Assembly (NCBI RefSeq): GCF_011326735.1
Contig: NZ_JAANCN010000002.1
Coordinates: 186,001 to 250,000, forward strand
Direction: 5' to 3'
Source of the DNA: Phycicoccus endophyticus
Lineage (GTDB): Bacteria > Actinomycetota > Actinomycetes > Actinomycetales > Dermatophilaceae
Length of the DNA: 64,000 nucleotides
Part shown: positions 1 to 64,000 of the stretch, one piece after another
Layout of the letters: every line of letters begins with the position of its first letter
Position numbering within the stretch: position 1 is the stretch's first letter
Program-made: the position numbers and the translations under genes
The notes under the pieces: generated by a model
The model's database searches: none
Told to the model about the DNA's origin: nothing
Seen by the model: only the letters and a program-made list of their open reading frames with translations

Positions 1-220
1 CGCCGGTGACGCCGCGCACGGCGGTCGACAGCAGCCGCGCGGCCGGGCGGGCCCCGGGGCGCTGCCAGAGCCGGTGGGCCAGACGGTAGCCCCAGATGGC
101 GTGCAGCCCCGGGGAGTTGAACGCGACGTCGGCACGCGTCTCGGCGGCGGGGTCACGCGCCATCGCGGCGTCGAGGTCCTCGCGGACCATGGCGCGGAAG
201 GCGCCGAGGAACGAGGCCAT
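1..220 (-). CDS. cysE: Serine O-acetyltransferase, N-terminal part (runs off the left edge)
   Basis: The ATG is at 220-218 on the minus strand and the frame stays open to base 1, giving 73 residues. The visible N-terminus has the pattern of the short CysE/EpsC family: an acidic start (REDLDAAMARDPAA), then SPGLHAIWGYRLAHRLW, the helix before the left-handed beta-helix acyltransferase domain, which lies outside the window. The enzyme makes O-acetylserine from serine and acetyl-CoA. It starts 2 nt after the cysK stop, so cysK-cysE is a coupled operon supplying both steps of cysteine synthesis. The call rests on these motifs and the cysK linkage; the catalytic domain cannot be seen. Confidence 0.85.
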   Translation of the reverse strand, partial: MASFLGAFRAMVREDLDAAMARDPAAETRADVAFNSPGLHAIWGYRLAHRLWQRPGARPAARLLSTAVRGVTG

Positions 221-222
221 GG

Positions 223-1152
223 TCAGTCGACGAGACCCTCGAACAGGATGGTCGAGAGGTAGCGCTCGCCGAAGCTCGGGATGATGACGACGATCGTCTT
301 GCCGGCGTTCTCCGGGCGCTGCGCCACCTCGTTGGCGGCGGCGAGGGCGGCGCCGGAGGACAGGCCGACGAGCAGCCCCTCGTCCGTGGCCGCCTTGCGG
401 GCCCACTCGACGGAGGTCTGGGCATCGACGTCGATGACCTCGTCGTAGATCTCGGTGTTGAGGATCTCCGGGACGAAGTTGGCCCCGATGCCCTGGATCT
501 TGTGCGGCCCGGGCTCACCGCCGTTGAGGATCGGCGACTCCTTGGGCTCGACGGCGACGATCTGCACGTCCGGCTTGCGGGACTTCAGCACCTCGCCGAC
601 GCCGGTGATCGTGCCGCCGGTGCCGATGCCGGCCACGACGACGTCGACCGCGCCGTCGGTGTCCTTCCAGATCTCCTCGGCCGTCGTGCGCCGGTGGACC
701 TCGGGGTTGGCGGCGTTGGCGAACTGCCGGGCGAGCACGGCGCCCTCACGCTCGGCGACGATCTGCTCGGCGCGGGTGACCGCACCCTTCATCCCCTCCG
801 AGCCGGGGGTGAGGACGAGCTCGGCGCCGTAGGCCCGCAGCAGGGCGCGGCGCTCCTTGCTCATCGTCTCGGGCATGGCGAGCACCACCTGGTAGCCGCG
901 GGCCGCCCCGACCATGGCGAGGGCGATGCCGGTGTTGCCCGAGGTGGCCTCGACGATCGTGCCGCCGGCCTGCAGGTCGCCGGAGGCCTCGGCCGCATCG
1001 ACGATGGCGACCCCGATGCGGTCCTTGACCGAGCTCGCCGGGTTGTAGAACTCCAGCTTGGCGGCCACCGTGGCCTCGCTGTCGATGATCCGGTTGAGCC
1101 GGACGAGCGGGGTGTTGCCGACGGCCTGGGTCACGTCGTCGAGGATGGGCAT
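223..1152 (-). CDS. cysK: Cysteine synthase A (O-acetylserine sulfhydrylase)
   Basis: A 309-residue PLP enzyme converting O-acetylserine and sulfide to cysteine. The start is [19 protein letters not shown], preceded by AGAGAGG. Longer in-frame extension upstream is possible but lacks family similarity and crosses the promoter-like AT island. Visible motifs are SSVKDR with the PLP lysine at about residue 43, the substrate loop TSGNTG at about 70-75, and the phosphate loop GTGGTITG at about 177-184. Length and motif order fit fold-type II CysK. It is followed directly by cysE, the reverse of biochemical order but common in bacteria. Confidence 0.95.
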
Positions 1153-1221
1153 CGAAGTCGCCTCTCTGTCGGGGTGCACCGACGGCCCGGGCGGGCGACG
1201 GCGCGCTGCATCGGTCGTGCT

Positions 1222-1270
1222 GCCCGGGCCAACCCCGGGCGCGTTATGCATATTCCAACAGACCGTTATC
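1222..1270 (-). promoter_or_regulatory. Probable cysK promoter and leader hairpin
   Basis: Bases 1241-1270 are an AT island in otherwise GC-rich DNA, containing the 8-bp palindrome TATGCATA and two direct CGTTAT repeats at 1242-1247 and 1264-1269, 22 nt apart. On the minus strand it reads toward cysK. Between it and the start codon a perfect 7-bp stem (GCCCGGG 1222-1228 / CCCGGGC 1234-1240) could fold in the leader. The TTGGAAT core on the minus strand is reminiscent of Rrf2/CymR-type sulfur regulator sites, but that is only a resemblance. Confidence 0.4.
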
Positions 1271-1296
1271 CCCCACGGCAATGCCGTCCACCCCCA

Positions 1297-1430
1297 CCGG
1301 AAGACCTCTCCGACCCGCGCCGGCCTCGCCAGACCGCGGCGATCTCGCTGAACCACGTTGCTACAGCGCCAGTGCTGGGCGAGATCAGCATGGCTCGGCG
1401 AGCCCCGCAGGACCGGGAGAGGTCTTCCGG
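1297..1430. repeat. Long imperfect inverted repeat with perfect 15-bp ends
   Basis: CCGGAAGACCTCTCC at 1297-1311 is repeated as its exact reverse complement at 1416-1430. Inside, GATCTCGC (1341-1348) pairs with GCGAGATC (1379-1386), and GGCCTCGCC near 1322 nearly pairs with GGCGAGCC near 1397. The 134-bp block could form one long cruciform or RNA hairpin with a 30-nt loop. It fills most of the 343-nt gap between the divergent cysK and Fe-S genes and has no coding potential. A MITE-like element, a structured leader and a boundary element are all possible. Confidence 0.55.
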
Positions 1431-1454
1431 CGCCGGGGGTTGACGGTCGTCACA

Positions 1455-1480
1455 CGGCGGTGAGCGCTTGCTTACCGCCG
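1455..1480 (+). promoter_or_regulatory. TetR-type operator upstream of the Fe-S oxidoreductase
   Basis: A 26-bp near-palindrome, CGGCGGT-AGC outer arms around AAGC on the minus strand. On that strand its core reads GGTAAGCAAGCGCTCAC, differing at one position from GGTGAGCAAGCGCTCAC at 20350-20366 in front of the acyl-CoA dehydrogenase gene. It lies 15 nt upstream of the start codon and downstream of a TTGACG at 1440-1445, a position suited to repression. The core resembles sites of TetR-family lipid-catabolism regulators such as KstR2 (AnCAAGnnCTTGnT). The cognate regulator is not identified. Confidence 0.6.
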
Positions 1481-1495
1481 GGTACGCTGGCGCGC

Positions 1496-4400
1496 ATGCC
1501 TGCTGCCCTCGCGCCCGCCCTGGCCAGCGACGTCCTGCCCACGTTCGACGAACGGTTCGGCGGCGTCACCGCCCTCCAGGTCGTCGGCATCGTCCTGTGC
1601 GTCGTCGTGCCGACGGTCGGCTGGGCGATGCTCTTCCGCCAGGTGGGACGCTTCATCGCGCTCTACCGGATGGGCCGGCCCGACCCGGGGCGCACGGACG
1701 CCCCGGGCTCGCGCACCTGGACGCTCGCCCGGGAGTTCCTCGGGCACACCCGGATGAGCCGGCTCAAGGTCGTCGCGGCGGCGCACTGGTTCACCGCGCT
1801 GGCCTTCATCATCCTGTTCACCACCCTCGTCAACGCCTTCTTCCAGCTCGTCCAGCCCGACTACCGCCTGCCCCTCGTCGGCCACCTGCCCCCCTTCGAG
1901 TGGGTCGTCGAGCTGTTCGCCTGGGCCGGGCTCGTCGGCATCGTCGTGCTCATGGCGATCCGCCAGAAGAACCACCCGAAGCGAGCCGCCGGGCGAGACG
2001 GGCGCTGGTCGCGCTTCTTCGGCTCCACCTTCTGGCAGGCCTACTACGTCGAGCTGACCATCCTCGTCGTCACCATCTGCATCCTCCTGCTGCGTGGCCT
2101 GGAGGCCGCGATGGTCCAGCGCCTCGAGCCCGGGGCCTCCGTGGCGCTGCACTTCCCGCTCACGGGCTGGATGGCCGGCTGGTGGTCGGGCGCCTCGCTG
2201 CCCCAGGTCGCGGCCTGGGTGTACGCGGTCGCCACCGTCAAGATACTCGTCTCCTTCGCCTGGATGATCACCATCGCCCTGCAGCCGACGATGGGCGTCG
2301 CGTGGCACCGCTTCCTGGCCTTCCCCAACATCTGGTTCAAGCGCGAGGCCTCCGGCCGGACGGCCCTCGGGGCCGCCAAGCCGATGACGGTGGGAGGCAA
2401 GCCGTTCGACCTCGAGGCCATGGAGGAGATGGAGGAGGGCGACGTCCTCGGCGTCGGTGCGGTCGAGGACTTCACGTGGAAGGGCCTGCTCGACTTCTCG
2501 ACGTGCACCGAGTGCGGTCGGTGCCAGAGCCAGTGCCCCGCCTGGAACACCGAGAAGCCGCTCTCGCCCAAGCTGCTCATGATGACCCTGCGGGACCACG
2601 CGAACGCCAAGGCGCCCTACCTGCGAGCCCTCGCGGACGCCGACGGTGACCGCGAGCGGGCCATGGCCACTGTCTCGGCCGCTGCCCAGACCGTGCCGAC
2701 CGACGGCGTCGAGCCCACCGCCCCGGTCGACGTCCTCGACTGGTCGGCGATGGCACTGGTCGGCGACACCGGCTACGACCCCGAGGCGCCCCTGAGCGCC
2801 TACACCCCGCACGGCCCGGACGCCGTCATCGACCAGGACGTCCTCTGGTCGTGCACGACGTGCGGCGCGTGCGTCGAGCAGTGCCCGGTCGACATCGAGC
2901 ACGTCGACCACATCATCGACATGCGGCGCTACTCCACGCTCATCGAGTCGGCCTTCCCGAACGAGCTCGGCGGGCTGTTCAAGAACCTCGAGGGCAAGGG
3001 CAACCCGTGGGGGATGGGGGCCCGGGCGCGGCTGGACTGGGCCAAGGACCTGCCCTTCGAGGTCAAGGTGCTGGGGCGGGACGTCGAGCAGGCATCCGAG
3101 GTGGACTGGCTGTTCTGGGTCGGCTGCGCCGGTGCCTACGAGGACCGCGCGAAGAAGACCACGCGCGCCGTGGCCGAGCTGCTCGACGCGGCCGGCGTCT
3201 CCTTCGCGGTCCTCGGCGACGGCGAGACGTGCACCGGCGACTCCGCCCGCCGGGCCGGCAACGAGCTGCTGTTCCAGACCCTCGCGGCGCAGAACGTCGA
3301 GACCTTCGGCGAGCTCGGGGTGACCAAGGTCGTCGTCACCTGCGCCCACTGCTTCAACACGATCAAGAACGAGTACCCCCAGCTGGGCGGCTCCTACGAG
3401 GTCGTCCACCACACGCAGCTGCTCAACCGGCTCGTGCGCGAGAAGCGGCTCACCCCCGTCGCCCGCCCGGACGACGTGCCCGGCATGTCCTCGGCACGGA
3501 ACGTCGCCTCGACCGCCGCGACGGTCACCTACCACGACCCGTGCTACCTCGGCCGGCACAACGGCGTGTACTCGCCGCCGCGAGAGCTCATCGGTGCCCT
3601 GCCCGGCGTCGAGCTGCGCGAGATGCCACGCTCGGGCGAGAAGTCGTTCTGCTGCGGCGCCGGGGGCGCCCGGATGTGGATGGAGGAGAAGCTCGGGACG
3701 CGGATCAACACCAACCGCACCGAGGAGGCCCTCGCGACGGGCGCCGAGCGGATCGCCATCGGCTGCCCGTTCTGCCGGGTGATGATCTCGGACGGGCTCA
3801 CCGCCAAGCAGGCCGAGGGGGCGGGCGAGCAGGTCGAGGTCGTCGACGTCGCCCAGATGCTGCTCGCCGCCGTACGCCGCGGGGAGGAGGAGAGCTCGCC
3901 GGAGACGCCGGCCGAGGACGCCGACGAGCCCACGACGGCGGAGGGCGCCGACCTCCCGCCCGCGGCCGCCGGCGCAGCGACTGCCGCCGCGGCAGCACCT
4001 ACCGCAGCGCCCGCCGAGGAGCCCGTCAAAGCCGCCGAGGACGCCGACCCGTGGGACGAGCCCGCCACCTCCCCGTCCTCCGACGACGCCGACCCGTGGG
4101 ACGAGCCGAGCACGTCGCCGCCGGCCGCCGCCACATCGAGCCCCCCGCAAGTGTCCGACGACACCGACCCGTGGGACGAGCCCGCCGCCTCCCCGTCCAC
4201 CGACGACGCCGACCCGTGGGACGAGCCGAGCACGTCGCCGCCGGCCGCTGCGGAGCCGGCCGCGTCCGAGCCCGACCCGTGGGACGACCCGCCGGCGGCC
4301 GAGGACCCGCTCGCCGGCACCTCACAGGGTGAGCCCACCCCGGAGCGGCTCGCCACGGCTGCCGAGGTCGCCACCGACGACGTCGACCCGTGGGACGAGC

Positions 4401-4549
4401 CTGCCCCCGCCGGCGAGCCTGCCCCCGCGGCCGACGACACCGACCCCGCGGAGGCGCCCGAGGCGTCCACGACACCGTCGCCCCAGGCACCCGACGCCGA
4501 CCAGGGCGGCGACCCGGCACTCCTCGACGAGCTCGACCCCTGGGACTGA
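1496..4549 (+). CDS. Membrane-bound (Fe-S) oxidoreductase with heterodisulfide-reductase-type domains and a DPWD repeat tail
   Basis: 1017 residues. The first ~330 form a membrane domain like the nitrate reductase gamma subunit. Two 4Fe-4S motifs follow, CTECGRCQSQCP (Cys 337-347) and CTTCGACVEQCP (Cys 453-463), then two cysteine-rich CCG modules (Cys 544, CAHC at 616-619, DPCYLGRHNG near 683, FCCGAGG near 719). Proteins of this build (FadF/EtfQO-like) are thought to pass electrons from acyl-CoA dehydrogenases to quinone. The last ~210 residues are a low-complexity Pro/Ala/Asp tail with seven DPWD units, the last at the C-terminus. The start was chosen because similarity begins there and the operator lies immediately upstream. 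It shares that operator with the FadE gene at 20.4 kb. Confidence 0.88.
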   Translation: MPAALAPALASDVLPTFDERFGGVTALQVVGIVLCVVVPTVGWAMLFRQVGRFIALYRMGRPDPGRTDAPGSRTWTLAREFLGHTRMSRLKVVAAAHWFTALAFIILFTTLVNAFFQLVQPDYRLPLVGHLPPFEWVVELFAWAGLVGIVVLMAIRQKNHPKRAAGRDGRWSRFFGSTFWQAYYVELTILVVTICILLLRGLEAAMVQRLEPGASVALHFPLTGWMAGWWSGASLPQVAAWVYAVATVKILVSFAWMITIALQPTMGVAWHRFLAFPNIWFKREASGRTALGAAKPMTVGGKPFDLEAMEEMEEGDVLGVGAVEDFTWKGLLDFSTCTECGRCQSQCPAWNTEKPLSPKLLMMTLRDHANAKAPYLRALADADGDRERAMATVSAAAQTVPTDGVEPTAPVDVLDWSAMALVGDTGYDPEAPLSAYTPHGPDAVIDQDVLWSCTTCGACVEQCPVDIEHVDHIIDMRRYSTLIESAFPNELGGLFKNLEGKGNPWGMGARARLDWAKDLPFEVKVLGRDVEQASEVDWLFWVGCAGAYEDRAKKTTRAVAELLDAAGVSFAVLGDGETCTGDSARRAGNELLFQTLAAQNVETFGELGVTKVVVTCAHCFNTIKNEYPQLGGSYEVVHHTQLLNRLVREKRLTPVARPDDVPGMSSARNVASTAATVTYHDPCYLGRHNGVYSPPRELIGALPGVELREMPRSGEKSFCCGAGGARMWMEEKLGTRINTNRTEEALATGAERIAIGCPFCRVMISDGLTAKQAEGAGEQVEVVDVAQMLLAAVRRGEEESSPETPAEDADEPTTAEGADLPPAAAGAATAAAAAPTAAPAEEPVKAAEDADPWDEPATSPSSDDADPWDEPSTSPPAAATSSPPQVSDDTDPWDEPAASPSTDDADPWDEPSTSPPAAAEPAASEPDPWDDPPAAEDPLAGTSQGEPTPERLATAAEVATDDVDPWDEPAPAGEPAPAADDTDPAEAPEASTTPSPQAPDADQGGDPALLDELDPWD
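4050..4248 (+). repeat. 120-bp period in-gene tandem repeat encoding DPWDEP units
   Basis: Bases 4081-4128 and 4201-4248 are identical over 48 nt, and the preceding 30 nt of each unit also match closely, giving two copies of a 120-bp unit. Each encodes a pair of DPWDEP-x-TSP/ASP motifs separated by a Ser/Pro/Ala linker. Degenerate single units continue to the stop codon. Near-identity at DNA level indicates recent duplication within the tail. Confidence 0.8.
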
Positions 4550-4565
4550 GCCGCCCGTCAGCGGC

Positions 4566-5483
4566 TCAGGAGAGGCCGTTGTCGCTGAGGAACTGCTGCG
4601 CGACCTCCGCCGGGTCCTTCTTGTCGATGTCGGTCTGCTTGAGCATGTCGGCGACCGCGTCGGTCGTCAGCTTCGCGGAGACCGCGTCGAGGGTGTCCTT
4701 GACCTCGTCGGCGCGGTCCGAGCGCACGAGCGGGACGATGTTCTGCGACCCGAACAGCTTCTGGTCGTCCTCGAGGGTCACGAAGTCGTTGGCCGCGATG
4801 GCCGGGTCGGTCGAGAAGATGTTCGCCGCGTCCGCCTGGCCGTTGACGAGCGCCTGGACGATGGCCTGGCCGGTGAGCGGGCGGAAGGAACCGAAGGTCA
4901 CGCCGTAGGTCTTCTTCAGCCCCGGCACGCCCTGCGGGCGCTCCTTGAACTCCGGCGGTGCGGCGAGGGTGAGGTCGCCCGCGACGTCGGCGAGGTCGGA
5001 GATCGTCGAGAGCGAGTACTTGTCGGCGGTCTCCTGCGTGACGTTGATCGAGTCGTTGTCCTCGGCGGCGGACTTCTCGAGCACGGTGACGTCGTCGGGG
5101 ATGACCTCCTGGACGTGCGCGTACACCTCGTCGGCGTCGGTGCCGCTGTAGTCGGCGTCGTAGTAGAGGGCGAGCGCCCCGGTGTACTCCGGGAAGACCT
5201 GGATCGAGTTGTCCTGGAGGGCACGCAGGTACACCTCGCGCGAGCCGATGTTCAGCTTGGTGCTCGCGTCGATGCCGTCGGCCTGGAGGGCACCGGCGTA
5301 GATCTCGGCGAGCAGCGTCGACTCGGAGAAGTTCGCTCCTCCGACGACGACCGACCCGCCGCCGGAGCCGCCGCCGTCGGAGGAGGAGCTCTCGGCGGCG
5401 AGCGGGTCGTCCCCTCCGCCGCACGCCGTCAGCCCGAGGGCGGCGGCGACGGCGAGCGTGGTCAGGGCGGTTCTGCGCTTCAT
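4566..5483 (-). CDS. Osmoprotectant ABC transporter, substrate-binding lipoprotein
   Basis: 305 residues beginning MKRRTALTTLAVAAALGLTAC, a lipoprotein signal with the lipobox LTAC at about 18-21 and a Gly/Ser linker after it. The mature part has the OpuAC fold features GANFSESTLLAEIYAGALQ and a C-terminal NGQADAANIFSTDPAI segment, typical of proteins binding glycine betaine, choline or carnitine. The frame is open upstream to 5660, but the signal peptide fixes the start. It is the last gene of the minus-strand operon, about 100 nt after the second permease. Confidence 0.9.
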   Translation of the reverse strand: MKRRTALTTLAVAAALGLTACGGGDDPLAAESSSSDGGGSGGGSVVVGGANFSESTLLAEIYAGALQADGIDASTKLNIGSREVYLRALQDNSIQVFPEYTGALALYYDADYSGTDADEVYAHVQEVIPDDVTVLEKSAAEDNDSINVTQETADKYSLSTISDLADVAGDLTLAAPPEFKERPQGVPGLKKTYGVTFGSFRPLTGQAIVQALVNGQADAANIFSTDPAIAANDFVTLEDDQKLFGSQNIVPLVRSDRADEVKDTLDAVSAKLTTDAVADMLKQTDIDKKDPAEVAQQFLSDNGLS

Positions 5484-5580
5484 CGGTCGGTCCCTTTCGT
5501 GGTGGCCGGAGGGCCGGTGGTCGGTCGAGCGGAGTCGGGTCGGGCGGTGGCTGGGCGCGGCCGTCGAGGACGCGCCGGTG

Positions 5581-6339
5581 TCAGGCGGGCGTGCGGAGGT
5601 CAACCGTGCTCTCGCCCGGTTCTTCCCGCGGTGCGTCTTCGTCATCCTTTCGTGACCCACCGACAGGGCGCCCGCTCAGGCCGGGCGAGACGAGCCGCCG
5701 CTGGACCAGGGCGAGCAGCCCCTCCAGGGCCAGGGCGAGCACGGCCACGAGCAGGGCGCCGCCACCGGCCTGGGCGTAGTCGCTCAGCGCGAGCCCGTCG
5801 ATGATGAACCGGCCGAGACCGCCGAGACCGACGATGGCGGCGATCGTCGCCGTCGCGACGACCTGGAGGACGGCAGAGCGCACCCCGGAGAGGATGAGCG
5901 GCAGCGCGTTCGGGACCTCGACCTGCCAGAGCACCTGCCGGCCCCGCATCCCCACGCCGTAGGCGGCGTCGCGCGCAGCGGGGTCGACGGCCTCGATCCC
6001 GCCGTAGGTCCCCGCCAGGACCGGGGGGATCGCGAGCAGCGCGAGGACCGCGATGCTCGGGACGACGTAGGCCAGGTCCCCCGGCAGGGTCCGCAGCCAC
6101 AGCGAGGCGGCGAGCAGGAGACCCAGGGTCGGCACGGCCCGCAGCGAGTTCGCGACCGTCACGAGCCACCGGGCGTGTCCCGTGTGCCCCACCCAGAGGC
6201 CGGCGGGGACGGCGAGGACCATCGCGACGACCATCGTCGCGAGCGTGTACCAGAGGTGCTCGAGGAGGCGGTTGCCGATGCCCGACTCGCCCGCCCACGT
6301 CTCGGCGTCGGTGAACCACGACAGCAGCGAGGCGATCAT
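5581..6339 (-). CDS. Osmoprotectant ABC transporter permease (second subunit)
   Basis: 252 residues, multi-spanning, with the BPD permease EAA-like loop GIEAVDPAARDAAYGVGMRG followed by QVLWQVEVPNALPLILSG. The start at 6339 overlaps the stop of the upstream permease by 4 nt (ATGA), indicating translational coupling. Paired with the other permease it forms the channel for a quaternary-amine importer. The C-terminus (about 30 residues) is polar and cytoplasmic. Whether the substrate is betaine, choline or carnitine cannot be told from sequence. Confidence 0.88.
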   Translation of the reverse strand: MIASLLSWFTDAETWAGESGIGNRLLEHLWYTLATMVVAMVLAVPAGLWVGHTGHARWLVTVANSLRAVPTLGLLLAASLWLRTLPGDLAYVVPSIAVLALLAIPPVLAGTYGGIEAVDPAARDAAYGVGMRGRQVLWQVEVPNALPLILSGVRSAVLQVVATATIAAIVGLGGLGRFIIDGLALSDYAQAGGGALLVAVLALALEGLLALVQRRLVSPGLSGRPVGGSRKDDEDAPREEPGESTVDLRTPA

Positions 6340-6983
6340 GCGCGCCCCCCGGCGGCCCGGGTCCACGGCGTGAGGACCTTCGCCCCGGCGACGATGAGGG
6401 CGTCGAGGACGAGGGCGAGCAGGACCGTGGCGAGGATGCCGGTGACCAGCTCGCCCCAGATGACCCGGTTGTAGCCGTCGACGAGCAGGTCCCCCAGCTG
6501 GGAGATGCCGACGATGGAGGCCACCGAGACGATGCTGACGTTGCTCACCGCCGCGACCCGCAGCCCGGCCGCGACGACCGGCACCGCGAGCGGCAGCTCG
6601 ACACCGAAGAGCCGGCGCAGGCCCTTGTACCCCATCGCCGTCGCGGCCTGCTCGACATGGTCGGGGACCGCCGTGAGGCCGTCCGCGACGGTGCGCGCGA
6701 GCAACGCGACGGTGTACACGGACATCGCGATGACGACGTTGAGCGGGTCGAGGATCTTGGTGCCGACGATGAGCGGCATGACGACGAACAGCGCGAGCGA
6801 GGGGATCGTGTAGAGCAGCCCGGCGGAGGTGATGATGGCGAAGTACGTCCGGCTCCAGCGCTTGGCCGTCCAGCCGAGCGGCACCGACAGGACGAGCCCG
6901 ACGACCAGGGGGACCCCGGCGAGGTAGAGGTGGGAGACCGCGAGGTCGAGCACCGTGCGCCAGTTCGAGGCGAGCCAGTCCAC
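6336..6983 (-). CDS. Osmoprotectant ABC transporter permease (first subunit)
   Basis: 215 residues from a GTG start, VDWLASNWRTVLDLAVSHLYLAG. It starts 1 nt after the ATPase stop. Hydrophobic segments and the loop DGLTAVPDHVEQAATAMGYK mark a BPD-type permease of the OpuCB/OpuCD size class. The frame is open further upstream, but that part lies inside the ATPase gene in another frame and is a shadow. The gene is squeezed between the ATPase (1-nt gap) and the second permease (4-nt overlap). Confidence 0.88.
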   Translation of the reverse strand: MDWLASNWRTVLDLAVSHLYLAGVPLVVGLVLSVPLGWTAKRWSRTYFAIITSAGLLYTIPSLALFVVMPLIVGTKILDPLNVVIAMSVYTVALLARTVADGLTAVPDHVEQAATAMGYKGLRRLFGVELPLAVPVVAAGLRVAAVSNVSIVSVASIVGISQLGDLLVDGYNRVIWGELVTGILATVLLALVLDALIVAGAKVLTPWTRAAGGRA

Positions 6984-6984
6984 G

Positions 6985-8127
6985 TCAGGCCTGCTCCCCC
7001 GCGACGTCGACGGCCCCGCCGCGGACGGGGTCGCGCTCGTCGCGCTCGGGCCGGTCGGTGTCCTCGATGGCGCTGAGCACCTCGTGGGCGAGGACGGTCC
7101 CGATGAGCGCGCCACTGTCGTCGACGACCACCCCGCGCCGCGAGGGCGAGGACAGCGCCGCGTCGAGGGCTCCGCGCAGGGTGCCGTCGGCCCGGGCGAG
7201 GGTGCCGCCGCGGTGGAGGTCGGCGTCCTCGACCGGACGGTCACCGACCCGGCCGGGCTCCACCCAGCCCACCGGGTGGCGGTGCTCGTCGACGACGAGC
7301 AGCCACGCCGAACCGGCCTCGCCGGGGCGCTCGCCGAGGACCACGGTGCGCTCCGAGCGCAGCGGCAGGCGTGGGGAGGGCTGGAACTGCAGCGAGCGGT
7401 AGCCACGGTCGCGGCCGACGAAGTCGGCGACGAAGTCGTCGGCCGGGTGGGCGAGCAGGTAGGCCGGCTCGGCCACCTGCGCCAGCGAGCCCCCGACCCG
7501 CAGCACGGCCACCTGGTCGCCGAGCTTGATCGCCTCGTCGATGTCGTGGGTGACGAAGACGATCGTCTTGTCGAGCTCGTCCTGGAGGCGGAGGAACTCG
7601 TCCTGCAGCTGGTCGCGCACGATCGGGTCGACCGCCGAGAACGGCTCGTCCATGAGCATGATCGGCGGGTCGGCCGCGAGCGCCCGGGCCACCCCCACCC
7701 GCTGCTGCTGCCCCCCGGAGAGCTGGGTGGGGTAGCGGTCGGCGAGCCGGGCGTCCAGCCCCACCCGCTCGAGCAGCTCGCGGGAGCGCTCGCGGGTACG
7801 GGCGCGGTCCCAGCCGAGGAGCCGGGGCACCGTGCCGATGTTGTCGAGGACGGTCCGGTGCGGGAAGAGCCCGGCGTGCTGGATGACGTACCCGATGCCG
7901 CGGCGCAGCTGGGCCTGGTCCATCCGGGCGGTGTCCTGGCCGTCGATGACGATCGCGCCGCGCGTCGGCTCGATCATCCGGTTGACCATCCGCAGGCTCG
8001 TCGTCTTGCCGCACCCGGAGGGCCCGACGAGGACCGTGATCTTGCCCGTCGGCGCCGTGAGGCTGAGGTCGTCGACGGCGACCGTGCCGTCCGGGAACTG
8101 CTTGGTCACGCCGTCGAAGCGGATCAT
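6985..8127 (-). CDS. Osmoprotectant ABC transporter ATP-binding protein with C-terminal CBS-like region
   Basis: 380 residues. Walker A GPSGCGKT lies at 35-42, then the Q-loop IQHAGLFPHRT, signature LSGGQQQRVGVARAL and Walker B LMDEPFSAVD. The first ~240 residues are the nucleotide-binding domain of the ProV/OpuCA family. The rest contains a degenerate CBS-like segment (RGVVVDDSGALIGTVLAHEV), the part that senses ionic strength in OpuA-type ATPases. This is the first gene of a four-gene operon with both permeases and the binding lipoprotein, so the cell can import compatible solutes. I saw no regulator in the operon. Confidence 0.92.
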   Translation of the reverse strand: MIRFDGVTKQFPDGTVAVDDLSLTAPTGKITVLVGPSGCGKTTSLRMVNRMIEPTRGAIVIDGQDTARMDQAQLRRGIGYVIQHAGLFPHRTVLDNIGTVPRLLGWDRARTRERSRELLERVGLDARLADRYPTQLSGGQQQRVGVARALAADPPIMLMDEPFSAVDPIVRDQLQDEFLRLQDELDKTIVFVTHDIDEAIKLGDQVAVLRVGGSLAQVAEPAYLLAHPADDFVADFVGRDRGYRSLQFQPSPRLPLRSERTVVLGERPGEAGSAWLLVVDEHRHPVGWVEPGRVGDRPVEDADLHRGGTLARADGTLRGALDAALSSPSRRGVVVDDSGALIGTVLAHEVLSAIEDTDRPERDERDPVRGGAVDVAGEQA

Positions 8128-8153
8128 CCGTCGACCCTAACCGGAATCGGTGC

Positions 8154-8180
8154 AGGTCGGGCGGCCCCGGGGCCCGACCT
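8154..8180 (-). terminator. Hairpin downstream of the MarR gene
   Basis: AGGTCGGGC at 8154-8162 is the exact reverse complement of GCCCGACCT at 8172-8180, a 9-bp GC-rich stem with a 9-nt loop. It sits between the MarR stop (8264) and the ABC operon start (8127), both read on the minus strand, so it probably separates the two units. No U-tract follows, as is usual in such GC-rich genomes. Confidence 0.5.
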
Positions 8181-8263
8181 TCGACGAGCGGCGCACGCCG
8201 TCGCCGGACGGGGGCTCCGCCGACCCCCGAGGAGCGCTCACCCGGCCGGGTGGGAGCGTGCGG

Positions 8264-8770
8264 TCACCAGCTGCCCTCGGGCACCTCGTGGAGCTCGGGC
8301 ACCGGCTCGTCCGCCGCCTCGGCGAAGGCGGTGAGGGCGGCCACGAGCCCGGCGCGGCGATCGGCGGGCATCTGCTCGACGATCGCGGCGATCGCCTCCC
8401 GCCGCCGGGCGGTGACCGTGTCGACGAGGCTGCGTCCGCGCCGGGTGAGCGCGATGGCCACCGCCCGCCGGTCGCGGGCGTTCTCCCGGCGGGTGACGAG
8501 GCCGGCCGCGAGCAGCCGGTCGACGGTACGCAGCGCGCTCGAGGCGCCGACCCCGAGCCGCTCGGCGAGGGTGTTCAGCCGGGTCTCCCCGAGCGTGCTC
8601 AGGACGACGAGCGCGCGGAACTGGGTCAGCGTCACGGTGTCCTCGACGTCGGCCAGCGAGCGCGCCGAGACCCCGACGAGCGCCCGGGAGGCCACGAGCA
8701 CGGCGCCGACGATGGCGTCGAGCTCCTCCGCGCTGCCCGCGGGGACGTCCGTGGACGGATTTCCGCTCAT
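8264..8770 (-). CDS. MarR-family transcriptional regulator
   Basis: 168 residues with a winged helix: RLNTLAERLGVGASSALRTVDRLLAAGLVTRRENARDRRAVAI holds the recognition helix and the DxR wing typical of MarR. The gene is divergent from the ClC gene with only 27 nt between the two start codons, and that gap holds TGCAA/TTGCA half-sites. It most likely represses itself and the transporter, though the ligand is unknown. MSGNPSTD is taken as the start because upstream codons fall inside the divergent gene. Confidence 0.88.
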   Translation of the reverse strand: MSGNPSTDVPAGSAEELDAIVGAVLVASRALVGVSARSLADVEDTVTLTQFRALVVLSTLGETRLNTLAERLGVGASSALRTVDRLLAAGLVTRRENARDRRAVAIALTRRGRSLVDTVTARRREAIAAIVEQMPADRRAGLVAALTAFAEAADEPVPELHEVPEGSW

Positions 8771-8773
8771 GCC

Positions 8774-8794
8774 TGCAACTATTGCATACTGCAA
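8774..8794. promoter_or_regulatory. MarR operator between divergent marR and clc genes
   Basis: Three half-sites at 8-nt spacing, TGCAA (8774-8778), TTGCA (8782-8786) and TGCAA (8790-8794), make two overlapping 13-bp palindromes, TGCAA-N3-TTGCA and TTGCA-N3-TGCAA. They occupy nearly the whole 27-nt gap, so a bound dimer would block both genes. A closely similar site (TTGTA-TGC-TGCAA) lies before the second MarR gene at 31193-31205. Confidence 0.65.
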
Positions 8795-8797
8795 CTC

Positions 8798-10582
8798 ATG
8801 TCCGTGAGCGCCGCCGCCCCGCGTCCGACACCGACGACGGGCTGGCGGCGGCGGGCCCGTGTGCGGGGGGACCAGCTGCGGGGCTCGCGTGGCGGCCTGC
8901 TCGCCCTCTCGCTCGTCGTCGGCGCCGGCACCGCGGGCGCCGCGGTCCTCTTCCGGTGGCTCATCGAGACCTTCACCCGGCTGTTCACCGGGCACGCCGA
9001 CTACGCGGCCGTCCCCGGCGCGGCCAACCCCCACCTACCGGCGCTCGGCCGCTGGTTCGTCGTGCTCACCCCCGTCGTGGCCGGCCTGCTCTACGGCCCC
9101 CTCGTCCACCGGTTCGCCCGGGAGGCGCGCGGGCACGGCGTCCCGGAGGTCATGTACGCCGTCGCGCGCAACGGTGGCCGGATCAAGCCACAGGTGGCCG
9201 GGGTCAAGGCGCTCGCCTCGGCACTGTGCATCGGCGGCGGCGGGTCGGTCGGCCGCGAGGGGCCCATCGTCCAGATCGGGTCGGCCCTCGGCTCCACGGT
9301 CGGCCGGGTGGTCCGGGTCACCGAGCCCCGGATGCGCGTGCTCGTCGCGTGCGGCGCCGCCGGCGGCATCGCGGCGACGTTCAACGCCCCGCTCGCCGGG
9401 GTCTTCTTCGCGATGGAGCTGATCCTCGCCGACTTCACGGCCCAGTCCTTCGGGCTCGTCGTCCTCTCCGCCGTCACCGCCTCGGCGATCGGGCGGGCGG
9501 TCCTCGGCAACGAGCCCTTCCTCGCACTGCCGACCTTCACCGTGGCCCACCCGAGCGAGTACCTGCTCTTCGCGCTGCTCGGCGTCGTCGCGGGCGGCGC
9601 CGGCGTCCTGTTCACCCGGGTCCTCTACCGCGTCGAGGACCTCTGCGACGCGCTGTGGCCCGGGCCGGAGTGGGCCCGGCCGGCCGTCGGCGGGCTGCTG
9701 CTCGGCCTGCTCCTGCTCGCGCTGCCGCAGATGTACGGCGTCGGCTACCCCGTCCTCGGCGACGCCATCGACGGCCGCTACGCCATCGCCTTCCTCCTGC
9801 TGCTCCTCGTCGGGAAGATGCTCGCCACTTCCCTGACCATCGGTATCGGCGGCTCGGGCGGGGTGTTCGCGCCGAGCCTGTTCATCGGGGCGATGCTCGG
9901 TGCCGCGTTCGGTGCCGTGGCACACGGCGCGCTTCCCGGCGTCGCCGGCCCGGTCGGCGCCTACGGCCTCATCGGGATGGGCGCGGTGTTCGCCGGCGCG
10001 GCGCGGGCCCCGATCACCGCGGTCATCATCATGTTCGAGCTGACGAACGAGTACTCGATCATCCTCCCGCTGATGACCGCGATCGTCATCGCGACGCTCG
10101 TCAGCCACGCCCTCTCGGCCGACTCCGTCTACACCCTCAAGCTGCGCCGCCGCGGGGTCGACCTCACCGCCCCCGCCCCGGAGTCGCTCGCCTCCCGCAC
10201 GCCGGTGCGCGAGGTGATGCGCCCCCTGCCGCGTCCGGTCGAGGGCGGCACCCCGCTGCGCGACGTCGCCTCCCGCCTGTCGGGCACGAGCTACGGCGTC
10301 CTCCCGCTCGCCGGTGCCGACGGGCGCTACCACGGCGTGGTCACCGCCCGGGCGGTCTCCGAGGCCCTGGCCGGGGGCCGGCACGAGGTCGAGCCGGCCG
10401 AGATGGTCACCGAGCTGCCCGAGCGGGTGCGGGTCACCGACACCCTCGACCGGGTGCTCGACGCCCTCAACCAGAGCGGGGTCGGCGGGATGCCGGTCCT
10501 CGACGAGGACGGGGTCGACCCCGTCGGCTGGGTGACCTACCGGGACGCGCTGACGAGCATGCGGACCGCGAGCACCGGCTGA
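8798..10582 (+). CDS. ClC-family chloride channel/antiporter with CBS domains
   Basis: 594 residues. The membrane core carries the ClC hallmark GREGP at 152-156, with the gating glutamate at 154, and GSGGVFAPSLFIGAMLG in the second half. The first anion-filter motif reads GHGVPEV rather than the classical GSGIPE, putting His where the filter serine usually sits. Residues from about 470 to the end form a CBS pair (TPVREVMRPLPRPV... VGGMPVLDEDG) that often binds adenine nucleotides. The gating Glu favours H+/Cl- exchange over a pure channel. It is divergent from the MarR gene and likely controlled by it. Confidence 0.9.
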   Translation: MSVSAAAPRPTPTTGWRRRARVRGDQLRGSRGGLLALSLVVGAGTAGAAVLFRWLIETFTRLFTGHADYAAVPGAANPHLPALGRWFVVLTPVVAGLLYGPLVHRFAREARGHGVPEVMYAVARNGGRIKPQVAGVKALASALCIGGGGSVGREGPIVQIGSALGSTVGRVVRVTEPRMRVLVACGAAGGIAATFNAPLAGVFFAMELILADFTAQSFGLVVLSAVTASAIGRAVLGNEPFLALPTFTVAHPSEYLLFALLGVVAGGAGVLFTRVLYRVEDLCDALWPGPEWARPAVGGLLLGLLLLALPQMYGVGYPVLGDAIDGRYAIAFLLLLLVGKMLATSLTIGIGGSGGVFAPSLFIGAMLGAAFGAVAHGALPGVAGPVGAYGLIGMGAVFAGAARAPITAVIIMFELTNEYSIILPLMTAIVIATLVSHALSADSVYTLKLRRRGVDLTAPAPESLASRTPVREVMRPLPRPVEGGTPLRDVASRLSGTSYGVLPLAGADGRYHGVVTARAVSEALAGGRHEVEPAEMVTELPERVRVTDTLDRVLDALNQSGVGGMPVLDEDGVDPVGWVTYRDALTSMRTASTG

Positions 10583-10671
10583 CGCCTCGCCCGGGCCGCG
10601 CGAGGCGCCCGGGGGTCCGGGACGGCCGGGATGGCCGGGATGGCCGGGAGGCCCCGCAGCGTTGCCCGGAG

Positions 10672-12087
10672 GTGAGCACCCCCGAGGAGACCGTCCCCGC
10701 GGCCGACCATCTCGACCGCCGCTCCGCCCGGGGCCGGGCGGTGCTCGCCGGCCTCGTCCTCGGGACGGGCGTCGCCATCCTCGACGGCAGCGTCGTCACC
10801 GTGGCCCTGCGGACCATCGGCACCGACCTCGGGGCCTCCCTGGCCCAGCTGCAGTGGGTCGTCGCCGGCTACCTGCTCGCCCTCGCCTCCCTCGTCCTCG
10901 TCGGGGGCGCGCTCGGGGACCGCTGGGGGCGGCGGCGGGTCTACCTCGTCGGGGTCACCTGGTTCGCCACCGCGTCGGCGCTGTGCGCGCTCGCCGCCAG
11001 CCCCGCCCAGCTCGTCGGCCTGCGGGTCCTCCAGGGCGTCGGCGCGGCGCTGCTCACCCCCGGCGCGCTGGCGATCATCCGCAGCTCCTTCCGCCCCGAG
11101 GACCGCGGGCCCGCGGTCGGCACCTGGGCGGGGTACTCGGGCGTCGCCGCGGCGCTCGGCCCGCTCGTCGGCGGCTGGCTCGTCGACCACGCGTCGTGGC
11201 GCTGGGTCTTCGGCATCAATGTCCCGCTGTGCCTCGCCGTCCTCGCACTCACGGCGCGCACCGCCCCCGAGAGCCGCGACCCGCAGGCGCGCGAGCGTCC
11301 GTTCGACCTGCTCGGCGGCGTCCTCGCGGCCCTCTCCCTCGGTGCCCTGACGTACGTGCTCACCGCCCGGGCCCCGACGCCCGCGGGCGTCTCGGCGGGC
11401 GGATGGGCGCTCGCCGTCGGCGCGGGGGTGGGGTTCGTCGTCGTCGAGCGCCGCTCGAGCCACCCGCTCGTGCCGCTGTCGCTGTTCGCCTCCCGGGTCT
11501 TCTCCGCCGCCAACGCGATGACCCTGCTCGTCTACGGCGCCCTCGGCGTGGTGACCCTCTTCGTCGTCCTCGAGCTGCAGGTCGCCGGGTGGAGCGCGCT
11601 GACGGCCGGGCTGTCGAGCCTGCCGCTCACCGTCGCGATGATGCTGCTCTCCTCCCGCTCGGCCGCCCTGGCCGAGCGGGTCGGGCCGCGGCTGCCGATG
11701 ACGGTGGGGCCGGCGCTGTGCGCCGCCGGCGCCCTCCTCCTGCTGCGGGTCGGCCCGGCCGCCGGGTGGCTCGACGTGTTGCCGGGGATGGTCGTCTTCG
11801 CGCTCGGCCTGGCCACGCTCGTCTCGCCGCTCACCGCGACCGTGCTCGCCGCGGCGCCCGACCGGCACGCCGGCGTCGCGAGCGGGGTGAACAACGCGGT
11901 GGCCCGGGCGGGGTCGCTCGTCGCCGTCGCCGCGCTGCCGGGGCTCGTGGGGCTGGCGGGCACGGACTACCTCGACCCCGACGCGATGACCTCCGGCTAC
12001 CGGGCGGCGATGCTGTGGTGCGCGGCGCTGCTGCTCGCCGGCGCGGTGGTCAGCCGGGTCGGGCTCAGCGCAGGAGAGCGCCGGTGA
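10672..12087 (+). CDS. MFS drug-resistance transporter (DHA2-like)
   Basis: 471 residues, strongly hydrophobic. The TM1 motif LDGSVVTVALRTIGTDL and the loop GGALGDRWGRRRVYLVG (motif A) place it in the DHA2 group of 14-TM proton-linked exporters. The GTG start gives VSTPEETVPAADHLDRR before TM1. GGAGG lies directly against this GTG, so a start slightly further in (GTG at 10741) is possible. The gene ends inside the convergent hydrolase gene, overlapping it by 23 nt. It is preceded by three near-copies of GGCCGGGATG. Substrate unknown. Confidence 0.85.
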   Translation: MSTPEETVPAADHLDRRSARGRAVLAGLVLGTGVAILDGSVVTVALRTIGTDLGASLAQLQWVVAGYLLALASLVLVGGALGDRWGRRRVYLVGVTWFATASALCALAASPAQLVGLRVLQGVGAALLTPGALAIIRSSFRPEDRGPAVGTWAGYSGVAAALGPLVGGWLVDHASWRWVFGINVPLCLAVLALTARTAPESRDPQARERPFDLLGGVLAALSLGALTYVLTARAPTPAGVSAGGWALAVGAGVGFVVVERRSSHPLVPLSLFASRVFSAANAMTLLVYGALGVVTLFVVLELQVAGWSALTAGLSSLPLTVAMMLLSSRSAALAERVGPRLPMTVGPALCAAGALLLLRVGPAAGWLDVLPGMVVFALGLATLVSPLTATVLAAAPDRHAGVASGVNNAVARAGSLVAVAALPGLVGLAGTDYLDPDAMTSGYRAAMLWCAALLLAGAVVSRVGLSAGERR

Positions 12088-12718
12088 CGAAGTCGGTCAC
12101 GGTGCGGTGCCAGTAGCCGGGCCGACGCATCATCGCGTGCTTCTCCCCGGCCACGCGCAGGTGCGTCACCTGCGCACCCTCGTGCGTCCACCGGGCCGCC
12201 ACCGCGGCCGTGCGGCGCGGGTCGGTCGTGCGGTCCTGCGTGCCGTGCATGAGCAGGACCGGCACGGTGGGCCGCAGGCGGCGGACGTCGTCCTCGACCC
12301 ACGGCGCGAGCGCGGCGACCGCCGCGACCGCCGGCTCGCTCGCGAGCCGCAGCGCGACCCGGCCCCCCATCGAGTGCCCGACGAGGGCGACCGGCCGCCC
12401 GGGAGCGGCCCGGCGGATGTGCTCGAGGGCCCAGCGGGCGTCCTGCACCGGGTCCTCCGCCGCACCGTTCCACCCCCGCAGGCGGTAGGTCAGCCGCAGG
12501 ACGGCCAGCCGGCCGGAGCCACCGTGGCGCAGCGACCAGGCGAACGGCAGCATCCGCAGCACCGCCAGCTGGCGCCCGCTGACCTCCTCCCGGCTGTGCT
12601 CGCGCCCGCCGTGCAGGACGAGGGCCACGCCGTCGCAGCCCGGGTCGGCGCGGCCGTGCAGCCGTGCGCCCTCCCCGCCGGGAGGCAGGGGCTGCCCGCC
12701 GCCGGATGCGTCGGTCAC
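12065..12718 (-). CDS. Alpha/beta hydrolase (dienelactone hydrolase/esterase type)
   Basis: 217 residues with a complete apparent catalytic triad: nucleophile elbow GHSMGG (Ser116), LMHGTQDRTTD (Asp162) and GEKHAMM (His194). No signal peptide is seen, so it is probably cytoplasmic. VALVLHGG near residue 31 forms the oxyanion strand. It follows dcd by 7 nt and is probably cotranscribed with it. The substrate cannot be predicted. Confidence 0.85.
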   Translation of the reverse strand: MTDASGGGQPLPPGGEGARLHGRADPGCDGVALVLHGGREHSREEVSGRQLAVLRMLPFAWSLRHGGSGRLAVLRLTYRLRGWNGAAEDPVQDARWALEHIRRAAPGRPVALVGHSMGGRVALRLASEPAVAAVAALAPWVEDDVRRLRPTVPVLLMHGTQDRTTDPRRTAAVAARWTHEGAQVTHLRVAGEKHAMMRRPGYWHRTVTDFVTGALLR

Positions 12719-12725
12719 CGGGCGC

Positions 12726-13301
12726 TCAGACCTCGGCCCGGTGGAAGTTCTGGAAGCTGCGGCTCGCCGTCGGCCCGCGCTGGCCCTGGTAGTGCGACCC
12801 GTAGGCCTCCGAGCCGTAGGGGTTCTCGGACGGGCTGGTGAGCCGGAAGAACGCGAGCTGGCCGATCTTCATGCCGGGCCAGAGCATGATCGGCAAGGTG
12901 GCGACGTTGCTCAGCTCGAGGGTGACGTGCCCGGTGAAGCCGGGGTCGACGAAGCCGGCGGTCGCGTGGGTGAGCAGGCCGAGCCGGCCGAGGCTGGACT
13001 TGCCCTCGACGCGGGCGGCGAGGTCGTCGGGCAGGCTCACCGTCTCGAGGGTCGAGCCGAGGACGAACTCGCCGGGGTGGAGGACGAAGCCCTCCTGCGG
13101 GTCGACCTCGACGAGCCGGGTGAGGTCGGCCTGGTCCTGCGCGGGGTCGATGACCTGGTACTTGTGGTTGTCGAAGAGCCGGAAGAACTTGTCGAGCCGG
13201 ACGTCGACGCTGCTGGGCTGGACCATCGCCGGGTCCCACGGGTCGAGGGCGACCCGGCCGGCCTCGATCTCGGCGCGGATGTCACGGTCGGAGAGGAGCA
13301 C
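12726..13301 (-). CDS. dcd: dCTP deaminase, probably the bifunctional dUMP-forming type
   Basis: 191 residues. [11 protein letters not shown] (100-110), [11 protein letters not shown] (112-122) and the catalytic Glu129 in TLELSN match the Dcd family. The HxTAGxxDxGF form, with Ala and Gly in the loop, is the signature of bifunctional enzymes known from Methanocaldococcus and Mycobacterium that release dUMP directly from dCTP. That supplies thymidylate synthesis without making free dUTP. It is the first gene of a two-gene unit with the hydrolase. Confidence 0.93.
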
Positions 13302-13584
13302 GCGCGTCAGGCTACCTCGGCCTCGGCGCCCCGCCGGCGCGTCCGTACGCTGTCCCCGCGGTCCGGGGGCTGCACCGGGCGGCCCGGAGCCTCACCACCC
13401 GGACGGAGCGCGCGCCGCCGCCACGGGGCTTACGGACCGTCGGCGTGCAGCGGGAACCTCGCCGATGCTGGGGCGCCACGGAGCGAGGGGGTGGAGCCGG
13501 GGCCCGGGAGGCGGTGCGGCGAGGCGTGGGACGTCGGCTAGACTTCCCGGCGCCGGCGGTCGGACCACCCGTATCGCCCGGCAC

Positions 13585-13658
13585 GCCGATGTAGCTCAAT
13601 GGTAGAGCGCCAGCTTCCCAAGCTGGACACGCGGGTTCGATTCCCGTCATCGGCTCCA
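13585..13658 (+). tRNA. tRNA-Gly (anticodon CCC)
   Basis: A complete cloverleaf. Acceptor GCCGATG (13585-13591) pairs with CATCGGC (13648-13654). The D-arm is GCTC/GAGC, and the anticodon stem CCAGC/GCTGG encloses the loop TTCCCAA with anticodon CCC. The T-arm has the loop TTCGATT. Discriminator T and an encoded CCA end the gene at 13658. It decodes GGG glycine codons. The gap back to dcd (13302-13584) holds no gene that I can support. Confidence 0.97.
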
Positions 13659-13901
13659 CCGCATCACCGCAGGTCAGCCCGCAGGAGGCCGACCGCACCG
13701 TCCGGTGGCGGCCAGACGAAGCCACGCAGGGGCGCCCACCCCGGCCCGCTGGCCCGCAGCCTCCCGGCGACCCGAGCGAGAACGCCGGCAGGTGCCCGCC
13801 ACCTGCCGGATTGCCACGGATCGGCCCCGCTTGTGGGCTACCCTCGTCGCACCCCGAGGCAGGGACCGGATCGCGGGGACGTGCCATACCGAGGACAGCC
13901 C

Positions 13902-15206
13902 ATGCCCCAGACCCGCGCCCGTGCCCTGGTGGCCACGGTGGTCGCCGCCCTGACCGCGACCACCCTCGCGCCTGCCTCTCTGGCCCAGACCGCCGCCGTG
14001 CCGGGGATGCACACGACGGCGGTCGCCACCGCGCAGTCCGCCGTCACCGCCGCCTCGGGCACCAACGCCGACAACCGCATCCACACCAAGCTGGGCAAGC
14101 GCGTCACCGTGGCCCGCTTCGGGAAACAGTTCTCCGGGGTGGTCATGGACGCCAGCGCCAACCGGATCGTGTGGAGCAAGAACCTGCGCAAGACGCTCAT
14201 GCCCGCGTCGACCACCAAGCTCGTCACCGCCTTCAACGCCCTGACGGTCTTCGGCCCGGACACCCGCTTCGTCACCCGGGTGCGGCGCGGGCCGCGGGTG
14301 AACCAGGTGACCATCCAGGGCTTCGGGGACCCGAGCCTGACCAGCGCCGACGTCGACCTGCTGGCCTCCGCGACCGCCGCCTACCTCAAGGCCCGGGGCG
14401 TCACCATGGCGCACGTCTACGCCGACGACGACGTCTTCCCGACCCCCAGCCTCGCCGTGGGCTGGAAGGCGAGCTACGTCCCCGACTCGATCGCACCCGT
14501 CCGGGCGCTCGTCCGCGACCAGCGCAACACCCCGGACACCACCCGGGACGCCGCCCTCTACTTCCGGGCCCGCCTCAAGGCGCACGGCATCGCCCGGGTG
14601 ACCTACGACGGACGCCGGGACGTCGCCCGGGACGCGACGACGGTGGCGACCGTGCGCGGCGACGCGCTGTCGGACATCGTCAGCCGGATGCTCCTGCACA
14701 GCGACAACGAGATCGCCGAGACGCTGCACAAGCTCGTCGGTCGGCAGCAGGGCGTCGGCACCTCGTGGTCACGCGCCCGGACGGCGCAGTCGCGCGTGCT
14801 CACCCGCAAGGGCCTGGCGGTGGGTGCCCTCTACGACGGCTCGGGGCTCTCCCGGTCCGACCGGATGTCGAGCCTCCAGCTGGCGCGGGTCGTCATGCGC
14901 GGCGTCAACCCCCGCGCGACGAACCTCGCCGTGATGCGCCAGGCCGCAGCGATCCCGACCGCGGGGCAGACGGGCACGCTCGCCGCCAAGTACGGCCGTT
15001 TCACGACCCGCCAGTCGCGGTGCGCCGCGGGCAAGGTGTGGGCCAAGACCGGCAGCCTCTCCGACGTCGTCGCCCTCGCCGGGTTCACCGTCGGTGCCGA
15101 CGGGCGCCTGAAGGTCTTCGCCTTCCTCGTCAACGGCAAGGACTCCACGCTCAAGCTCAAGCAGCAGCTCGACATGCTCGCCGCCACCGTCAAGGGCTGC
15201 TACTGA
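13902..15206 (+). CDS. dacB: D-alanyl-D-alanine carboxypeptidase/endopeptidase, PBP4 type (peptidase S13)
   Basis: 434 residues. An N-terminal signal peptide (MPQTRARALVATVVAALTATTLAPASLAQ) exports it. The three penicillin-binding motifs are present: S-T-T-K at 103-106 (PASTTKLVTA), S-D-N at 267-269 (LHSDNEIAETL) and K-T-G at 382-384 (WAKTGSLSDV). It trims peptidoglycan stem peptides outside the membrane. The ATG at 13902 is chosen for the signal peptide; the frame upstream crosses the tRNA. Slightly shorter than E. coli PBP4, with less room for the inserted domains. Confidence 0.92.
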   Translation: MPQTRARALVATVVAALTATTLAPASLAQTAAVPGMHTTAVATAQSAVTAASGTNADNRIHTKLGKRVTVARFGKQFSGVVMDASANRIVWSKNLRKTLMPASTTKLVTAFNALTVFGPDTRFVTRVRRGPRVNQVTIQGFGDPSLTSADVDLLASATAAYLKARGVTMAHVYADDDVFPTPSLAVGWKASYVPDSIAPVRALVRDQRNTPDTTRDAALYFRARLKAHGIARVTYDGRRDVARDATTVATVRGDALSDIVSRMLLHSDNEIAETLHKLVGRQQGVGTSWSRARTAQSRVLTRKGLAVGALYDGSGLSRSDRMSSLQLARVVMRGVNPRATNLAVMRQAAAIPTAGQTGTLAAKYGRFTTRQSRCAAGKVWAKTGSLSDVVALAGFTVGADGRLKVFAFLVNGKDSTLKLKQQLDMLAATVKGCY

Positions 15207-15223
15207 GACGTAGCCGTTCCCTG

Positions 15224-16000
15224 TCAAGTGGGCAGGGTGGGGCGCCACCGGGCTGGGTGTCCGGCGCCGCCTCTGTCGTTCTCCGCGGGGCCGGGCGGGT
15301 GTCTGGTCGACGGCGCCGTCAGTCGGTGTTCGCACGTTGGGTACCGCATGGCGGTGTCTTGGCGGGAGCTTTCGCGTGGTCTGAGGTCGAGCGCGGCCCG
15401 GGGGCTGCTCACAGCAGGGCCGGGCGGGTTGGCTCCGGGTTGGGGCCAGCGCCATCCGGCGAGCTCGCGGGCGACCGCCGTGCGGGCGACGGTGTGCTTC
15501 TATCGGCGGGTCTCGAGCTGGACCCAGCGGTGGTTCAGGCGCCGGTCACCGGCATCGGCGCGGCTTCGACCAGCAGCCGTCGGGCGTGGCTGTTCCGGGT
15601 CTTGGTGATGCCGCCCTGCGTGCGTCTGTCTCCGCTGGAGTGTTTCGGTGGGCACGAGCCCGACGTAGGCGCGGATCGTGGCACCGTCCAGGCGGCGCCA
15701 GTCCCCGATCTCGGCGGCGAGGGCGAACCCGGTGAGGGTGGAGACCCCGCACAGGCAGGTCAACCGGCGGGTGGTGTCGGTGTACTCGCTGTCCGCGGCC
15801 ATGGCGGCGATGGCGGTGTCGAGCCAGTCCGGGTGGGCCGCGGTCAGTTGCACGCTCTCGAACGCGACCCGGGTGCCGCCCGTGGCGTGAACCGATCGTG
15901 CGTGCACGTCCAGCCCGACCCTCGTACGCTCTTGGAACACGAGGGCCTCCCACAACTGTCGGATAGGCCGGGCAAGGACATCTCGACCGGCAACCTTCAA
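15224..16000 (-). pseudogene. IS110-family transposase remnant, internally deleted and frameshifted
   Basis: The N-terminal DEDD-type start (VGLDVHARSVHAT) is fused after about 45 residues to the C-terminal transposase_20 region (VSTLTGFALAAEIGDW, ATIRAYVGLVPTE). Some 150 or more residues of a ~400-residue IS110 transposase are missing. The frame then changes near 15600 (a second frame continues HPAETDARR and a third gives ARELAGWRWP and the C-terminal tail). No intact ends or flanking duplication are evident. This scar marks the left border of an accessory patch. Confidence 0.8.
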
Positions 16001-16081
16001 TCCGAGGGCTCACCCATACCGTCTGAGGAGGCCCAGTCGGTCCCCACACCGCCCCGATCCCCGCGGTCGTCTGCTCGGGGA

Positions 16082-16927
16082 TCACACCGCGAAACCGCGC
16101 TCGGCAAGCAGTTGCTTGCTGAGGTTCCAGAGGCCGGCCGCCGCCTCGTCCGGGTGAAGCCGGGCGGGCAGCGCCGCAGGGCGGTTGCGCTCGTGGTACC
16201 CGCCCGGCTCCCAGCCCGCATCCTCCGGGGCGAGGGCCAGCTGGAGCATCCGCCGGGCTCCGTCCTCGGGTGTCGCCAGCACCCGGCGGCTGATCGGGTT
16301 GGCATAGAGCCACCGGAACGATGCACGGCCGGTCGAGCCGAAGTTGGAGGCGATGACCCCGGGATGGAAGGCCGTGGCGGTGATACCCTCGGCGTCCGCC
16401 CGTCGCTGCAACTCGCGGGCGAACAGGGCGTTCTCGAGCTTCGCGTAGGAATAGGCCTTCATGGGCGTGTAACCGGCGGCGAACTGCACATTGTCGAGGT
16501 CGTACCGGCGCACCGTACGGACTGCCATGCTGGAGGTCTGCACGACGCGGGCGCCACTGGCGGCCAACAGCGGGCGCAGGCGGGCGGTGAGCAGGAAGCC
16601 GGCCAGGTGGTTGACCTGGAAGGTCTGCTCTAGTCCGTCGCCGGTCACGCGTCGTTCCGCGAAGATCCCACCAGCGTTGTTGGCGAGCACGTCGATGCGC
16701 TCATAACGGCCGGTCAGCTCCTCGGCCAGCCGCACGACCTGTGCCAGTTCGCTGTAGTCGGCGAGGTGGTACGGGACGCCAAGCTCCGCGGCGACCACCG
16801 CGGTCTTCTGCGGCGAGCGGCCCACCACGACCACCCGGTGCCCGTCCCGTGCCGCCGCCCGAGCAGCGGCTGCGCCGATGCCGTCGCTGGCGCCGGTGAT
16901 CACGATGGTCCTTTGCGCAGCGTCCAC
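16082..16927 (-). CDS. SDR-family oxidoreductase (retinol dehydrogenase/protochlorophyllide reductase-like)
   Basis: 281 residues. Cofactor motif TGASDGIG at 11-18, NNAGG at 84-88, catalytic Ser near 133-134 and Y160-x-x-x-K164 (YSYAK). The arginine in VVGRS after beta-2 suggests NADPH. The gene is divergent from a TetR regulator with a 55-nt gap that holds a palindrome, so it is probably repressed by it. The region lies between two IS remnants, suggesting transfer as a cassette. The substrate is unknown. Confidence 0.87.
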   Translation of the reverse strand: MDAAQRTIVITGASDGIGAAAARAAARDGHRVVVVGRSPQKTAVVAAELGVPYHLADYSELAQVVRLAEELTGRYERIDVLANNAGGIFAERRVTGDGLEQTFQVNHLAGFLLTARLRPLLAASGARVVQTSSMAVRTVRRYDLDNVQFAAGYTPMKAYSYAKLENALFARELQRRADAEGITATAFHPGVIASNFGSTGRASFRWLYANPISRRVLATPEDGARRMLQLALAPEDAGWEPGGYHERNRPAALPARLHPDEAAAGLWNLSKQLLAERGFAV

Positions 16928-16949
16928 AACTTCTCCCTCAACACGCCTA

Positions 16950-16964
16950 TGAGACTGAATCTCA
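16950..16964. promoter_or_regulatory. TetR operator between divergent SDR and tetR
   Basis: TGAGACTGAATCTCA is an inverted repeat (TGAGA/TCTCA) around a 5-nt centre, in an AT-rich 55-nt gap between the SDR start (16927) and the TetR start (16983). Position and symmetry fit a TetR-dimer site controlling both genes. Confidence 0.6.
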
Positions 16965-16982
16965 AGAGTAAACTAGGTATCC

Positions 16983-17573
16983 ATGAAGTTCGCGTCAACC
17001 GGCCTCGGATCGCGCCTACGGAACGAGGCGCGTGCTGAGGTCGCGCGCGTCGCGCTCGAGCTCGCCGTCGACCGTGGCTTCGACGAGGTGACGGTCAGCG
17101 AGATTGCCCAGGCCGCGGGAATATCGCGAGCGACGTTCTTCCGCTATTTCGACGGCAAGAACGATGCCGTGCTGGCGAGCATCGACGGCATCGGGAACCG
17201 GATCGCCGCCGCGGTCCTCGAACAGCCCGACGAGATCGACGCCTGGACGGCCCTCAGCCGTGCGACCGCCGCCGTGGTCGGCGACGAACTGGCTGACGCC
17301 GACCGCTCGCTCGCGCGGGCGCGGCTGGTTACCCGCACGACTAGCCTGCGCGCCCGCGAACTGGAGAAGCAGCACCGCTGGCAGGAGCAGCTGCGCGCCG
17401 CCATCGCGGCCCGCTCGGCGGCTGCGGCGGACGACATCCGCGTGCGCACACTCTCCGCCGCCGCTCTCGCCGCGCTCCAGGCGGCAACGGATGCTTGGGT
17501 CGAGTCCGACGGGCGCCTGTCGCCGAAGACACTACTCGAGCAGGCCTTCGCCGCCCTCCGCGCACCGCAGTAG
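16983..17573 (+). CDS. TetR-family transcriptional regulator
   Basis: 196 residues. The N-terminal helix-turn-helix is EVTVSEIAQAAGISRATFFRYFDGKNDAV, a textbook TetR recognition helix (TFFRYF) at about 38-62. The C-terminal part is alanine-rich and helical, suited to ligand binding and dimerisation. It is divergent from one SDR gene and lies 53 nt before a second, so it probably regulates a small dehydrogenase regulon whose substrate would be the inducer. Confidence 0.9.
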   Translation: MKFASTGLGSRLRNEARAEVARVALELAVDRGFDEVTVSEIAQAAGISRATFFRYFDGKNDAVLASIDGIGNRIAAAVLEQPDEIDAWTALSRATAAVVGDELADADRSLARARLVTRTTSLRARELEKQHRWQEQLRAAIAARSAAAADDIRVRTLSAAALAALQAATDAWVESDGRLSPKTLLEQAFAALRAPQ

Positions 17574-17626
17574 CACGTGGCGACCCGCGCCGGGTCGCCG
17601 ATCCGAAGAAGGAAGGTAAAGAGAAG

Positions 17627-18427
17627 ATGGGACTTCTCGACGGAAGGGTCGCAATCGTCACCGGAGCCGCCGACGGCATCGGGCGGGCAACAGCCGTGCG
17701 GCTCGCGCGCGATGGCGCCGCAGTCGTGCTCGTCGACGTCAATGAGGCCGGCCTGACTGAGACCAAGGCCGCAGTCGACGCCGAAGCTGGATCCGGGATG
17801 GTCTTCCGGGCCGACGTGACCGACCCGGCGCAGGTGCAGTCCTACGTTGAGGCCGCCAAGGCACTCACCGGCTTCATCGACGCGTTCTTCAACAATGCGG
17901 GCATCCTGGGGCCGATGGCGCCAATCACCGACTACCCGGTGGAGGCGTTCGACAAGGTCGTTGCCGTCAACCTGCGCGGCGTGTTCCTCGGCCTCAAGCA
18001 TGTGCTTCCCGTGATGACCGCGCAGGGCTTCGGCGCCGTAGTGAACACCTCCTCCATGGGCGGCGTGGGCGGACTGCCTGGCCAGGCCGGCTACGTCGCC
18101 TCCAAGCACGGAGTGATCGGGCTCACCAAGACCGCCGCACTCGAGGTCGTCGCCAGTGGGGTACGGGTCAACGCCATTCTGCCCGGCACGATCAAGACCC
18201 GCATGGCAATGTCCGGCGCAGCCGGCATCGACCCGAGGGCCATCGAGGCCGCCATGGACGCCTCCACCCCCGGCAGCCACGCGGGAATGCCGGAAGACAT
18301 CGCCAACACCGCACTGTTCCTGCTCAGCGACGCCTCCGCCTACATCACCGGCATCGAGGTCCCCGTGGACGGCGGCATCACCGCACAGGTCTACCCCACC
18401 GCAGCCGCCATGCGAACCCAGCAGTAG
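17627..18427 (+). CDS. SDR-family oxidoreductase (glucose-1-dehydrogenase/FabG-like)
   Basis: 266 residues. TGAADGIG at 12-19, acidic D37 after beta-2 (VLVDVN, favouring NAD), NNAG near 89-92, Ser142 and Y156-x-x-x-K160 (YVASK). The C-terminal YITGIEVPVDGGITAQ is the classical SDR ending. A purine-rich GGAAGG precedes the ATG. It is downstream of tetR in the same direction and probably cotranscribed. Codon choice looks less extreme in GC than the neighbouring housekeeping genes, consistent with acquisition. Confidence 0.9.
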   Translation: MGLLDGRVAIVTGAADGIGRATAVRLARDGAAVVLVDVNEAGLTETKAAVDAEAGSGMVFRADVTDPAQVQSYVEAAKALTGFIDAFFNNAGILGPMAPITDYPVEAFDKVVAVNLRGVFLGLKHVLPVMTAQGFGAVVNTSSMGGVGGLPGQAGYVASKHGVIGLTKTAALEVVASGVRVNAILPGTIKTRMAMSGAAGIDPRAIEAAMDASTPGSHAGMPEDIANTALFLLSDASAYITGIEVPVDGGITAQVYPTAAAMRTQQ

Positions 18428-18821
18428 CGCGCACTCCCTGTGAGCGCCTCCGGAAAGCCGAAACACCAACGGCCTGCGGGGGTCGTTAGGAGCGTCCCTG
18501 TCGATACAGCACTGCTGTTCTCGTGAGCGAACCTCGGACCACCCAGTCATCGCTACGACCATCTTCATCGATTCGGCTGTAACCCCACCCGAGGGTCCCG
18601 CCGAAGTCGTGTCGAGGATCCGCGGTGGCGGGCCCGGGCCATCGCCCAGAGCCGACTCGCATAGCAGCGTCATAGCCTGCGTATCCCGTCCGCCCAAAGA
18701 CGAATCCGCTGTCCCTGATCTCAGCGGACACGGCTCGCCCCGGACCCTGCTATGACTGGGACTGTCCGTCCAACGGTGTCACCAGCCCAAGTCGCTGAGG
18801 AGCTCAGCGGGAAGGGTCGGG
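18428..18821. other. Spacer between the SDR gene and the IS remnant
   Basis: 394 nt without a gene I recognise. A minus-strand frame at 18486-18731 could encode 81 residues (MSAEIRDSGFVFGRTGYAG...), rich in Gly, Arg and Asp and starting at an ATG. It lacks known motifs and may be a fragment of a gene broken by the IS events. Coding status is uncertain. Confidence 0.35.
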
Positions 18822-19304
18822 ATGATGACCGACAACGCCGGCCCAGTCCAGGTCGAGGTGCCGCGGGACCGGGAGGGCAGCTTCGAGCCAGTGATCGTCA
18901 GGAAGCGCCAGCGCCGCCTGTCCGATGTCGACGCGATCGTGCTGTCGCTGTCCGCCCGGGGCCTGGCCACCGGGGAGATCAGCGCGCACTTCACCAAGAT
19001 CTACCGTGCCTCGGTCAGCAAGGGACAGCGTCTCGAAGATCACCGAGAAGGTCATCGAGGATATGCAGGCGGGATCCTCCCGGCCGTTGCAGCGGGTGCA
19101 TGCGGCCGTGTTCATCGACGCCATCTACGTCAAGGTCTGGGACGGGGAGGTCGGCAACCAGCCGTTCTACGCCGCGATCGGGGTCGACCTGTCCGGGCAC
19201 CGCGACGTGCTCGGGCTGTGGTCCGGCCACGGCGGCGCGGAGGCGGCAAAGTTCTGGATGGGCGTGCTGACCGACCTCAGGAACCGCGGCGTGGCCGACA
19301 TGTT
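18822..19304 (+). pseudogene. IS256-family (Mutator type) transposase fragment
   Basis: The frame from 18822 reads VPRDREGSFEPVIVRKRQRR and LSARGLATGEISAHFTKIY, the conserved N-terminal half of IS256/Mutator transposases. Near 19020 the frame shifts and continues as SKITEKVIEDMQAGSSRPLQ, then AAVFIDAIYVKVWDGEVGNQ, GHRDVLGLWSGHGGAEAAKFW and LTDLRNRGVAD. The catalytic first Asp region (FIDAI) is present, but the sequence stops being IS256 at about 19300, where the conserved continuation (DVLM-VCDGLKG) should come. At that point it joins an IS3 remnant. Confidence 0.85.
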
Positions 19305-19567
19305 CTGGACCCTCACCCAGCGGGCCAAGGACTCCGGCCTGGTGCCCTCCATGGGCTCCATTGGGACTGCTACGACAACGGCCACATGGCATCCGTCTGG
19401 GCACGCATGCAGGTCGAGCTGCTCAACCGCACGAAATGGCGCACCCGGCCGGAGCTGGCCAACGCGACCTTCGACTACCCCGAGATCTTCCACACCGCCA
19501 ACGCCGCCACTCTGCGCTGGGTTACCTCACCCCGATACAGTCCAAGAACCAAACCCCGTCGGCTTAG
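19305..19567 (+). pseudogene. IS3-family transposase C-terminal fragment
   Basis: Directly after the IS256 break the translation becomes TQRAKDSGLVPSMGSIG, then, in the next frame, DCYDNGHMASVWARMQVELL and KWRTRPELANATFDYPEIFH, then, in a third frame, RQRRHSALGYLTPIQSKN. These are consecutive pieces of the IS3-family integrase (rve) C-terminus. Two single-base deletions, near 19362 and near 19496, explain the frame changes. The last catalytic region is thus degenerate and the element is dead. Confidence 0.85.
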
Positions 19568-19685
19568 GAATCCACCCCGGATGACGCCGGGAAGCCCGGG
19601 GCAGGCCAGAGCCTCCATCGGACCCGGGGCGACTCACCCCTTCAGTCCGAGGGGTCACCCCATCCCGTCTGACCTCGGGCTCGGC

Positions 19686-20216
19686 CTAGCTCGGAACGAT
19701 CCAGCCGAGGACGGTGACCACGCCGATCACCGCACAGACGACGAAGGCCGCGGCGACCACCCAGCCGATGACCTGGGCCGCGTCGACCCCGCCCCCGGCC
19801 GGCTCGAGGTCCGGTGGCGCCGTCAGCTCACCCGGCCGCACGACGGGCTCCTCCGGCGACTCCAGCCGGGGGTCGGCGAGGACGGCCTTGGCACGCAGCG
19901 CCTCGACCCGGGGGCTGCGGGGCTCGGCGCGCACCCCGGCGGGGAGGGAGCGCCACATGGCGGCGAAGTCGTCGTCGGCCTGCTCGCGCCACGCGGCGAC
20001 CGCCACGTCGGCCTCGGGCCCTTTGACCCCCGCCGCGAACCACATCGCGCCGGCGCGCGGCAGGTCACCCATCCCGTGGAGGACGTACCCGAGCTGGACG
20101 AGCGCCTCGGTGTCCTCGGTGGCCTCGACGCGCGCGAGCAGCAGGTCGCGCGCCTTCCACGGCTGCCCGGCCTCGAGGTGGGACCGGGCCTGCGCGAGGA
20201 GGTCGGCAGTGCTCAC
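19686..20216 (-). CDS. Conserved protein with TPR-like helices and C-terminal membrane anchor (DUF6584-like)
   Basis: 176 residues from a GTG start (VSTADLLAQARSHLEAGQPWKARDLLLARV). The first ~90 residues look like tetratricopeptide-type helical pairs (EALVQLGYVLHGMGDLPRAG). A proline-rich linker follows, then a single hydrophobic segment near the C-terminus (VIGWVVAAAFVVCAVIGVVTVLGW), so it is likely tail-anchored with the soluble part in the cytoplasm. The arrangement resembles DUF6584 proteins, but I am not certain of the family. Function unknown. Confidence 0.65.
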   Translation of the reverse strand: MSTADLLAQARSHLEAGQPWKARDLLLARVEATEDTEALVQLGYVLHGMGDLPRAGAMWFAAGVKGPEADVAVAAWREQADDDFAAMWRSLPAGVRAEPRSPRVEALRAKAVLADPRLESPEEPVVRPGELTAPPDLEPAGGGVDAAQVIGWVVAAAFVVCAVIGVVTVLGWIVPS

Positions 20217-20349
20217 GACCCCGAGTATGCCGCGCGCGGCGGGGTCGCCGGGGGCGCCGGGCCGAGGCAGGGCGGGCGGCGCGTCGGCCGGCGCCCGGAC
20301 GGGCCTACCGGGCCTCTCGCTTGCCTTTGTTACTGACTGGTAGCACACT

Positions 20350-20366
20350 GGTGAGCAAGCGCTCAC
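20350..20366 (+). promoter_or_regulatory. Lipid-regulator operator upstream of the FadE gene
   Basis: GGTGAGCAAGCGCTCAC contains perfect 6-bp arms GTGAGC/GCTCAC around AAGC, 25 nt before the start codon. It matches the site at 1459-1475 upstream of the Fe-S oxidoreductase in 16 of 17 positions (opposite strand). A second TACTGACTGGTA-like repeat lies just upstream (20331-20342). The pairing of genes implies a shared TetR-type regulator of fatty-acid oxidation. Confidence 0.65.
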
Positions 20367-20391
20367 TTTGTCATGCCACGGAAGGACCGCC

Positions 20392-22263
20392 ATGGGTCAC
20401 TACACGAGCAACCTGCGCGACATCGAGTTCACCCTCTTCGAGGTCCTCGGTCGCGGCGACGTCCTGGGCTCGGGCCCCTACGAGGACCTCGACGCCGACA
20501 CCGCCCGCGAGATGCTCAAGGAGGTCTCCCGGCTCTCCGAGCACGAGCTCGCCGAGTCCTTCGCCGACGCCGACCGCAACCCGCCGGTGTACGACCCCTC
20601 GACCCAGGCCGTGACGATGCCCGAGTCCTTCGCCCGCTCCTTCGCGGCCTACCGGGTGAGCGGCTTCTGGAACATCGACCTGCCCGCCGAGCTCGACGGC
20701 ACCGTGGCCCCGCCGAGCCTGCGCTGGGCGGTCAACGAGATGCTGCTCGGCGCCAACCCGGCGCTCGCGATGTTCGCGGCCTCGTACTCCTTCGCCAAGC
20801 TCCTGCACCACCTCGGCACGCCCGAGCAGCAGAAGCTCGCGCGGCTCATCGTCGAGCGCGGCTGGCACTGCACCATGGTGCTCACCGAGCCGGACGCCGG
20901 CTCCGACGTCGGCGCCGGGCGCACCAAGGCCGTCCAGAACGAGGACGGCACGTGGACGCTCACCGGCGTCAAGCGCTTCATCACGAGCGCCGAGTCCGAC
21001 CTCGTCGACAACGTCGTGCACTTCGTCCTCGCCCGGCCCGAGGGCGCCGGCCCCGGCACCAAGGGCCTCTCGCTGTTCATCCTGCCCAAGTACCACGTCG
21101 ACCTCGAGACCGGTGAGCTCGGCGAGCGCAACGGCGTCTACGTGACCAACGTCGAGAAGAAGATGGGCCTGAAGGTCTCCCCGACCTGCGAGCTGACCTT
21201 CGGTGGCGAGGCCCCGGCCGTCGGCACCCTCCTCGGCGACGTCCACGACGGCATCGCCCAGATGTTCCACGTCATCGAGAACGCCCGGATGATGGTGGGC
21301 ACCAAGGCGATCGCCACCCTCTCCAGCGGCTACCTCAACGCCCTCGGGTACGCCAAGGAGCGCGTCCAGGGCGCCGACCTGACCCAGATGTCGGACAAGA
21401 CGGCGCCGCGGGTCACGATCACCCACCACCCCGACGTGCGTCGCTCGCTGATGCTCCAGAAGGCCTACGCCGAGGGGCTGCGGGCGCTCGTCCTCTACAC
21501 GGCGACCCAGCAGGACGTCGTCGACCAGCACGTGCTCACCACCGGTGAGGAGACCTTCGAGGAGGGCTCCGCGGCCGACGTCGCCAACCGGGTCAACGAC
21601 CTGCTCCTGCCGATCGTCAAGGGGCTGGGGTCCGAGCGGGCCTGGGTGCTCCTCGGGACCGAGTCGCTGCAGACCTACGGCGGGTCCGGCTTCCTCCAGG
21701 ACTACCCGGTCGAGCAGTACGTCCGCGACGCGAAGATCGACACGCTCTACGAGGGCACGACCGCCATCCAGGGCATGGACTTCTTCTTCCGCAAGATCGT
21801 CCGGGACAAGGGCCAGGCGCTCACCTACCTCGCGACCCAGATGCAGGAGTTCGCCAAGGACCTCGGCGCCCACGGCGGCCGGATCGACCGCGAGCGCGAG
21901 CTGCTCGGCCAGGGCGTCGAGGACGTCCAGGGCATCCTCGGGTACATGGTCGGCGAGCTGATGAAGTCCGACCCGCGCCAGGGCGGTGACCTGCCGAACA
22001 TCTACAAGGTCGGGCAGAACACGACCCGCCTGCTCCTCGGCGCCGGTGACCTCGTCGTCGGGTGGCTCCTGCTGCGCCAGGCCGCGGTCGCGCTCGACGC
22101 GCTCGAGGCCGGGGCCGAGGGCAAGGACCGCGACTTCTACGAGGGCAAGGTCGCCGCGGCGCGCTTCTACGCCCGCCAGGTGCTTCCCCGGCTCTCGGCC
22201 GAGCGCGCGATGGCCGAGGCCACCGACAACGACCTCATGGACGTGCCCGAGTCGGCCTTCTGA
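20392..22263 (+). CDS. Acyl-CoA dehydrogenase, long FadE5-like form with C-terminal extension
   Basis: 623 residues, about 200 longer than a classic acyl-CoA dehydrogenase, as in the FadE5/AidB-like class. The N-terminal lid helix is [20 protein letters not shown]. The FAD/substrate strand is [15 protein letters not shown], and the catalytic base region is [18 protein letters not shown]. It catalyses the first step of beta-oxidation and passes electrons to ETF. The start at 20392 follows a GGAAGGA. The upstream operator links it to the Fe-S oxidoreductase at 1.5 kb, the likely electron acceptor side. The gene is convergent with an acyl-CoA ligase. Confidence 0.93.
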
Positions 22264-22278
22264 GGCCCCCGCTCCCGC

Positions 22279-22306
22279 GGCCCGCTCCCCGACGTGGGGG
22301 CGGGCC
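22279..22306. terminator. Bidirectional hairpin between convergent fadE-like and ligase genes
   Basis: GGCCCGC at 22279-22285 pairs with GCGGGCC at 22300-22306, extended inside by CCCC/GGGG around a short loop. It lies in the 58-nt gap between the stop codons at 22263 and 22322, well placed to end transcription in both directions. Confidence 0.6.
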
Positions 22307-22321
22307 GCCGACGTCCGGAGC

Positions 22322-23851
22322 TCAGGAGGCGCTCTCGAGGCGGTCGCGCAGGACGCGCTTGAGCAGCTTGCCGCTCTGGTTGCGCGGGAGCTCGTCGGCG
22401 AAGACGACCCGCTTGGGCACCTTGAACGAGGCGAGCGAGCCTCGGGCGTGGGCGATGATCCCCGCCTCGTCGACGTCGTGCCCGGGCCGGCGCACGACGA
22501 CGGCCGTGACCGCCTCGATCCACCGCTCGTCGGGCGTCGCGACGACGGCGACCTCCGCGACGGCCGGGTGGCTGTAGACGGCGTCCTCGACCTCGCGCGA
22601 GGCCACGAGGACCCCGCCGGTGTTGATGACGTCCTTGATCCGGTCGACGACCGTGACGTACCCGTCCTCGTCGCGCACCACCATGTCGCCGGAGTGGAAC
22701 CAGCCGTCGCGGAAGGCCTCGGCGGTCACCTCCGGCTTGTTCCAGTACCCGACGCACAGCTGCGGGGAGCGGTAGAGCAGCTCGCCCCGCTCCCCCGGCG
22801 CCACGTCCCTGCCCTCCTCGTCGACGACCCGAGCCTGCACGAACAGCACCGTCCGGCCGCAGGACTCCGGCCGCTCGAGGTGCTCGTGCGGCAGGAGGAC
22901 CGTGGCCAGCGGCCCGATCTCGCTCTGCCCGAAGCAGTTGTAGAACCCGATGTCCGGCAGCCGGGCAGCGAGCCGCTCGCGCACCGGGCCGGGCATCACC
23001 GAGGCGCCGTAGTACGCCTTGCGCAGGCTCGTCAGGTCGGCCGTCTCGAGCGCCTCGTGGTTGGCGAGCGGGACCCACACCGTCGGCGCGAGGAAGAGCG
23101 CGTGGTGGTGGTCCTCGGCGACCCGGCGGAGCAGCTCGGGCACGTCCGGCTTGGGCAGCAGCGTGTTGCGGCACCCGACCGCGAGCGAGGGCAGGAGGAA
23201 GACGTGCATCTGGGCCGAGTGGTAGAGCGGCATGCAGTGCAGCGGGTCGTCGCCCTCGCCGATGCCGAGGGAGGCGATGCACGAGACGTACTCGTGGACG
23301 AGGGCGCGGTGGGTCATCATCGCCCCCTTCGGGGCCGACGTCGTGCCCGAGGTGTAGAGCAGCTGGACCAGGTCGGTGTCCTCCACCTCGACCTCGAGCG
23401 GCGGGACCTCCCCGGTGCTCCACCGGGCGAGCACCGCCTCGTCGCTCCCGTGCAGCAGGAGCACCTGCTCGAGCACCGTGCGCTCGCGGACCGCCTCGAC
23501 CCCGGCCCGCAGCGGCTCGTCGACGAGCGCGACCCGTGCGCCGGAGTCCGCGAGCAGGTAGGCCAGCTCGCCACCGGTCAGGGCGAAGTTCACCGGCACG
23601 TGGACCAGCCCGGCCCGGGCGCAGCCGAGGAAGGCCAGCAGGTAGGCGTCCGAGTTCAGCCCGACGGTGGCGACCCGGTCACCGCGGACGAGCCCCAGCG
23701 AGAGCAGGTGCGCCGCGGCCCGGGTCGTCGCCGCGTCGAGCTCGGTGTAGCTCCACTCCCGGTCGGCGAACCGCAGGGCCACCCGGTCACCGAACCTGCC
23801 GGCACTGCGCCGGATGATGTCGTCGACGGTGCTCGACCGTGGTCCGCTCAT
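22322..23851 (-). CDS. Fatty-acyl-CoA synthetase (AMP-dependent ligase, FadD type)
   Basis: 509 residues. Phosphate-binding loop YTSGTTSAPKGAMMTH, the adenylate motif FYNCFGQSEIGPL, WFHSGDMVVRDEDGYVTVVDR, and the C-terminal catalytic lysine in NQSGKLLKR. These order as in the ANL superfamily. It activates fatty or related carboxylic acids to CoA thioesters, feeding the adjacent acyl-CoA dehydrogenase. No signal or membrane segment. Chain-length preference cannot be read from sequence. No operator like that of the FadE gene is seen at its start. Confidence 0.92.
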   Translation of the reverse strand: MSGPRSSTVDDIIRRSAGRFGDRVALRFADREWSYTELDAATTRAAAHLLSLGLVRGDRVATVGLNSDAYLLAFLGCARAGLVHVPVNFALTGGELAYLLADSGARVALVDEPLRAGVEAVRERTVLEQVLLLHGSDEAVLARWSTGEVPPLEVEVEDTDLVQLLYTSGTTSAPKGAMMTHRALVHEYVSCIASLGIGEGDDPLHCMPLYHSAQMHVFLLPSLAVGCRNTLLPKPDVPELLRRVAEDHHHALFLAPTVWVPLANHEALETADLTSLRKAYYGASVMPGPVRERLAARLPDIGFYNCFGQSEIGPLATVLLPHEHLERPESCGRTVLFVQARVVDEEGRDVAPGERGELLYRSPQLCVGYWNKPEVTAEAFRDGWFHSGDMVVRDEDGYVTVVDRIKDVINTGGVLVASREVEDAVYSHPAVAEVAVVATPDERWIEAVTAVVVRRPGHDVDEAGIIAHARGSLASFKVPKRVVFADELPRNQSGKLLKRVLRDRLESAS

Positions 23852-23924
23852 GCCCGGACCCTAGGTGCGGGCGGTGGGGGCGTCAACGAGCCCGGCCGGG
23901 CCGCGCGCCGGGGACGAGGGACGA

Positions 23925-23962
23925 GCGACGGCCCGCCCCCGGGGGAGGGGGCGGGCCGTCGC
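23925..23962 (-). terminator. Strong 16-bp hairpin after the DUF6458 gene
   Basis: GCGACGGCCCGCCCCC at 23925-23940 is perfectly complementary to 23947-23962, leaving a 6-nt loop. It lies 18 nt after the stop of the minus-strand small membrane protein gene and before the ligase start, acting as its terminator. Confidence 0.75.
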
Positions 23963-23980
23963 GCTGGTGCCGGTGGGGCG

Positions 23981-24235
23981 TCAGTGCGGGTCGACGTCCG
24001 TGCGGTCCACGCGCGTCCCGGTGTTCGGGTCGACGTGGCTCTCGCGGGTCGTCGTGACCCCGCCGCGCTGCCGGGTGCCCTGCATGAGGAAGGACAGGAT
24101 GATGGCGAGCACGCCGCCGATGATCAGGATGATCCCGATCACGCTGAGGTTGATGCCGGCCACGGCGGTGCTGCCCACGGCGAAGAGCAGGATGGCGCCG
24201 AGCACGAGCAGGAAGATGCCGAGTCCGATGTACAT
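23981..24235 (-). CDS. Small two-span membrane protein (DUF6458-like)
   Basis: 84 residues: MYIGLGIFLLVLGAILLFAV and then LSVIGIILIIGGVLAIILSF form two membrane segments joined by a short loop. A polar tail follows, with HVDPNTGTRVDRTDVDPH. AGGAGA precedes the ATG at the right distance, which decides the start. This organisation matches the DUF6458 family common in actinomycetes; its function is unknown. It is monocistronic, ending in a strong hairpin. Confidence 0.8.
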   Translation of the reverse strand: MYIGLGIFLLVLGAILLFAVGSTAVAGINLSVIGIILIIGGVLAIILSFLMQGTRQRGGVTTTRESHVDPNTGTRVDRTDVDPH

Positions 24236-24324
24236 GGGGGTCTCCTCTGGGTACGGGGACGGGCTGGCCAACCGACCCTACCTGCAGGGACATCCCGCGT
24301 CGAACGTTTGTGCAGGCAAGTTGC

Positions 24325-24364
24325 GAGTGCGCACGCGGGTATCGAGGCGGCTGCCCGTGCGAGG
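24325..24364. repeat. Possible degenerate copy of the 40-bp palindromic-end repeat
   Basis: GAGTGCGCAC begins a 40-nt stretch whose other end reads CGTGCGAGG instead of TGCGCACTC, and the interior matches other copies poorly. One arm is therefore preserved and the other decayed. It lies between the FAD-oxidase stop and the DUF6458 start. Confidence 0.3.
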
Positions 24365-24371
24365 GCCGTCC

Positions 24372-25742
24372 TCAGACGAACGAGCCCGGGTTGAGGATGC
24401 CGTCGGGGTCGAGCGCCGCCTTGACCCGGCGGTTGAGCGCCATCACCTCCGGGCCCAGCTGGTGCTCGAGGCAGCCGGCCTTGAGGCGCCCCACCCCGTG
24501 CTCGCCGGTGATCGTGCCACCGAGCCGGATCGCGGCGTGCATGACGTCGTCGAACGCCAGCCGGGCGCGGCGCTCGGCGTCGTGGTCGGTGGGGTCGTAG
24601 ACGATCGCCGGGTGGGTGTTGCCGTCGCCGGCGTGGGCGACGACGGGGATCTCCACGGCGTGCCGCTGCGCGATGGCCTCGAGCTCGGCGAGCAGCGCCG
24701 GCAGGTGGGGCACGGGCACCCCGACGTCCTCGGGCAGCACGGCACCGCGTTGCTCGAGGGCGGTGAAGTGCGCCCGCCGGGCCTGGACGAACATCTCGGC
24801 CTCCTCGGGGTCGTCGGTGGCGACGACCTCCTTCGCACCACTCACCTCACAGGCGGTGACGATCACCTCGACCTCCTCCGCACGGGAGGGCCCCGGTGCA
24901 TCCGACTGGATGAGCAGGAGCGCGCCGGCGTCACGGTCCAGACCCATCGGTTGGAAGTCCTCGACGGCGTTGACCGAGGCGCGGTCCATGAGCTCGACCA
25001 TCGAGGCGCGCACCGTGCGGCCGAGCTCGACGACCGCGGCGGCCGCGGCGGCGACGGTGGGGAAGAACGCGACGACCGTCGAGCGCGGCGCCTGCGCGGG
25101 GACGAGGCGCAGGACCGCGCGGGTGACCACCCCGAGGGTGCCCTCGGAGCCGACGAACAGCTTGAGCAGCGAGAGGCCTGCGACGTCCTTGACGCGTGGC
25201 CCGCCGAGGGTGAGCAGGGTGCCGTCGGCGAGGACGACGTCGAGGCCGAGGACGTAGTCGGTCGTCACCCCGTACTTGACGCAGCACAGGCCGCCGGCGT
25301 TCGTCGCGATGTTGCCGCCGATGGAGCAGATCTCGAACGAGCTGGGGTCCGGCGGGTACCACAACCCGTGGGCGGCCGCGGCCCGCTTGACCTCGACGTT
25401 GAGCGCCCCGGGCTCGACGACGGCCACCCGCGCGGCCACGTCGACCTCGACGGCGCGCATCCGTTCCAGGCTGAGCACCACCGCTCCCTCGACGCCCATC
25501 GACCCGCCCGAGAGCGAGGTGCCCGCCCCTCGGGGGACGACCCCGATGCCGTGCCGGGTGGCCCAGCGCAGCGTCTCCTGGACGTGCTCGGCGCTCTCGG
25601 CGCGGACGGCGGCGAGCGGCATTCCGGCGCGCGCGTCGTGCGTCCAGTCGTGGCGGTACTTCTCCACGACGTCCGGCTCGGTCGCGACGACCCCGGCGGG
25701 CAGGGCCTGCGCGAGCTCGGTGACGGCGTCAGCGGCGTCCAT
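24372..25742 (-). CDS. FAD-linked oxidase, GlcD/D-lactate dehydrogenase type
   Basis: 456 residues. The PCMH FAD-binding domain shows GVVPRGAGTSLSGGSMG and GNIATNAGGLCCVKYGVTTDYVLGL. The C-terminal FAD-oxidase domain ends GTITGEHGVGRLKAGCLEHQ, with the His-rich HAGDGNTHPAI segment before it. Such enzymes oxidise D-2-hydroxyacids (glycolate, D-lactate). No Fe-S partner subunit (GlcF) is next to it. The start MDAADAVTEL at 25742 is preferred; an in-frame extension upstream has no domain similarity. Confidence 0.88.
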   Translation of the reverse strand: MDAADAVTELAQALPAGVVATEPDVVEKYRHDWTHDARAGMPLAAVRAESAEHVQETLRWATRHGIGVVPRGAGTSLSGGSMGVEGAVVLSLERMRAVEVDVAARVAVVEPGALNVEVKRAAAAHGLWYPPDPSSFEICSIGGNIATNAGGLCCVKYGVTTDYVLGLDVVLADGTLLTLGGPRVKDVAGLSLLKLFVGSEGTLGVVTRAVLRLVPAQAPRSTVVAFFPTVAAAAAAVVELGRTVRASMVELMDRASVNAVEDFQPMGLDRDAGALLLIQSDAPGPSRAEEVEVIVTACEVSGAKEVVATDDPEEAEMFVQARRAHFTALEQRGAVLPEDVGVPVPHLPALLAELEAIAQRHAVEIPVVAHAGDGNTHPAIVYDPTDHDAERRARLAFDDVMHAAIRLGGTITGEHGVGRLKAGCLEHQLGPEVMALNRRVKAALDPDGILNPGSFV

Positions 25743-25820
25743 CCCCACACTCTCCCACCCCTCCTCCTTCAAGGGCGCGTTCGCGGTGGCCCGTCGCCAG
25801 AGCCTCCCCCCACTCGCCGC

Positions 25821-25860
25821 GAGTGCGCACCTGGTCGCTAGAGCAGCCGCCTGCGCACTC
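25821..25860. repeat. 40-bp repeat with 9-bp palindromic ends (copy A)
   Basis: Begins GAGTGCGCA and ends TGCGCACTC, exact inverted repeats, with a 22-bp interior (CTGGTCGCTAGAGCAGCCGC core). It matches copy B at 26853-26892 in 35 of 40 positions, same orientation. It lies between the divergent FAD-oxidase and AbiEi-like genes. Confidence 0.85.
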
Positions 25861-25942
25861 ATCACCGGGTTGTCCCGCGTACTCGTCCTCGGGCTGTGGA
25901 GAACTCCGCGGCGGCTCCCCGCCTCCCGGCCACACTCCGGGG

Positions 25943-26854
25943 ATGGACACCTGGAGCCAGGTCGCGGGCCGCCAGGCCGGCGTCGTCTCCTACCGGCAGC
26001 TGCGCGAGCTCGCGGTCGGTCGCGCGCTGGTGCGTCACAAGCTGGCGTCCGGCCGCTGGGTGCGCCGCACCGACGCGGTGGTCACGACGACGACCGGCCC
26101 CCTGTCGGAGGAGCAGCGTCGATGGGTCGCGGTCCTGCACTGCGGGCCCGGAGCGATGCTCGGCGGCCTCACCGCGCTCGCCGTCCGCGGCCTGCGCGGA
26201 TGGCCGCGCGAGGACGTCACCGTCATCGTCGAGAACGCCGACTCCTTCGACCCGGTCGAGGGCGTGCGCACGTTCCGGACCCGTCGCCCGCTCGACTCCC
26301 TCCGTGGCGACGACGACCTGCCGTGCTGCCGGGTGGAGCCGGCCGCCCTGCTCTGGGCGGGCCACGAGCCGCACCCCCGCTCGGCCATGGGCCTGCTGGC
26401 GGCCGTCGTGCAGCAACAGCTGACGTCGCCGGAACGGCTGGCCGCGTGGGTCGAGGCCCTCCGGCCGCTGCGGCGTGCACCGATGATCCGCGACCTCCTG
26501 CACGACCTCGCCGGCGGTTCGCAGTCGCTCGGTGAGGTCGACGTCGTGCGGATGTGCCGCGCGGCCGGCCTGCGGCCCCCGAACCGTCAGACGCGCCGCG
26601 TCGACCGGTCCGGACGCGTGCGGTTCACCGACTGCGAGTGGGAGCTGGACGACGGGCGCACGCTCGTGCTCGAGGTCGACGGCGGGTTCCACCTCGAGGT
26701 GGTGCACTACGAGGAGGACGTGCGGCGCCACCGGAGCCTGACCACACCCGACCGCATCGTCGTCCGCTGCACCACCCAGGAGCTGCGCCGCGAACCGTGG
26801 GTCGTCACCAACGACCTGCGCGCGCTCGGCGTCCCCCGTCTCGACGCGGCCTGA
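25943..26854 (+). CDS. AbiEi-type winged-helix protein with DUF559/Vsr-like nuclease domain
   Basis: 303 residues. The N-terminus (AGVVSYRQLRELAVGRALVRHKLASGRWVRR) looks like the wHTH domain of type IV AbiEi antitoxins. The C-terminus (residues ~225-295) looks like the DUF559/Vsr-like PD-(D/E)XK fold: DCEWELDDGRTLVLEVDGG, then HYEEDVRRHRSLTTPDRIVVR. In this fold Glu/Asp residues of E-V-D-G-G would bind metal. No AbiEii toxin partner is adjacent. The gene is framed by two 40-bp palindromic-end repeats, the downstream one overlapping its stop codon. Function unknown; a defence, genome-maintenance or repeat-linked role is possible. Confidence 0.7.
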   Translation: MDTWSQVAGRQAGVVSYRQLRELAVGRALVRHKLASGRWVRRTDAVVTTTTGPLSEEQRRWVAVLHCGPGAMLGGLTALAVRGLRGWPREDVTVIVENADSFDPVEGVRTFRTRRPLDSLRGDDDLPCCRVEPAALLWAGHEPHPRSAMGLLAAVVQQQLTSPERLAAWVEALRPLRRAPMIRDLLHDLAGGSQSLGEVDVVRMCRAAGLRPPNRQTRRVDRSGRVRFTDCEWELDDGRTLVLEVDGGFHLEVVHYEEDVRRHRSLTTPDRIVVRCTTQELRREPWVVTNDLRALGVPRLDAA

Positions 26855-26892
26855 GTGCGCAACTGGTTGCCGGAGCAGCCACCTGCGCACTC
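26853..26892. repeat. 40-bp repeat with 9-bp palindromic ends (copy B)
   Basis: GAGTGCGCA ... TGCGCACTC with interior ACTGGTTGCCGGAGCAGCC. Its first two bases belong to the TGA stop of the AbiEi-like gene, and it ends 22 nt before the nitrilase stop. Same orientation as copy A. The reverse complement of copies C and D matches it in 34 of 40 positions. Confidence 0.85.
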
Positions 26893-26913
26893 ACGGCTGG
26901 GAGGGGGAGGGGG

Positions 26914-27720
26914 TCAGAGGCGTCGGTCGGCCAGGACGGGGAAGGAGGCGCGGTACTCGGCCGTCGTCGCGAGGTCGAGCTCGACGGACAGCACGACCTC
27001 GTCGGTGTGCGCAGCCTCGGCCACCACCTCACCGGTCGCCGCGACGACCTGGCTGTGCCCGCCCATCGGGACGTCCGCGTGCGTGCCGGCGGTGTTGACC
27101 TGGACGACGGCGCACTGGTTCTCGACGGCGCGGGCCCGGCCGAGCAGCCGCCAGTGCTCGACCCGCGCGAGCGGCCAGGCGGCGGGCACGACGAGCAGCT
27201 CGGCCCCGGCCTCCTGCTGGCGGCGGTACAGCTCGGGGAAGCGCAGGTCGTAACAGGTCGACAGCCCGGTGCGCACCGTGCCCCCCGCCCCGTTCGGAAG
27301 GTCGAGGACGACGACCTCCTCGCCCGCCTCCATGAGCTTCGGCTCGCCGCTGCCGAAGCCGAAGCGGTGCACCTTGCGGTACCCGGCGAGGCGCTCCCCC
27401 TCGGCACCGAACACCAGCGAGGTGTTGGCCAGCGTGTTGCCGTCGGGCCCCGGCTCCGGCAGCCGCTCGACGAACGAGCCCGCGTGCAGCGTCACCCCCG
27501 CGGCGCGCGCGGCGTCCGCCATCGCTGCCGACCACGGGCCGTCGAGCGGCTGCGCCTCGCCCTCCCAGCGCCGGTAGTCGAAGCCCGTCGGGGCCCACAG
27601 CTCCGGCAGGACGACGAGGTCGTGCCCGGCCTGCGCGGCGACGAGGCCGGCGACGCGCTCCACGCGCGCCCCGAACGGCTCCTCGTCCCCGTAGGACAGC
27701 TGGACGGCGGCGATGCGCAT
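26914..27720 (-). CDS. Carbon-nitrogen hydrolase (nitrilase superfamily, Nit2-like amidase)
   Basis: 268 residues with the nitrilase triad: Glu40 in VVLPELW, Lys116 in GYRKVHRFG and Cys156 in STCYDLRFPE. Family members hydrolyse small omega-amides or deaminated glutathione-like metabolites in the cytoplasm. The start is MRIAAVQLSYGDEE, the first residue of the conserved first strand. It is separated by 37 nt from the upstream CopD-CtaG gene on the same strand. The exact substrate is not predictable. Confidence 0.9.
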   Translation of the reverse strand: MRIAAVQLSYGDEEPFGARVERVAGLVAAQAGHDLVVLPELWAPTGFDYRRWEGEAQPLDGPWSAAMADAARAAGVTLHAGSFVERLPEPGPDGNTLANTSLVFGAEGERLAGYRKVHRFGFGSGEPKLMEAGEEVVVLDLPNGAGGTVRTGLSTCYDLRFPELYRRQQEAGAELLVVPAAWPLARVEHWRLLGRARAVENQCAVVQVNTAGTHADVPMGGHSQVVAATGEVVAEAAHTDEVVLSVELDLATTAEYRASFPVLADRRL

Positions 27721-27757
27721 GCCACATTCTCCCTCGGGCTCGGGCAGGTCCGGGTGG

Positions 27758-29746
27758 TCAGTGCGGCTCGAGGTGCTGGGCCTCCTCGCGCAGGCGGGCC
27801 AGCCGGGCGTTGTACGCCTCGAGCTCGGCGTCACCGTCGCGGTCGGCCTGCCGGTCGCGCCGGGCCGTCTCGAGCGTCTCCCGGCGGAACCACTGCGCCG
27901 CGACGACGACGGCGAGCACGAGCGTCGGGGCCTCGCCGATGCCCCAGGCGATCTCGCCCGCGGTGTGCTGGTCCGCGAGCGGGTCGGTCATCCAGGGCAG
28001 GTCGATCGTCGTGAAGAAGTCCGGCGCGAGCAGCGTCGTGCTCCCGGTGAGCACGACGCCGAAGAAGGCGTGGAAGGACACCGTGGCGAAGAGGATGACG
28101 AGCAGCATCAGCGGGGACCACCGCGGCACGCCGGGGTCGATGCCGATCATCACCCAGACGAACAGGTACCCGGTGAGCAGGAAGTGGGCCATCATCAGCA
28201 GGTGCCCGGTGTGCGTCGTCAGGGCCAGCTCGAACAGGCCGCTGAAGTAGAACACCGCGAGGCTGAAGAAGAACAGGGCCGCGGCGACGACCGGGTTGGC
28301 CAGGACCCGCATCGCCCGTGAGTGGACCACCTGCAGGAGCACCTCGCGCGGGCCCCACGTGCGGTCGCGCCGCGGCCGGAGCGCCCGCAGCGCGAGGGTC
28401 ACCGGGGCCGCCGGGACGAGCAGCAGCGGCACGACCATCGCGACGGCCATGTGCATGACCATGTGGGCGCTGAAGAGCACCCGCCCCCAGATGCCGGGGG
28501 CGCCGCACGTGGCCCAGGCGAAGAGCGCCCAGCCGGCCACCCACAGCACGAGCCGCAGCACCGGCCAGGCGTCACCGCGGCGCCGCAGCCGGACGAACCC
28601 CGCCAGGTAGAGACCGACGGCCAGGACGCTCGTCGTGGCGAAGAGCCAGTCCATCCGCCAGGACAGCAGCCAGTCCGCGCCGGCCACCGGGCCGGGGTCG
28701 GGGTAGCCCGTCAGGGTGATGGCGATGCCCGGGTCGGGCAGCGCGTCGGGCACCGGGGGGACGCTGCGGGCCAGCACCGCCGCCAGGCCGACCGCGACGC
28801 CCATGACGACGAGCTCGGTCAGGGCGAGCCGGGCGAAGGCCCGCCCGTCGGAGGGGTCGGCCGCCAGCCGGGTGGCGATCGCGCGGCACTGGCGCCAGCC
28901 GAGGACCCCGAGCGCGGCGAGGACCAGCGCCTTGAGCACGACGACCGCGCCGTAGGCCGTGAGCACGCCCGAGGGCGACCCGAGCCGGATCGCCGCCTGC
29001 TCGAGCCCGGAGACGCCGACCGCCACGTAGGACCACAGCGCCAGCATCGAGTAGCGGCGCACCGTGGGCGCGAGGTCGCGCCCGAGCGCGGGCCGCATGA
29101 CGACCAGCGCGATCAGCCCGCCGACCCACACGACCACCCCGGCGAGGTGGAAGGCGAGCCCGTTGACCGCGTCCTCGTGGCTCGCCGACCCGGCCGCGTG
29201 CCCGGTGAGCGACTGGATGACGACCCCCGCGAAGGCGAGGACGGTCAGCCACGCCATCGGAGCCCGCCGCTGCACGAGCCGCGCGGAGACCGTGACGACA
29301 AGCGCCGCGAGCACCGTGAGGAAGAGCACCCGGGTGACCTCGAGGGACCAGGTGAACGACAGCAGCTGGCGGGCCAGCCCCGGCGCGGTGAGCGGGGTGC
29401 CGGCGAGGTCGGCGAAGGAGGTGACGAGCTGCACGCTCGCCGCGGCGAGCCACACGGTGGCGGTCCCGGCGGCGAACCGCACGGCCCTCGCCCGCCGGTC
29501 GGTGCGCGCGCGCTCGGGGACGAGGAAGGCGGCGAAGCCGAGCAGGCCGACCGTCGCGGCCGAGGACAGGTCGGCGACGACGTCGCTGACCGGCACCATC
29601 CACCGCACGAAGGGCCCGGCGTCGGCCAGCGCGAGGGGCGCGACCGCGCCGGTGAGCAGGGCGGCCGGCACGAGGGCGACCAGGGCCGCCCCGACGGCGA
29701 CGACGAGGGCCCGCACGGGAGTGCTGCGCTCCGGCACGACGGTCAT
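27758..29746 (-). CDS. CopD-CtaG fusion: copper resistance/cytochrome oxidase assembly membrane protein
   Basis: 662 residues, very hydrophobic. Residues ~1-340 resemble the CopD (PcoD) copper-transport family (GHAAGSASHEDAVNGLAFHLAGVVVWVGGL). Residues ~370-640 resemble CtaG_caa3 (GPGIWGRVLFSAHMVMHMAVAM, HTGHLLMMAHFLLTGYLFVW, SFHAFFGVVL). The His/Met-rich transmembrane helices are suited to Cu handling for oxidase maturation. Such fusions are common in actinomycetes. The polar C-terminal tail is coiled-coil-like (AELEAYNARLARLREEAQHL). The ATG at 29746 precedes the first membrane segment; the long open frame upstream belongs to a shadow. Confidence 0.88.
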   Translation of the reverse strand: MTVVPERSTPVRALVVAVGAALVALVPAALLTGAVAPLALADAGPFVRWMVPVSDVVADLSSAATVGLLGFAAFLVPERARTDRRARAVRFAAGTATVWLAAASVQLVTSFADLAGTPLTAPGLARQLLSFTWSLEVTRVLFLTVLAALVVTVSARLVQRRAPMAWLTVLAFAGVVIQSLTGHAAGSASHEDAVNGLAFHLAGVVVWVGGLIALVVMRPALGRDLAPTVRRYSMLALWSYVAVGVSGLEQAAIRLGSPSGVLTAYGAVVVLKALVLAALGVLGWRQCRAIATRLAADPSDGRAFARLALTELVVMGVAVGLAAVLARSVPPVPDALPDPGIAITLTGYPDPGPVAGADWLLSWRMDWLFATTSVLAVGLYLAGFVRLRRRGDAWPVLRLVLWVAGWALFAWATCGAPGIWGRVLFSAHMVMHMAVAMVVPLLLVPAAPVTLALRALRPRRDRTWGPREVLLQVVHSRAMRVLANPVVAAALFFFSLAVFYFSGLFELALTTHTGHLLMMAHFLLTGYLFVWVMIGIDPGVPRWSPLMLLVILFATVSFHAFFGVVLTGSTTLLAPDFFTTIDLPWMTDPLADQHTAGEIAWGIGEAPTLVLAVVVAAQWFRRETLETARRDRQADRDGDAELEAYNARLARLREEAQHLEPH

Positions 29747-29773
29747 GCCGACCAGCGTAGGTACTGTGGCGGC

Positions 29774-30622
29774 ATGCCGCTGCACCCACCTGCCCCCACC
29801 GACGTGCCGGGCATCGTCGACGCGTGGGCACAGACGGTCCGCGCCGTGGCCGACCTCGGCCGGACGCTGCGCCCCGGGGACGCCGAGCGCCCGACGGACT
29901 GCCCGGGCTGGAGCGTGCTCGACCAGGTCGCCCACGTCGTCAGCGGTGAGGCGATGGCGGCGGGCGACCCCGTCCCGGACCTCGACGTCAGCGACCGTGA
30001 CTACGTGCGCAGCGCCTTCGGCGAGCGGGTGGAGCGCTACCTGCAGTCCCGGCGCGGGCGGACCGCCGAGGACCTCGTCGACGAGCTGGAGTGGCGCCTG
30101 GAGGAGCGGCTCGGGGTGTACCGCGCCGAGGGCTTCACCGGCGAGGAGCCCGTCGTGGGACCGTTCGGCCCGACGACCGCCGCGGAGCTGCTCGCGACGC
30201 GGACCTTCGACGTGTGGATGCACGAGCAGGACCTGCGGGAGGCGCTCGACCGGCCGGGCGGCCTCGACACCCCGGCGGCAGCGCTGTCGGTCTCGACCCT
30301 GTTCGGCCTCTTCCCGCGGGTCGTCGCCCGTGACGCGGCGGTGCCGCCGGGCAACGCCGTCGTGCTCGACCTCACCGGCCCCACGGTCGGCCGCACCGGC
30401 GCGCGGGTCGAGGAGCAGGACGGCCGCGCCGTCGGCGTCGCGCTGTTCACCGGTGACGCCGAGGAGCACCCGGACGTCGTGACGACGACGATCTCGGTGT
30501 CCACCCGGGTCGGGATGCGCCTCGCGGGCGGTCGCCGCTCCCCCGCGGACCTCCCGGTCACCGTCCACGGCGACGAGAGCGTCGCGGCCGCCGTGCTCGC
30601 CGCCATGGTCGTCACCCCCTGA
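29774..30622 (+). CDS. DinB-fold maleylpyruvate isomerase/mycothiol-dependent family protein
   Basis: 282 residues of the TIGR03083 type. CPGWSVLDQVAHVVSGE contributes the first metal-binding His, and TFDVWMHEQDLREAL the second with its neighbouring residues. The N-terminal four-helix DinB bundle is followed by an alpha/beta C-terminal domain ending VTVHGDESVAAAVLAAM. Members bind divalent metal and, in actinomycetes, often use mycothiol. The gene is divergent from the CopD-CtaG gene and 2 nt before an SRPBCC gene, which suggests an operon. Its substrate is unknown. Confidence 0.85.
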   Translation: MPLHPPAPTDVPGIVDAWAQTVRAVADLGRTLRPGDAERPTDCPGWSVLDQVAHVVSGEAMAAGDPVPDLDVSDRDYVRSAFGERVERYLQSRRGRTAEDLVDELEWRLEERLGVYRAEGFTGEEPVVGPFGPTTAAELLATRTFDVWMHEQDLREALDRPGGLDTPAAALSVSTLFGLFPRVVARDAAVPPGNAVVLDLTGPTVGRTGARVEEQDGRAVGVALFTGDAEEHPDVVTTTISVSTRVGMRLAGGRRSPADLPVTVHGDESVAAAVLAAMVVTP

Positions 30623-30624
30623 CC

Positions 30625-31101
30625 ATGGCGACGTTCTCCACCTCGACGACCTCCTCGGCGACGGTCACTGCGACGCCGGAGGAGGTGTGGGCCGCGCTCA
30701 CCGACCCCGACGTCGTCGCCCGGCTCACCCCCTTCCTCCACCGGGTGACCGAGCGCGGCGAGCACTGGGTCTGGGAGATGACCAAGGTGCCGGTCCTCGG
30801 GCGCAGCTTCTCCTTCCGGTTCACCGAGCGGATGCACTTCGAACAGCCCCGGCGGATCCGGTTCAGCCACGACCCGGATGCCGGGGACGGGGCGGAGTCG
30901 GCCGGCGTCGATGGCTGGTACCTGCTCGAGCCGCGTTCCGCCGGAACGCGGCTGGAGACGCAGATGGCGATCACCGTCGACCTGCCGTTTCCCGGCATCA
31001 CCCGTCCCGCGGTGACGACGGCCATGAAGGGCGTCGTCACCTTCATGGGCCAGCGGTTCTCCCAGCAGCTCCTCGCCCACCTCGGCGCCCGCACCACCTG
31101 A
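30625..31101 (+). CDS. DUF2505/SRPBCC-fold ligand-binding protein
   Basis: 158 residues: a beta-strand and helix start (ATVTATPEEVWAALTDPDVVARLTPFLHRV) and a long C-terminal helix typical of the START/SRPBCC fold, which encloses a hydrophobic cavity. It is translated 2 nt after the DinB-type gene and probably functions with it. No catalytic residues are evident. It may bind a lipid or aromatic molecule; this is an inference from the fold. Confidence 0.8.
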   Translation: MATFSTSTTSSATVTATPEEVWAALTDPDVVARLTPFLHRVTERGEHWVWEMTKVPVLGRSFSFRFTERMHFEQPRRIRFSHDPDAGDGAESAGVDGWYLLEPRSAGTRLETQMAITVDLPFPGITRPAVTTAMKGVVTFMGQRFSQQLLAHLGARTT

Positions 31102-31192
31102 CCCCCCTCCGGCCGCGACCCGCGCCGGCCGCGCCGCCGCCTGCCCCCGCCGCACAGCCCGGCTCCGGGGAATTGGAGCGCCGCGCATGTAG

Positions 31193-31205
31193 TTGTATGC
31201 TGCAA
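31193..31205 (+). promoter_or_regulatory. MarR-type operator upstream of the marR-DHA2 operon
   Basis: TTGTATGCTGCAA, a near-palindrome TTGTA-N3-TGCAA, lies about 32 nt upstream of the MarR start. It matches the site TTGCATACTGCAA in the marR/clc gap at 8782-8794 in 11 of 13 positions. Autoregulation by the encoded MarR is likely; cross-binding with the other MarR is possible. Confidence 0.55.
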
Positions 31206-31236
31206 GCAAGCACCTACCCGCCCCCAGGAGGACCCC

Positions 31237-31707
31237 GTGTCGCACCGCTCGACGCCGCCGACCCCGACGGCCGCGCTCGGCGACGAGCTCGTGCGGGTCG
31301 TCAAGCTCATCCACGCGGCCCGGGCGCGCGCCCCCCGCCACCACCCGCTCGTCGACCCGATGGCCTACCCGCTGCTCTCGAAGCTCGCACCGGGCCCGAT
31401 GCGCGTCTCGGCCCTCGCCGAGCTCGTGCACTCCGACGTCTCGACCGTGAGCCGACAGGTCAGCACCCTCGTCGACCTCGGCTTCGTCAGCCGTCAGCCC
31501 GACCCGGACGACGGCCGGGCCCACGTCCTCGCCGTCACCGACGACGGCGACCAGCTCATGTGCACCATCCGGGAGGGGCGCGACCAGTGGCTGCGCACCC
31601 TCCTCGCCGACTGGACGGACGACGAGGTCCGCTCCCTCACCACCCACCTGGCCCGCCTCGCCGCGGACCTCGAGACCTTCCTGACCGACCCGACCCCGAG
31701 GACCTGA
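31237..31707 (+). CDS. MarR-family transcriptional regulator
   Basis: 156 residues from a GTG start that follows AGGAGG. The winged helix is MRVSALAELVHSDVSTVSRQVSTLVDLGFVSRQPDPDDGRAHVLAV, with the DxR wing. The short N-terminal helix and C-terminal helix (EVRSLTTHLARLAADLETFL) make the dimer interface. The gene is 3 nt upstream of a DHA2 exporter gene, a classic regulator-pump pair in which a toxic ligand would relieve repression. Confidence 0.92.
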   Translation: MSHRSTPPTPTAALGDELVRVVKLIHAARARAPRHHPLVDPMAYPLLSKLAPGPMRVSALAELVHSDVSTVSRQVSTLVDLGFVSRQPDPDDGRAHVLAVTDDGDQLMCTIREGRDQWLRTLLADWTDDEVRSLTTHLARLAADLETFLTDPTPRT

Positions 31708-31710
31708 CCG

Positions 31711-33489
31711 ATGACCACCTCCCACCCCGGCGACCCGGCCCAGCCGGCGAGCCGACCCACCACCGACCCCACCCCGGCGCCCGCGGCTGCCGCGTCCGCG
31801 CCGACCGGCGGTGGCTCGCTGAGCCACCGCCAGATCCTCACCATCCTCGTCGGGCTGATGATGGGCATGTTCCTCGCCGCGCTCGACCAGACGATCGTCG
31901 CGACCTCCATCCGGACCATCGCCGACGACCTCCACGGCCTCGACCAGCAGGCCTGGGCGACAACGGCCTACCTCATCACCGCAACCATCGTCACACCGCT
32001 GTACGGCAAGCTCGGCGACATCTACGGCCGCAAGAAGCTGTTCATCTTCGCGATCTCGATCTTCGTCGTCGGCTCGGCGCTGTCCTCCTTCGCCGGCTCG
32101 ATGTACGGCCTGGCCGCCTTCCGCGCCGTCCAGGGCATGGGCGCGGGCGGGCTGATGTCGCTCGCCCTCGCGATCATCGGCGACATCGTCCCGCCGCGTG
32201 AGCGCGCCAAGTACCAGGGCTACTTCCTCGCCGTCTTCGGCACCTCGAGCGTCGCCGGGCCGATCATCGGCGGGTTCTTCGCGGGCGCCGACTCCATCCT
32301 CGGCATCACCGGCTGGCGCTGGGTCTTCCTCGTCAACGTGCCGATCGGCCTGGTCGCCCTCGTCGTCGTCTCCCGCACGCTGCACCTGAGCCACCAGCGG
32401 CTCGACCACCGGATCGACTGGGCGGGCGCCTTCCTCCTGTCGGCCGCACTCGTGCCGCTGCTCATCGTCCTCGAGCAGGGACGCGAGTGGGGCTGGACCT
32501 CCACCGGTGCCTGGGTGGCCTACGTCGTCTCCGTCGTCGCGGCCGTCGCCTTCGTCTGGCAGGAGCTGCGGATGAAGGAGGAGGCGATCCTCCCGCTCGA
32601 GATGTTCCGCAACAAGACCGTCGGTGTCTCCTCGACGGCGTCGGTCATCATCGGCATCGCGATGTTCGGCGGCCTCGCCGCCCTGCCGCTCTACCTGCAG
32701 ATCGTCAAGGGCTCCACGCCCACCGAGGCCGGCCTGCAGCTCATCCCGCTCGTCGGCGGCATCATGACCGGCTCGATCGTCTCGGGCCAGGTGATCGCCC
32801 GCACCGGCCGCTACCGGATGTTCCCGATCATCGGGTCGGCGCTGCTCGTCGTCGGGCTCTTCGGGTTCCACTTCGTCGCCTACGACACCCCGCTGTGGCA
32901 GACGATGATCATCATGGTCGTCTTCGGCCTGGGCCTCGGCTTCAACTTCCAGCCGCTGACCCTCGCCGTGCAGAACGCCGTGCCGGCGCAGCAGATCGGG
33001 GTGGCGACCTCGACCGCGACGACCACCCGCCAGCTCGGCGGCACGGTCGGCACGGCGGTCTTCCTCTCGATCCTCTTCTCCACCGTCCCCGACCGGATCG
33101 CCGAGAGCTTCACCCGGCTGGCCGGGACCCGCGAGCTGCAGGCGGGTGTCGCGGAGGGGCTGCAGGCGCCCGCCGGCTCGGTCGACCACCAGGTCGCCAC
33201 GGCCATCCAGCAGGCGGCCTCCGGGGACGCCACGGCGGCGGCCTCGAGCGGGGTCCTCTCGGACTCCTCGTTCCTCAGCCAGCTCGACCCGCGCCTGGCC
33301 AAGCCGTTCCTCGTCGGCTTCTCGGACGCGATGGACCTGGTCTTCCTCGTCGGCGCCGGCGTCATGGTCCTCGGGCTGCTCGTCATGCTCATGCTCCCGC
33401 ACGTCGAGCTGCGCGGTGGCTCCGCCTACAGCGAGCGCACCGAGCAGGCCGAGCGGGCGCAGGAGACCGCTACGGCACCGGCGAGCTGA
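31711..33489 (+). CDS. DHA2-family multidrug MFS exporter (EmrB/QacA type)
   Basis: 592 residues with 14 predicted membrane segments. Motif C-like region LDQTIVATSIRTIADDL in TM1, motif A GKLGDIYGRKKLFIFA, and NVPIGLVALVVVSRTL in the middle. The conserved TM1 Asp (LDQT) couples proton uptake to drug release. Start MTTSHPGDPAQ gives a long polar N-terminus. It is cotranscribed with marR. The C-terminal end overlaps the convergent MFS gene by 20 nt. Substrates are likely hydrophobic cations or related drugs, by family only. Confidence 0.9.
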   Translation: MTTSHPGDPAQPASRPTTDPTPAPAAAASAPTGGGSLSHRQILTILVGLMMGMFLAALDQTIVATSIRTIADDLHGLDQQAWATTAYLITATIVTPLYGKLGDIYGRKKLFIFAISIFVVGSALSSFAGSMYGLAAFRAVQGMGAGGLMSLALAIIGDIVPPRERAKYQGYFLAVFGTSSVAGPIIGGFFAGADSILGITGWRWVFLVNVPIGLVALVVVSRTLHLSHQRLDHRIDWAGAFLLSAALVPLLIVLEQGREWGWTSTGAWVAYVVSVVAAVAFVWQELRMKEEAILPLEMFRNKTVGVSSTASVIIGIAMFGGLAALPLYLQIVKGSTPTEAGLQLIPLVGGIMTGSIVSGQVIARTGRYRMFPIIGSALLVVGLFGFHFVAYDTPLWQTMIIMVVFGLGLGFNFQPLTLAVQNAVPAQQIGVATSTATTTRQLGGTVGTAVFLSILFSTVPDRIAESFTRLAGTRELQAGVAEGLQAPAGSVDHQVATAIQQAASGDATAAASSGVLSDSSFLSQLDPRLAKPFLVGFSDAMDLVFLVGAGVMVLGLLVMLMLPHVELRGGSAYSERTEQAERAQETATAPAS

Positions 33490-34681
33490 GCCGGGCGCGC
33501 TCGGCACCCTCGAGGTGCCGAGCGCGCAGCCCGACGGCCGCCGTGGCCAGCGCCGCGGCGAGCACCGGGACCGCGTAGCCGCGCTGCGGCCCCAGCGCCT
33601 CGACGGCCCAGCCGCCGAGCGAGGAGCCGCCGGCGATGCCGATGAGGATGCCGGTGACCGCGACGGCGATGCCCTCGGTGACGAGCGCGGCCGGCACGAG
33701 GCGCTGGGCCAGGCTGAGGCTCGTGATGAGCGTCGGCGCCGTCGCCGAGCCCGCGACGAGCATGACGAGCGCCAGCTGCCAGGTGCCGTGCACGAGCAGG
33801 GCCGGCACCTCGAGGACGAACATCGCGCCGGTGGCCAGCAGCAGGCGGCGGGTCAGGGTCGAGCCGAACCGCCGGCCGCCGAACCACAGGCCGGAGACCG
33901 TCGAGCCGAGCGCGAAGGCCGCGAGGACGACGCTGGAGAGGCTGGCGTTCCCGTCCGCCTCGGCGAAGGCGACGGCGAGCACCTCGTTGGCCCCGAGGGC
34001 GACGCCGGTGAGCAGGAGCGCCCCCGCGACGAGGAGCAGCCCGGGCCAGCGCACCGCGAGGCCGGCCGGGCGCTCGGCGTGCGGCACGACCGGCGGCTCG
34101 GTGGCCCGGGCGGCGAGGAAGAGCAGCGCACCGGTCGTGAAGAACGCCTCGGCGAGCACGAGCCCCGCCTCGGGGAACCACAGCGTCGACACGAGGACGG
34201 CGAGCACCGGCCCGACGACGAACGACGCCTCGTCGGCGACCTGCTCGAAGGACATCGCCGTGTGCAGCCGGTCGGGGTCGTCCCGGAAGATGTGCGCCCA
34301 GCGGGCCCGGGACATCGGGCCCGGCTCGGGGAGGAAGGCGCTCAGCCCGTAGAGGACCGCCAGCGCCCACACCGGGGCACCTGCCCAGGACGCGAGCGCG
34401 GTACCGAGCCCGGTCGCCCCGGCGACGGCGACGAAGGGCACGGCGACGCGCCGCTGCCCGTACCGGTCGATGAGCCGGCCGAGCACCGGACCGGCGAGGG
34501 CGAGCACCACCAGGCCGACCGCGGAGACCACGCCGGCGACCGCGTACGAGCCACGCCGGTCGCTGACCATGACGATGACGGCGACCCCGAACATCGCACC
34601 ACCGATGCGCGCGAGCGCCGTCCCGGCGATGAAGGGGAGGGCGCCGGGCACGGCGAACAGGGGGCGGTAGGCGGTGAGCAC
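33470..34681 (-). CDS. MFS transporter
   Basis: 403 residues with 12 predicted membrane segments, from a GTG start (VLTAYRPLFAVPGALPFIAG). A motif-A-like loop, GRLIDRYGQRRVAVPF, sits between TM2 and TM3, and FEQVADEASFVVGPVL resembles TM5 of sugar/drug efflux MFS proteins. It is convergent with the DHA2 gene (20-nt overlap) and starts 30 nt after the stop of the upstream acyl-CoA dehydrogenase gene on the same strand, so they could be one unit. Substrate unknown. Confidence 0.85.
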   Translation of the reverse strand: MLTAYRPLFAVPGALPFIAGTALARIGGAMFGVAVIVMVSDRRGSYAVAGVVSAVGLVVLALAGPVLGRLIDRYGQRRVAVPFVAVAGATGLGTALASWAGAPVWALAVLYGLSAFLPEPGPMSRARWAHIFRDDPDRLHTAMSFEQVADEASFVVGPVLAVLVSTLWFPEAGLVLAEAFFTTGALLFLAARATEPPVVPHAERPAGLAVRWPGLLLVAGALLLTGVALGANEVLAVAFAEADGNASLSSVVLAAFALGSTVSGLWFGGRRFGSTLTRRLLLATGAMFVLEVPALLVHGTWQLALVMLVAGSATAPTLITSLSLAQRLVPAALVTEGIAVAVTGILIGIAGGSSLGGWAVEALGPQRGYAVPVLAAALATAAVGLRARHLEGAERARLSSPVP

Positions 34682-34711
34682 GAAGGGCCTTCGGGGTCGG
34701 GCTGGGCGGTC

Positions 34712-35911
34712 TCAGCGGAAGGCGGGCTCGCCGGTGAGGGCCTGCCCGATGACGAGGGTGTGCATCTCGACCGTGCCCTCGTAGGTGAGGACGGACTCGA
34801 GGTTGTTCGCGTGCCGCATCACCGGCAGCTCGCCGCTGATCCCCGACGCGCCGAGGACGGTGCGCGCCGTGCGGCAGATCTCCAGCGCCTTGGTCACGTT
34901 GTTGTACTTGCCGACGGACACCTGCTCCGGGCGCAGCCCCACCGCGTCCTTGCGCCGCCCGAGGTGGAGGGCGAGCAGCCGCCCCAGCTGCAGCTCGGTC
35001 GACATCCGGGCGAGCTTGGCCTGGGTCAGCTGGAAGGCACCGATCGGCCGGCCGAACTGGACCCGCTCGCACGAGTAGCGGCGGGCGACCTCCAGCGAGG
35101 ATCGCGCCGCACCCAGGCAGCCCCAGACGATCCCGTAACGCGCCTCGGTGAGGCAGGAGAGCGGACCGCGCATGCCCGTGACACCGGGGAGGACGGCCTC
35201 GCCGGGCAGCCGGACGCCGGAGAGCGCCAGCTCCGCGGTGACCGATGCCCGCAGCGACATCTTGTGGGTGATCTCGTGGGCCTCGAAACCCGGTGTGTCG
35301 GTGGGGACGACGAAGCCCCGGATGCCGCCGTGCTCCTCGCCGGCGTCGGCCCAGACGACGGCGACGTCGGCGACCGAGCCGTTGGTGATCCACAGCTTGC
35401 TGCCCTCGAGCACCCAGTCCGCGCCGTCGCGCCGGGCCCGGGTGCGCATCGACGCCGGGTCCGACCCGTGGTCGGGCTCGGTCAGGCCGAAGCAGCCGAT
35501 CGCCTCGCCGGCGGCCATCTGCGGCAGCCACTCCTCCTTGTGCGCCTCGGAGCCGAAGGCGTGGATGGCGTACATGGCCAGGCTGCCCTGGACCGACACG
35601 AGGGAGCGGATGCCGGAGTCGCTCGCCTCGAGCTCGAGGCAGGCCAGGCCGTAGTCGACGGAGGACATCCCGGCGCAGCCGTACCCCTCCAGGTGCATCC
35701 CGAGCAGGCCGTGCCGGCCGAGCTGCGCGGCCAGCTCGCGCGCCGGCAGCTCGCCCTGCTCGTACCACTGTGCCACGTGGGGCTCGACGAGGTCGTCGCA
35801 CACCCGGCGCACGGTGGCCCGGACCGCCCGCTCCTCGTCGGTGAGCAGGGAGTCGACGTCGACGATGTCGAGCGGGTCCGCGGGGCGCCTCGGGCGCGAC
35901 GACGAGCTCAT
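34712..35911 (-). CDS. Acyl-CoA dehydrogenase, glutaryl-CoA dehydrogenase-like
   Basis: 399 residues. The substrate strand CFGLTEPDHGSDPASM and the C-terminal base TYEGTVEMHTLVIGQALTGEPAFR match the glutaryl-CoA dehydrogenase subgroup, including the Glu in YEGT and the ending TG..AF. GCDH both oxidises and decarboxylates glutaryl-CoA in lysine, tryptophan and hydroxylysine breakdown. Start MSSSSRPRRPADPLDIVD is chosen over a longer frame for lack of similarity. No electron-transfer or CoA-transferase genes are adjacent, so the exact substrate needs confirmation. Confidence 0.85.
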   Translation of the reverse strand: MSSSSRPRRPADPLDIVDVDSLLTDEERAVRATVRRVCDDLVEPHVAQWYEQGELPARELAAQLGRHGLLGMHLEGYGCAGMSSVDYGLACLELEASDSGIRSLVSVQGSLAMYAIHAFGSEAHKEEWLPQMAAGEAIGCFGLTEPDHGSDPASMRTRARRDGADWVLEGSKLWITNGSVADVAVVWADAGEEHGGIRGFVVPTDTPGFEAHEITHKMSLRASVTAELALSGVRLPGEAVLPGVTGMRGPLSCLTEARYGIVWGCLGAARSSLEVARRYSCERVQFGRPIGAFQLTQAKLARMSTELQLGRLLALHLGRRKDAVGLRPEQVSVGKYNNVTKALEICRTARTVLGASGISGELPVMRHANNLESVLTYEGTVEMHTLVIGQALTGEPAFR

Positions 35912-36107
35912 GGACCCATCATGCCGCCCGGAGGCGGACCGCCCGCCCCCGGCCGTCCCCCGGACGCGCGCGGCCACGAGCCGGCCTCCGGACGTCGTCC
36001 GGTGCGCGTCGGGCGCGCGCCCGGCGCGCGTCCGGCCTGCGACGAAAGCCCACGCGGGCAGCTGGAACCGGCGAGAATCGCCTGGTCAACGCGCTGAGGG
36101 AGGCCGC

Positions 36108-37250
36108 ATGTCCGTTCGTACCGTGGGGGTCGAGGAAGAGCTCTTCCTCGTCGACCCGGAGACCCGGCTCATCGTGCCCGGGTCCCAACGGGTGCTCAAG
36201 CACGCCGCCGAGCACGAGCCGCAGGTGGGGCCGGAGGACCTCGGCCACGAGCTGTACCTCCACCAGGTCGAGACGCGCACGCCTCCGCTGGAGTCCATGA
36301 CCGACCTGCGAGCCGAGCTCGTGCGCACCCGGCGCCTGGCCGCCGAGGCCGCCGAGGCCACCGGGCTGGTGACGATGGCCGCCGGCACCGTGCCGACGGT
36401 CAACGCCGACCCGCACGTCACCCACGACGACCGCTACCTCGACATGGTGGCCCGCTTCGGCGAGATCGCCCGGCCGGGGGGCACCTGCGGGATGCACGTG
36501 CACGTCTTCGTCGAGTCCCCCGAGGTGGGCGTCTCGGTCATCGACCAGCTCGTGCCGTGGCTGCCGGTCGTCCTCGCCATCAGCGCGAACTCGCCCTACC
36601 TCCAGGGGCACGACACGGCCTACGCGTCGTGGCGCTCCCAGGCCTGGTCGCAGTGGCCGAGCGCGGGGCCCACCGAGGCGTTCGGGTCGCTCGAGGCCTA
36701 CCGCGAGGTCAGCGCCCAGATGCTCGCCTCGGGCGCGGCGCGGGACGACGGCATGCTCTACTTCGACGCCCGGCTGGCCGCCGAGCACCCGACGGTCGAG
36801 GTGCGGATCAGCGACGTGTGCACCGACCCCGACGACGCCGTCCTCATCGCCGCGGCGCTGCGCGGGCTCGTCACCCGCGCCGTGCGCCGGGCGACCGGGG
36901 AGGCCGACGAGGAGCGCACGGCCGCGGGCCGCTCCGCCGAGTACGTCTGGCGCTCGGAGCTGTTGCGCGCCGCCCAGTGGCGCGCCGCCCGGCACGCCCT
37001 GACCGGGCAGCTGCTCGACCCCGCCACCGGGGAGCTCGCACCCGCCGCCGCGGTGCTCGACCGGCTGCTCGCCGTGACCCGCGAGGCGCTCGAGGAGACC
37101 GGCGACGTCGAGCTCGTCCAGGACGGTCTGCGCCGTGCCCTGGCGGGCGGCGGGGCGAGCCGGCAGCGCGCGGCGTTCGAGCGCACCGGCGAGGTGGCCG
37201 GGGTCGTCGACGACGTCGTCGATCGCACCAACGCCGTCTGGCGCGGGTGA
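36108..37250 (+). CDS. Carboxylate-amine ligase, YbdK/GCS2 family
   Basis: 380 residues. GVEEELFLVDPETRL near the start holds the metal-binding glutamates of the gamma-glutamylcysteine-synthetase-2 fold. HQVETRTPP, GTCGMHVHVFV and RISDVCTD are further conserved blocks. Proteins of this length and order are annotated as YbdK-type weak glutamate-cysteine ligases. Actinomycetes make mycothiol rather than glutathione, so the true product is uncertain. The start follows GAGGGAGG. The gene stands alone and is convergent with the BCKDH operon. Confidence 0.88.
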   Translation: MSVRTVGVEEELFLVDPETRLIVPGSQRVLKHAAEHEPQVGPEDLGHELYLHQVETRTPPLESMTDLRAELVRTRRLAAEAAEATGLVTMAAGTVPTVNADPHVTHDDRYLDMVARFGEIARPGGTCGMHVHVFVESPEVGVSVIDQLVPWLPVVLAISANSPYLQGHDTAYASWRSQAWSQWPSAGPTEAFGSLEAYREVSAQMLASGAARDDGMLYFDARLAAEHPTVEVRISDVCTDPDDAVLIAAALRGLVTRAVRRATGEADEERTAAGRSAEYVWRSELLRAAQWRAARHALTGQLLDPATGELAPAAAVLDRLLAVTREALEETGDVELVQDGLRRALAGGGASRQRAAFERTGEVAGVVDDVVDRTNAVWRG

Positions 37251-37260
37251 CCCGGCACGC

Positions 37261-38724
37261 TCAGCGGGGCGAGGCCACCCCGAGCAGCGCCGCCAGTCCG
37301 AGGGCGCTGCGGGGGTCGTAGGCGCAGCGCCACAGACCGCCGTGCGCGGCCGCGTACGCCTCGTCCTGCCACGGGTGGTCCTGGGCGGGCCGGCGGGCCA
37401 TGAGGTCGTGCACGAGCACCGCGGCCATGAGGGTGTTCGCCGTGCCGGGCTCGAAGACCTCGACACCGAAGCGGTGCGCTCCCGAGTACGCGGCCGCCAG
37501 TGCGCGGTTCCGCAGCACCGACCGGGTGCGCGTCGGCGGGGCGACGGTGAGGGAGACCGTGGCCCCCGAGGCGCGGGCCGCCGTGGCTCGCCAGCGCTGG
37601 ATCCGCTTGGCCAGCAGATAGTTCGGGCCTTGCTGGAGCACCACCGAGTCGTTGATGCCAGGGTCCTCGCCGGGCACGTAGTTGCGCCGGAGCAGCCGAC
37701 CCCCGGACACCGTCCGCAACGGCACGCGCAGCAGCCTGGACGTGCGGCGGCTCGCGTAGGCGGCGGTGGCGGCCTCGACCGCCTCGGCCGGCACCGCGAA
37801 GACGTCGGTCGGTGTGGCGAGGAAGGACAGGGCGGTGTCCGAGCGCTGCGCGCGCACGGCCTCGCAGAGGGCGTCGACCGCGGCGCTCACGCGCACGTGC
37901 GTCGCGCCGTCGGCGTAGACGTAGCTGCCGAGCACGAGCCGGTCCGGCAGGCCGGTGACCCACGCGGTCGCATCCGGCAGGTCGTGCAGCACGTCGATGC
38001 CGGCCCGGTGTGCGAGGTCGCCCCGACCGGCCCGAGCCGGCACGAGGAGGCGTCCGGAGAGCCCACGGGTGTCCTCGAGCAGCCGCCGCCAGAGCTCGGG
38101 GCGCGGCAGGTCGACGGCGGCGACGGACGCCCCCCAGCGCAGCAGCGAGCGCAGGGGCCCCATCTCCGCGGCCGCGCCGAGGACGACGACGGTGCGTCCC
38201 TCGAGGCGCAGCCAGCCCGGGTTCTCCAGGACGGTGCCCACCACCTCGCGCAGCCCCGGCTCGACGACGCCGGCCTCGACCCAGGCGTCGAGCTGGCGCC
38301 GCAGGTCGTCCCCGGCCAGCCGGCGTCCGCGGTAGGGGACGGTCAGGGCGGTGTCGGGCTCGGCCCCGCCGGCGAGGGCGACGGTGTCGAGGAGCTCGGT
38401 GGGCCCCCCGGGTGCGCCGGCCACGGCGGCGACGAGCGGGTGCTCCTCCCCGTCGTCGGCACGCCAGCGCAGCTGCTCGTGGACCGCGGCGAGGCCGGAC
38501 TCGGCGATGGTGCGCGCGTCGGCGTAGCTCGTCAGCCCCGCCTCGACGAGGCGGCGGAAGTGCGTCAGGTACCCGGTGCGCCAGCTCGTCTCCCGAGCCG
38601 CGGCCGCCGCGCCGACGGGGTCGACGGGGCGCAGCGCCTCGGCGACGACCGCCCGCCCCGTCGTGGAGGTCGAGCGGCGCCCGTCGACGACGGGGAAGAC
38701 GACCCCGTGCTGCTCACCCGACAC
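37261..38724 (-). CDS. Conserved hypothetical protein with Rossmann-like segment, coupled to the BCKDH operon
   Basis: 487 residues, no signal or membrane segment. A dinucleotide-binding-like stretch near residues 176-205 reads GRTVVVLGAAAEMGPLRSLL, followed by an acidic strand end AAVDLPRP. Other notable parts are RETSWRTGYLTHFRRLVEAG and PGINDSVVLQQGPNYLLAKRIQRW. I recognise no enzyme family. It starts 1 nt after the E2 stop, so it is translated in the branched-chain dehydrogenase operon and may act in that pathway. An NAD(P)-dependent oxidoreductase is a guess only. Confidence 0.7.
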   Translation of the reverse strand: MSGEQHGVVFPVVDGRRSTSTTGRAVVAEALRPVDPVGAAAAARETSWRTGYLTHFRRLVEAGLTSYADARTIAESGLAAVHEQLRWRADDGEEHPLVAAVAGAPGGPTELLDTVALAGGAEPDTALTVPYRGRRLAGDDLRRQLDAWVEAGVVEPGLREVVGTVLENPGWLRLEGRTVVVLGAAAEMGPLRSLLRWGASVAAVDLPRPELWRRLLEDTRGLSGRLLVPARAGRGDLAHRAGIDVLHDLPDATAWVTGLPDRLVLGSYVYADGATHVRVSAAVDALCEAVRAQRSDTALSFLATPTDVFAVPAEAVEAATAAYASRRTSRLLRVPLRTVSGGRLLRRNYVPGEDPGINDSVVLQQGPNYLLAKRIQRWRATAARASGATVSLTVAPPTRTRSVLRNRALAAAYSGAHRFGVEVFEPGTANTLMAAVLVHDLMARRPAQDHPWQDEAYAAAHGGLWRCAYDPRSALGLAALLGVASPR

Positions 38725-38725
38725 C

Positions 38726-40234
38726 TCAGCCCCAGACGAGCCCGCGGGCCGGGTCGTGCAGGAGGGCGGCGACGTCGGCGAGGTAGCGCGAGCCGAGCTC
38801 GCCGTCGACCAGCCGGTGGTCGAAGGAGAGCGCCAGCGTCGTCACCCATCGCGGCTCGATGCGCTCCTCCGCGCCGGTGCCGAGCACCCACGGACGGCGC
38901 GAGACCGCACCGAAGGCGAGGATCGCGGCCTCTCCGGGGTTGAGGATCGGGGTGCCCGCGTCGACCCCGAAGACGCCGACGTTGGTGACGGTGATCGTGC
39001 CGCCCGCCATGTCCGCGGGCTGGGTGCGTCCCTCCCGCGCGGTGGCGGTCAGCTCGGCGACGGCGTCGGCGAGCTCGCGCATCGTCATCCGGTCGGCGCC
39101 CTTGACGTTGGGGACGACGAGCCCGCGCGGGGTGGCGGCCGCGATCCCGAGGTTGACGTCGTGCTTGTAGACGATCTCCTGGGCGGCGTCGTCCCAGCTG
39201 GCGTTGACCTCCGGGTGGCGCCGGAGCGCGACGCACATCGCCTTGGCGAGGACGAGCAGGGGGGTGACCTTGGCGTCGCGGAACTCGCGGTCGGCCTTGA
39301 GGCGCTCGACGAGCTCCATCGTCGCGGTGACGTCGACGGTGACCCACTCGGTGACGTGCGGGGCGGTGAAGGCGGACTCGACCATCGCCTGGGCGGTCAT
39401 CCTCCGCACGCCCTTGACCGGCACCCGGGTCTCGCCGCCAGGGACGCGGGTGGGGTGGGGCGCCACGGACGCGCCGGCAGGGCCGGGCGCCGAGGGGGCC
39501 CCTGCGTCGGCGGGAACCGGGGCACCGGCCGCCTCCTCGACGTCGGCGCGGGTGACGACGCCTCCGGGCCCGGACGGGGCCACGGTGGACAGGTCGACGC
39601 CGAGGTCCTTGGCCAGCTTGCGCACCGGCGGCTTCGCCCGGACCGGCCCGTCCTCCCTCCGTCCCTCCGGTGACCTATTGGTCGAATCGGGAACGCCGGC
39701 CCGTACCTCCGGTGACCTATTGGTCGAATCGGGAACGCCGGACCGTACCTCCGGTGACCTATTGGTCGAATCAGGAACGCCGGACCGTACCTCTGGTGAC
39801 CTATTGGTCGAATCGGGAACGGGGCGGCGGGGGCGGCGGACGGCCTCGGTCTGCTTGACGCCGTAGCCGACGAGCACCGCGGTCCGCCCGGAGGAGGCCT
39901 CCGCGCTCTCCGACGCACCGGGCTCGTCCGGCTGCGACCCGCCGGCCGCGGGGCTCGCACCGGTGGCCGAGGAGGCGTCGGGCTCGCCCGCCACGCCGTC
40001 GTCGACGGTGACGATGGGGGTGCCGACCTCGACCGTGTCGCCTTCGGCCACGAGCAGCTGCCCGACCGTCCCGGCGAACGGCACGGGCAGCTCGACGAGC
40101 GACTTGGCGGTCTCGATCTCCACGACGACGTCGTTGACCTCGACCGTGTCGCCCGGCGCCACGTGCCACGTGACGATCTCGGCCTCGGTGAGGCCCTCAC
40201 CGGGGTCGGGGAGCTTGAACTCACGAAGAGCCAT
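38726..40234 (-). CDS. Dihydrolipoamide acyltransferase (E2) of the branched-chain 2-oxoacid dehydrogenase complex
   Basis: 502 residues. The N-terminal lipoyl domain has its lysine at 44 (EIETAKSLVELP). After a long linker comes the E1/E3-binding domain (VRKLAKDLGVDLSTVAPSG) and then the catalytic domain ending SFDHRLVDGELGSRYL with the active His and Asp. It transfers acyl groups from lipoate to CoA. The linker holds four tandem copies of a VPDSTNRSPEVR(S/A)G unit, coded by a 42-bp minisatellite. The gene lies 15 nt after E1 beta. Confidence 0.92.
   Translation of the reverse strand: MALREFKLPDPGEGLTEAEIVTWHVAPGDTVEVNDVVVEIETAKSLVELPVPFAGTVGQLLVAEGDTVEVGTPIVTVDDGVAGEPDASSATGASPAAGGSQPDEPGASESAEASSGRTAVLVGYGVKQTEAVRRPRRPVPDSTNRSPEVRSGVPDSTNRSPEVRSGVPDSTNRSPEVRAGVPDSTNRSPEGRREDGPVRAKPPVRKLAKDLGVDLSTVAPSGPGGVVTRADVEEAAGAPVPADAGAPSAPGPAGASVAPHPTRVPGGETRVPVKGVRRMTAQAMVESAFTAPHVTEWVTVDVTATMELVERLKADREFRDAKVTPLLVLAKAMCVALRRHPEVNASWDDAAQEIVYKHDVNLGIAAATPRGLVVPNVKGADRMTMRELADAVAELTATAREGRTQPADMAGGTITVTNVGVFGVDAGTPILNPGEAAILAFGAVSRRPWVLGTGAEERIEPRWVTTLALSFDHRLVDGELGSRYLADVAALLHDPARGLVWG
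39669..39821. repeat. 42-bp tandem minisatellite inside the E2 linker
   Basis: Three full units at 39669, 39711 and 39753 and a truncated fourth at 39795. Each begins GGTGACCTATTGGTCGAATC on the plus strand. Units differ at only a few positions. The units are markedly richer in A/T than the surrounding gene and stay in frame (14 codons), giving PDSTNRSPEVR repeats. Confidence 0.92.
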
Positions 40235-40249
40235 CTGCAGCAGTGCCTT

Positions 40250-41221
40250 TCAGTACGCGAGTGAACGGTCGACGGCGTCGAGCACCCGGTCCAGGTCCGG
40301 CAGGAAGTCGTCCTCGAGCCGGCTCGGCGGGTAGGGGACGTTGTAGCCGCCGACCCGCAGCACCGGGGCCTCGAGCTCGTAGAACGCGCGCTCCGAGAGC
40401 ATCGCCGACAGCTCCGCCCCGAGCCCGAGGAAGGTCGGGGCCTCGTGGACGACGACGACCCGCCCGGTCCGCCGCGCCGAGGCGAGCACCGTCTCCTCGT
40501 CGAGCGGCGAGAGGCTGCGCAGGTCGACGACCTCGAGGGAGTGCCCGTCCTCCTGCGCGGCCTGCGCCGCCTGCAGGCACGTCTTGACCATCGGCCCGTA
40601 GGCGAGCAGCGTCACGTCGGTGCCCTCGCGCACCACCCGGGCCGAACCGAGCGCACCGGCCGGCTCCTCGCCGACCTCTCCCTTGTCCCAGTAGCGCCGC
40701 TTGGGCTCGTAGAAGATGACCGGGTCGTCGGTCTCGATCGCCTGCTGGATCATCCAGTGCGCGTCGTGCGGCGTCGAGCAGGCGAGGACCCGCAGCCCGG
40801 CGGTGTGCGCGAAGTAGGCCTCGTTGGACTCGCTGTGGTGCTCGACCGCCCCGATGCCCCCACCGACGGGGATCCGGATGACCATCGGCACGCGCACCGA
40901 CCCGAGCGAGCGGGCGTGCAGCTTGGCGACCTGGCTGACGATGTGGTCGAAGGCCGGGTAGACGAACCCATCGAACTGGATCTCGACGACCGGCCGGTAC
41001 CCGCGCAGCGCCAACCCGATGGCCGTGCCGACGATGCCCGCCTCCGCGAGCGGGGTGTCGACGACGCGGTCCTCGCCGAAGTCCTTCTGCAGCCCCTCGG
41101 TGACCCGGAAGACGCCGCCGAGCTTGCCGATGTCCTCGCCCATGAGCACGACGCGCGAGTCCTTCTCCATCGCCGCGCGCAGGCCGGTGGTGATGCCCTT
41201 GGCCAGGGTCGTCGTGCTCAC
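40250..41221 (-). CDS. Branched-chain 2-oxoacid dehydrogenase E1 beta subunit
   Basis: 323 residues from a GTG start that overlaps the E1 alpha stop by 4 nt (GTGA). It has the transketolase pyrimidine-binding domain (VVLMGEDIGKLGGVFRVTEGL, FDHIVSQVAKL, IRIPVGGGIGAVEHHSES) and the C-terminal transketolase domain (VVHEAPTFLGLGAEL). With E1 alpha it forms the ThDP-dependent decarboxylase acting on 2-oxo acids from Val, Leu and Ile. The beta subunit's GGG-GAVEHHS loop is typical of the BCKDH rather than the pyruvate-specific type. Confidence 0.93.
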   Translation of the reverse strand: MSTTTLAKGITTGLRAAMEKDSRVVLMGEDIGKLGGVFRVTEGLQKDFGEDRVVDTPLAEAGIVGTAIGLALRGYRPVVEIQFDGFVYPAFDHIVSQVAKLHARSLGSVRVPMVIRIPVGGGIGAVEHHSESNEAYFAHTAGLRVLACSTPHDAHWMIQQAIETDDPVIFYEPKRRYWDKGEVGEEPAGALGSARVVREGTDVTLLAYGPMVKTCLQAAQAAQEDGHSLEVVDLRSLSPLDEETVLASARRTGRVVVVHEAPTFLGLGAELSAMLSERAFYELEAPVLRVGGYNVPYPPSRLEDDFLPDLDRVLDAVDRSLAY

Positions 41222-42417
41222 CGGGCCACCTCCTGCTCGAAGGAGGCCTGGTACTCGGTGAACCACGCCCGCTCGCGGGCGGTGACCGGATGGGCCTCGG
41301 CGTACACGTGGTCGAACATCGCCGTGCCGTCGGGGTCGGGCATCGCGAGGCACCGCTCGCGCACCGAGCGGCCGAGCTCGTCGGCCTCGGCCTCGACCGC
41401 CTCGAAGAAGGCCGCGTCGGCGGTGCCGCTCGTGGTCAGCCAGCGCTTGTACCGTTCGATCGGGTCGCGGTGCTTCCACACCTCGACCTCCGCCGAGACC
41501 CGGTACTTCGTCGGGTCGTCGGAGGTCGTGTGCGCCCCCATCCGGTAGGTGTAGGCCTCGACGAACGTCGGGCCCTGCCCGCAGCGGGCGTTCTCGAGGG
41601 CCTGGGCGGTCACCGCGTAGACGGCGAGCACGTCGTTGCCGTCGACCCGGATGCCGGGGAAGCCGAAGCCTCGCGCGCGGTGCCACAGCGGGGCGCGGGT
41701 CTGCTTCTCGTTCGGCTCGGAGATCGCCCACTGGTTGTTCTGGCAGAAGAAGACGACGGGCGAGTTGTTGACGCCGGCGAACACGAGCGCCTCGGAGACG
41801 TCCCCCTGGGAGCTCGCGCCGTCGCCGAAGTAGGCGATGACCGCGGTGTCCCGCTGGGGGTCGCCGGTGCCGACGTCGCCGTCGCGCTGGACGCCCATGG
41901 CGTAGCCCGTCGCGTGGAGGGTCTGTGCGCCGATGATGATCGTGTAGAGGTGGAAGTTCTTCTCGTCGGGGTCCCAGCCGCCGTGGTTGACGCCGCGGAA
42001 CATCCCGAGCAGGTTCACCGGGTCGACCCCGCGGCACCAGGCCACGCCGTGCTCGCGGTAGGTCGGGAAGGCGTGGTCCTGGGGGCGCAGCGCCCGCCCG
42101 GAGCCGACCTGGGCCGCCTCCTGCCCGAGCAGGCTGGCCCACAGCCCGAGCTCGCCCTGGCGCTGGAGCGCGGTGGCCTCGGCGTCGAAGCGCCGGATGA
42201 GCACGAGGTCGCGGTAGAGGCCCTGCAGCTCCTCGCGCGAGAGCGCCTCCACGAGGGGGTCGAGCTCGGGATGGGCGACGCGCTCGCCCTCGGGGGTGAG
42301 CAGCTGGACCATGTCCGGGCCGCCCTCGTGCGCGGGCCGGTCGGGCAGCTCCGCGTGCGTCACGTGATGGTCCACTCCGAATGCGGTCTCCAGGGGGGCG
42401 ACCTCGTCGTCGCTCAC
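41218..42417 (-). CDS. Branched-chain 2-oxoacid dehydrogenase E1 alpha subunit
   Basis: 399 residues. The ThDP motif is GDGASSQGDVSEALVFAGVN, ending in NNQW a few residues later. LLGQEAAQVGSGRALRPQDHAF and MGAHTTSDDPTKYR are BCKDH/PDH E1 alpha hallmarks. The start GTG at 42417 is chosen because AAGGAG sits 6 nt upstream; a GTG two codons earlier overlaps that site. First gene of the E1a-E1b-E2-hypothetical operon; no E3 (lipoamide dehydrogenase) is included, so it must come from elsewhere. Confidence 0.92.
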   Translation of the reverse strand: MSDDEVAPLETAFGVDHHVTHAELPDRPAHEGGPDMVQLLTPEGERVAHPELDPLVEALSREELQGLYRDLVLIRRFDAEATALQRQGELGLWASLLGQEAAQVGSGRALRPQDHAFPTYREHGVAWCRGVDPVNLLGMFRGVNHGGWDPDEKNFHLYTIIIGAQTLHATGYAMGVQRDGDVGTGDPQRDTAVIAYFGDGASSQGDVSEALVFAGVNNSPVVFFCQNNQWAISEPNEKQTRAPLWHRARGFGFPGIRVDGNDVLAVYAVTAQALENARCGQGPTFVEAYTYRMGAHTTSDDPTKYRVSAEVEVWKHRDPIERYKRWLTTSGTADAAFFEAVEAEADELGRSVRERCLAMPDPDGTAMFDHVYAEAHPVTARERAWFTEYQASFEQEVAR

Positions 42418-42586
42418 GGGCACTCCTTCGCCAGGGCCCCGGGGTGGCGGGGCCGTTCTCGAGGCGTCGCGACCGGGTGCGGGGTGTGGCAGCGGTCACG
42501 GCCAGGGTCGGCCCCACGGTACCGGGCCTCCCGGGGCCGGCGGGAGTGCCCGGGGCCCACGGCGGGCGGCGGATAGGCTCGCCGCC

Positions 42587-43081
42587 ATGCACGCCCTCAT
42601 CCTCTGGTGCGGCTTCGCCGGCGGCTGGCTGCTCGTCGCCGGGCCGGTCTACCAGGCGGCGGTCGAGCTGTCGGAGATGGACGTCGAGCGCTCCGAGATC
42701 AGTGCCCTCGCCGAGGAGGTGACGCCACCGAAGCGCACGTCACCGTGGTGGTGGCTGCTGCCGCCGGTCGCCTACGTCCTGCGGCGGCGCGAGTCGGAGG
42801 CCTACCAGCGGCGAGTGGTCGAGGCGATGACCCCGCGGCACCTGGAGCAGTTCGTCGCCTTCACCTCCAAGGCCACGGGATGGCTGTTCGTCGCGGTCGG
42901 GGCGCTGCTCATCGCGACGAAGGAGACCTACGAGCTCGCCGAGCACCTCGAGTGGCCGTCGTGGGCCGTGTGGGCCGTCGCCGCGGGCATGGCACTGCTC
43001 TGCAGCCTGAACACCGCCGTGCGGATGCAGCGGGCGCGCGCCCTTCTCGAGCGGCGCGCGGCGCCGGAGCCCGGCGCCTGA
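42587..43081 (+). CDS. Hypothetical membrane protein
   Basis: 164 residues. An N-terminal hydrophobic segment (ALILWCGFAGGWLLVAGPVYQAAVEL), a charged central part with PPKRTSPWWWLLPPVAYVLRRRESEAYQRR, then two membrane segments (GWLFVAVGALLIATKETY and WAVWAVAAGMALLCSLNTAV). I recognise no domain. It is divergent from the BCKDH operon with a 169-nt gap and stands as a single gene. Function unknown. Confidence 0.75.
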   Translation: MHALILWCGFAGGWLLVAGPVYQAAVELSEMDVERSEISALAEEVTPPKRTSPWWWLLPPVAYVLRRRESEAYQRRVVEAMTPRHLEQFVAFTSKATGWLFVAVGALLIATKETYELAEHLEWPSWAVWAVAAGMALLCSLNTAVRMQRARALLERRAAPEPGA

Positions 43082-43172
43082 GCGACGTCCGGGGCCACAC
43101 CGCGGAACCACCGACCCCCGAGCGCGGCGGCCCCGTACCCTGCTGGGGGTCGAGAAGCGGCCGGAGGTCGGG

Positions 43173-44969
43173 ATGAGCACAGTGCAGGCGCGCGCGCGTC
43201 CGGAGCAGGAGCGCCGCCGCTCCGTCCCCGTCCTGCGCCACGCCGTCGCCGCCGGTGGCCTCATCCAGCGCCTCGAGCCGCCCCTCGGCCGGCCGACCTC
43301 CCTCGTCGAGCCCCGCTTCTCGGGGGTCGGGCTCACCCTCGGCGGCGTCTTCGCCGCGGCCTCGCTGCTGCCGTCGCTGCTGCCGCGCCCCTCGGTCGTC
43401 CAGGGGGTGATCAGCGGCGTCAGCCTCGCGGTCGGCTACGGCACCGGGACGGCCGCGGCGGCCACCTGCCGCTACCTCGGGGTGCCCGAGCCGCGTGGCC
43501 GGCTGCGCGAAGGGCTCGTCGGCGCCTCGGTGGCCGTGTGCGTCGGGCTGCTCTTCCTCGCGGCCTGGAAGCAGGTCGGCTGGCAGAACGACATCCGCCG
43601 GCTGTACGGGATGCCACCGATCGGCCCGCAGGGCTGGCCGGTGGTCGCGGCCGTCACGGTGCTCGTCGCCGTCGCGCTGCTGCTGCTCGGGCGGGTCGTC
43701 GGGGCCGCGTTCCGCACGGTGCGCCGGGCCCTCGGGCGGCTCCTGCCGCGGCGGCTCGCGACGCTGCTCGGCGGGGCGGTCGTCGTCGTCGTCTGCTGGG
43801 CGCTGTTCACGGGCGTCCTCGTCAACGGCTTCTTCGCCGGGGCGAACGCGCTCTTCGCGCCGTCGGACCAGGTCGTCAGCGCCGACAGCACGCCGCCGAC
43901 CGCGCGGGTGCGCTCGGGAGGCCCCGGGTCGCTCGTCTCGTACGACGACCTCGGCGCCGAAGGACGCAGCTTCGTCTCGGGTGGCCCGAGCGTCGAGGAC
44001 ATCGACGCCGTGACCGGAGGCGGCGCCCGGCTGCCGGTACGCGTCTACGTCGGGCTGCGCAGTGCCGACACCGTCCAGGAACGCGCCGACCTCGTGCTCG
44101 CCGAGCTCAAGCGGACCGGCGCCTTCGAGCGCAAGGTCCTCGTGCTCGCCACGACCACCGGTACCGGCTACCTCGACAGCAACGGCACCGACCCGCTGGA
44201 GTACCTGTGGAACGGCGACACCGCGATCGCCGGAGTCCAGTACTCCTACCTGCCGAGCTGGATCTCCCTGCTCGCCGACCAGGACACGGTGCAGGCGACC
44301 TCGCAGGCGGTCTTCACGACCGTGCACCGCTACTGGTCGACCCTGCCGGAGTCCTCCCGCCCCAAGCTCTACCTCTACGGGCTCTCGCTCGGGGCCTACG
44401 GGGTCGAGAGCATCCTCGGGTCGATCAACCTGCTCAACGAGCCCATCGACGGGGCGCTGCTCGTCGGGCCGCCGTTCGTCAGCCCGGTCCACGACCAGCT
44501 GACGGCCGAGCGCGACCCGGGCTCGCCGGCGTCGCTGCCGGTCTACGGCCAGGGCCGCACGGTCCGCTTCGCCTCCGAGCAGGAGGGGGCGGCCCGCACC
44601 CCCGGACCCTGGGGCCCGACCCGGGTGGTCTACCTCCAGCACGCCTCCGACCCGGTCGTCTTCTTCGACAGCGACCTCGCCTTCGCCCCACCGCAGTGGC
44701 TGAGCGACGGCCAGCGCGGCCCGGACGTCTCCCCCCGGATGGGGTGGTTCCCCATGGTGACGATGGTCCAGGTGCTCCTGGACCTGCCCGGGGCCGGGAG
44801 CGTTCCCATGGGCTACGGGCACCTGTACTCCGCGCCCGCGAACGAGCGGGCCTGGGTCGCGATCACCCAGCCGCCCGGGTGGGACTCGGCGGGGCTGACC
44901 CGGCTCGCGCGGGTGCTGGCCGGGCGGCCCCACCCCTACGGCACGTCCTCGGTCACCATCGCCCCCTGA
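43173..44969 (+). CDS. Alpha/beta-hydrolase-domain membrane protein (Rv1069c-like)
   Basis: 598 residues. Four N-terminal membrane segments (VGLTLGGVFAAASLLPSLLP onward) are followed by a hydrolase domain. There a GxSxG-type nucleophile appears in YLYGLSLGAYGVESILGS, with GYLDSNGTDPLEYLWNGDTA and HLYSAPANERAW later. This build fits the actinobacterial two-domain family containing Mycobacterium Rv1069c. The active site would face the cytoplasm or membrane surface; the substrate is unknown. Single gene, GTG upstream alternatives not preferred. Confidence 0.8.
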   Translation: MSTVQARARPEQERRRSVPVLRHAVAAGGLIQRLEPPLGRPTSLVEPRFSGVGLTLGGVFAAASLLPSLLPRPSVVQGVISGVSLAVGYGTGTAAAATCRYLGVPEPRGRLREGLVGASVAVCVGLLFLAAWKQVGWQNDIRRLYGMPPIGPQGWPVVAAVTVLVAVALLLLGRVVGAAFRTVRRALGRLLPRRLATLLGGAVVVVVCWALFTGVLVNGFFAGANALFAPSDQVVSADSTPPTARVRSGGPGSLVSYDDLGAEGRSFVSGGPSVEDIDAVTGGGARLPVRVYVGLRSADTVQERADLVLAELKRTGAFERKVLVLATTTGTGYLDSNGTDPLEYLWNGDTAIAGVQYSYLPSWISLLADQDTVQATSQAVFTTVHRYWSTLPESSRPKLYLYGLSLGAYGVESILGSINLLNEPIDGALLVGPPFVSPVHDQLTAERDPGSPASLPVYGQGRTVRFASEQEGAARTPGPWGPTRVVYLQHASDPVVFFDSDLAFAPPQWLSDGQRGPDVSPRMGWFPMVTMVQVLLDLPGAGSVPMGYGHLYSAPANERAWVAITQPPGWDSAGLTRLARVLAGRPHPYGTSSVTIAP

Positions 44970-44996
44970 GCCCTCCCGGTCGCTGCGGGGCCGGCG

Positions 44997-45422
44997 TCAG
45001 GGTGTCGGCGGCGGGACCGGCCCGGCGACGGCGCGCCGGCGGCGTGCGGCGTCGAGCGCGGTGCCGAGCACGGCCAGGGCGGCGACGACGAGCCAGCCGG
45101 CGAGGTAGGGGCGGTCGAGCAGCGTCGGGTTGTCCGCGCGCGCACCGAAGCGCCCGAGCACGGGAACCGCGACGAGGGTGAGCGGGCCGAGGACGACGAG
45201 CAGCCGGACCAGCGGCGGGCGCAGCCACGACGGCACCCGCCGCGCCGCGAGGGCGCCGAGGAGGAGGACGAGCGGAGCGAGCAGCGCGTCGTGGACGACG
45301 ATGCCGCCGGCGAGCCACGCGGCGATCTCGAGGAGCTGACCGGAGAGCCCCGCGAGGAGCACCAGCCCCCAGCCGACCAGGGCGGCACCGGCCAGCCCGA
45401 GCACCACCCGCCCGGCGCTCAC
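44997..45422 (-). CDS. Hypothetical membrane protein, last gene of the molybdo-oxidoreductase operon
   Basis: 141 residues, hydrophobic, from a GTG start overlapping the previous stop by 4 nt (GTGA). Segments VVLGLAGAALVGWGLVLLAG, HDALLAPLVLLLGALAARR and LAGWLVVAALAVLGTALDAA span the membrane. No catalytic motif is seen. The overlap means it is coupled to the molybdopterin oxidoreductase and may anchor or assist it. Confidence 0.75.
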   Translation of the reverse strand: MSAGRVVLGLAGAALVGWGLVLLAGLSGQLLEIAAWLAGGIVVHDALLAPLVLLLGALAARRVPSWLRPPLVRLLVVLGPLTLVAVPVLGRFGARADNPTLLDRPYLAGWLVVAALAVLGTALDAARRRRAVAGPVPPPTP

Positions 45423-46612
45423 GCCCGGACCACCTCGACCTCGCCGAGCCACTTGGTCTGCAGCACCCCGGAGCGCGCCGGTGCGATGAGCCGGCACGGG
45501 TAGCCGTGGTCGGGGTGCAGCGGCTCCCCGCCGAGAGTCAGCGCGAGGAGCGAGTCGTCCCGGGCCACCCAGGCGGCGGGCAGGGTGCTCTCGCGGTAGG
45601 CACCTCGGCGCTGGAGGGAGCGGACGGTGACGTCGTCCTGCGGTGTGCCCCCGACGAGGGCGACGACGTCACGGACCGCCACCCCGCCCCACGTGCCGCT
45701 GGCGCTCCAGCCCTCGACGCAGGCGATCGGGAGCACCGCCGTGCGCTGCCGCATGGCGAGCAGATCCTCGCGGGAGAGCCGGGTGCTGCCCGCGGGCCCG
45801 CGCACGAGCAGCCGCCAGCCCGGGTCGGCGGCCAGGTCGGTGACCGCGGCGGCCACCGCGCTGCGGTTGACGGGGACCCCCTGGGGCCCCGCCCCCGACC
45901 GCACGGCGAGCACGGCGACCCGCCGCAGCCCGGGCACCCCGGCCGCCGTCGTCGCGAGCACCGCCACCCCCGCCGACAGCCAGGTCATCCGCAGCAGCGA
46001 GCGCCGCGAGGGTGCCCCCGCCCGCTCCGGCCGGTCCTCGACCCGCTGCTCGAGCGCCGCCCGCACGAGCGGGAGCTTGACGGCGACGTGGACGAGCACC
46101 GACCCGGCCGCGACGGCGCCGAGGGCGAAGTGGGTGCGCACGAAGTCGAAGCCCCACGGGTACCACTGGGCGCTGTTGGCCAGGCCGGTCGCGAGCTGCA
46201 CGACGCACGAGCCGACGAGCACCGCCACCGAGACCCGTTCGAGCAGGTGCCCGAGCAGCCGGCGCGGCGCGCGCGGCGGGCGCACGAACAGCCGGGGGAA
46301 GACCGACCACAGCTTGACGAGCAGCAACGGCACCGCCGCGGTGCCCGAGGCGACGTGCAGCCCCTGGGTCACCTGGTACAGACGTGCGGGGCGGGTCGGC
46401 AGCGGCAGCCAGGCCACGGGGTGCTGCAGCAGGTGGCTGTAGAGCCCGGTCGCGAAGCACACGAGGAAGGCCGCCCCGAGCCACCCGCCCACCCGGGCCG
46501 CGGTCCGCGGTCCCCGCAGCGGGCTCGGGAAGTCCTGCGGGCGCGGCAGCAGCGCCTCGAGCCGGCCGGCGACCCCGCGCAGCCTCCGCTCCCCGACCGC
46601 TGACCCGCTCAC
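45419..46612 (-). CDS. Molybdopterin-dependent oxidoreductase fused to a membrane cytochrome-like domain
   Basis: 397 residues. About 190 N-terminal residues form a 4-helix membrane domain with several His residues (HLLQHPVAWLPLP, GLHVASGTAAVPLLL, FVRTHFALGAVAAGSVLVHV), reminiscent of a b-type cytochrome. The C-terminal part is the sulfite-oxidase/YedY Moco fold, with the likely Mo-ligating Cys298 in LPIACVEGWSASGTW and HGYPCRLIAPARSGVLQTKW near the end. GTG start, 4-nt overlap with the gene upstream. Electron path and substrate are inferred only. Confidence 0.85.
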   Translation of the reverse strand: MSGSAVGERRLRGVAGRLEALLPRPQDFPSPLRGPRTAARVGGWLGAAFLVCFATGLYSHLLQHPVAWLPLPTRPARLYQVTQGLHVASGTAAVPLLLVKLWSVFPRLFVRPPRAPRRLLGHLLERVSVAVLVGSCVVQLATGLANSAQWYPWGFDFVRTHFALGAVAAGSVLVHVAVKLPLVRAALEQRVEDRPERAGAPSRRSLLRMTWLSAGVAVLATTAAGVPGLRRVAVLAVRSGAGPQGVPVNRSAVAAAVTDLAADPGWRLLVRGPAGSTRLSREDLLAMRQRTAVLPIACVEGWSASGTWGGVAVRDVVALVGGTPQDDVTVRSLQRRGAYRESTLPAAWVARDDSLLALTLGGEPLHPDHGYPCRLIAPARSGVLQTKWLGEVEVVRA

Positions 46613-47274
46613 CGCCGCACCAGCTCGCGCCACCGCCGCGCGAAGCGGGTCCGGGGCGCCTGCGCGGCCACGGCCACCGCGTCCTCGAGCTCGTCGACGT
46701 CGCGCAGCAGGGGCCCCTCGAGCGGCGGGTGGCCGGCCGCGTCGAGGGCCGCCGCGGTGAGCCGGCCGGTGTCCGGCCGGCTCATCGGGACGCCGGCGAG
46801 CACGCGGGCCTGGTGCGGGTGGGTCGTCACGAGAACCCACCAGCCACCGTCGAGCGCCGGGCCGAGTACCGGGGCGGCGTGCTCGCGGGCCAGCGTCGCG
46901 ACGCCCCGCAGGACGGCGGGGGTCACCTGGGGGGTGTCCATCCCGACCTGGACGACCGGCCCGCCGGCGAGCCGGTGTGCCTGACGGTGCCCGTCGACGA
47001 GCCGCTGCGCGAAGGAGGCGCCGCCCTGGGGCACGACGTGCCAGTCCGCGACGGCGGCCCGCAGCTCGGCCTCGCGGGTGGCGCCGGCCAGGTCCCCGGC
47101 CAGCGCCAGGACCCGTCGCCCGCGGGGCCACACCCGGGCGGCGGTCTCGACGGTGTCGAGCAGCGCGGCGGCCGCCAGCTCGGCCGCCTCCTCGTCCCCG
47201 ACGCCCGCGGCCAGGCGGGTCTTGGCCCGGCCGGGCACCGGGGCCTTGGCCATGACGAGGATGCTGCCCCTCAC
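46609..47274 (-). CDS. DUF2064/TIGR04282 glycosyltransferase-like protein
   Basis: 221 residues from a GTG start (VRGSILVMAKAPVPGRAKTRLA), the nucleotidyltransferase-like signature of the TIGR04282 family. VVQVGMDTPQVTP and GPALDGGWWVLV follow, matching its conserved core. The family resembles CofC/MobA-type nucleotidyltransferases but has no proven activity. The stop overlaps the next gene by 4 nt and its start overlaps the GT2 gene's stop, so it is coupled on both sides. Confidence 0.85.
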   Translation of the reverse strand: MRGSILVMAKAPVPGRAKTRLAAGVGDEEAAELAAAALLDTVETAARVWPRGRRVLALAGDLAGATREAELRAAVADWHVVPQGGASFAQRLVDGHRQAHRLAGGPVVQVGMDTPQVTPAVLRGVATLAREHAAPVLGPALDGGWWVLVTTHPHQARVLAGVPMSRPDTGRLTAAALDAAGHPPLEGPLLRDVDELEDAVAVAAQAPRTRFARRWRELVRR

Positions 47275-47930
47275 GGCAGCACCCGCGCGAAGTCGCGCGC
47301 CGCCCGCAGCGTCCCGCTGAGCGAGCCGGAGACCTTCGAGCGGGTCCCCGCGGCCCGCGGGTGGTAGGAGATGTCGTGCTCGACGATCGTCCAGCCGGCG
47401 CGCCGGGCGCGCACGAGCAGCTCGACCGGGTAGCCGAAGCGCCGGTCCTGCACCCCGAGGTCGAGCAGGTCCTGGCGCCGGCAGACCCGGGCCGGGGCGA
47501 TGTCGCGCACGGTGAGCCCGGTGCGTCGGCGCAGCCACGCGAGGACCGCCGCGTTCCCGAGCCGCGCGTGCCACGGCCACACCCCTCGGGCCGCGCGGCG
47601 GCGGCGCCCGACGGCCATCGTCGCCGCACCGGAGCGCACCAGCGCCAGCAGGGGCAGCAGCTCGCGGGGGTCCATCGAGCCGTCGCCGTCGAGGACCGCG
47701 AGGTACTCACCGCGGGCCGCCACGACGCCGGCGTGGACCGCTGCGCCGTACCCCGCCCGGGTCTCCGACACCACGGTGGCGCCGTGCCGCCGCGCGACCT
47801 GCGCGGTGCCGTCGCGTGAGCCGTTGTCGACGACGACGACGTGGAAGTCGCCCGGCACCCGGGCCAGCAACCCGGGCAGGGCCGCCGCCTCGTCCCGGCA
47901 CGGGAGCACGAGGTCGCACGTCGTCGTCAC
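47271..47930 (-). CDS. Glycosyltransferase family 2 (dolichol-phosphate-mannose synthase-like)
   Basis: 219 residues from GTG at 47930 (VTTTCDLVLPCRDEAAALP). VVVDNGSRDGTAQVARR and LDGDGSMDPRELLPLL hold the nucleotide-sugar and metal (DxD) sites of GT2. MAVGRRRR follows, as in DPM-type synthases that act on polyprenyl phosphate. First gene of the four-gene overlapping operon with DUF2064 and the Moco enzyme. A longer frame upstream is possible but lacks similarity. Confidence 0.85.
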   Translation of the reverse strand: MTTTCDLVLPCRDEAAALPGLLARVPGDFHVVVVDNGSRDGTAQVARRHGATVVSETRAGYGAAVHAGVVAARGEYLAVLDGDGSMDPRELLPLLALVRSGAATMAVGRRRRAARGVWPWHARLGNAAVLAWLRRRTGLTVRDIAPARVCRRQDLLDLGVQDRRFGYPVELLVRARRAGWTIVEHDISYHPRAAGTRSKVSGSLSGTLRAARDFARVLP

Positions 47931-48055
47931 CCTGGCGACCCTAGGTGCGTGGGGCCCGGGCGGCACCGGCTGCGGGCCTTACGGTCCCGTGACGTCGAGG
48001 GTCGGCCCGCTCGCGGGCCACCGGCCGCGGGGTGGGGGCACGGCATGCTGGGCGG

Positions 48056-49441
48056 ATGCCCGCCGCCCGCTCCGCGCCCCCCCGCCGTGGCACCGGCCGG
48101 GGGGCCCGGTGGGGGCTCGGCGTGGGGCTGCTCCTCGTCTCCGTCTCGATGCTGCTGCCGCCCGTGCTCGGGCTCGAGGTCACCGCCGGCACCGCGGCAC
48201 CGCTGCTCGGGGACTGGATGGTGCGCGTCGGACCCTCGAGCGCCGTCGCGCTCGGCGTCGTCGCGCTCACCGCCCACCCCGGGCTGCGCCGCTCTGCCGA
48301 CCGGATGTCGTGGCGTCGGCTGCTCGCGGCGTCCTGGCTCCTCGCGGCCGGGTGGATGGTCTCCCTGGCGCTCGTCGACGGCTACGCCGGGATGGGGCGC
48401 ATCCTCGACGCCGGCACGGAGTACCTGCGCAGCGCCCGCGGTGTCGACGACGTCGGGCAGCTGCTGCGGGAGTACGTCACGCGCATCCCCCTGGGCGCAC
48501 CCCGGCACTGGCCGGTCCACCTCGCGGGGCACCCCCCGGGGGCGGTCCTCGTCTTCGTCGCGCTCGACCGGCTGGGCCTCGGGGCGTGGCAGGCGGCCGG
48601 CCCGGTCGTCGTCGCCGTCGGGGCGAGCGTCCCGGCGGCCGTCGCGGTCACGCTGGACCGCCTCGGGGCGCGCGCGAGCGCCCGCACGCTGCTGCCCTTC
48701 CTCGCCGTCGGACCCGCGGCGGTGCTCATGGCGGTCTCCGCGGACGCGGTCTTCGCCGCGACCGTCGCCTGGGGCGCGGCGGCGCTCGCCGCGGCCACCG
48801 CGGCCACCGGGGTCCGCCGAGGAGCGCTCGCCGTCGTCGCGGGCCTGCTGCTCGGCTGGGCGGTCATGGAGTCCTACGGGCTCGTCCTCGCCGGGCTGCT
48901 CGCCGTCGGTGTGCTCCTCGCGGCGCGCGTCCCGGGGCGTGCCCGGGCCGTCGCGGGGGCGCTGTGCGCGGGGGCGGCGCTCGCGGTGGTCCTCGGCGTC
49001 GCGGCGGCGGGGTTCGCGTGGTGGGAGGCCTTCCCGGTGCTCCACGACCGCTACCGGGCGGGTCTCGCGAGCAGCCGGCCCGCGGGCTACTGGGTCGTGG
49101 GCAACCTCGGGGCGTTCGTGCTCGCCGCGGGGCTCCTGCTGCCGGCCGGGGTGGGGGCAGCGGCCGCGCCGGTGTGGCGCCTGACGACCCGGGCGGGCCG
49201 GGCGGCCGCCGCACCCTGGGAGCGGGCGGCGGGGCCGCTGCTCGCCGCCGGCGGCGCGATGGTCCTCCTCGCCGACGTCTCCCTGCTCAGCAAGGCCGAG
49301 GTGGAGCGGATCTGGCTGCCGTTCCTGCCGTGGCTGATGCTCGGCGTGCTCTGGCTGCCGCCCCGCTGGCGCCGGTGGGGGCTGCCCGCGCAGGCGGTCC
49401 TGGGGCTGCTCCTCGCCCACACCGTGGACACCGTGTGGTGA
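48056..49441 (+). CDS. Multi-spanning membrane protein, probable GT-C-type glycosyltransferase
   Basis: 461 residues with about 10-12 membrane segments. PRHWPVHLAGHPPGAVLVF lies in an extracytoplasmic loop with His-Pro-Pro, as seen in GT-C mannosyl/arabinosyltransferase-like proteins. LLSKAEVERIWLPFLPWLM near the end is another conserved stretch. It is divergent from the GT2 operon (126-nt gap), consistent with a shared polyprenyl-sugar pathway. The catalytic Asp motif of GT-C enzymes is not obvious, so the assignment is tentative. Confidence 0.65.
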   Translation: MPAARSAPPRRGTGRGARWGLGVGLLLVSVSMLLPPVLGLEVTAGTAAPLLGDWMVRVGPSSAVALGVVALTAHPGLRRSADRMSWRRLLAASWLLAAGWMVSLALVDGYAGMGRILDAGTEYLRSARGVDDVGQLLREYVTRIPLGAPRHWPVHLAGHPPGAVLVFVALDRLGLGAWQAAGPVVVAVGASVPAAVAVTLDRLGARASARTLLPFLAVGPAAVLMAVSADAVFAATVAWGAAALAAATAATGVRRGALAVVAGLLLGWAVMESYGLVLAGLLAVGVLLAARVPGRARAVAGALCAGAALAVVLGVAAAGFAWWEAFPVLHDRYRAGLASSRPAGYWVVGNLGAFVLAAGLLLPAGVGAAAAPVWRLTTRAGRAAAAPWERAAGPLLAAGGAMVLLADVSLLSKAEVERIWLPFLPWLMLGVLWLPPRWRRWGLPAQAVLGLLLAHTVDTVW

Positions 49442-49465
49442 CCCGGTCGGCCGGCGAGCCCGGGC

Positions 49466-50527
49466 TCAGGGCCGCAGCGGCGCCGTGGCGAAGGCGGCCA
49501 GCCCCTCCTGCGGGGTGACCCGGGCGGTGAACCCGAGCTCGGCCCGGGCCCGCTCGGGCGAGGCCACGACGTGGCGGACGTCGCCGATGCGGTACTGCCC
49601 GGTGACCCGGGGGTGCAGCTGCCGGCTCGAGCCGGCGGCGACGTGCCGGGCGACGTCGGCCACCGCGACGGGGTGGCCGGAGCAGACGTTGTAGGCGGTG
49701 TGCGTCGCCCGGGGCCGGGTGAGCACGGCCTCGGCGGCGGCCACGGTGGCCCGGGCCACGTCGTCGACGTGGACGAAGTCGCGCATCTGGCGCCCGTCCT
49801 CGTAGACCGTCGGCGGCTCGCCTCGCTCGAGCGAGGAGCGGAACATCGCGGCGACGCCCGAGTACGGGGTGTCCCGCGGCATCCCCGGCCCGTAGACGTT
49901 GTGGTAGCGCAGCGAGACGGCGGACCCCGGGGACTGGCGCGCCCAGGCCGCCGCGTACCCCTCCTGGGCCACCTTGCTCACGGCGTAGGCCGAGCGCGGG
50001 TCGAGCGGGGCCTCCTCGTCGACGAGCTCCCAGTCGAGCGGCCCCGCGCAGACCGGGCACGGGGTGTCGAACCGGCCGGCGTCGAGGGCCTCGCGGGTGC
50101 GCGGCCCGGGCGCCTGGGCACCGTGCTCCGGGCAGGAGTAGCGACCCTCGCCGTAGACGACCATCGAGGAGGCCTGGACGACGCCGCGCACGCCGGTGGC
50201 GTGCATCGCCGCGAGGACGGCCGCGGTGCCGAGGTCGTTGTGCCCCGCGTAGGCCGGCAGGTCGGCGGCGCTGGCGCCGGCGCCGACCATCGCCGCGAGG
50301 TGCACCACGACCTCGACCCCCTGGAGGAGGTCGCCCCAGGCCGGCGCCTCACGGGTGTCGAGCACGTGCAGGCCGCCGGGCGGGTGCTCGCGGGTCCCGG
50401 GCCCGTGCGCCTCGGGCAGGAGCAGGTCGACGGCGACGACGTCGTGGCCGGCGGTGACCAGCCGGCGCCAGGTCGCCGTCCCGACGAAACCGGCCGCGCC
50501 GGTGAGCAGAACGCGCACGCCGGCCAT
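49466..50527 (-). CDS. NAD-dependent epimerase/dehydratase with an inserted CxxH...CxxC motif
   Basis: 353 residues. Rossmann motif LTGAAGFVG, catalytic YAVSK (Y181, K185) and LRYHNVYGPGMPRDTPYSG fit sugar-nucleotide epimerases/dehydratases. Between the S-S-M-V-V-Y strand and the catalytic Tyr there is an unusual stretch, with CPEH at 132-135 and CPVC at 157-160, which could bind zinc. The start MAGVRVLLTG at 50527; a GTG three codons in is an alternative. It is convergent with the GT-C-like gene and likely belongs to the same sugar pathway. Confidence 0.85.
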   Translation of the reverse strand: MAGVRVLLTGAAGFVGTATWRRLVTAGHDVVAVDLLLPEAHGPGTREHPPGGLHVLDTREAPAWGDLLQGVEVVVHLAAMVGAGASAADLPAYAGHNDLGTAAVLAAMHATGVRGVVQASSMVVYGEGRYSCPEHGAQAPGPRTREALDAGRFDTPCPVCAGPLDWELVDEEAPLDPRSAYAVSKVAQEGYAAAWARQSPGSAVSLRYHNVYGPGMPRDTPYSGVAAMFRSSLERGEPPTVYEDGRQMRDFVHVDDVARATVAAAEAVLTRPRATHTAYNVCSGHPVAVADVARHVAAGSSRQLHPRVTGQYRIGDVRHVVASPERARAELGFTARVTPQEGLAAFATAPLRP

Positions 50528-50556
50528 CCTGCCCTGCCGGGGCCCGGCACGGCGGG

Positions 50557-51675
50557 TCAGCCGTGCCGCGCCCGCCGGAAGCGCCCGGCCACCTCGAGGA
50601 GCCGGTCGTTGGCCTCGGGCTCGGCGACCGTGGCGCGGACGCCGTCGAGGCCGTAGGGGCGCACGGTGAGACCCTCGGCGTCGCAGGCCTGCGCGAAGTC
50701 CGGGGTCTCCTCCCCGAGGTCGAACCACACGAAGTTCGCCTGCTGGTCGGGGATCTCCCAGCCCTGCTCCCGCAGCGCGGCGACCACCCGCTCGCGCTCG
50801 GCGACGATCTCCTTGACCCGCACGGCGAGCTCGTCGGCCGCCTCGAGCGAGGCCACCGCCGCCACCTGCGCGAGCGAGTTGACACCGAAGGGCAGCGCGC
50901 AGGCCCGCAGGGCCCGGGCCACCGGCTCGTGGGCGACGGCGTACCCCACCCGCAGCCCGGCGAGCCCGTAGGCCTTGGAGAAGGTGCGCAGCACGACGAC
51001 GTTGGGCCGGGCCCGGTGCTGCGCCATCGCGTCCGGGGCGTCCGGGGCGTCGACGAACTCGAGGTAGGCCTCGTCGAGGACGACGAGCACCTCCGGGGGC
51101 ACCCGGTCGAGGAACGCCTCGAGCTCGGCGGCCCCGACGGTGGTCCCCGTGGGGTTGTTCGGGGTGCACACGAGGACGAGGCGGGTCCGCTCGGTCACCG
51201 CGTCGGCCATCGCCGCGAGGTCGTGCCGGGCACCGGGAGCGAGCGGCACCATGACCGGCCGGGCCCCGGCGAGCGTCGTGAGGATGGGGTAGGCCTCGAA
51301 GGAGCGCCACGCGAAGACGACCTCGTCACCGTCGTCGCACGTCGCCCGGACCAGCTGGTCGAGCACCCCCACCGAGCCGGGGCCGGTGGCGATCCGCTGC
51401 GCCGGCACCCCCAGGTGCGCCGCGAGGGCCTCGGTGAGCTCGGCGACCGCGAGGTCGGGGTAGCGGTTGACCCCGCCCGCGGCACCCCGGACGGCCTCGA
51501 GCACCGAGGGCAGCGGCGGGAACGGGTTCTCGTTGCTGCTGATCTTGTAGGCGGTCAGGCCCTCGCGCACCGTCGCGGGCCGGCCGGGGGTGTAGACGGG
51601 CAGGGCGTCGAGGGCACCGCGCAGGCGCACCGGGGCACCGTCGGCGGCGCCCTGGGCGGGGGGGACGGCAGTCAT
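50557..51675 (-). CDS. Histidinol-phosphate/aromatic aminotransferase family (HisC-like)
   Basis: 372 residues. The PLP lysine lies in [30 protein letters not shown] and [12 protein letters not shown] are the cofactor-binding Asp/Tyr and Asn motifs of fold-type I. The [11 protein letters not shown] start is typical of the HisC2/Pat branch that transaminates histidinol phosphate or aromatic amino acids. It precedes the epimerase on the same strand by 29 nt. No his operon is nearby, which slightly favours the Pat role. Confidence 0.88.
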
Positions 51676-51734
51676 GGCTCCCACTGTAGGTGCGGGCGCG
51701 CCGGCGCCCCCGCCGCCGCGTAGCGTGGACCGGC

Positions 51735-52577
51735 ATGACAGCCGAGAGCACCACCCACCGTCTCGCCGACGGCACGTCCCTCCCCCTCGTCGGCTTCGGC
51801 ACCTACCCGCTGCGCGGCGAGGAGGGCGTCGCGGCCATGGTCTCCGCCCTGCAGGCCGGGTACCGCTACCTCGACACCGCGGTCAACTACGAGAACGAGG
51901 CCGAGGTCGGCGAGGCCCTGCGCCGCAGCGGGCTCCCCCGCGAGCAGGTGACCGTGGCGACGAAGGTCCCGGGGCGCGACCACGAGCGGGAGCGGGCCCT
52001 GGAGTCGCTGCGCGGCTCGGCCGCCCGGCTCGGGGTGGAGCAGATCGACGTCGCCCTCATCCACTGGCCGAACCCCGGCCGGGGCCTCTACCCGCAGGCC
52101 TGGCAGGCACTCGTCGAGGCCCAGCGGGAGGGCCTGGTGCGCACCATCGGCGTCAGCAACTTCACCGAGGACCACCTCACCCGGGTCATCGAGGAGACCG
52201 GTGTGACGCCGGCCCTGAACCAGGTCGAGATGCACCCGCTCTTCCCCCAGGAGCGGATGCGGGCCGTGCACGCCCGCCTCGGCATCCTCACCCAGGCCTG
52301 GAGCCCGCTCGGGAAGCGGCAGGCGCCGTTCGACGCCGAGCCGGTGCTCGCCGCGGCCCGGGCGCACGACGTGACGCCCGGCCAGGTCATCCTGCGCTGG
52401 CACCTGGAGCTCGGGTCGATGCCGCTGCCGAAGTCGGCCACGCCACACCGCCAGCGCGAGAACCTCGAGGTCACGGGCTTCCGGCTGACCGCCGAGGAGG
52501 TCGCCGCGGTCTCGGCGCTCGGGCGCGCGGACGGGCGGCTCTTCGGCGGCGACCCCGACACCCACGAGGAGATGTGA
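51735..52577 (+). CDS. Aldo/keto reductase
   Basis: 280 residues, the compact AKR5-like size. The catalytic tetrad is visible: Asp in YLDTAVNY, Tyr in the same motif (AVNYENE), Lys in VTVATKVPG, and His in [19 protein letters not shown] and [15 protein letters not shown] are the NADPH-binding strands. It reduces carbonyl compounds with NADPH. It is divergent from the aminotransferase gene with a 59-nt gap and stands alone. Confidence 0.92.
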
Positions 52578-52644
52578 GCCGGCGTCCGCCCCGGCGCGGT
52601 GGCGCCCCGAGACGGCGGGCGCGCGGACCTGTCATGATCGTGAC

Positions 52645-53031
52645 GTGACGAACTTCCTCATCCGGGTCGGCATCAACGCGGTCGCCCTCTGGGTCGCCGC
52701 CCTCGTCGTGCCCGGCGTCGACCTCGCCGCAGACCAGACGACGTGGACGACCAAGGTCGTGACGATCGTCCTCGTCGCCCTCCTCTTCGGCCTGGTCAAC
52801 GCGGTCATCAAGCCGGTCGTGAAGTTCTTCTCCTTCCCCTTCGTCGTCCTGACGCTCGGGCTGTTCACGTTCGTCGTCAACGCCTTCATGCTCCAGATCA
52901 CCGAGTGGATCAGCGACGCCGTCGGGCTCTCGTTCTCCATCGACGAGTTCTGGTGGCAGGCGATCGGCGCCGCGATCGTCATCACCCTCGTGTCCTGGGT
53001 GCTCAACGTCGTCCTCCCCGACGACGACTGA
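52645..53031 (+). CDS. Phage-holin-superfamily IV (4-TMS) membrane protein
   Basis: 128 residues from GTG, with four hydrophobic segments (INAVALWVAALVVPGV, VTIVLVALLFGLVNAVI, FPFVVLTLGLFTFVVNAFML, AAIVITLVSWVLNVVLP). The pattern with VNAVIKPVVKFFSFP is the common actinobacterial phage-holin-superfamily IV protein. Despite the name, chromosomal copies are not prophage genes; function is unproven. Forty-three nt before galE. Confidence 0.85.
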   Translation: MTNFLIRVGINAVALWVAALVVPGVDLAADQTTWTTKVVTIVLVALLFGLVNAVIKPVVKFFSFPFVVLTLGLFTFVVNAFMLQITEWISDAVGLSFSIDEFWWQAIGAAIVITLVSWVLNVVLPDDD

Positions 53032-53073
53032 CGACCCGCCACCGCGCGCTCGCCGGCGGCTAGGGTCGTCGCC

Positions 53074-54093
53074 ATGCGCGTCCTCGTCTCCGGCGGTGCC
53101 GGCTACATCGGGTCCCACACCGTCGTCCAGCTCGTCGGCTCCGGGCACGACGTCGTCGTCGTGGACTCCTTCGCCAACGCCAAGCCCACGGTCGTCGGGC
53201 GGGTCGAGGCGCTCACCGGGCAGCCGCTCGACGTGCGCTCCTTCGACCTGACCGACCGCGACAAGACCGAGCACCTCTTCGCCGACGAGCGCTTCGACGC
53301 GGTCATCCACTTCGCGGGGCTCAAGGCGGTCGGCGAGAGCGTCGAGAAGCCCCTGGAGTACTACGAGAACAACCTCGGGTCGACCTTCTCCCTCGTGCGC
53401 GCGATGCGGCGCCACGGCGTGCGCCGGCTCGTCTTCTCCTCCTCCGCCACCGTCTACGGAGCCGACGCGCCCGTCCCGATGCACGAGGACCTGCCGACCT
53501 CGGCGACCAACCCGTACGGCTGGACCAAGGTCATGCAGGAGCAGGTCCTGCGCGACGTGGCCGCGGCCGACCCGACGTGGCGGGTGGCCCTGCTGCGCTA
53601 CTTCAACCCGGTCGGGGCCCACCCCTCCGGGACGATCGGCGAGGACCCCTCGGACGTGCCGAACAACCTCATGCCGTTCATCGCCCAGGTGGCCGTGGGG
53701 CGGCGCGAGAAGCTCATGGTGTTCGGCGACGACTACCCCACCCCCGACGGCACCGGGGTGCGCGACTACATCCACGTCGAGGACCTCGCCGCCGGGCACG
53801 TCGCGGCGCTGCACCGGCTCGGCGAGACGAGCGCCCCGGTCTCGACGTGGAACCTCGGCACAGGCCACGGCACCTCCGTCCTGGAGCTGCTGCACGCCTT
53901 CGAGCGGGCCTGTGGGCACGAGCTGCCCTACGAGGTCGTCGCCCGGCGGCCCGGGGACATCGCCGCCTCCTACGCCGACCCCGCACGCGCCGAGGCCGAG
54001 CTCGGCTGGCGGGCCACCCGCACGGTCGACGACATGTGCGCCGACACCTGGCGCTGGCAGTCGCGCAACCCCCGCGGCTACCCCGACGCCTGA
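53074..54093 (+). CDS. galE: UDP-glucose 4-epimerase
   Basis: 339 residues. NAD-binding GGAGYIGSH at 7-15, catalytic Ser in FSSSATVYG, and Y148-x-x-x-K152 (NPYGWTK). HPSGTIGEDPSDVPNNLMPFI and DYPTPDGTGVRDYIHVEDLA are diagnostic of GalE. It interconverts UDP-glucose and UDP-galactose for cell-wall polysaccharides. It ends 38 nt before a tandem pair of 40-bp repeats. Confidence 0.94.
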   Translation: MRVLVSGGAGYIGSHTVVQLVGSGHDVVVVDSFANAKPTVVGRVEALTGQPLDVRSFDLTDRDKTEHLFADERFDAVIHFAGLKAVGESVEKPLEYYENNLGSTFSLVRAMRRHGVRRLVFSSSATVYGADAPVPMHEDLPTSATNPYGWTKVMQEQVLRDVAAADPTWRVALLRYFNPVGAHPSGTIGEDPSDVPNNLMPFIAQVAVGRREKLMVFGDDYPTPDGTGVRDYIHVEDLAAGHVAALHRLGETSAPVSTWNLGTGHGTSVLELLHAFERACGHELPYEVVARRPGDIAASYADPARAEAELGWRATRTVDDMCADTWRWQSRNPRGYPDA

Positions 54094-54131
54094 CTCCCCC
54101 GGCCCCCGGCCTCCCCGGCCTTCCCGGCGTC

Positions 54132-54171
54132 GAGTGCGCACCCGGCTGCCCCGGCCACCACTTGCGCACTC
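54132..54171. repeat. 40-bp repeat with 9-bp palindromic ends (copy C)
   Basis: GAGTGCGCA ... TGCGCACTC with interior CCCGGCTGCCCCGGCC. It is identical to copy D, 62 bp downstream. Its reverse complement matches copy B at 26853 in 34 of 40 positions, so it belongs to the same family in the opposite orientation. Downstream of galE. Confidence 0.9.
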
Positions 54172-54193
54172 ACCACCCGCGGGCCCCCACCGC

Positions 54194-54233
54194 GAGTGCG
54201 CACCCGGCTGCCCCGGCCACCACTTGCGCACTC
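54194..54233. repeat. 40-bp repeat with 9-bp palindromic ends (copy D)
   Basis: Base-for-base identical to copy C, separated from it by 22 bp. The pair can fold into two identical hairpins ending galE transcription, and lies about 110 nt upstream of the cydA start. Confidence 0.9.
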
Positions 54234-54280
54234 GACGCCGGCCGGGTGGGGCGGATCACGGCGCGAGCGCGACCGAGGTC

Positions 54281-54316
54281 TACGACACCGTGTAGTTTGT
54301 ACTACGTCACGTCGTA
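54281..54316 (+). promoter_or_regulatory. Nested palindromic operator upstream of cydABDC
   Basis: Two concentric inverted repeats share one centre: outer TACGAC (54281-54286)/GTCGTA (54311-54316) and inner GTAGT (54292-54296)/ACTAC (54301-54305) around TTGT. The 36-bp block is AT-rich for this genome and lies 27 nt before the cydA start. It suits a dimeric or paired-dimer repressor. It does not match the Rex consensus (TTGTGAAnnnnTTCACAA). Confidence 0.6.
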
Positions 54317-54342
54317 CATCACCCCTCGCCAGGAGCCAGGAC

Positions 54343-55800
54343 ATGGGATCTTCGCTCGACGTCGCTCGATGGCAGTTCGCCATCACGACCGTCTACCACT
54401 TCCTCTTCGTCCCCGTGACGATCGGGATGTCCGGGGTCGTCGCGTACTTCCACACCCAGTGGGTCCGCACGCACCGCCCGGAGTACTACCGGCTGACCAA
54501 GTTCTTCGGGAAGCTGTTCCTCATCAACTTCGCCCTCGGGCTGGTCACGGGCATCGTCCAGGAGTTCCAGTTCGGCATGAACTGGTCGGACTACTCCCGC
54601 TTCGTCGGCGACATCTTCGGCGCCCCGCTGGCGTTCGAGGCCCTCCTGGCGTTCTTCCTCGAGTCCACCTTCCTCGGGGTCTGGGTCTTCGGCTGGGGCC
54701 GCGTCCCGGAGAAGCTGCACGCGAGCACGATGTGGCTCACCCACATCGGCACCGTGCTCTCCGCGTACTTCATCCTCGCGGCGAACTCGTTCATGCAGCA
54801 CCCGGTCGGCTACACGTTCAACCCGGACACCGGCCGCGCCGAGATGTCCGACTTCGTCGCCGTCCTCACCAACAAGGTCCAGCTCGTGACCTTCCCGCAC
54901 GTCGTCCTGTCGGCCTACATGGTCGGCGGCGCCGTGATCATGGGCGTCGGGCTGTGGCTGCTGCGGCGTGACCGCGGCACCGACGACGAGCCGGTCTACC
55001 GCAAGGCGGTCCGGGTCGGCGCGGTCGTCGCCCTCGTGGCCTCGGTCGGGGTCGTCGTCTCCGGCGACGTCCAGGGCAAGATCATGACCGAGGTCCAGCC
55101 GATGAAGATGGCCGCGGCCGAGGCGCTCTACGACACCGAGTCCAACGCGCCGTTCTCGGTGCTGTCCATCGGTGCGCTCGACGGCAGCAGCGCCACCCGG
55201 ATCATCGAGGTCCCGGGCCTGCTCTCCTTCCTCGGCACCGGCAGCTTCGACGGCACGGTCGAGGGCATCAACGACCTGAAGGTCACCGAGCGCGAGATGG
55301 CCCAGAAGGTCGCCGACCAGTACGGCCCGGACGTCGCGGTGCTCGTCGCCGACGACGACTACACGCCGATCATCCCGGTCGCCTACTGGACCTTCCGGCT
55401 GATGATGGGCTTCGGCTTCCTCACGATGATCTTCGCCGCCATGGCGCTGTGGACCACCCGCAAGGGCGGTGTGCCCCAGTCGCGCTGGTGGACCTGGGTC
55501 GCCGTGCTCACCCCGCTGCTGCCGATCATCGCCAACAGCTTCGGCTGGATCTTCACCGAGATGGGCCGCCAGCCGTGGCTCGTCTACGGCCTCATGACGA
55601 CGGCGACCGGGGTCTCCCCGTCGGTGAGCGTCGGGGAGGTGTGGGTGTCGATGGTCGTCTACACCCTCGTCTACGCCGCGCTCGCGGTCGTCGAGGTCAA
55701 GCTCTTCCTCACCTACGTCAAGCGTGGCGCGGACCCCTACGAGGACCCCTCCGAGCACGCCGACGCCGATGAGGACGCCCCCCTCCAGTTCGCCTACTGA
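54343..55800 (+). CDS. cydA: Cytochrome bd ubiquinol/menaquinol oxidase subunit I
   Basis: 485 residues, short-Q-loop type usual in actinomycetes. The heme-b595 axial His19 lies in TTVYHFLFVP. TGIVQEFQFGMNWSDYSRFVGD, GAPLAFEALLAFFLESTFLG and KVQLVTFPHVVLSAYMVGGA are core helices, and GRQPWLVYGLMTT carries the quinol-site region. With CydB it reduces O2 to water at high affinity without pumping protons. The start is the MGSSLDVARWQF Met, after AGGAGC. First gene of cydABDC. Confidence 0.96.
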   Translation: MGSSLDVARWQFAITTVYHFLFVPVTIGMSGVVAYFHTQWVRTHRPEYYRLTKFFGKLFLINFALGLVTGIVQEFQFGMNWSDYSRFVGDIFGAPLAFEALLAFFLESTFLGVWVFGWGRVPEKLHASTMWLTHIGTVLSAYFILAANSFMQHPVGYTFNPDTGRAEMSDFVAVLTNKVQLVTFPHVVLSAYMVGGAVIMGVGLWLLRRDRGTDDEPVYRKAVRVGAVVALVASVGVVVSGDVQGKIMTEVQPMKMAAAEALYDTESNAPFSVLSIGALDGSSATRIIEVPGLLSFLGTGSFDGTVEGINDLKVTEREMAQKVADQYGPDVAVLVADDDYTPIIPVAYWTFRLMMGFGFLTMIFAAMALWTTRKGGVPQSRWWTWVAVLTPLLPIIANSFGWIFTEMGRQPWLVYGLMTTATGVSPSVSVGEVWVSMVVYTLVYAALAVVEVKLFLTYVKRGADPYEDPSEHADADEDAPLQFAY

Positions 55801-55817
55801 CACCAGGGACTACTGAC

Positions 55818-56849
55818 ATGGACACTCTGCAGCTCGTCTGGTTCGGCCTCATCGGCCTCCTGTGGGCGGGGTACCTCGTCCTCGAGGGCTTCGACTTCGG
55901 TGTCGGCGCCCTGCTCCCGGCCCTCGGCGCCGGCCGCGACGCGGTCGAGACCGAGAAGCGCCGCCGGGTCATGCTCACGACGATCGGCCCGCACTGGGAC
56001 GGCAACGAGGTCTGGCTGCTCACCGCCGGTGGCGCCACCTTCGCGGCCTTCCCCGAGTGGTACGCGACGATGTTCTCCGCCTTCTACCTGCCGCTGCTCC
56101 TCGTCCTCGTCGCGCTCATCGTGCGCAACATGGGCTTCGAGTACCGCGGCAAGCGCGACGACGACACCTGGCGCGCGCGGTGGGACTGGGCGATCATCGG
56201 CGGCTCGGTCGTCGCGCCGTTCCTCGTCGGCGTGGCGCTGACCAACGTCGTGCACGGCGTGCCGCTCGACGGCGACAGCGAGTACACCGGCAACCTGTTC
56301 ACCCTGCTCAACCCGCTCAGCCTGCTCGGCGGCCTCACCGTGCTCGCCCTCTCGCTGACCCACGGCGCGTTCTTCCTCGCCCTGAAGACCACGGGCACGA
56401 TCCGCGAGGACGCCCGCCGGATGGGGACGACGCTCGGCCTGGTCGCGGCCGGCCTGGCCGTCGTCACCCTCCTGTGGCTCGGCGTCTCGACCGGCTCGGT
56501 GTGGTCCTGGGTGACGACGGTCATCGCGGCCGGCGCGCTGCTCGGGGCGATCTTCGCGAACACCAAGCGCCGGGAGGGATGGGCCTTCGTCGGCACCGCG
56601 GTCACCGCGGCGATGGCGGTGGCGACGTACTTCCTCGCCCTCTACCCCGACGTCATGCCGAGCTCGCTCACCGGTGGTCGCTCGCTGACCATCGAGAACG
56701 CCTCGAGCAGCCCGCTGACGCTGAAGATCATGACCGGCGCGGCCCTGGTCTTCACGCCGATCGTCCTGCTCTACACCGCCTACACCTACTACACCTTCCG
56801 CAAGCGGATCGGGACCCAGCACATCCCCGCTGCCGTCGCGGTCAAGTGA
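55818..56849 (+). CDS. cydB: Cytochrome bd oxidase subunit II
   Basis: 343 residues, 8-9 membrane helices. LEGFDFGVGALLPALG, TIGPHWDGNEVWLLTAGG and AFPEWYATMFSAFYLPLLLVL are CydB signatures. Starts 17 nt after cydA and ends 19 nt before cydD. It completes the membrane oxidase, dimerising with CydA. Confidence 0.95.
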   Translation: MDTLQLVWFGLIGLLWAGYLVLEGFDFGVGALLPALGAGRDAVETEKRRRVMLTTIGPHWDGNEVWLLTAGGATFAAFPEWYATMFSAFYLPLLLVLVALIVRNMGFEYRGKRDDDTWRARWDWAIIGGSVVAPFLVGVALTNVVHGVPLDGDSEYTGNLFTLLNPLSLLGGLTVLALSLTHGAFFLALKTTGTIREDARRMGTTLGLVAAGLAVVTLLWLGVSTGSVWSWVTTVIAAGALLGAIFANTKRREGWAFVGTAVTAAMAVATYFLALYPDVMPSSLTGGRSLTIENASSSPLTLKIMTGAALVFTPIVLLYTAYTYYTFRKRIGTQHIPAAVAVK

Positions 56850-56868
56850 CGAGGAGACCCGGCCCGCG

Positions 56869-58455
56869 ATGAGGCCCTTCGACCCCCGCGTCCTCGCCGT
56901 CGCCCCGGCAGCGCGCCGACCGGTCGCCGTGCTGGCGCTCGTCGGTGTGCTCCAGGGCGCGGCGACGATCGGGACGGCGTTCGCCCTGGCGGCGCTCGTC
57001 GTCGCGGTCGTCGAGGGGTCGGGGCTCGTCGGGCCGGCGGGCTGGCTCGCGGCGCTGCTGCTGGCCCGGGCCGTGCTGTCCTGGGTCGCCGAGCGGGTCG
57101 CGGCCTGGGCGGGCGTCGAGGTGACGGCCGCCCTGCGCTCGGCGCTGCTGCGGCGGTGGCTCGCGGTGCCCGCCGAGGGCCGGCCCGACCCCGACCGCGG
57201 AGCCACCCTCGCGGCGCAGGGGGTCGCGGCGGTCGAGCCGTACGCGGCCCGCTTCCTGCCGGCCCTGGTGGCCGGGGCCGTCGTCCCGGTCCTCGCCGTC
57301 GCCGCGCTCGTCGGGGTCGACTGGGTGAGCGCGCTCGTCGTCGTCCTCACCCTGCCGCTGCTGCCGCTGTTCGCCGCGCTCATCGGGGCGGCCACCCGCG
57401 ACGAGACCGAGCGGCGGTGGCAGGCGCTCTCGGCCCTCGCGGGGCACTTCGTCGACGTCATGCGCGGCCTGCCGACCCTCGTCGGCTACGGTCGCGCCGA
57501 CCGCCAGGTCGAGGTGGTGGCACAGGTCAGCCGCCGGCACCGGGCCGCGACGATGCGCACCCTGCGCCTGGCCTTCCTCTCCTCCGCGGCCCTGGAGCTG
57601 CTCGCGTCGATCTCGGTCGCCATCGTCGCCGTCACCGTCGGGCTGCGCCTCACCTACGGCACGGTCAGCCTGCACACCGGCCTGCTCGCCATCCTCCTGG
57701 CCCCCGAGGCCTACTGGCCGATCCGCCGGGTCGGTGCCGAGTTCCACAACGCCGCCGACGGAGCCGAGGCGGTGGCCGCCGTCCTCGAGGACGTCGACGC
57801 CGGCCGGGCCGCCCCCGTCCCCTCGCCGTCGGCACCCGAGCTCGGCGTCACCCTCGAGCGGGTCTCCTACACCTACCCCGGCGCCACCACGCCGGTGCTG
57901 GCCGAGGTCGACCTCGCCGTCGGGCCGGGCCTGACGGTCGTCACCGGCACCTCGGGCGCGGGGAAGTCGACGCTTCTCGAGCTCGTCGCCGGGCTGCGCG
58001 TCCCGACGAGCGGTGTCGTGAGCGCCGGCCCGGCGCACCTGGTCACCCAGCGGCCCTTCCTCCCGGCGGGCACCCTGCGCCAGGCGCTCGCGCTCGGCAC
58101 CGGCGCCCCCGACGACGCGCTGTGGGAGGCCCTGCGCAGCGTGGGTCTCGAGGGCTTCGTCGCCGGGCTGCCGCACGCCCTCGGTACCCGACTCGGTGAC
58201 GACGGCGTCGGGCTGTCGGCGGGGCAGCGGGCGCGGGTGGCCCTGGCCCGGGCGACCCTCTCGACCACCCCCGTCCTGCTCGTCGACGAGCCGACGGCCC
58301 ACCTGGACACCGCCTCCAGTGAGCTCGTCCACGCTCTGCTGCGCGACCTCGCCGAGCGCCGCACGGTGCTCGCCGTCACCCACCGGCCCGAGCTCGTGCG
58401 GCTCGCCGACCGGCACCTCGTCGTCACCGCCACCGCAGCGGAGGTGCACGGATGA
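56869..58455 (+). CDS. cydD: Thiol reductant ABC exporter, CydD subunit
   Basis: 528 residues: a six-helix ABC transmembrane domain (to ~320) then the nucleotide-binding domain with Walker A GTSGAGKST, signature LSAGQRARVALARA and Walker B VLLVDEPTAHLD. CydDC exports cysteine or glutathione-like thiols to the outside, a step needed for cytochrome bd assembly. Its stop overlaps the cydC start by 4 nt (ATGA). Confidence 0.94.
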   Translation: MRPFDPRVLAVAPAARRPVAVLALVGVLQGAATIGTAFALAALVVAVVEGSGLVGPAGWLAALLLARAVLSWVAERVAAWAGVEVTAALRSALLRRWLAVPAEGRPDPDRGATLAAQGVAAVEPYAARFLPALVAGAVVPVLAVAALVGVDWVSALVVVLTLPLLPLFAALIGAATRDETERRWQALSALAGHFVDVMRGLPTLVGYGRADRQVEVVAQVSRRHRAATMRTLRLAFLSSAALELLASISVAIVAVTVGLRLTYGTVSLHTGLLAILLAPEAYWPIRRVGAEFHNAADGAEAVAAVLEDVDAGRAAPVPSPSAPELGVTLERVSYTYPGATTPVLAEVDLAVGPGLTVVTGTSGAGKSTLLELVAGLRVPTSGVVSAGPAHLVTQRPFLPAGTLRQALALGTGAPDDALWEALRSVGLEGFVAGLPHALGTRLGDDGVGLSAGQRARVALARATLSTTPVLLVDEPTAHLDTASSELVHALLRDLAERRTVLAVTHRPELVRLADRHLVVTATAAEVHG

Positions 58456-60101
58456 CCGCCGCCACGGCCGTGGTCCGGCCGACCCGCGCCACGCTGCTCG
58501 CCGGCCTGCTCGGCGGCGCCGCCACCTCGGCGGGCATCGCCCTGACGGCCACCTCGGGCTGGCTCATCGTCCGCGCCAGCGAGCGCCCGGTCATCCTCAC
58601 CCTGCTCGCGGCCATCGTCGCCGTGCGCGCCTTCGGCATGGCCCGCCCGTTCTTCCGCTACCTCGAACGCATCGTCTCCCACGACGCCGCCCTCGGCGAC
58701 CTCGCCGACCGGCGCAGCGCCCTCTACGCGGCGCTCGTGCCGCTCACACCCGCACGGCTGGGCCGCCGGGCCCGCTCGCGGGTGCTCACCGGTGTCGTCG
58801 ACGACCTCACCGACGTCGTGGAGGCCCAGGTGCGGGTCACCGTGCCGCTCGTCTCCAGCGCGGTGGCCGGCCTCGGCGCCGCCGTGCTCGCGGCGGCGTT
58901 CGCCCCGGCCGTCGGGCTCGTCGTCGCCGGGCTCCTCGTCGTCCTCGCACTCGGCTGCGCCCTGGCGTGGCGTGCCGAGTCCCGGTCGCGCGACGAGCTG
59001 CTCGAGGCCCGTGCCGAGACCGCGCGAGTCGCCGACCTCGTCGCCCGGCAGGCCGGCGAGCTGCGGGCCATCGGCGCCGGCGAGGACGCCCTCGGCTGGC
59101 TCGAGCAGGCCCACGCCACCCTCCGCGCCGCGGTCCGGCGCCAGAGCCGCGGCCGCGCGCTCGTCGCCGCTCTCGTGCTCGTCGGGACGGCCGCCGCCAC
59201 CGTCGCCGCGGCGACCGTCGTCGACCCCAGCGTCACCGGCGCCCCGGTGGCCGCGCTGCTCGTCCTGGTGCCGGTCGCCGTCGGGGAGGCCCTCGCCCCG
59301 CTCACCGACACCATGCGGGCCCTGGCCCGCGCACAGGGCAGCAACGCCCGGCTCGGCGCGCTGCTCGCCCAGGACCCGGCCGTGCGCGACCCGGAGGCCC
59401 CCGCCCCGTGCACCGCCGAGCGCACCACCTCGGGGCCGCTCGTACGGCTCGAGGGGGCACGGGCGTCGTGGGGCGGCGAGGGCGACCAGCTGGCCGCGAC
59501 CGACCTCGAGCTGGCCCCCGGGCGCCACGTCGCGGTCGTCGGCCCCAACGGGAGCGGCAAGAGCACGCTGCTCGCCGTGCTCGCCCGCCACCTCGACGTC
59601 AGCGGTGGCCGGCACACCGTCGACGGCACCGACGTGCGCGAGCTGCCGCTCGAGGAGACCCGCGCCCAGGTGGCCGTGGTCGACGACGAGCCGCACGTGT
59701 TCGCGACGACGCTCGCCGAGAACCTCCGCCTGGCCCGCCCGGACGCCGACGACGACGCCGTCCGGCACGCCCTCGACCTCGCCGGCCTCGCGGGCTGGGC
59801 CGCCGAGCTGCCCGACGGCCTCGACACCCGGCTGGGCACCGGCGGTCGCGGCGTCTCCGGCGGGGAGCGCACCCGGCTCGGCGTCGCCCGTGCGGTGCTC
59901 GCCGACCGTCCCGTCGTCCTCCTCGACGAGCCCACCGCCCACCTGGACCACCCGACGGCGACCGCGGTGCTCGACGACGTCCTCGACGCCACGCGCGAGC
60001 GCTCCGTCGTGCTCGTCAGCCACCGTGACGAGGCCCTGGACCGGGTCGACGCCGTCGTCGACCTCGGGGCCCGCCCGACCTCATCCCACCCGAAGGAGTA
60101 G
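58452..60101 (+). CDS. cydC: Thiol reductant ABC exporter, CydC subunit
   Basis: 549 residues: membrane domain (TSGWLIVRASERPVILTLL, FRYLERIVSHDAALGDLADRR, the coupling helix) then the nucleotide-binding domain with Walker A GPNGSGKST, signature VSGGERTRLGVARA and Walker B VVLLDEPTAHLD. It forms the heterodimeric exporter with CydD. An AAGGAG within its 3' end serves the next gene, blaI, 2 nt away. Confidence 0.94.
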   Translation: MTAATAVVRPTRATLLAGLLGGAATSAGIALTATSGWLIVRASERPVILTLLAAIVAVRAFGMARPFFRYLERIVSHDAALGDLADRRSALYAALVPLTPARLGRRARSRVLTGVVDDLTDVVEAQVRVTVPLVSSAVAGLGAAVLAAAFAPAVGLVVAGLLVVLALGCALAWRAESRSRDELLEARAETARVADLVARQAGELRAIGAGEDALGWLEQAHATLRAAVRRQSRGRALVAALVLVGTAAATVAAATVVDPSVTGAPVAALLVLVPVAVGEALAPLTDTMRALARAQGSNARLGALLAQDPAVRDPEAPAPCTAERTTSGPLVRLEGARASWGGEGDQLAATDLELAPGRHVAVVGPNGSGKSTLLAVLARHLDVSGGRHTVDGTDVRELPLEETRAQVAVVDDEPHVFATTLAENLRLARPDADDDAVRHALDLAGLAGWAAELPDGLDTRLGTGGRGVSGGERTRLGVARAVLADRPVVLLDEPTAHLDHPTATAVLDDVLDATRERSVVLVSHRDEALDRVDAVVDLGARPTSSHPKE

Positions 60102-60103
60102 CC

Positions 60104-60544
60104 ATGCCGCACTCGACCTCCACCCCTCGCCTCGGTGACCTCGAGCGGCTCGTCATGGAGCGGCTCTGGGAGGCCGGGCGCACCCACGGCGCCACGGTCC
60201 GCGACGTCCACGAGGCCCTCGAACGCGACCGGGAGATCGCCTACACGACGGTGATGACCGTCCTGGACCGGCTCGCCAAGAAGGAGCTCGTGACCCGCGA
60301 GCGCGACGGACGGGCCTGGCGCTACTTCCCGGCGGACACCCGGGAGGCGCTCACGGCGCAGACGATGCGCCGCACCCTGGACGACATGGACGTCACCGAC
60401 CGGCGGGCCGCGCTGCTGCACTTCCTCGACGGCGCCAGCTCGGACGAGATCGCCGACCTCAAGGCCGCCCTCGCGGTGGTCGAGTCGCGGGCGGACGAGG
60501 AGGCGAGCGCCCCGCGGGGTCTACGCGGCCGGCTGCGGCGCTGA
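60104..60544 (+). CDS. BlaI/MecI/CopY-family transcriptional regulator
   Basis: 146 residues: the winged helix is LGDLERLVMERLWEAGRTHG then YTTVMTVLDRLAKKELVTRERDGRAWRYFP, matching the MecI/BlaI DNA-binding domain. The acidic C-terminal helix (SSDEIADLKAALAVVESRAD) mediates dimerisation and is the site cleaved in Staphylococcus paralogues. The start has an AAGGAG in the cydC end. It pairs with the M56 peptidase downstream and may also affect cydABDC. Confidence 0.9.
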   Translation: MPHSTSTPRLGDLERLVMERLWEAGRTHGATVRDVHEALERDREIAYTTVMTVLDRLAKKELVTRERDGRAWRYFPADTREALTAQTMRRTLDDMDVTDRRAALLHFLDGASSDEIADLKAALAVVESRADEEASAPRGLRGRLRR

Positions 60545-60686
60545 CCGCCCCGTAGCCGACGGCCACGACTCCACCACACCGGCCCCCGGGTCTCCCGCCG
60601 GGACGGGCCCCCGGCCGGACACCGGACACGTCCGGGTCTCGACGGGCGGCTGACGCCCCGCCGGGGCGCCTGTCACCATAGGGGGC

Positions 60687-61529
60687 GTGCTCCCGCTCGC
60701 TCTCGCCGGGCTGGCCGTCGTCCTCGTCTGGGTGGCGCCCGGCCTCCTGGCCCGTCAGGTGCGGCTGCGGCGTGCGCCGCGGGCGGCCCTCGTGGCCTGG
60801 CAGGCCGTGTCCCTCGGCGGCGTGCTCGCGGCCCTCTTCGTCGCGCCCGCGGCGGTGCCCGAGCTGCTCGGCGGGGACCCGATGGCCGACCACCCGGCGC
60901 TCGTCGCGCTGGCGGCGGTCGCGAGCATCGTCGTCCTGGCCCGCCTCCTGCTCTCCGGCCACCTCGTCGGGACCCGGGTCCGCGCCGCCCGGGCCCGCCA
61001 CCGGGAGATCGTCGACATCGTCGCCGAGCACGACCGCGGCGGTGTCCGCGTGCTGCAGCACCCCACCGCCACCGCGTACTGCATCCCCGGGCGCTCCAGC
61101 CGGGTCGTCCTCTCCCAGGGGGTCCTCGACACGCTGCCCGAGCGGCAGCTGGACGCCGTGCTCGCCCACGAGAAGGCCCACCTGAAGGCCCGTCACGACC
61201 TCCTCCTGGAGTTCTTCACCGTGCTCCACGAGTCCGTGCCGCCGCCGCTGCGCTCGCACCGTGCGCTCACCGAGGTGCGCCTGCTCGTCGAGGCCCTCGC
61301 CGACCGGGCGGCCGTGCGGCGCAGCGGTGAGGTCGCGACCGCGCGCGCCCTCGTCGCGATCGCCCAGGGCCGCTACCCCGACGAGGCGATGGGCGCCGGC
61401 ACCTCGGCACCGGTGCGCATGCACCTGCTGGCGGTCGGCCCGCACCCGGTGCTGTCGGCGACCGCCTACCTCGGCGCGGTGGTCGCCGTCGGTGCGCCGG
61501 TGGTCCTGCTCTCGGCCGCCTGGAGCTGA
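60687..61529 (+). CDS. M56-family membrane metalloprotease (BlaR1-like N-domain)
   Basis: 280 residues from GTG. Membrane segments (LALAGLAVVLVWVAPGLL, LVAWQAVSLGGVLAALFVAP, LVALAAVASIVVLARLL) surround the zinc protease motif HEKAH (H161-E162-x-x-H165) in DAVLAHEKAHLKARHDLLLEFF. The last helix (VLSATAYLGAVVAVGAPVVLL) closes it. No penicillin-sensor domain is present, unlike BlaR1. Partner of the BlaI-like repressor 142 nt upstream; the signal is unknown. Confidence 0.88.
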   Translation: MLPLALAGLAVVLVWVAPGLLARQVRLRRAPRAALVAWQAVSLGGVLAALFVAPAAVPELLGGDPMADHPALVALAAVASIVVLARLLLSGHLVGTRVRAARARHREIVDIVAEHDRGGVRVLQHPTATAYCIPGRSSRVVLSQGVLDTLPERQLDAVLAHEKAHLKARHDLLLEFFTVLHESVPPPLRSHRALTEVRLLVEALADRAAVRRSGEVATARALVAIAQGRYPDEAMGAGTSAPVRMHLLAVGPHPVLSATAYLGAVVAVGAPVVLLSAAWS

Positions 61530-61551
61530 GCCGTCCGGCGCCGGCGCGCGC

Positions 61552-62016
61552 TCAGGCCCAGCTCGGCGGGGGAGGCGGTGGCGGGGCCGTCGGCGGCTCG
61601 TCCGCCGGCGGGGGCAGGTCGGGACGCTCGTCGGCGGCGGTCCCCGGGGGAGGCGGTGCGGGGGTGTCCCGGGCGGGCGACACCGGGGCCGACGTCCCCT
61701 CCGTGGGCGGCGGTGGCGCCGACGCCGCGCCGGACCCCCCGGGCGGGGGCGGCGCGCCGTAGCCGGGCGGAGGGGTCACCGTGAGCGACCCGAGACGCCC
61801 CTCGGACTCCAGCTGCCGCAGCGTGCCCATGACGCGCTCGCGGTCGGCCGGGTCCACCGGCCGACCGGTGGCCCCGAGCCAGGCGAGGACACCGAGGTCG
61901 CGCAGCGCCCGGTCCGCCCCCATCCCCGGCACGCTGATCCCCGCCGACGACATGGCCACGTCGGCCTTCGCCGCGAGGTCGTTCGCGGCGGCCTTGGCGC
62001 GTTCGAAGAAGCTCAT
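61552..62016 (-). CDS. Hypothetical protein with Pro/Ala/Gly-rich tail
   Basis: 154 residues. A helical N-terminus (SFFERAKAAANDLAAKADVAM), a short central stretch (DRERVMGTLRQLESEGRLGSLTVT), and a low-complexity C-terminal half of proline runs ending PPPPPPPSWA. It resembles short SHOCT-like proteins of actinomycetes but I cannot assign a family. Convergent with the M56 gene (22-nt gap) and divergent from the AIM24 gene. Confidence 0.6.
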   Translation of the reverse strand: MSFFERAKAAANDLAAKADVAMSSAGISVPGMGADRALRDLGVLAWLGATGRPVDPADRERVMGTLRQLESEGRLGSLTVTPPPGYGAPPPPGGSGAASAPPPPTEGTSAPVSPARDTPAPPPPGTAADERPDLPPPADEPPTAPPPPPPPSWA

Positions 62017-62125
62017 CGGGTCCTCCCTGCCTCGTCCCTCGGACTGCCGGAACCATAGCCCCGAACCTCACGTCTGCTCTAGCGTTACCGCAGCGACGAC
62101 GCTCCCCGACACCGAAGGCGGCACG

Positions 62126-62854
62126 ATGACCATCCACGGCTCCCTGTTCACCGACTTCGCGGAGAAGCCGAGCCAGGACCCGTTCTCGCTGCAGAACAAG
62201 AAGCTGCTGCGGGTGGACATGCGCTACGGCCCCGTCCAGGCGCGCACCGGGTCGATGGTGGCCTACCAGGGGGACGTCCGCTTCCAGAACCGCGGCTCGG
62301 GCGGGATGGGCAAGTTCCTCAAGGCCGCGGCCACCGGCGAGGGCGTGCGGATGATGGAGTGCACCGGCAGCGGCGAGCTGTTCCTCGCCGACGAGGCGGC
62401 GGAGGTCCAGGTGATGTACCTCGAGGACGACGCCATCTCGGTCAACGGCCGCAACGTCCTCGCCTTCTCCAGCTCGATCCAGTGGGACATCCACCGGATC
62501 CAGGCCCGTGGGGCGATGATGACCGGCGGCCTGTACAACGTCTCGCTGCGGGGCACGGGCTACGTCGCGGTGACGACCAAGGGCGACCCCATCGCCCTCG
62601 ACGTCGCCTCGTCCCCGACGTTCGCCGACGCCCAGGCCGTCGTCCTGTGGACCGCGGGCGTGACGATGGACGTGCGGGTCGACACCGGCGGGCTCGGCTC
62701 GATGATCCGCGGTGGCACCGGCGAGCTGCTCCAGATGGCCTTCGGCGGCCAGGGGTACGTGCTGGTCCAGCCCAGCGAGAACGTCGTCGACGGCGGCCAC
62801 CAGGGCGGCGGCGGCAAGGGCGGGGGGATGCTCGGGGACCTCCTCGGCGGCTGA
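62126..62854 (+). CDS. AIM24-family protein
   Basis: 242 residues with the twin AIM24/TraM-like beta domain: GPVQARTGSMVAYQGDVRFQN, then ISVNGRNVLAFSSSIQWDIHR and GTGYVAVTTKGDPIALDV. A Gly-rich flexible tail (GGHQGGGGKGGGMLGDLLGG) ends it. Family members are soluble, self-assembling and of unproven function in bacteria. Single gene. Confidence 0.85.
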   Translation: MTIHGSLFTDFAEKPSQDPFSLQNKKLLRVDMRYGPVQARTGSMVAYQGDVRFQNRGSGGMGKFLKAAATGEGVRMMECTGSGELFLADEAAEVQVMYLEDDAISVNGRNVLAFSSSIQWDIHRIQARGAMMTGGLYNVSLRGTGYVAVTTKGDPIALDVASSPTFADAQAVVLWTAGVTMDVRVDTGGLGSMIRGGTGELLQMAFGGQGYVLVQPSENVVDGGHQGGGGKGGGMLGDLLGG

Positions 62855-63029
62855 GCCCTGCGACGGGCGGCCCCGCCGGCCCGCGCGGCGACGGCACCGG
62901 AGGTCCGGACGCGGCCGCCCACGTCGGCAGCACGGCTGCCCGCAGAGGGAATTCGCGAGGGCCGACGACGGTTCACGCGTTCAGGTCAGCGCCGACCCCG
63001 TCCGTGCCGCCCACCCCCGGGAGTCCTCC

Positions 63030-63584
63030 GTGAACGTCCTCGTCCTCGTCGGCAGCCTGCGCCCCGGCTCGACCAACCGCCAGCTCGCCGACGCCGCCGT
63101 CGCCCACCTGCCCGCCGGGGTCGGGACGACGCTCTTCGAGCGGCTGGCCGAGCTGCCGCACTACTCCGAGGAGCTCGACCACGACGACACGCTGCCGGAG
63201 GTCGCCCGCGACCTGCGGGACGCCGTGGCCGACCACGACGCCATCCTCCTGGTGACCCCGGAGTACAACGGCTCACTGCCGAGCAGCCTGAAGAACGCGG
63301 TCGACTGGGCCTCCCGCCCGCGCGGCGCCTCGGTCATCGCGGGCGTGCCCGCGGCCGTGCTCGGGGCGAGCGGGTCCCCGCGCGCCGCCCAGTGGGCCCG
63401 CGAGGACGGCGTGCGGATCCTCACCGTGGCCGGCGCGCGCGTGCTGCCCGACACCATCGGGGTCGGCTCGGCCTTCCAGGCCTTCGAGGAGGGCCGGCTC
63501 ACCGACGCCGAGCTCGACACCGCCCTGCGCGACCTGGTCCAGCGGCTGGCCCGGGAGGCCGAGGCCGCGCACTCGGCCGCCTGA
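63030..63584 (+). CDS. NADPH-dependent FMN reductase
   Basis: 184 residues from GTG (VNVLVLVGSLRPGSTNRQLAD). GSLRPGSTNRQ binds the FMN phosphate, and VTPEYNGSLPSSLKNAVDW the isoalloxazine and NADPH, as in the NAD(P)H FMN-reductase/chromate reductase family. It reduces FMN or quinones and nitro compounds in the cytoplasm. Single gene, convergent with the DUF1003 gene. Confidence 0.88.
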   Translation: MNVLVLVGSLRPGSTNRQLADAAVAHLPAGVGTTLFERLAELPHYSEELDHDDTLPEVARDLRDAVADHDAILLVTPEYNGSLPSSLKNAVDWASRPRGASVIAGVPAAVLGASGSPRAAQWAREDGVRILTVAGARVLPDTIGVGSAFQAFEEGRLTDAELDTALRDLVQRLAREAEAAHSAA

Positions 63585-63612
63585 GCACGCCTCCCCCCGG
63601 GGCCGGGTTCGG

Positions 63613-64000
63613 CTAGGCCCCGCGCTCGCGCCGCTCGATCCGCTCGAGCCGCTCGGTGAGGTCGGCTTGGAGGGCACGCAGGGTCCGCAGCTGCTCGGCG
63701 CTGACCCGCAGGAGGACCTCGACGTCCTCCTTGGCGGCCCGGTTGGTGTCGTAGTCGTGCTGCGCCAGGGCGGCGGCGACGGCGTCCTGGCGCTTGGCGG
63801 CGATGAGCAGGATCGCTCCCTGCAGCCCGGCGAGCATCGACAGGAACAGGTTGAGCAGGATGAACGGGTAGGGGTCCCAGGCGCGCCCGAGCGAGTTCAC
63901 GAGCGCCCACAGGCCCATGAACGCCAGGAAGGCGAAGACGAAGCCCCAGCTGCCCATCCCGTTGCGCAGCCCGTCCGCGGCCCGGTCGCCGAGGCCGAGG
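63613..64000 (-). CDS. DUF1003 membrane protein, C-terminal part (runs off the right edge)
   Basis: At least 129 residues are in the window; the N-terminus lies beyond 64000. The visible part has GSWGFVFAFLAFMGLWALVN, then PYPFILLNLFLSMLAGLQGAILLIAAKRQ (the DUF1003 signature), then a cytoplasmic tail with a coiled-coil-like end (EQLRTLRALQADLTERLERI). DUF1003 proteins have unknown function. The stop TAG is at 63613-63615. Confidence 0.85.
   Translation of the reverse strand, partial: LGLGDRAADGLRNGMGSWGFVFAFLAFMGLWALVNSLGRAWDPYPFILLNLFLSMLAGLQGAILLIAAKRQDAVAAALAQHDYDTNRAAKEDVEVLLRVSAEQLRTLRALQADLTERLERIERRERGA

Follow-up and report, generated by a model that had tools for sequence, protein, structure and literature searches.

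The window, as we call the whole 64,000-nucleotide stretch of DNA analysed here, holds a gene for an AbiEi-like, putatively PD-(D/E)XK protein between two copies of a short dispersed palindrome. Our preferred reading, to which we give a probability of roughly 0.57, is that the palindromes form a family with a single dedicated gene, a partnership akin to REP/RAYT with an AbiEi-type winged-helix/PD-(D/E)XK protein in place of the Y1 transposase. A preliminary description of this DNA had already drawn the REP/RAYT parallel; copy number and matching flanks bear out the link, but the protein is not a RAYT, a Pfam scan of 40 members of its family having matched no Y1 transposase model.

A gene between two palindromes

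The two 40-bp elements that bracket the gene (Table 1) carry exact GAGTGCGCA/TGCGCACTC ends and, by count from their sequences, are identical at 35 of 40 positions, both in agreement with the preliminary description. The second element also meets the stop codon, as had been claimed, starting at the second base of the TGA (26852–26854); without that codon, the coding part spans 25943–26851. The two further copies reported elsewhere in the window were likewise recovered, identical to each other, and form a doublet (54132–54233) with a start-to-start distance of 62 bp and no nuclease gene in between. None of 100 dinucleotide-preserving shuffles reached the four pattern matches of the window, the maximum in any shuffle being zero, and a chance origin of the window copies is thereby ruled out.

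Table 1 Palindromes, gene and neighbouring genes in the window
Feature	Position	Strand	Basis
Upstream palindrome, 40 bp	25821–25860	.	Exact pattern match; fold z -2.45 as single-stranded DNA
Downstream palindrome, 40 bp, overlapping the stop codon	26853–26892	.	Exact pattern match; hairpin z -5.09
Dispersed palindrome copy, first of a direct doublet	54132–54171	.	Exact pattern match
Dispersed palindrome copy, identical second member of the doublet	54194–54233	.	Exact pattern match
Gene for a 303-aa protein (stop included), AbiEi-like winged-helix and C-terminal DUF559-like (PD-(D/E)XK) region	25943–26854	+	ORF, profiles, motif
Upstream neighbour, FAD-linked oxidase	24372–25865 (ORF as listed)	-	Pfam FAD-oxidase_C, E 1.4e-64
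Downstream neighbour, carbon-nitrogen hydrolase	26914–27834	-	Pfam CN_hydrolase, E 2.3e-43

Instead of recurring in hundreds of unrelated places, the palindrome has 17 copies in the 3.18-Mb, 21-contig genome, counted as forward matches with a fixed spacing of 22 nt and at most three mismatches, plus one 39-bp copy; one of 17 forward 22-nt-spaced matches (C14:165334) was dropped as non-palindromic. Exact GAGTGCGCA/TGCGCACTC ends with 18–26 nt between them occur at 10 places, and the reversed pattern, used as a control, gave no match under the exact search with 18–26 nt spacing and one match with 22 nt and up to three mismatches. The genome contains three doublets, with start spacings of 72, 72 and 62 bp, all of them direct by reading. 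Copies are mostly intergenic and many lie near gene ends, as judged with a simple GC3 gene caller, some of whose 'inside a gene' flags are probably miscalls. The true start of the FAD oxidase is probably lower than that of the listed ORF, near 25742, which would place the upstream palindrome between genes.

The preliminary description had seen in the protein an AbiEi-type winged helix joined to a DUF559-like nuclease domain. The former part is upheld by PADLOC AbiEi models, the best of which matches residues 6–129 with an E value of 9.4e-9; the latter is supported by relatives and is sub-threshold in the window protein itself, which gives E 0.11 for DUF559 and E 0.0077 for AbiEi_4, both under the Pfam cut-offs. 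Two PADLOC AbiEi models recognise 35 and 34 of 40 family members, Pfam AbiEi_4 recognises 12 and DUF559 seven, and the only Pfam families matched at E 0.01 are AbiEi_4, DUF559, AbiEi_1 and AbiEi_3_N. A family profile matches 3hrl_A, an endonuclease-like protein, with E 0.0013, and the D and E-x-D-G motifs of the two are aligned. The acidic residues are largely kept across the 40 aligned members (E198 and D230 in all 40, E244 in 37, D246 in 34). Loci L084, L089 and L091 are without the E-x-D motif; L084 and L089 nevertheless retain strong paired palindromes, so cleavage may be dispensable there. AlphaFold models built from two-row alignments were weak both for the whole protein and for its C-terminal part (pLDDT 41.6 and 66), and a Foldseek search with these weak models returned no significant match. 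The nuclease assignment of the window protein itself is weak.

Homologues and the palindromes beside them

Homologues were found in 38 of 58 related genomes; one in a Dermatophilaceae MAG is 69% identical to the window protein, and in a sample of the phylum 104 of 296 genomes contain homologues at E 1e-10. Eleven of the weakest matches from the search of relatives were left out of the counts. Eighty of 101 ORF matches, those with both ends and enough flank, entered a comparison of upstream with downstream sequence. At least 14 nt are shared between the two flanks of 49 of these 80 full-length homologues (a number that includes loci with long direct or minisatellite-like repeats, such as L078, L086 and L109), compared with 35 of 1584 mismatched flank pairs and nine of 345 other genes, two of which sit between known palindrome copies. 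The link passes the comparison with chance that the preliminary description had proposed, and many relatives that have the gene carry matching palindromes of their own. The count for other genes also rules out matching flanks as a general property of genes. Passes are spread over the genus (17/25), family (25/43), order (6/11) and L018 (1/1), and because the genomes are related, copy and flank counts are not independent. Hairpins with a score of at least 12 lie within 500 bp upstream in 42 of 90 cases and downstream in 37 of 87, compared with three of 79 control windows. The flanks of L078, L086 and L109 contain long direct, minisatellite-like or inverted repeats, not simple hairpins.

In the phylum sample, where 27 of 29 loci had full-length genes and were compared in the same way, five passed and 22 failed, against one of 702 mismatched pairs; hairpins were found upstream at eight loci, downstream at three and in none of 45 control windows. 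The link between gene and palindrome is therefore strong in the genus, family and order, and patchy across the phylum. Among mobile elements, 44 candidate stretches on viral contigs yielded no confirmed relative, plasmids gave no match for two query proteins, none of the 40 members matched PHROGs, and one phage-labelled record with a relative is unverified.

Most of the strings shared between flanks are hairpins, and their tips differ between lineages. This can be followed at the site between the oxidase and the hydrolase, where, by sequence, the FAD oxidase adjoins the gene in L018, L021 and L022 as well; the C-N hydrolase is present in all 12 genus genomes searched. At this same site the gene has GAGTGCGCA tips in the window, GAGTGCGGA in L018 and GTGTGCCC in L022, whose contig ends inside the palindrome, while L021 has two downstream copies with GAGTGCGGA and two uneven copies upstream. 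Gene and palindromes are jointly missing here in five genus genomes (G001, G005, G006, G007 and G011), which have oxidase and hydrolase 19–55 bp apart and neither gene nor hairpin. The spacers of G008 and G010 measure 151 and 188 bp and are also without a hairpin, and that of G004 consists of about 1 kb of other sequence. G009 (L136) lacks the gene and has a spacer of about 90 bp, in which a stretch near the hydrolase resembles half of the L022 palindrome and no longer scores as a hairpin. The more closely two proteins are related, the more alike are their palindromes, as measured over 63 loci (Mantel r 0.17, reached in 0 of 2000 permutations): at least 12 nt of palindrome are shared by 32% of pairs above 60% protein identity, 5% at 50–60% and 0–1% below.

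Hairpin structure and dispersed copies

Folding indicates that the GAGTGCGCA/TGCGCACTC element is a hairpin over most or all of its length, beyond the 9-bp ends. At L009 the 18-bp stem is perfect, with a loop of 4 nt (z -9.97), and three folded sequences from the window have z scores of -2.45, -5.09 and -2.91, with stems less perfect than that of the L009 copy. For the window type, we aligned 21 copies from the window's genome, L018 and G003 on an 18-pair stem and compared them with 500 shuffles, using five measures in all, two of which did not exceed the shuffles. Paired bases fill 89.2% of stem cells, compared with at most 48.1% in slid controls; the covariation score is 0.146 against 0.104 (reached by 2/500 shuffles), and 18 stem cells are changed on both sides against 10.3 (4/500). 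Neither the count of pairs altered on both sides (6 against 4.7; 85/500) nor that of further pair types (13 against 12.4; 227/500) set the same 21 copies apart from the shuffles. At pair 8/33, 14 of the aligned copies have C-G and five G-C. In another palindrome family, represented by 64 copies from five genomes, the bases at pair 10/31 are C-G 52 times and A-T 11 times, and those at pair 11/30 are A-T 21 times, T-A 10 times and C-G nine times. G003 has a version of its own: 11 of the 14 copies examined there carry A at position 10, compared with none of 50 copies from four other genomes. The palindrome is kept as a structure, with fixed tips and an inner stem that varies with compensation; Rfam gave no match in the six loci examined.

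Four palindrome types were counted in the 58 genomes. All matches belong to a single genus, and most come from genomes where the tip in question brackets a gene. With one mismatch allowed, the window type occurs in two genomes, G000 and G003; the latter, home to L021, has two copies. For the GTGTGTGAA palindrome, the C type is found in G003 (28 copies), G008 (31), G009 (15), G010 (17) and G011 (7), and in none of the other 53; it brackets the genes L052, L026, L030 and L055, in G003, G008, G009 and G010, and the G011 gene, L038, is bracketed by a variant tip, GTGGGTGAA. A G type with the same outer tip as the C type is found in G002 (12), G003 (3), G006 (12), G007 (11), G008 (14), G010 (10) and G011 (3), and in none of the other 51. 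It brackets L033 and L040, genes in G006 and G007; in G002, a draft of 710 contigs, no gene bracketed by the G type was found beside the 12 copies. G003, G008, G010 and G011 carry copies of an inner type unlike that at their own gene. A third family, borne by L111 and L103 and as a variant by L100, was counted forward in G009 (6) and G011 (1) and reverse in G011 (3) and G001 (1), with none in the other 55 genomes. In G011, the change from GTGTGTGAA to GTGGGTGAA is present at L038 and in the three G-type copies, but not in the seven C-type copies.

To locate gene-content differences of at least 300 bp, we aligned 340 kb of G010 with 380 kb of G008. A gene-content junction lies in 11 of 16 palindrome-bearing intergenic intervals, compared with 73 of 310 without a palindrome (odds ratio 7.1, p 2.6e-4); genes for this interval test were called with the same GC3 caller. 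A version based on midpoints gave 16/26 versus 35/307, which may be biased because alignments tend to end at palindromes and whose list includes one false element, and we therefore rely on the interval test. At one place G008 has 6.4 kb with GH92 and LacI-type genes between two palindromes, where G010 has a single palindrome; at another, G010 has 0.6 kb between two palindromes and G008 has one at that junction. Different inner types stand in aligned flanks of the two species at 3009932/415190 and 3159207/595438 (G010/G008), 3149978/584409 may be a third such case, and the G010 copy at 3008548 has no counterpart at the aligned G008 site.

Two further loci are of note. By eye, G010 seems to have two palindromes with tip TCGAGGTGAA, the type at L031, at 3148512–3148665, where the aligned G008 site (583678) has GTGTGTGAA; one intergenic site may serve more than one system. 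At L200 (1400–3320; G009 contig C1, about 107938–109760), two identical palindromes of another type enclose NmrA-like and TetR-type genes and have similar outer flanks; at the margin of this locus lies a weak homologue of the nuclease.

Mechanism, alternatives and known systems

We infer that the protein acts on the palindromes. Its winged-helix (AbiEi-like) region would recognise the conserved tips, and the putative nuclease region would nick or cut the palindrome, perhaps as an extruded hairpin or cruciform. Repair from another copy could then keep the copies of one genome alike and seed new ones, and cassettes between copies, the nuclease gene included, might be gained or lost through such inter-copy repair. 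Such repair of breaks would account for inner types that have switched in place, for versions peculiar to one genome, and for the gain and loss of cassettes. In its full form, with a non-transposase nuclease that cuts dispersed hairpins, repair that converts them to its own type and swaps gene cassettes, and palindromes that serve as docking sites for gene turnover, the system would be a new class of bacterial DNA element; we offer this scheme tentatively, as a possibility with the odds against it.

The main rival is that the protein is an AbiEi-type autoregulator, with the palindromes as its binding sites, the dispersed copies as its regulon and some other task for the nuclease-like region. 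In up to 35 of 40 members the N-terminal part does match AbiEi models, known antitoxins of the AbiEi type bind inverted repeats of 23 bp in the promoters of their own genes (according to excerpts of PMC7319586), and such a role would account both for tips that follow the protein and for the branch without the E-x-D motif. We nevertheless consider it unlikely: a second copy sits at the 3′ end of the gene, none of the 16 palindrome intervals lies between divergent genes (79 of 310 other intervals do), and pairing is kept by two-sided changes at unconserved positions, a feature superfluous for a duplex binding site.

Two other explanations leave the protein out of the process. If the palindromes were insertion or recombination sites served by another factor, the nuclease gene would be one of several cassettes, and both the position of palindromes at gene-content junctions and the other genes found between copies (GH92 and LacI in G008, a sigma-factor gene in G008, NmrA-like and TetR in G009) fit this. 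The excess of matching flanks in the family (49/80, compared with 9/345 other genes) and a palindrome type that tracks the relatedness of the AbiEi/DUF559-like protein make it quite improbable. The same excess tells against ordinary actinobacterial terminator hairpins, alike within a genome by chance and bracketing a gene that is not involved, as do the way the copies follow the presence of the gene and the lack of an Rfam match in six loci; although many copies fold well and lie close to gene ends by the rough gene caller, we regard this as very unlikely.

The best-known repeat population tied to one gene is REP/RAYT. As in the systems described in excerpts of PMC3116915 and PMC8266576, the palindromes of the preferred partnership reading are dispersed and intergenic, border a single-copy partner gene, occur as several types per genome and in doublets, and have tips that change with the gene. 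Unlike a RAYT, the protein is AbiEi-like and DUF559-like, without a Y1 (HUH) transposase match in 40 members; copy numbers are in the tens, not hundreds; the two gene-flanking copies have GAGTGCGCA/TGCGCACTC ends and no GTAG tetranucleotide beside them; and the three doublets in the window's genome are direct, unlike most REP doublets, which are inverted (excerpt of PMC3116915). The CGTC-tagged palindromes of PMC3733652 are similarly small and intergenic, with no Y1 transposase alongside, but differ in sequence and, in the available text of that paper, are reported without a partner gene, which the window type has.

With AbiE type IV toxin-antitoxin systems the window shares an AbiEi-like N-terminal region and inverted repeats near the gene, but the neighbours are the FAD oxidase and the C-N hydrolase, with no gene for an AbiEii nucleotidyltransferase toxin, and a nuclease-like region is added. 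The aligned D and E-x-D-G motifs of 3hrl_A recall DUF559/Vsr-like nucleases. From these and from Vsr-like homing endonucleases the system differs in having no known intron or target allele and in its tie to a dispersed palindrome family. Among papers retrieved from the open PMC library, no title or abstract opening connects a family of palindromes with AbiEi or DUF559 proteins. Under the partnership reading, the intergenic palindromes of actinobacteria would have a probable agent, and a large set of AbiEi/DUF559-like genes without an explanation would gain a possible function; specificity is open to direct testing, since every protein has a palindrome of its own. Another protein class, unrelated to RAYTs but with the REP/RAYT layout, would mean that partnerships of this kind have independent origins.
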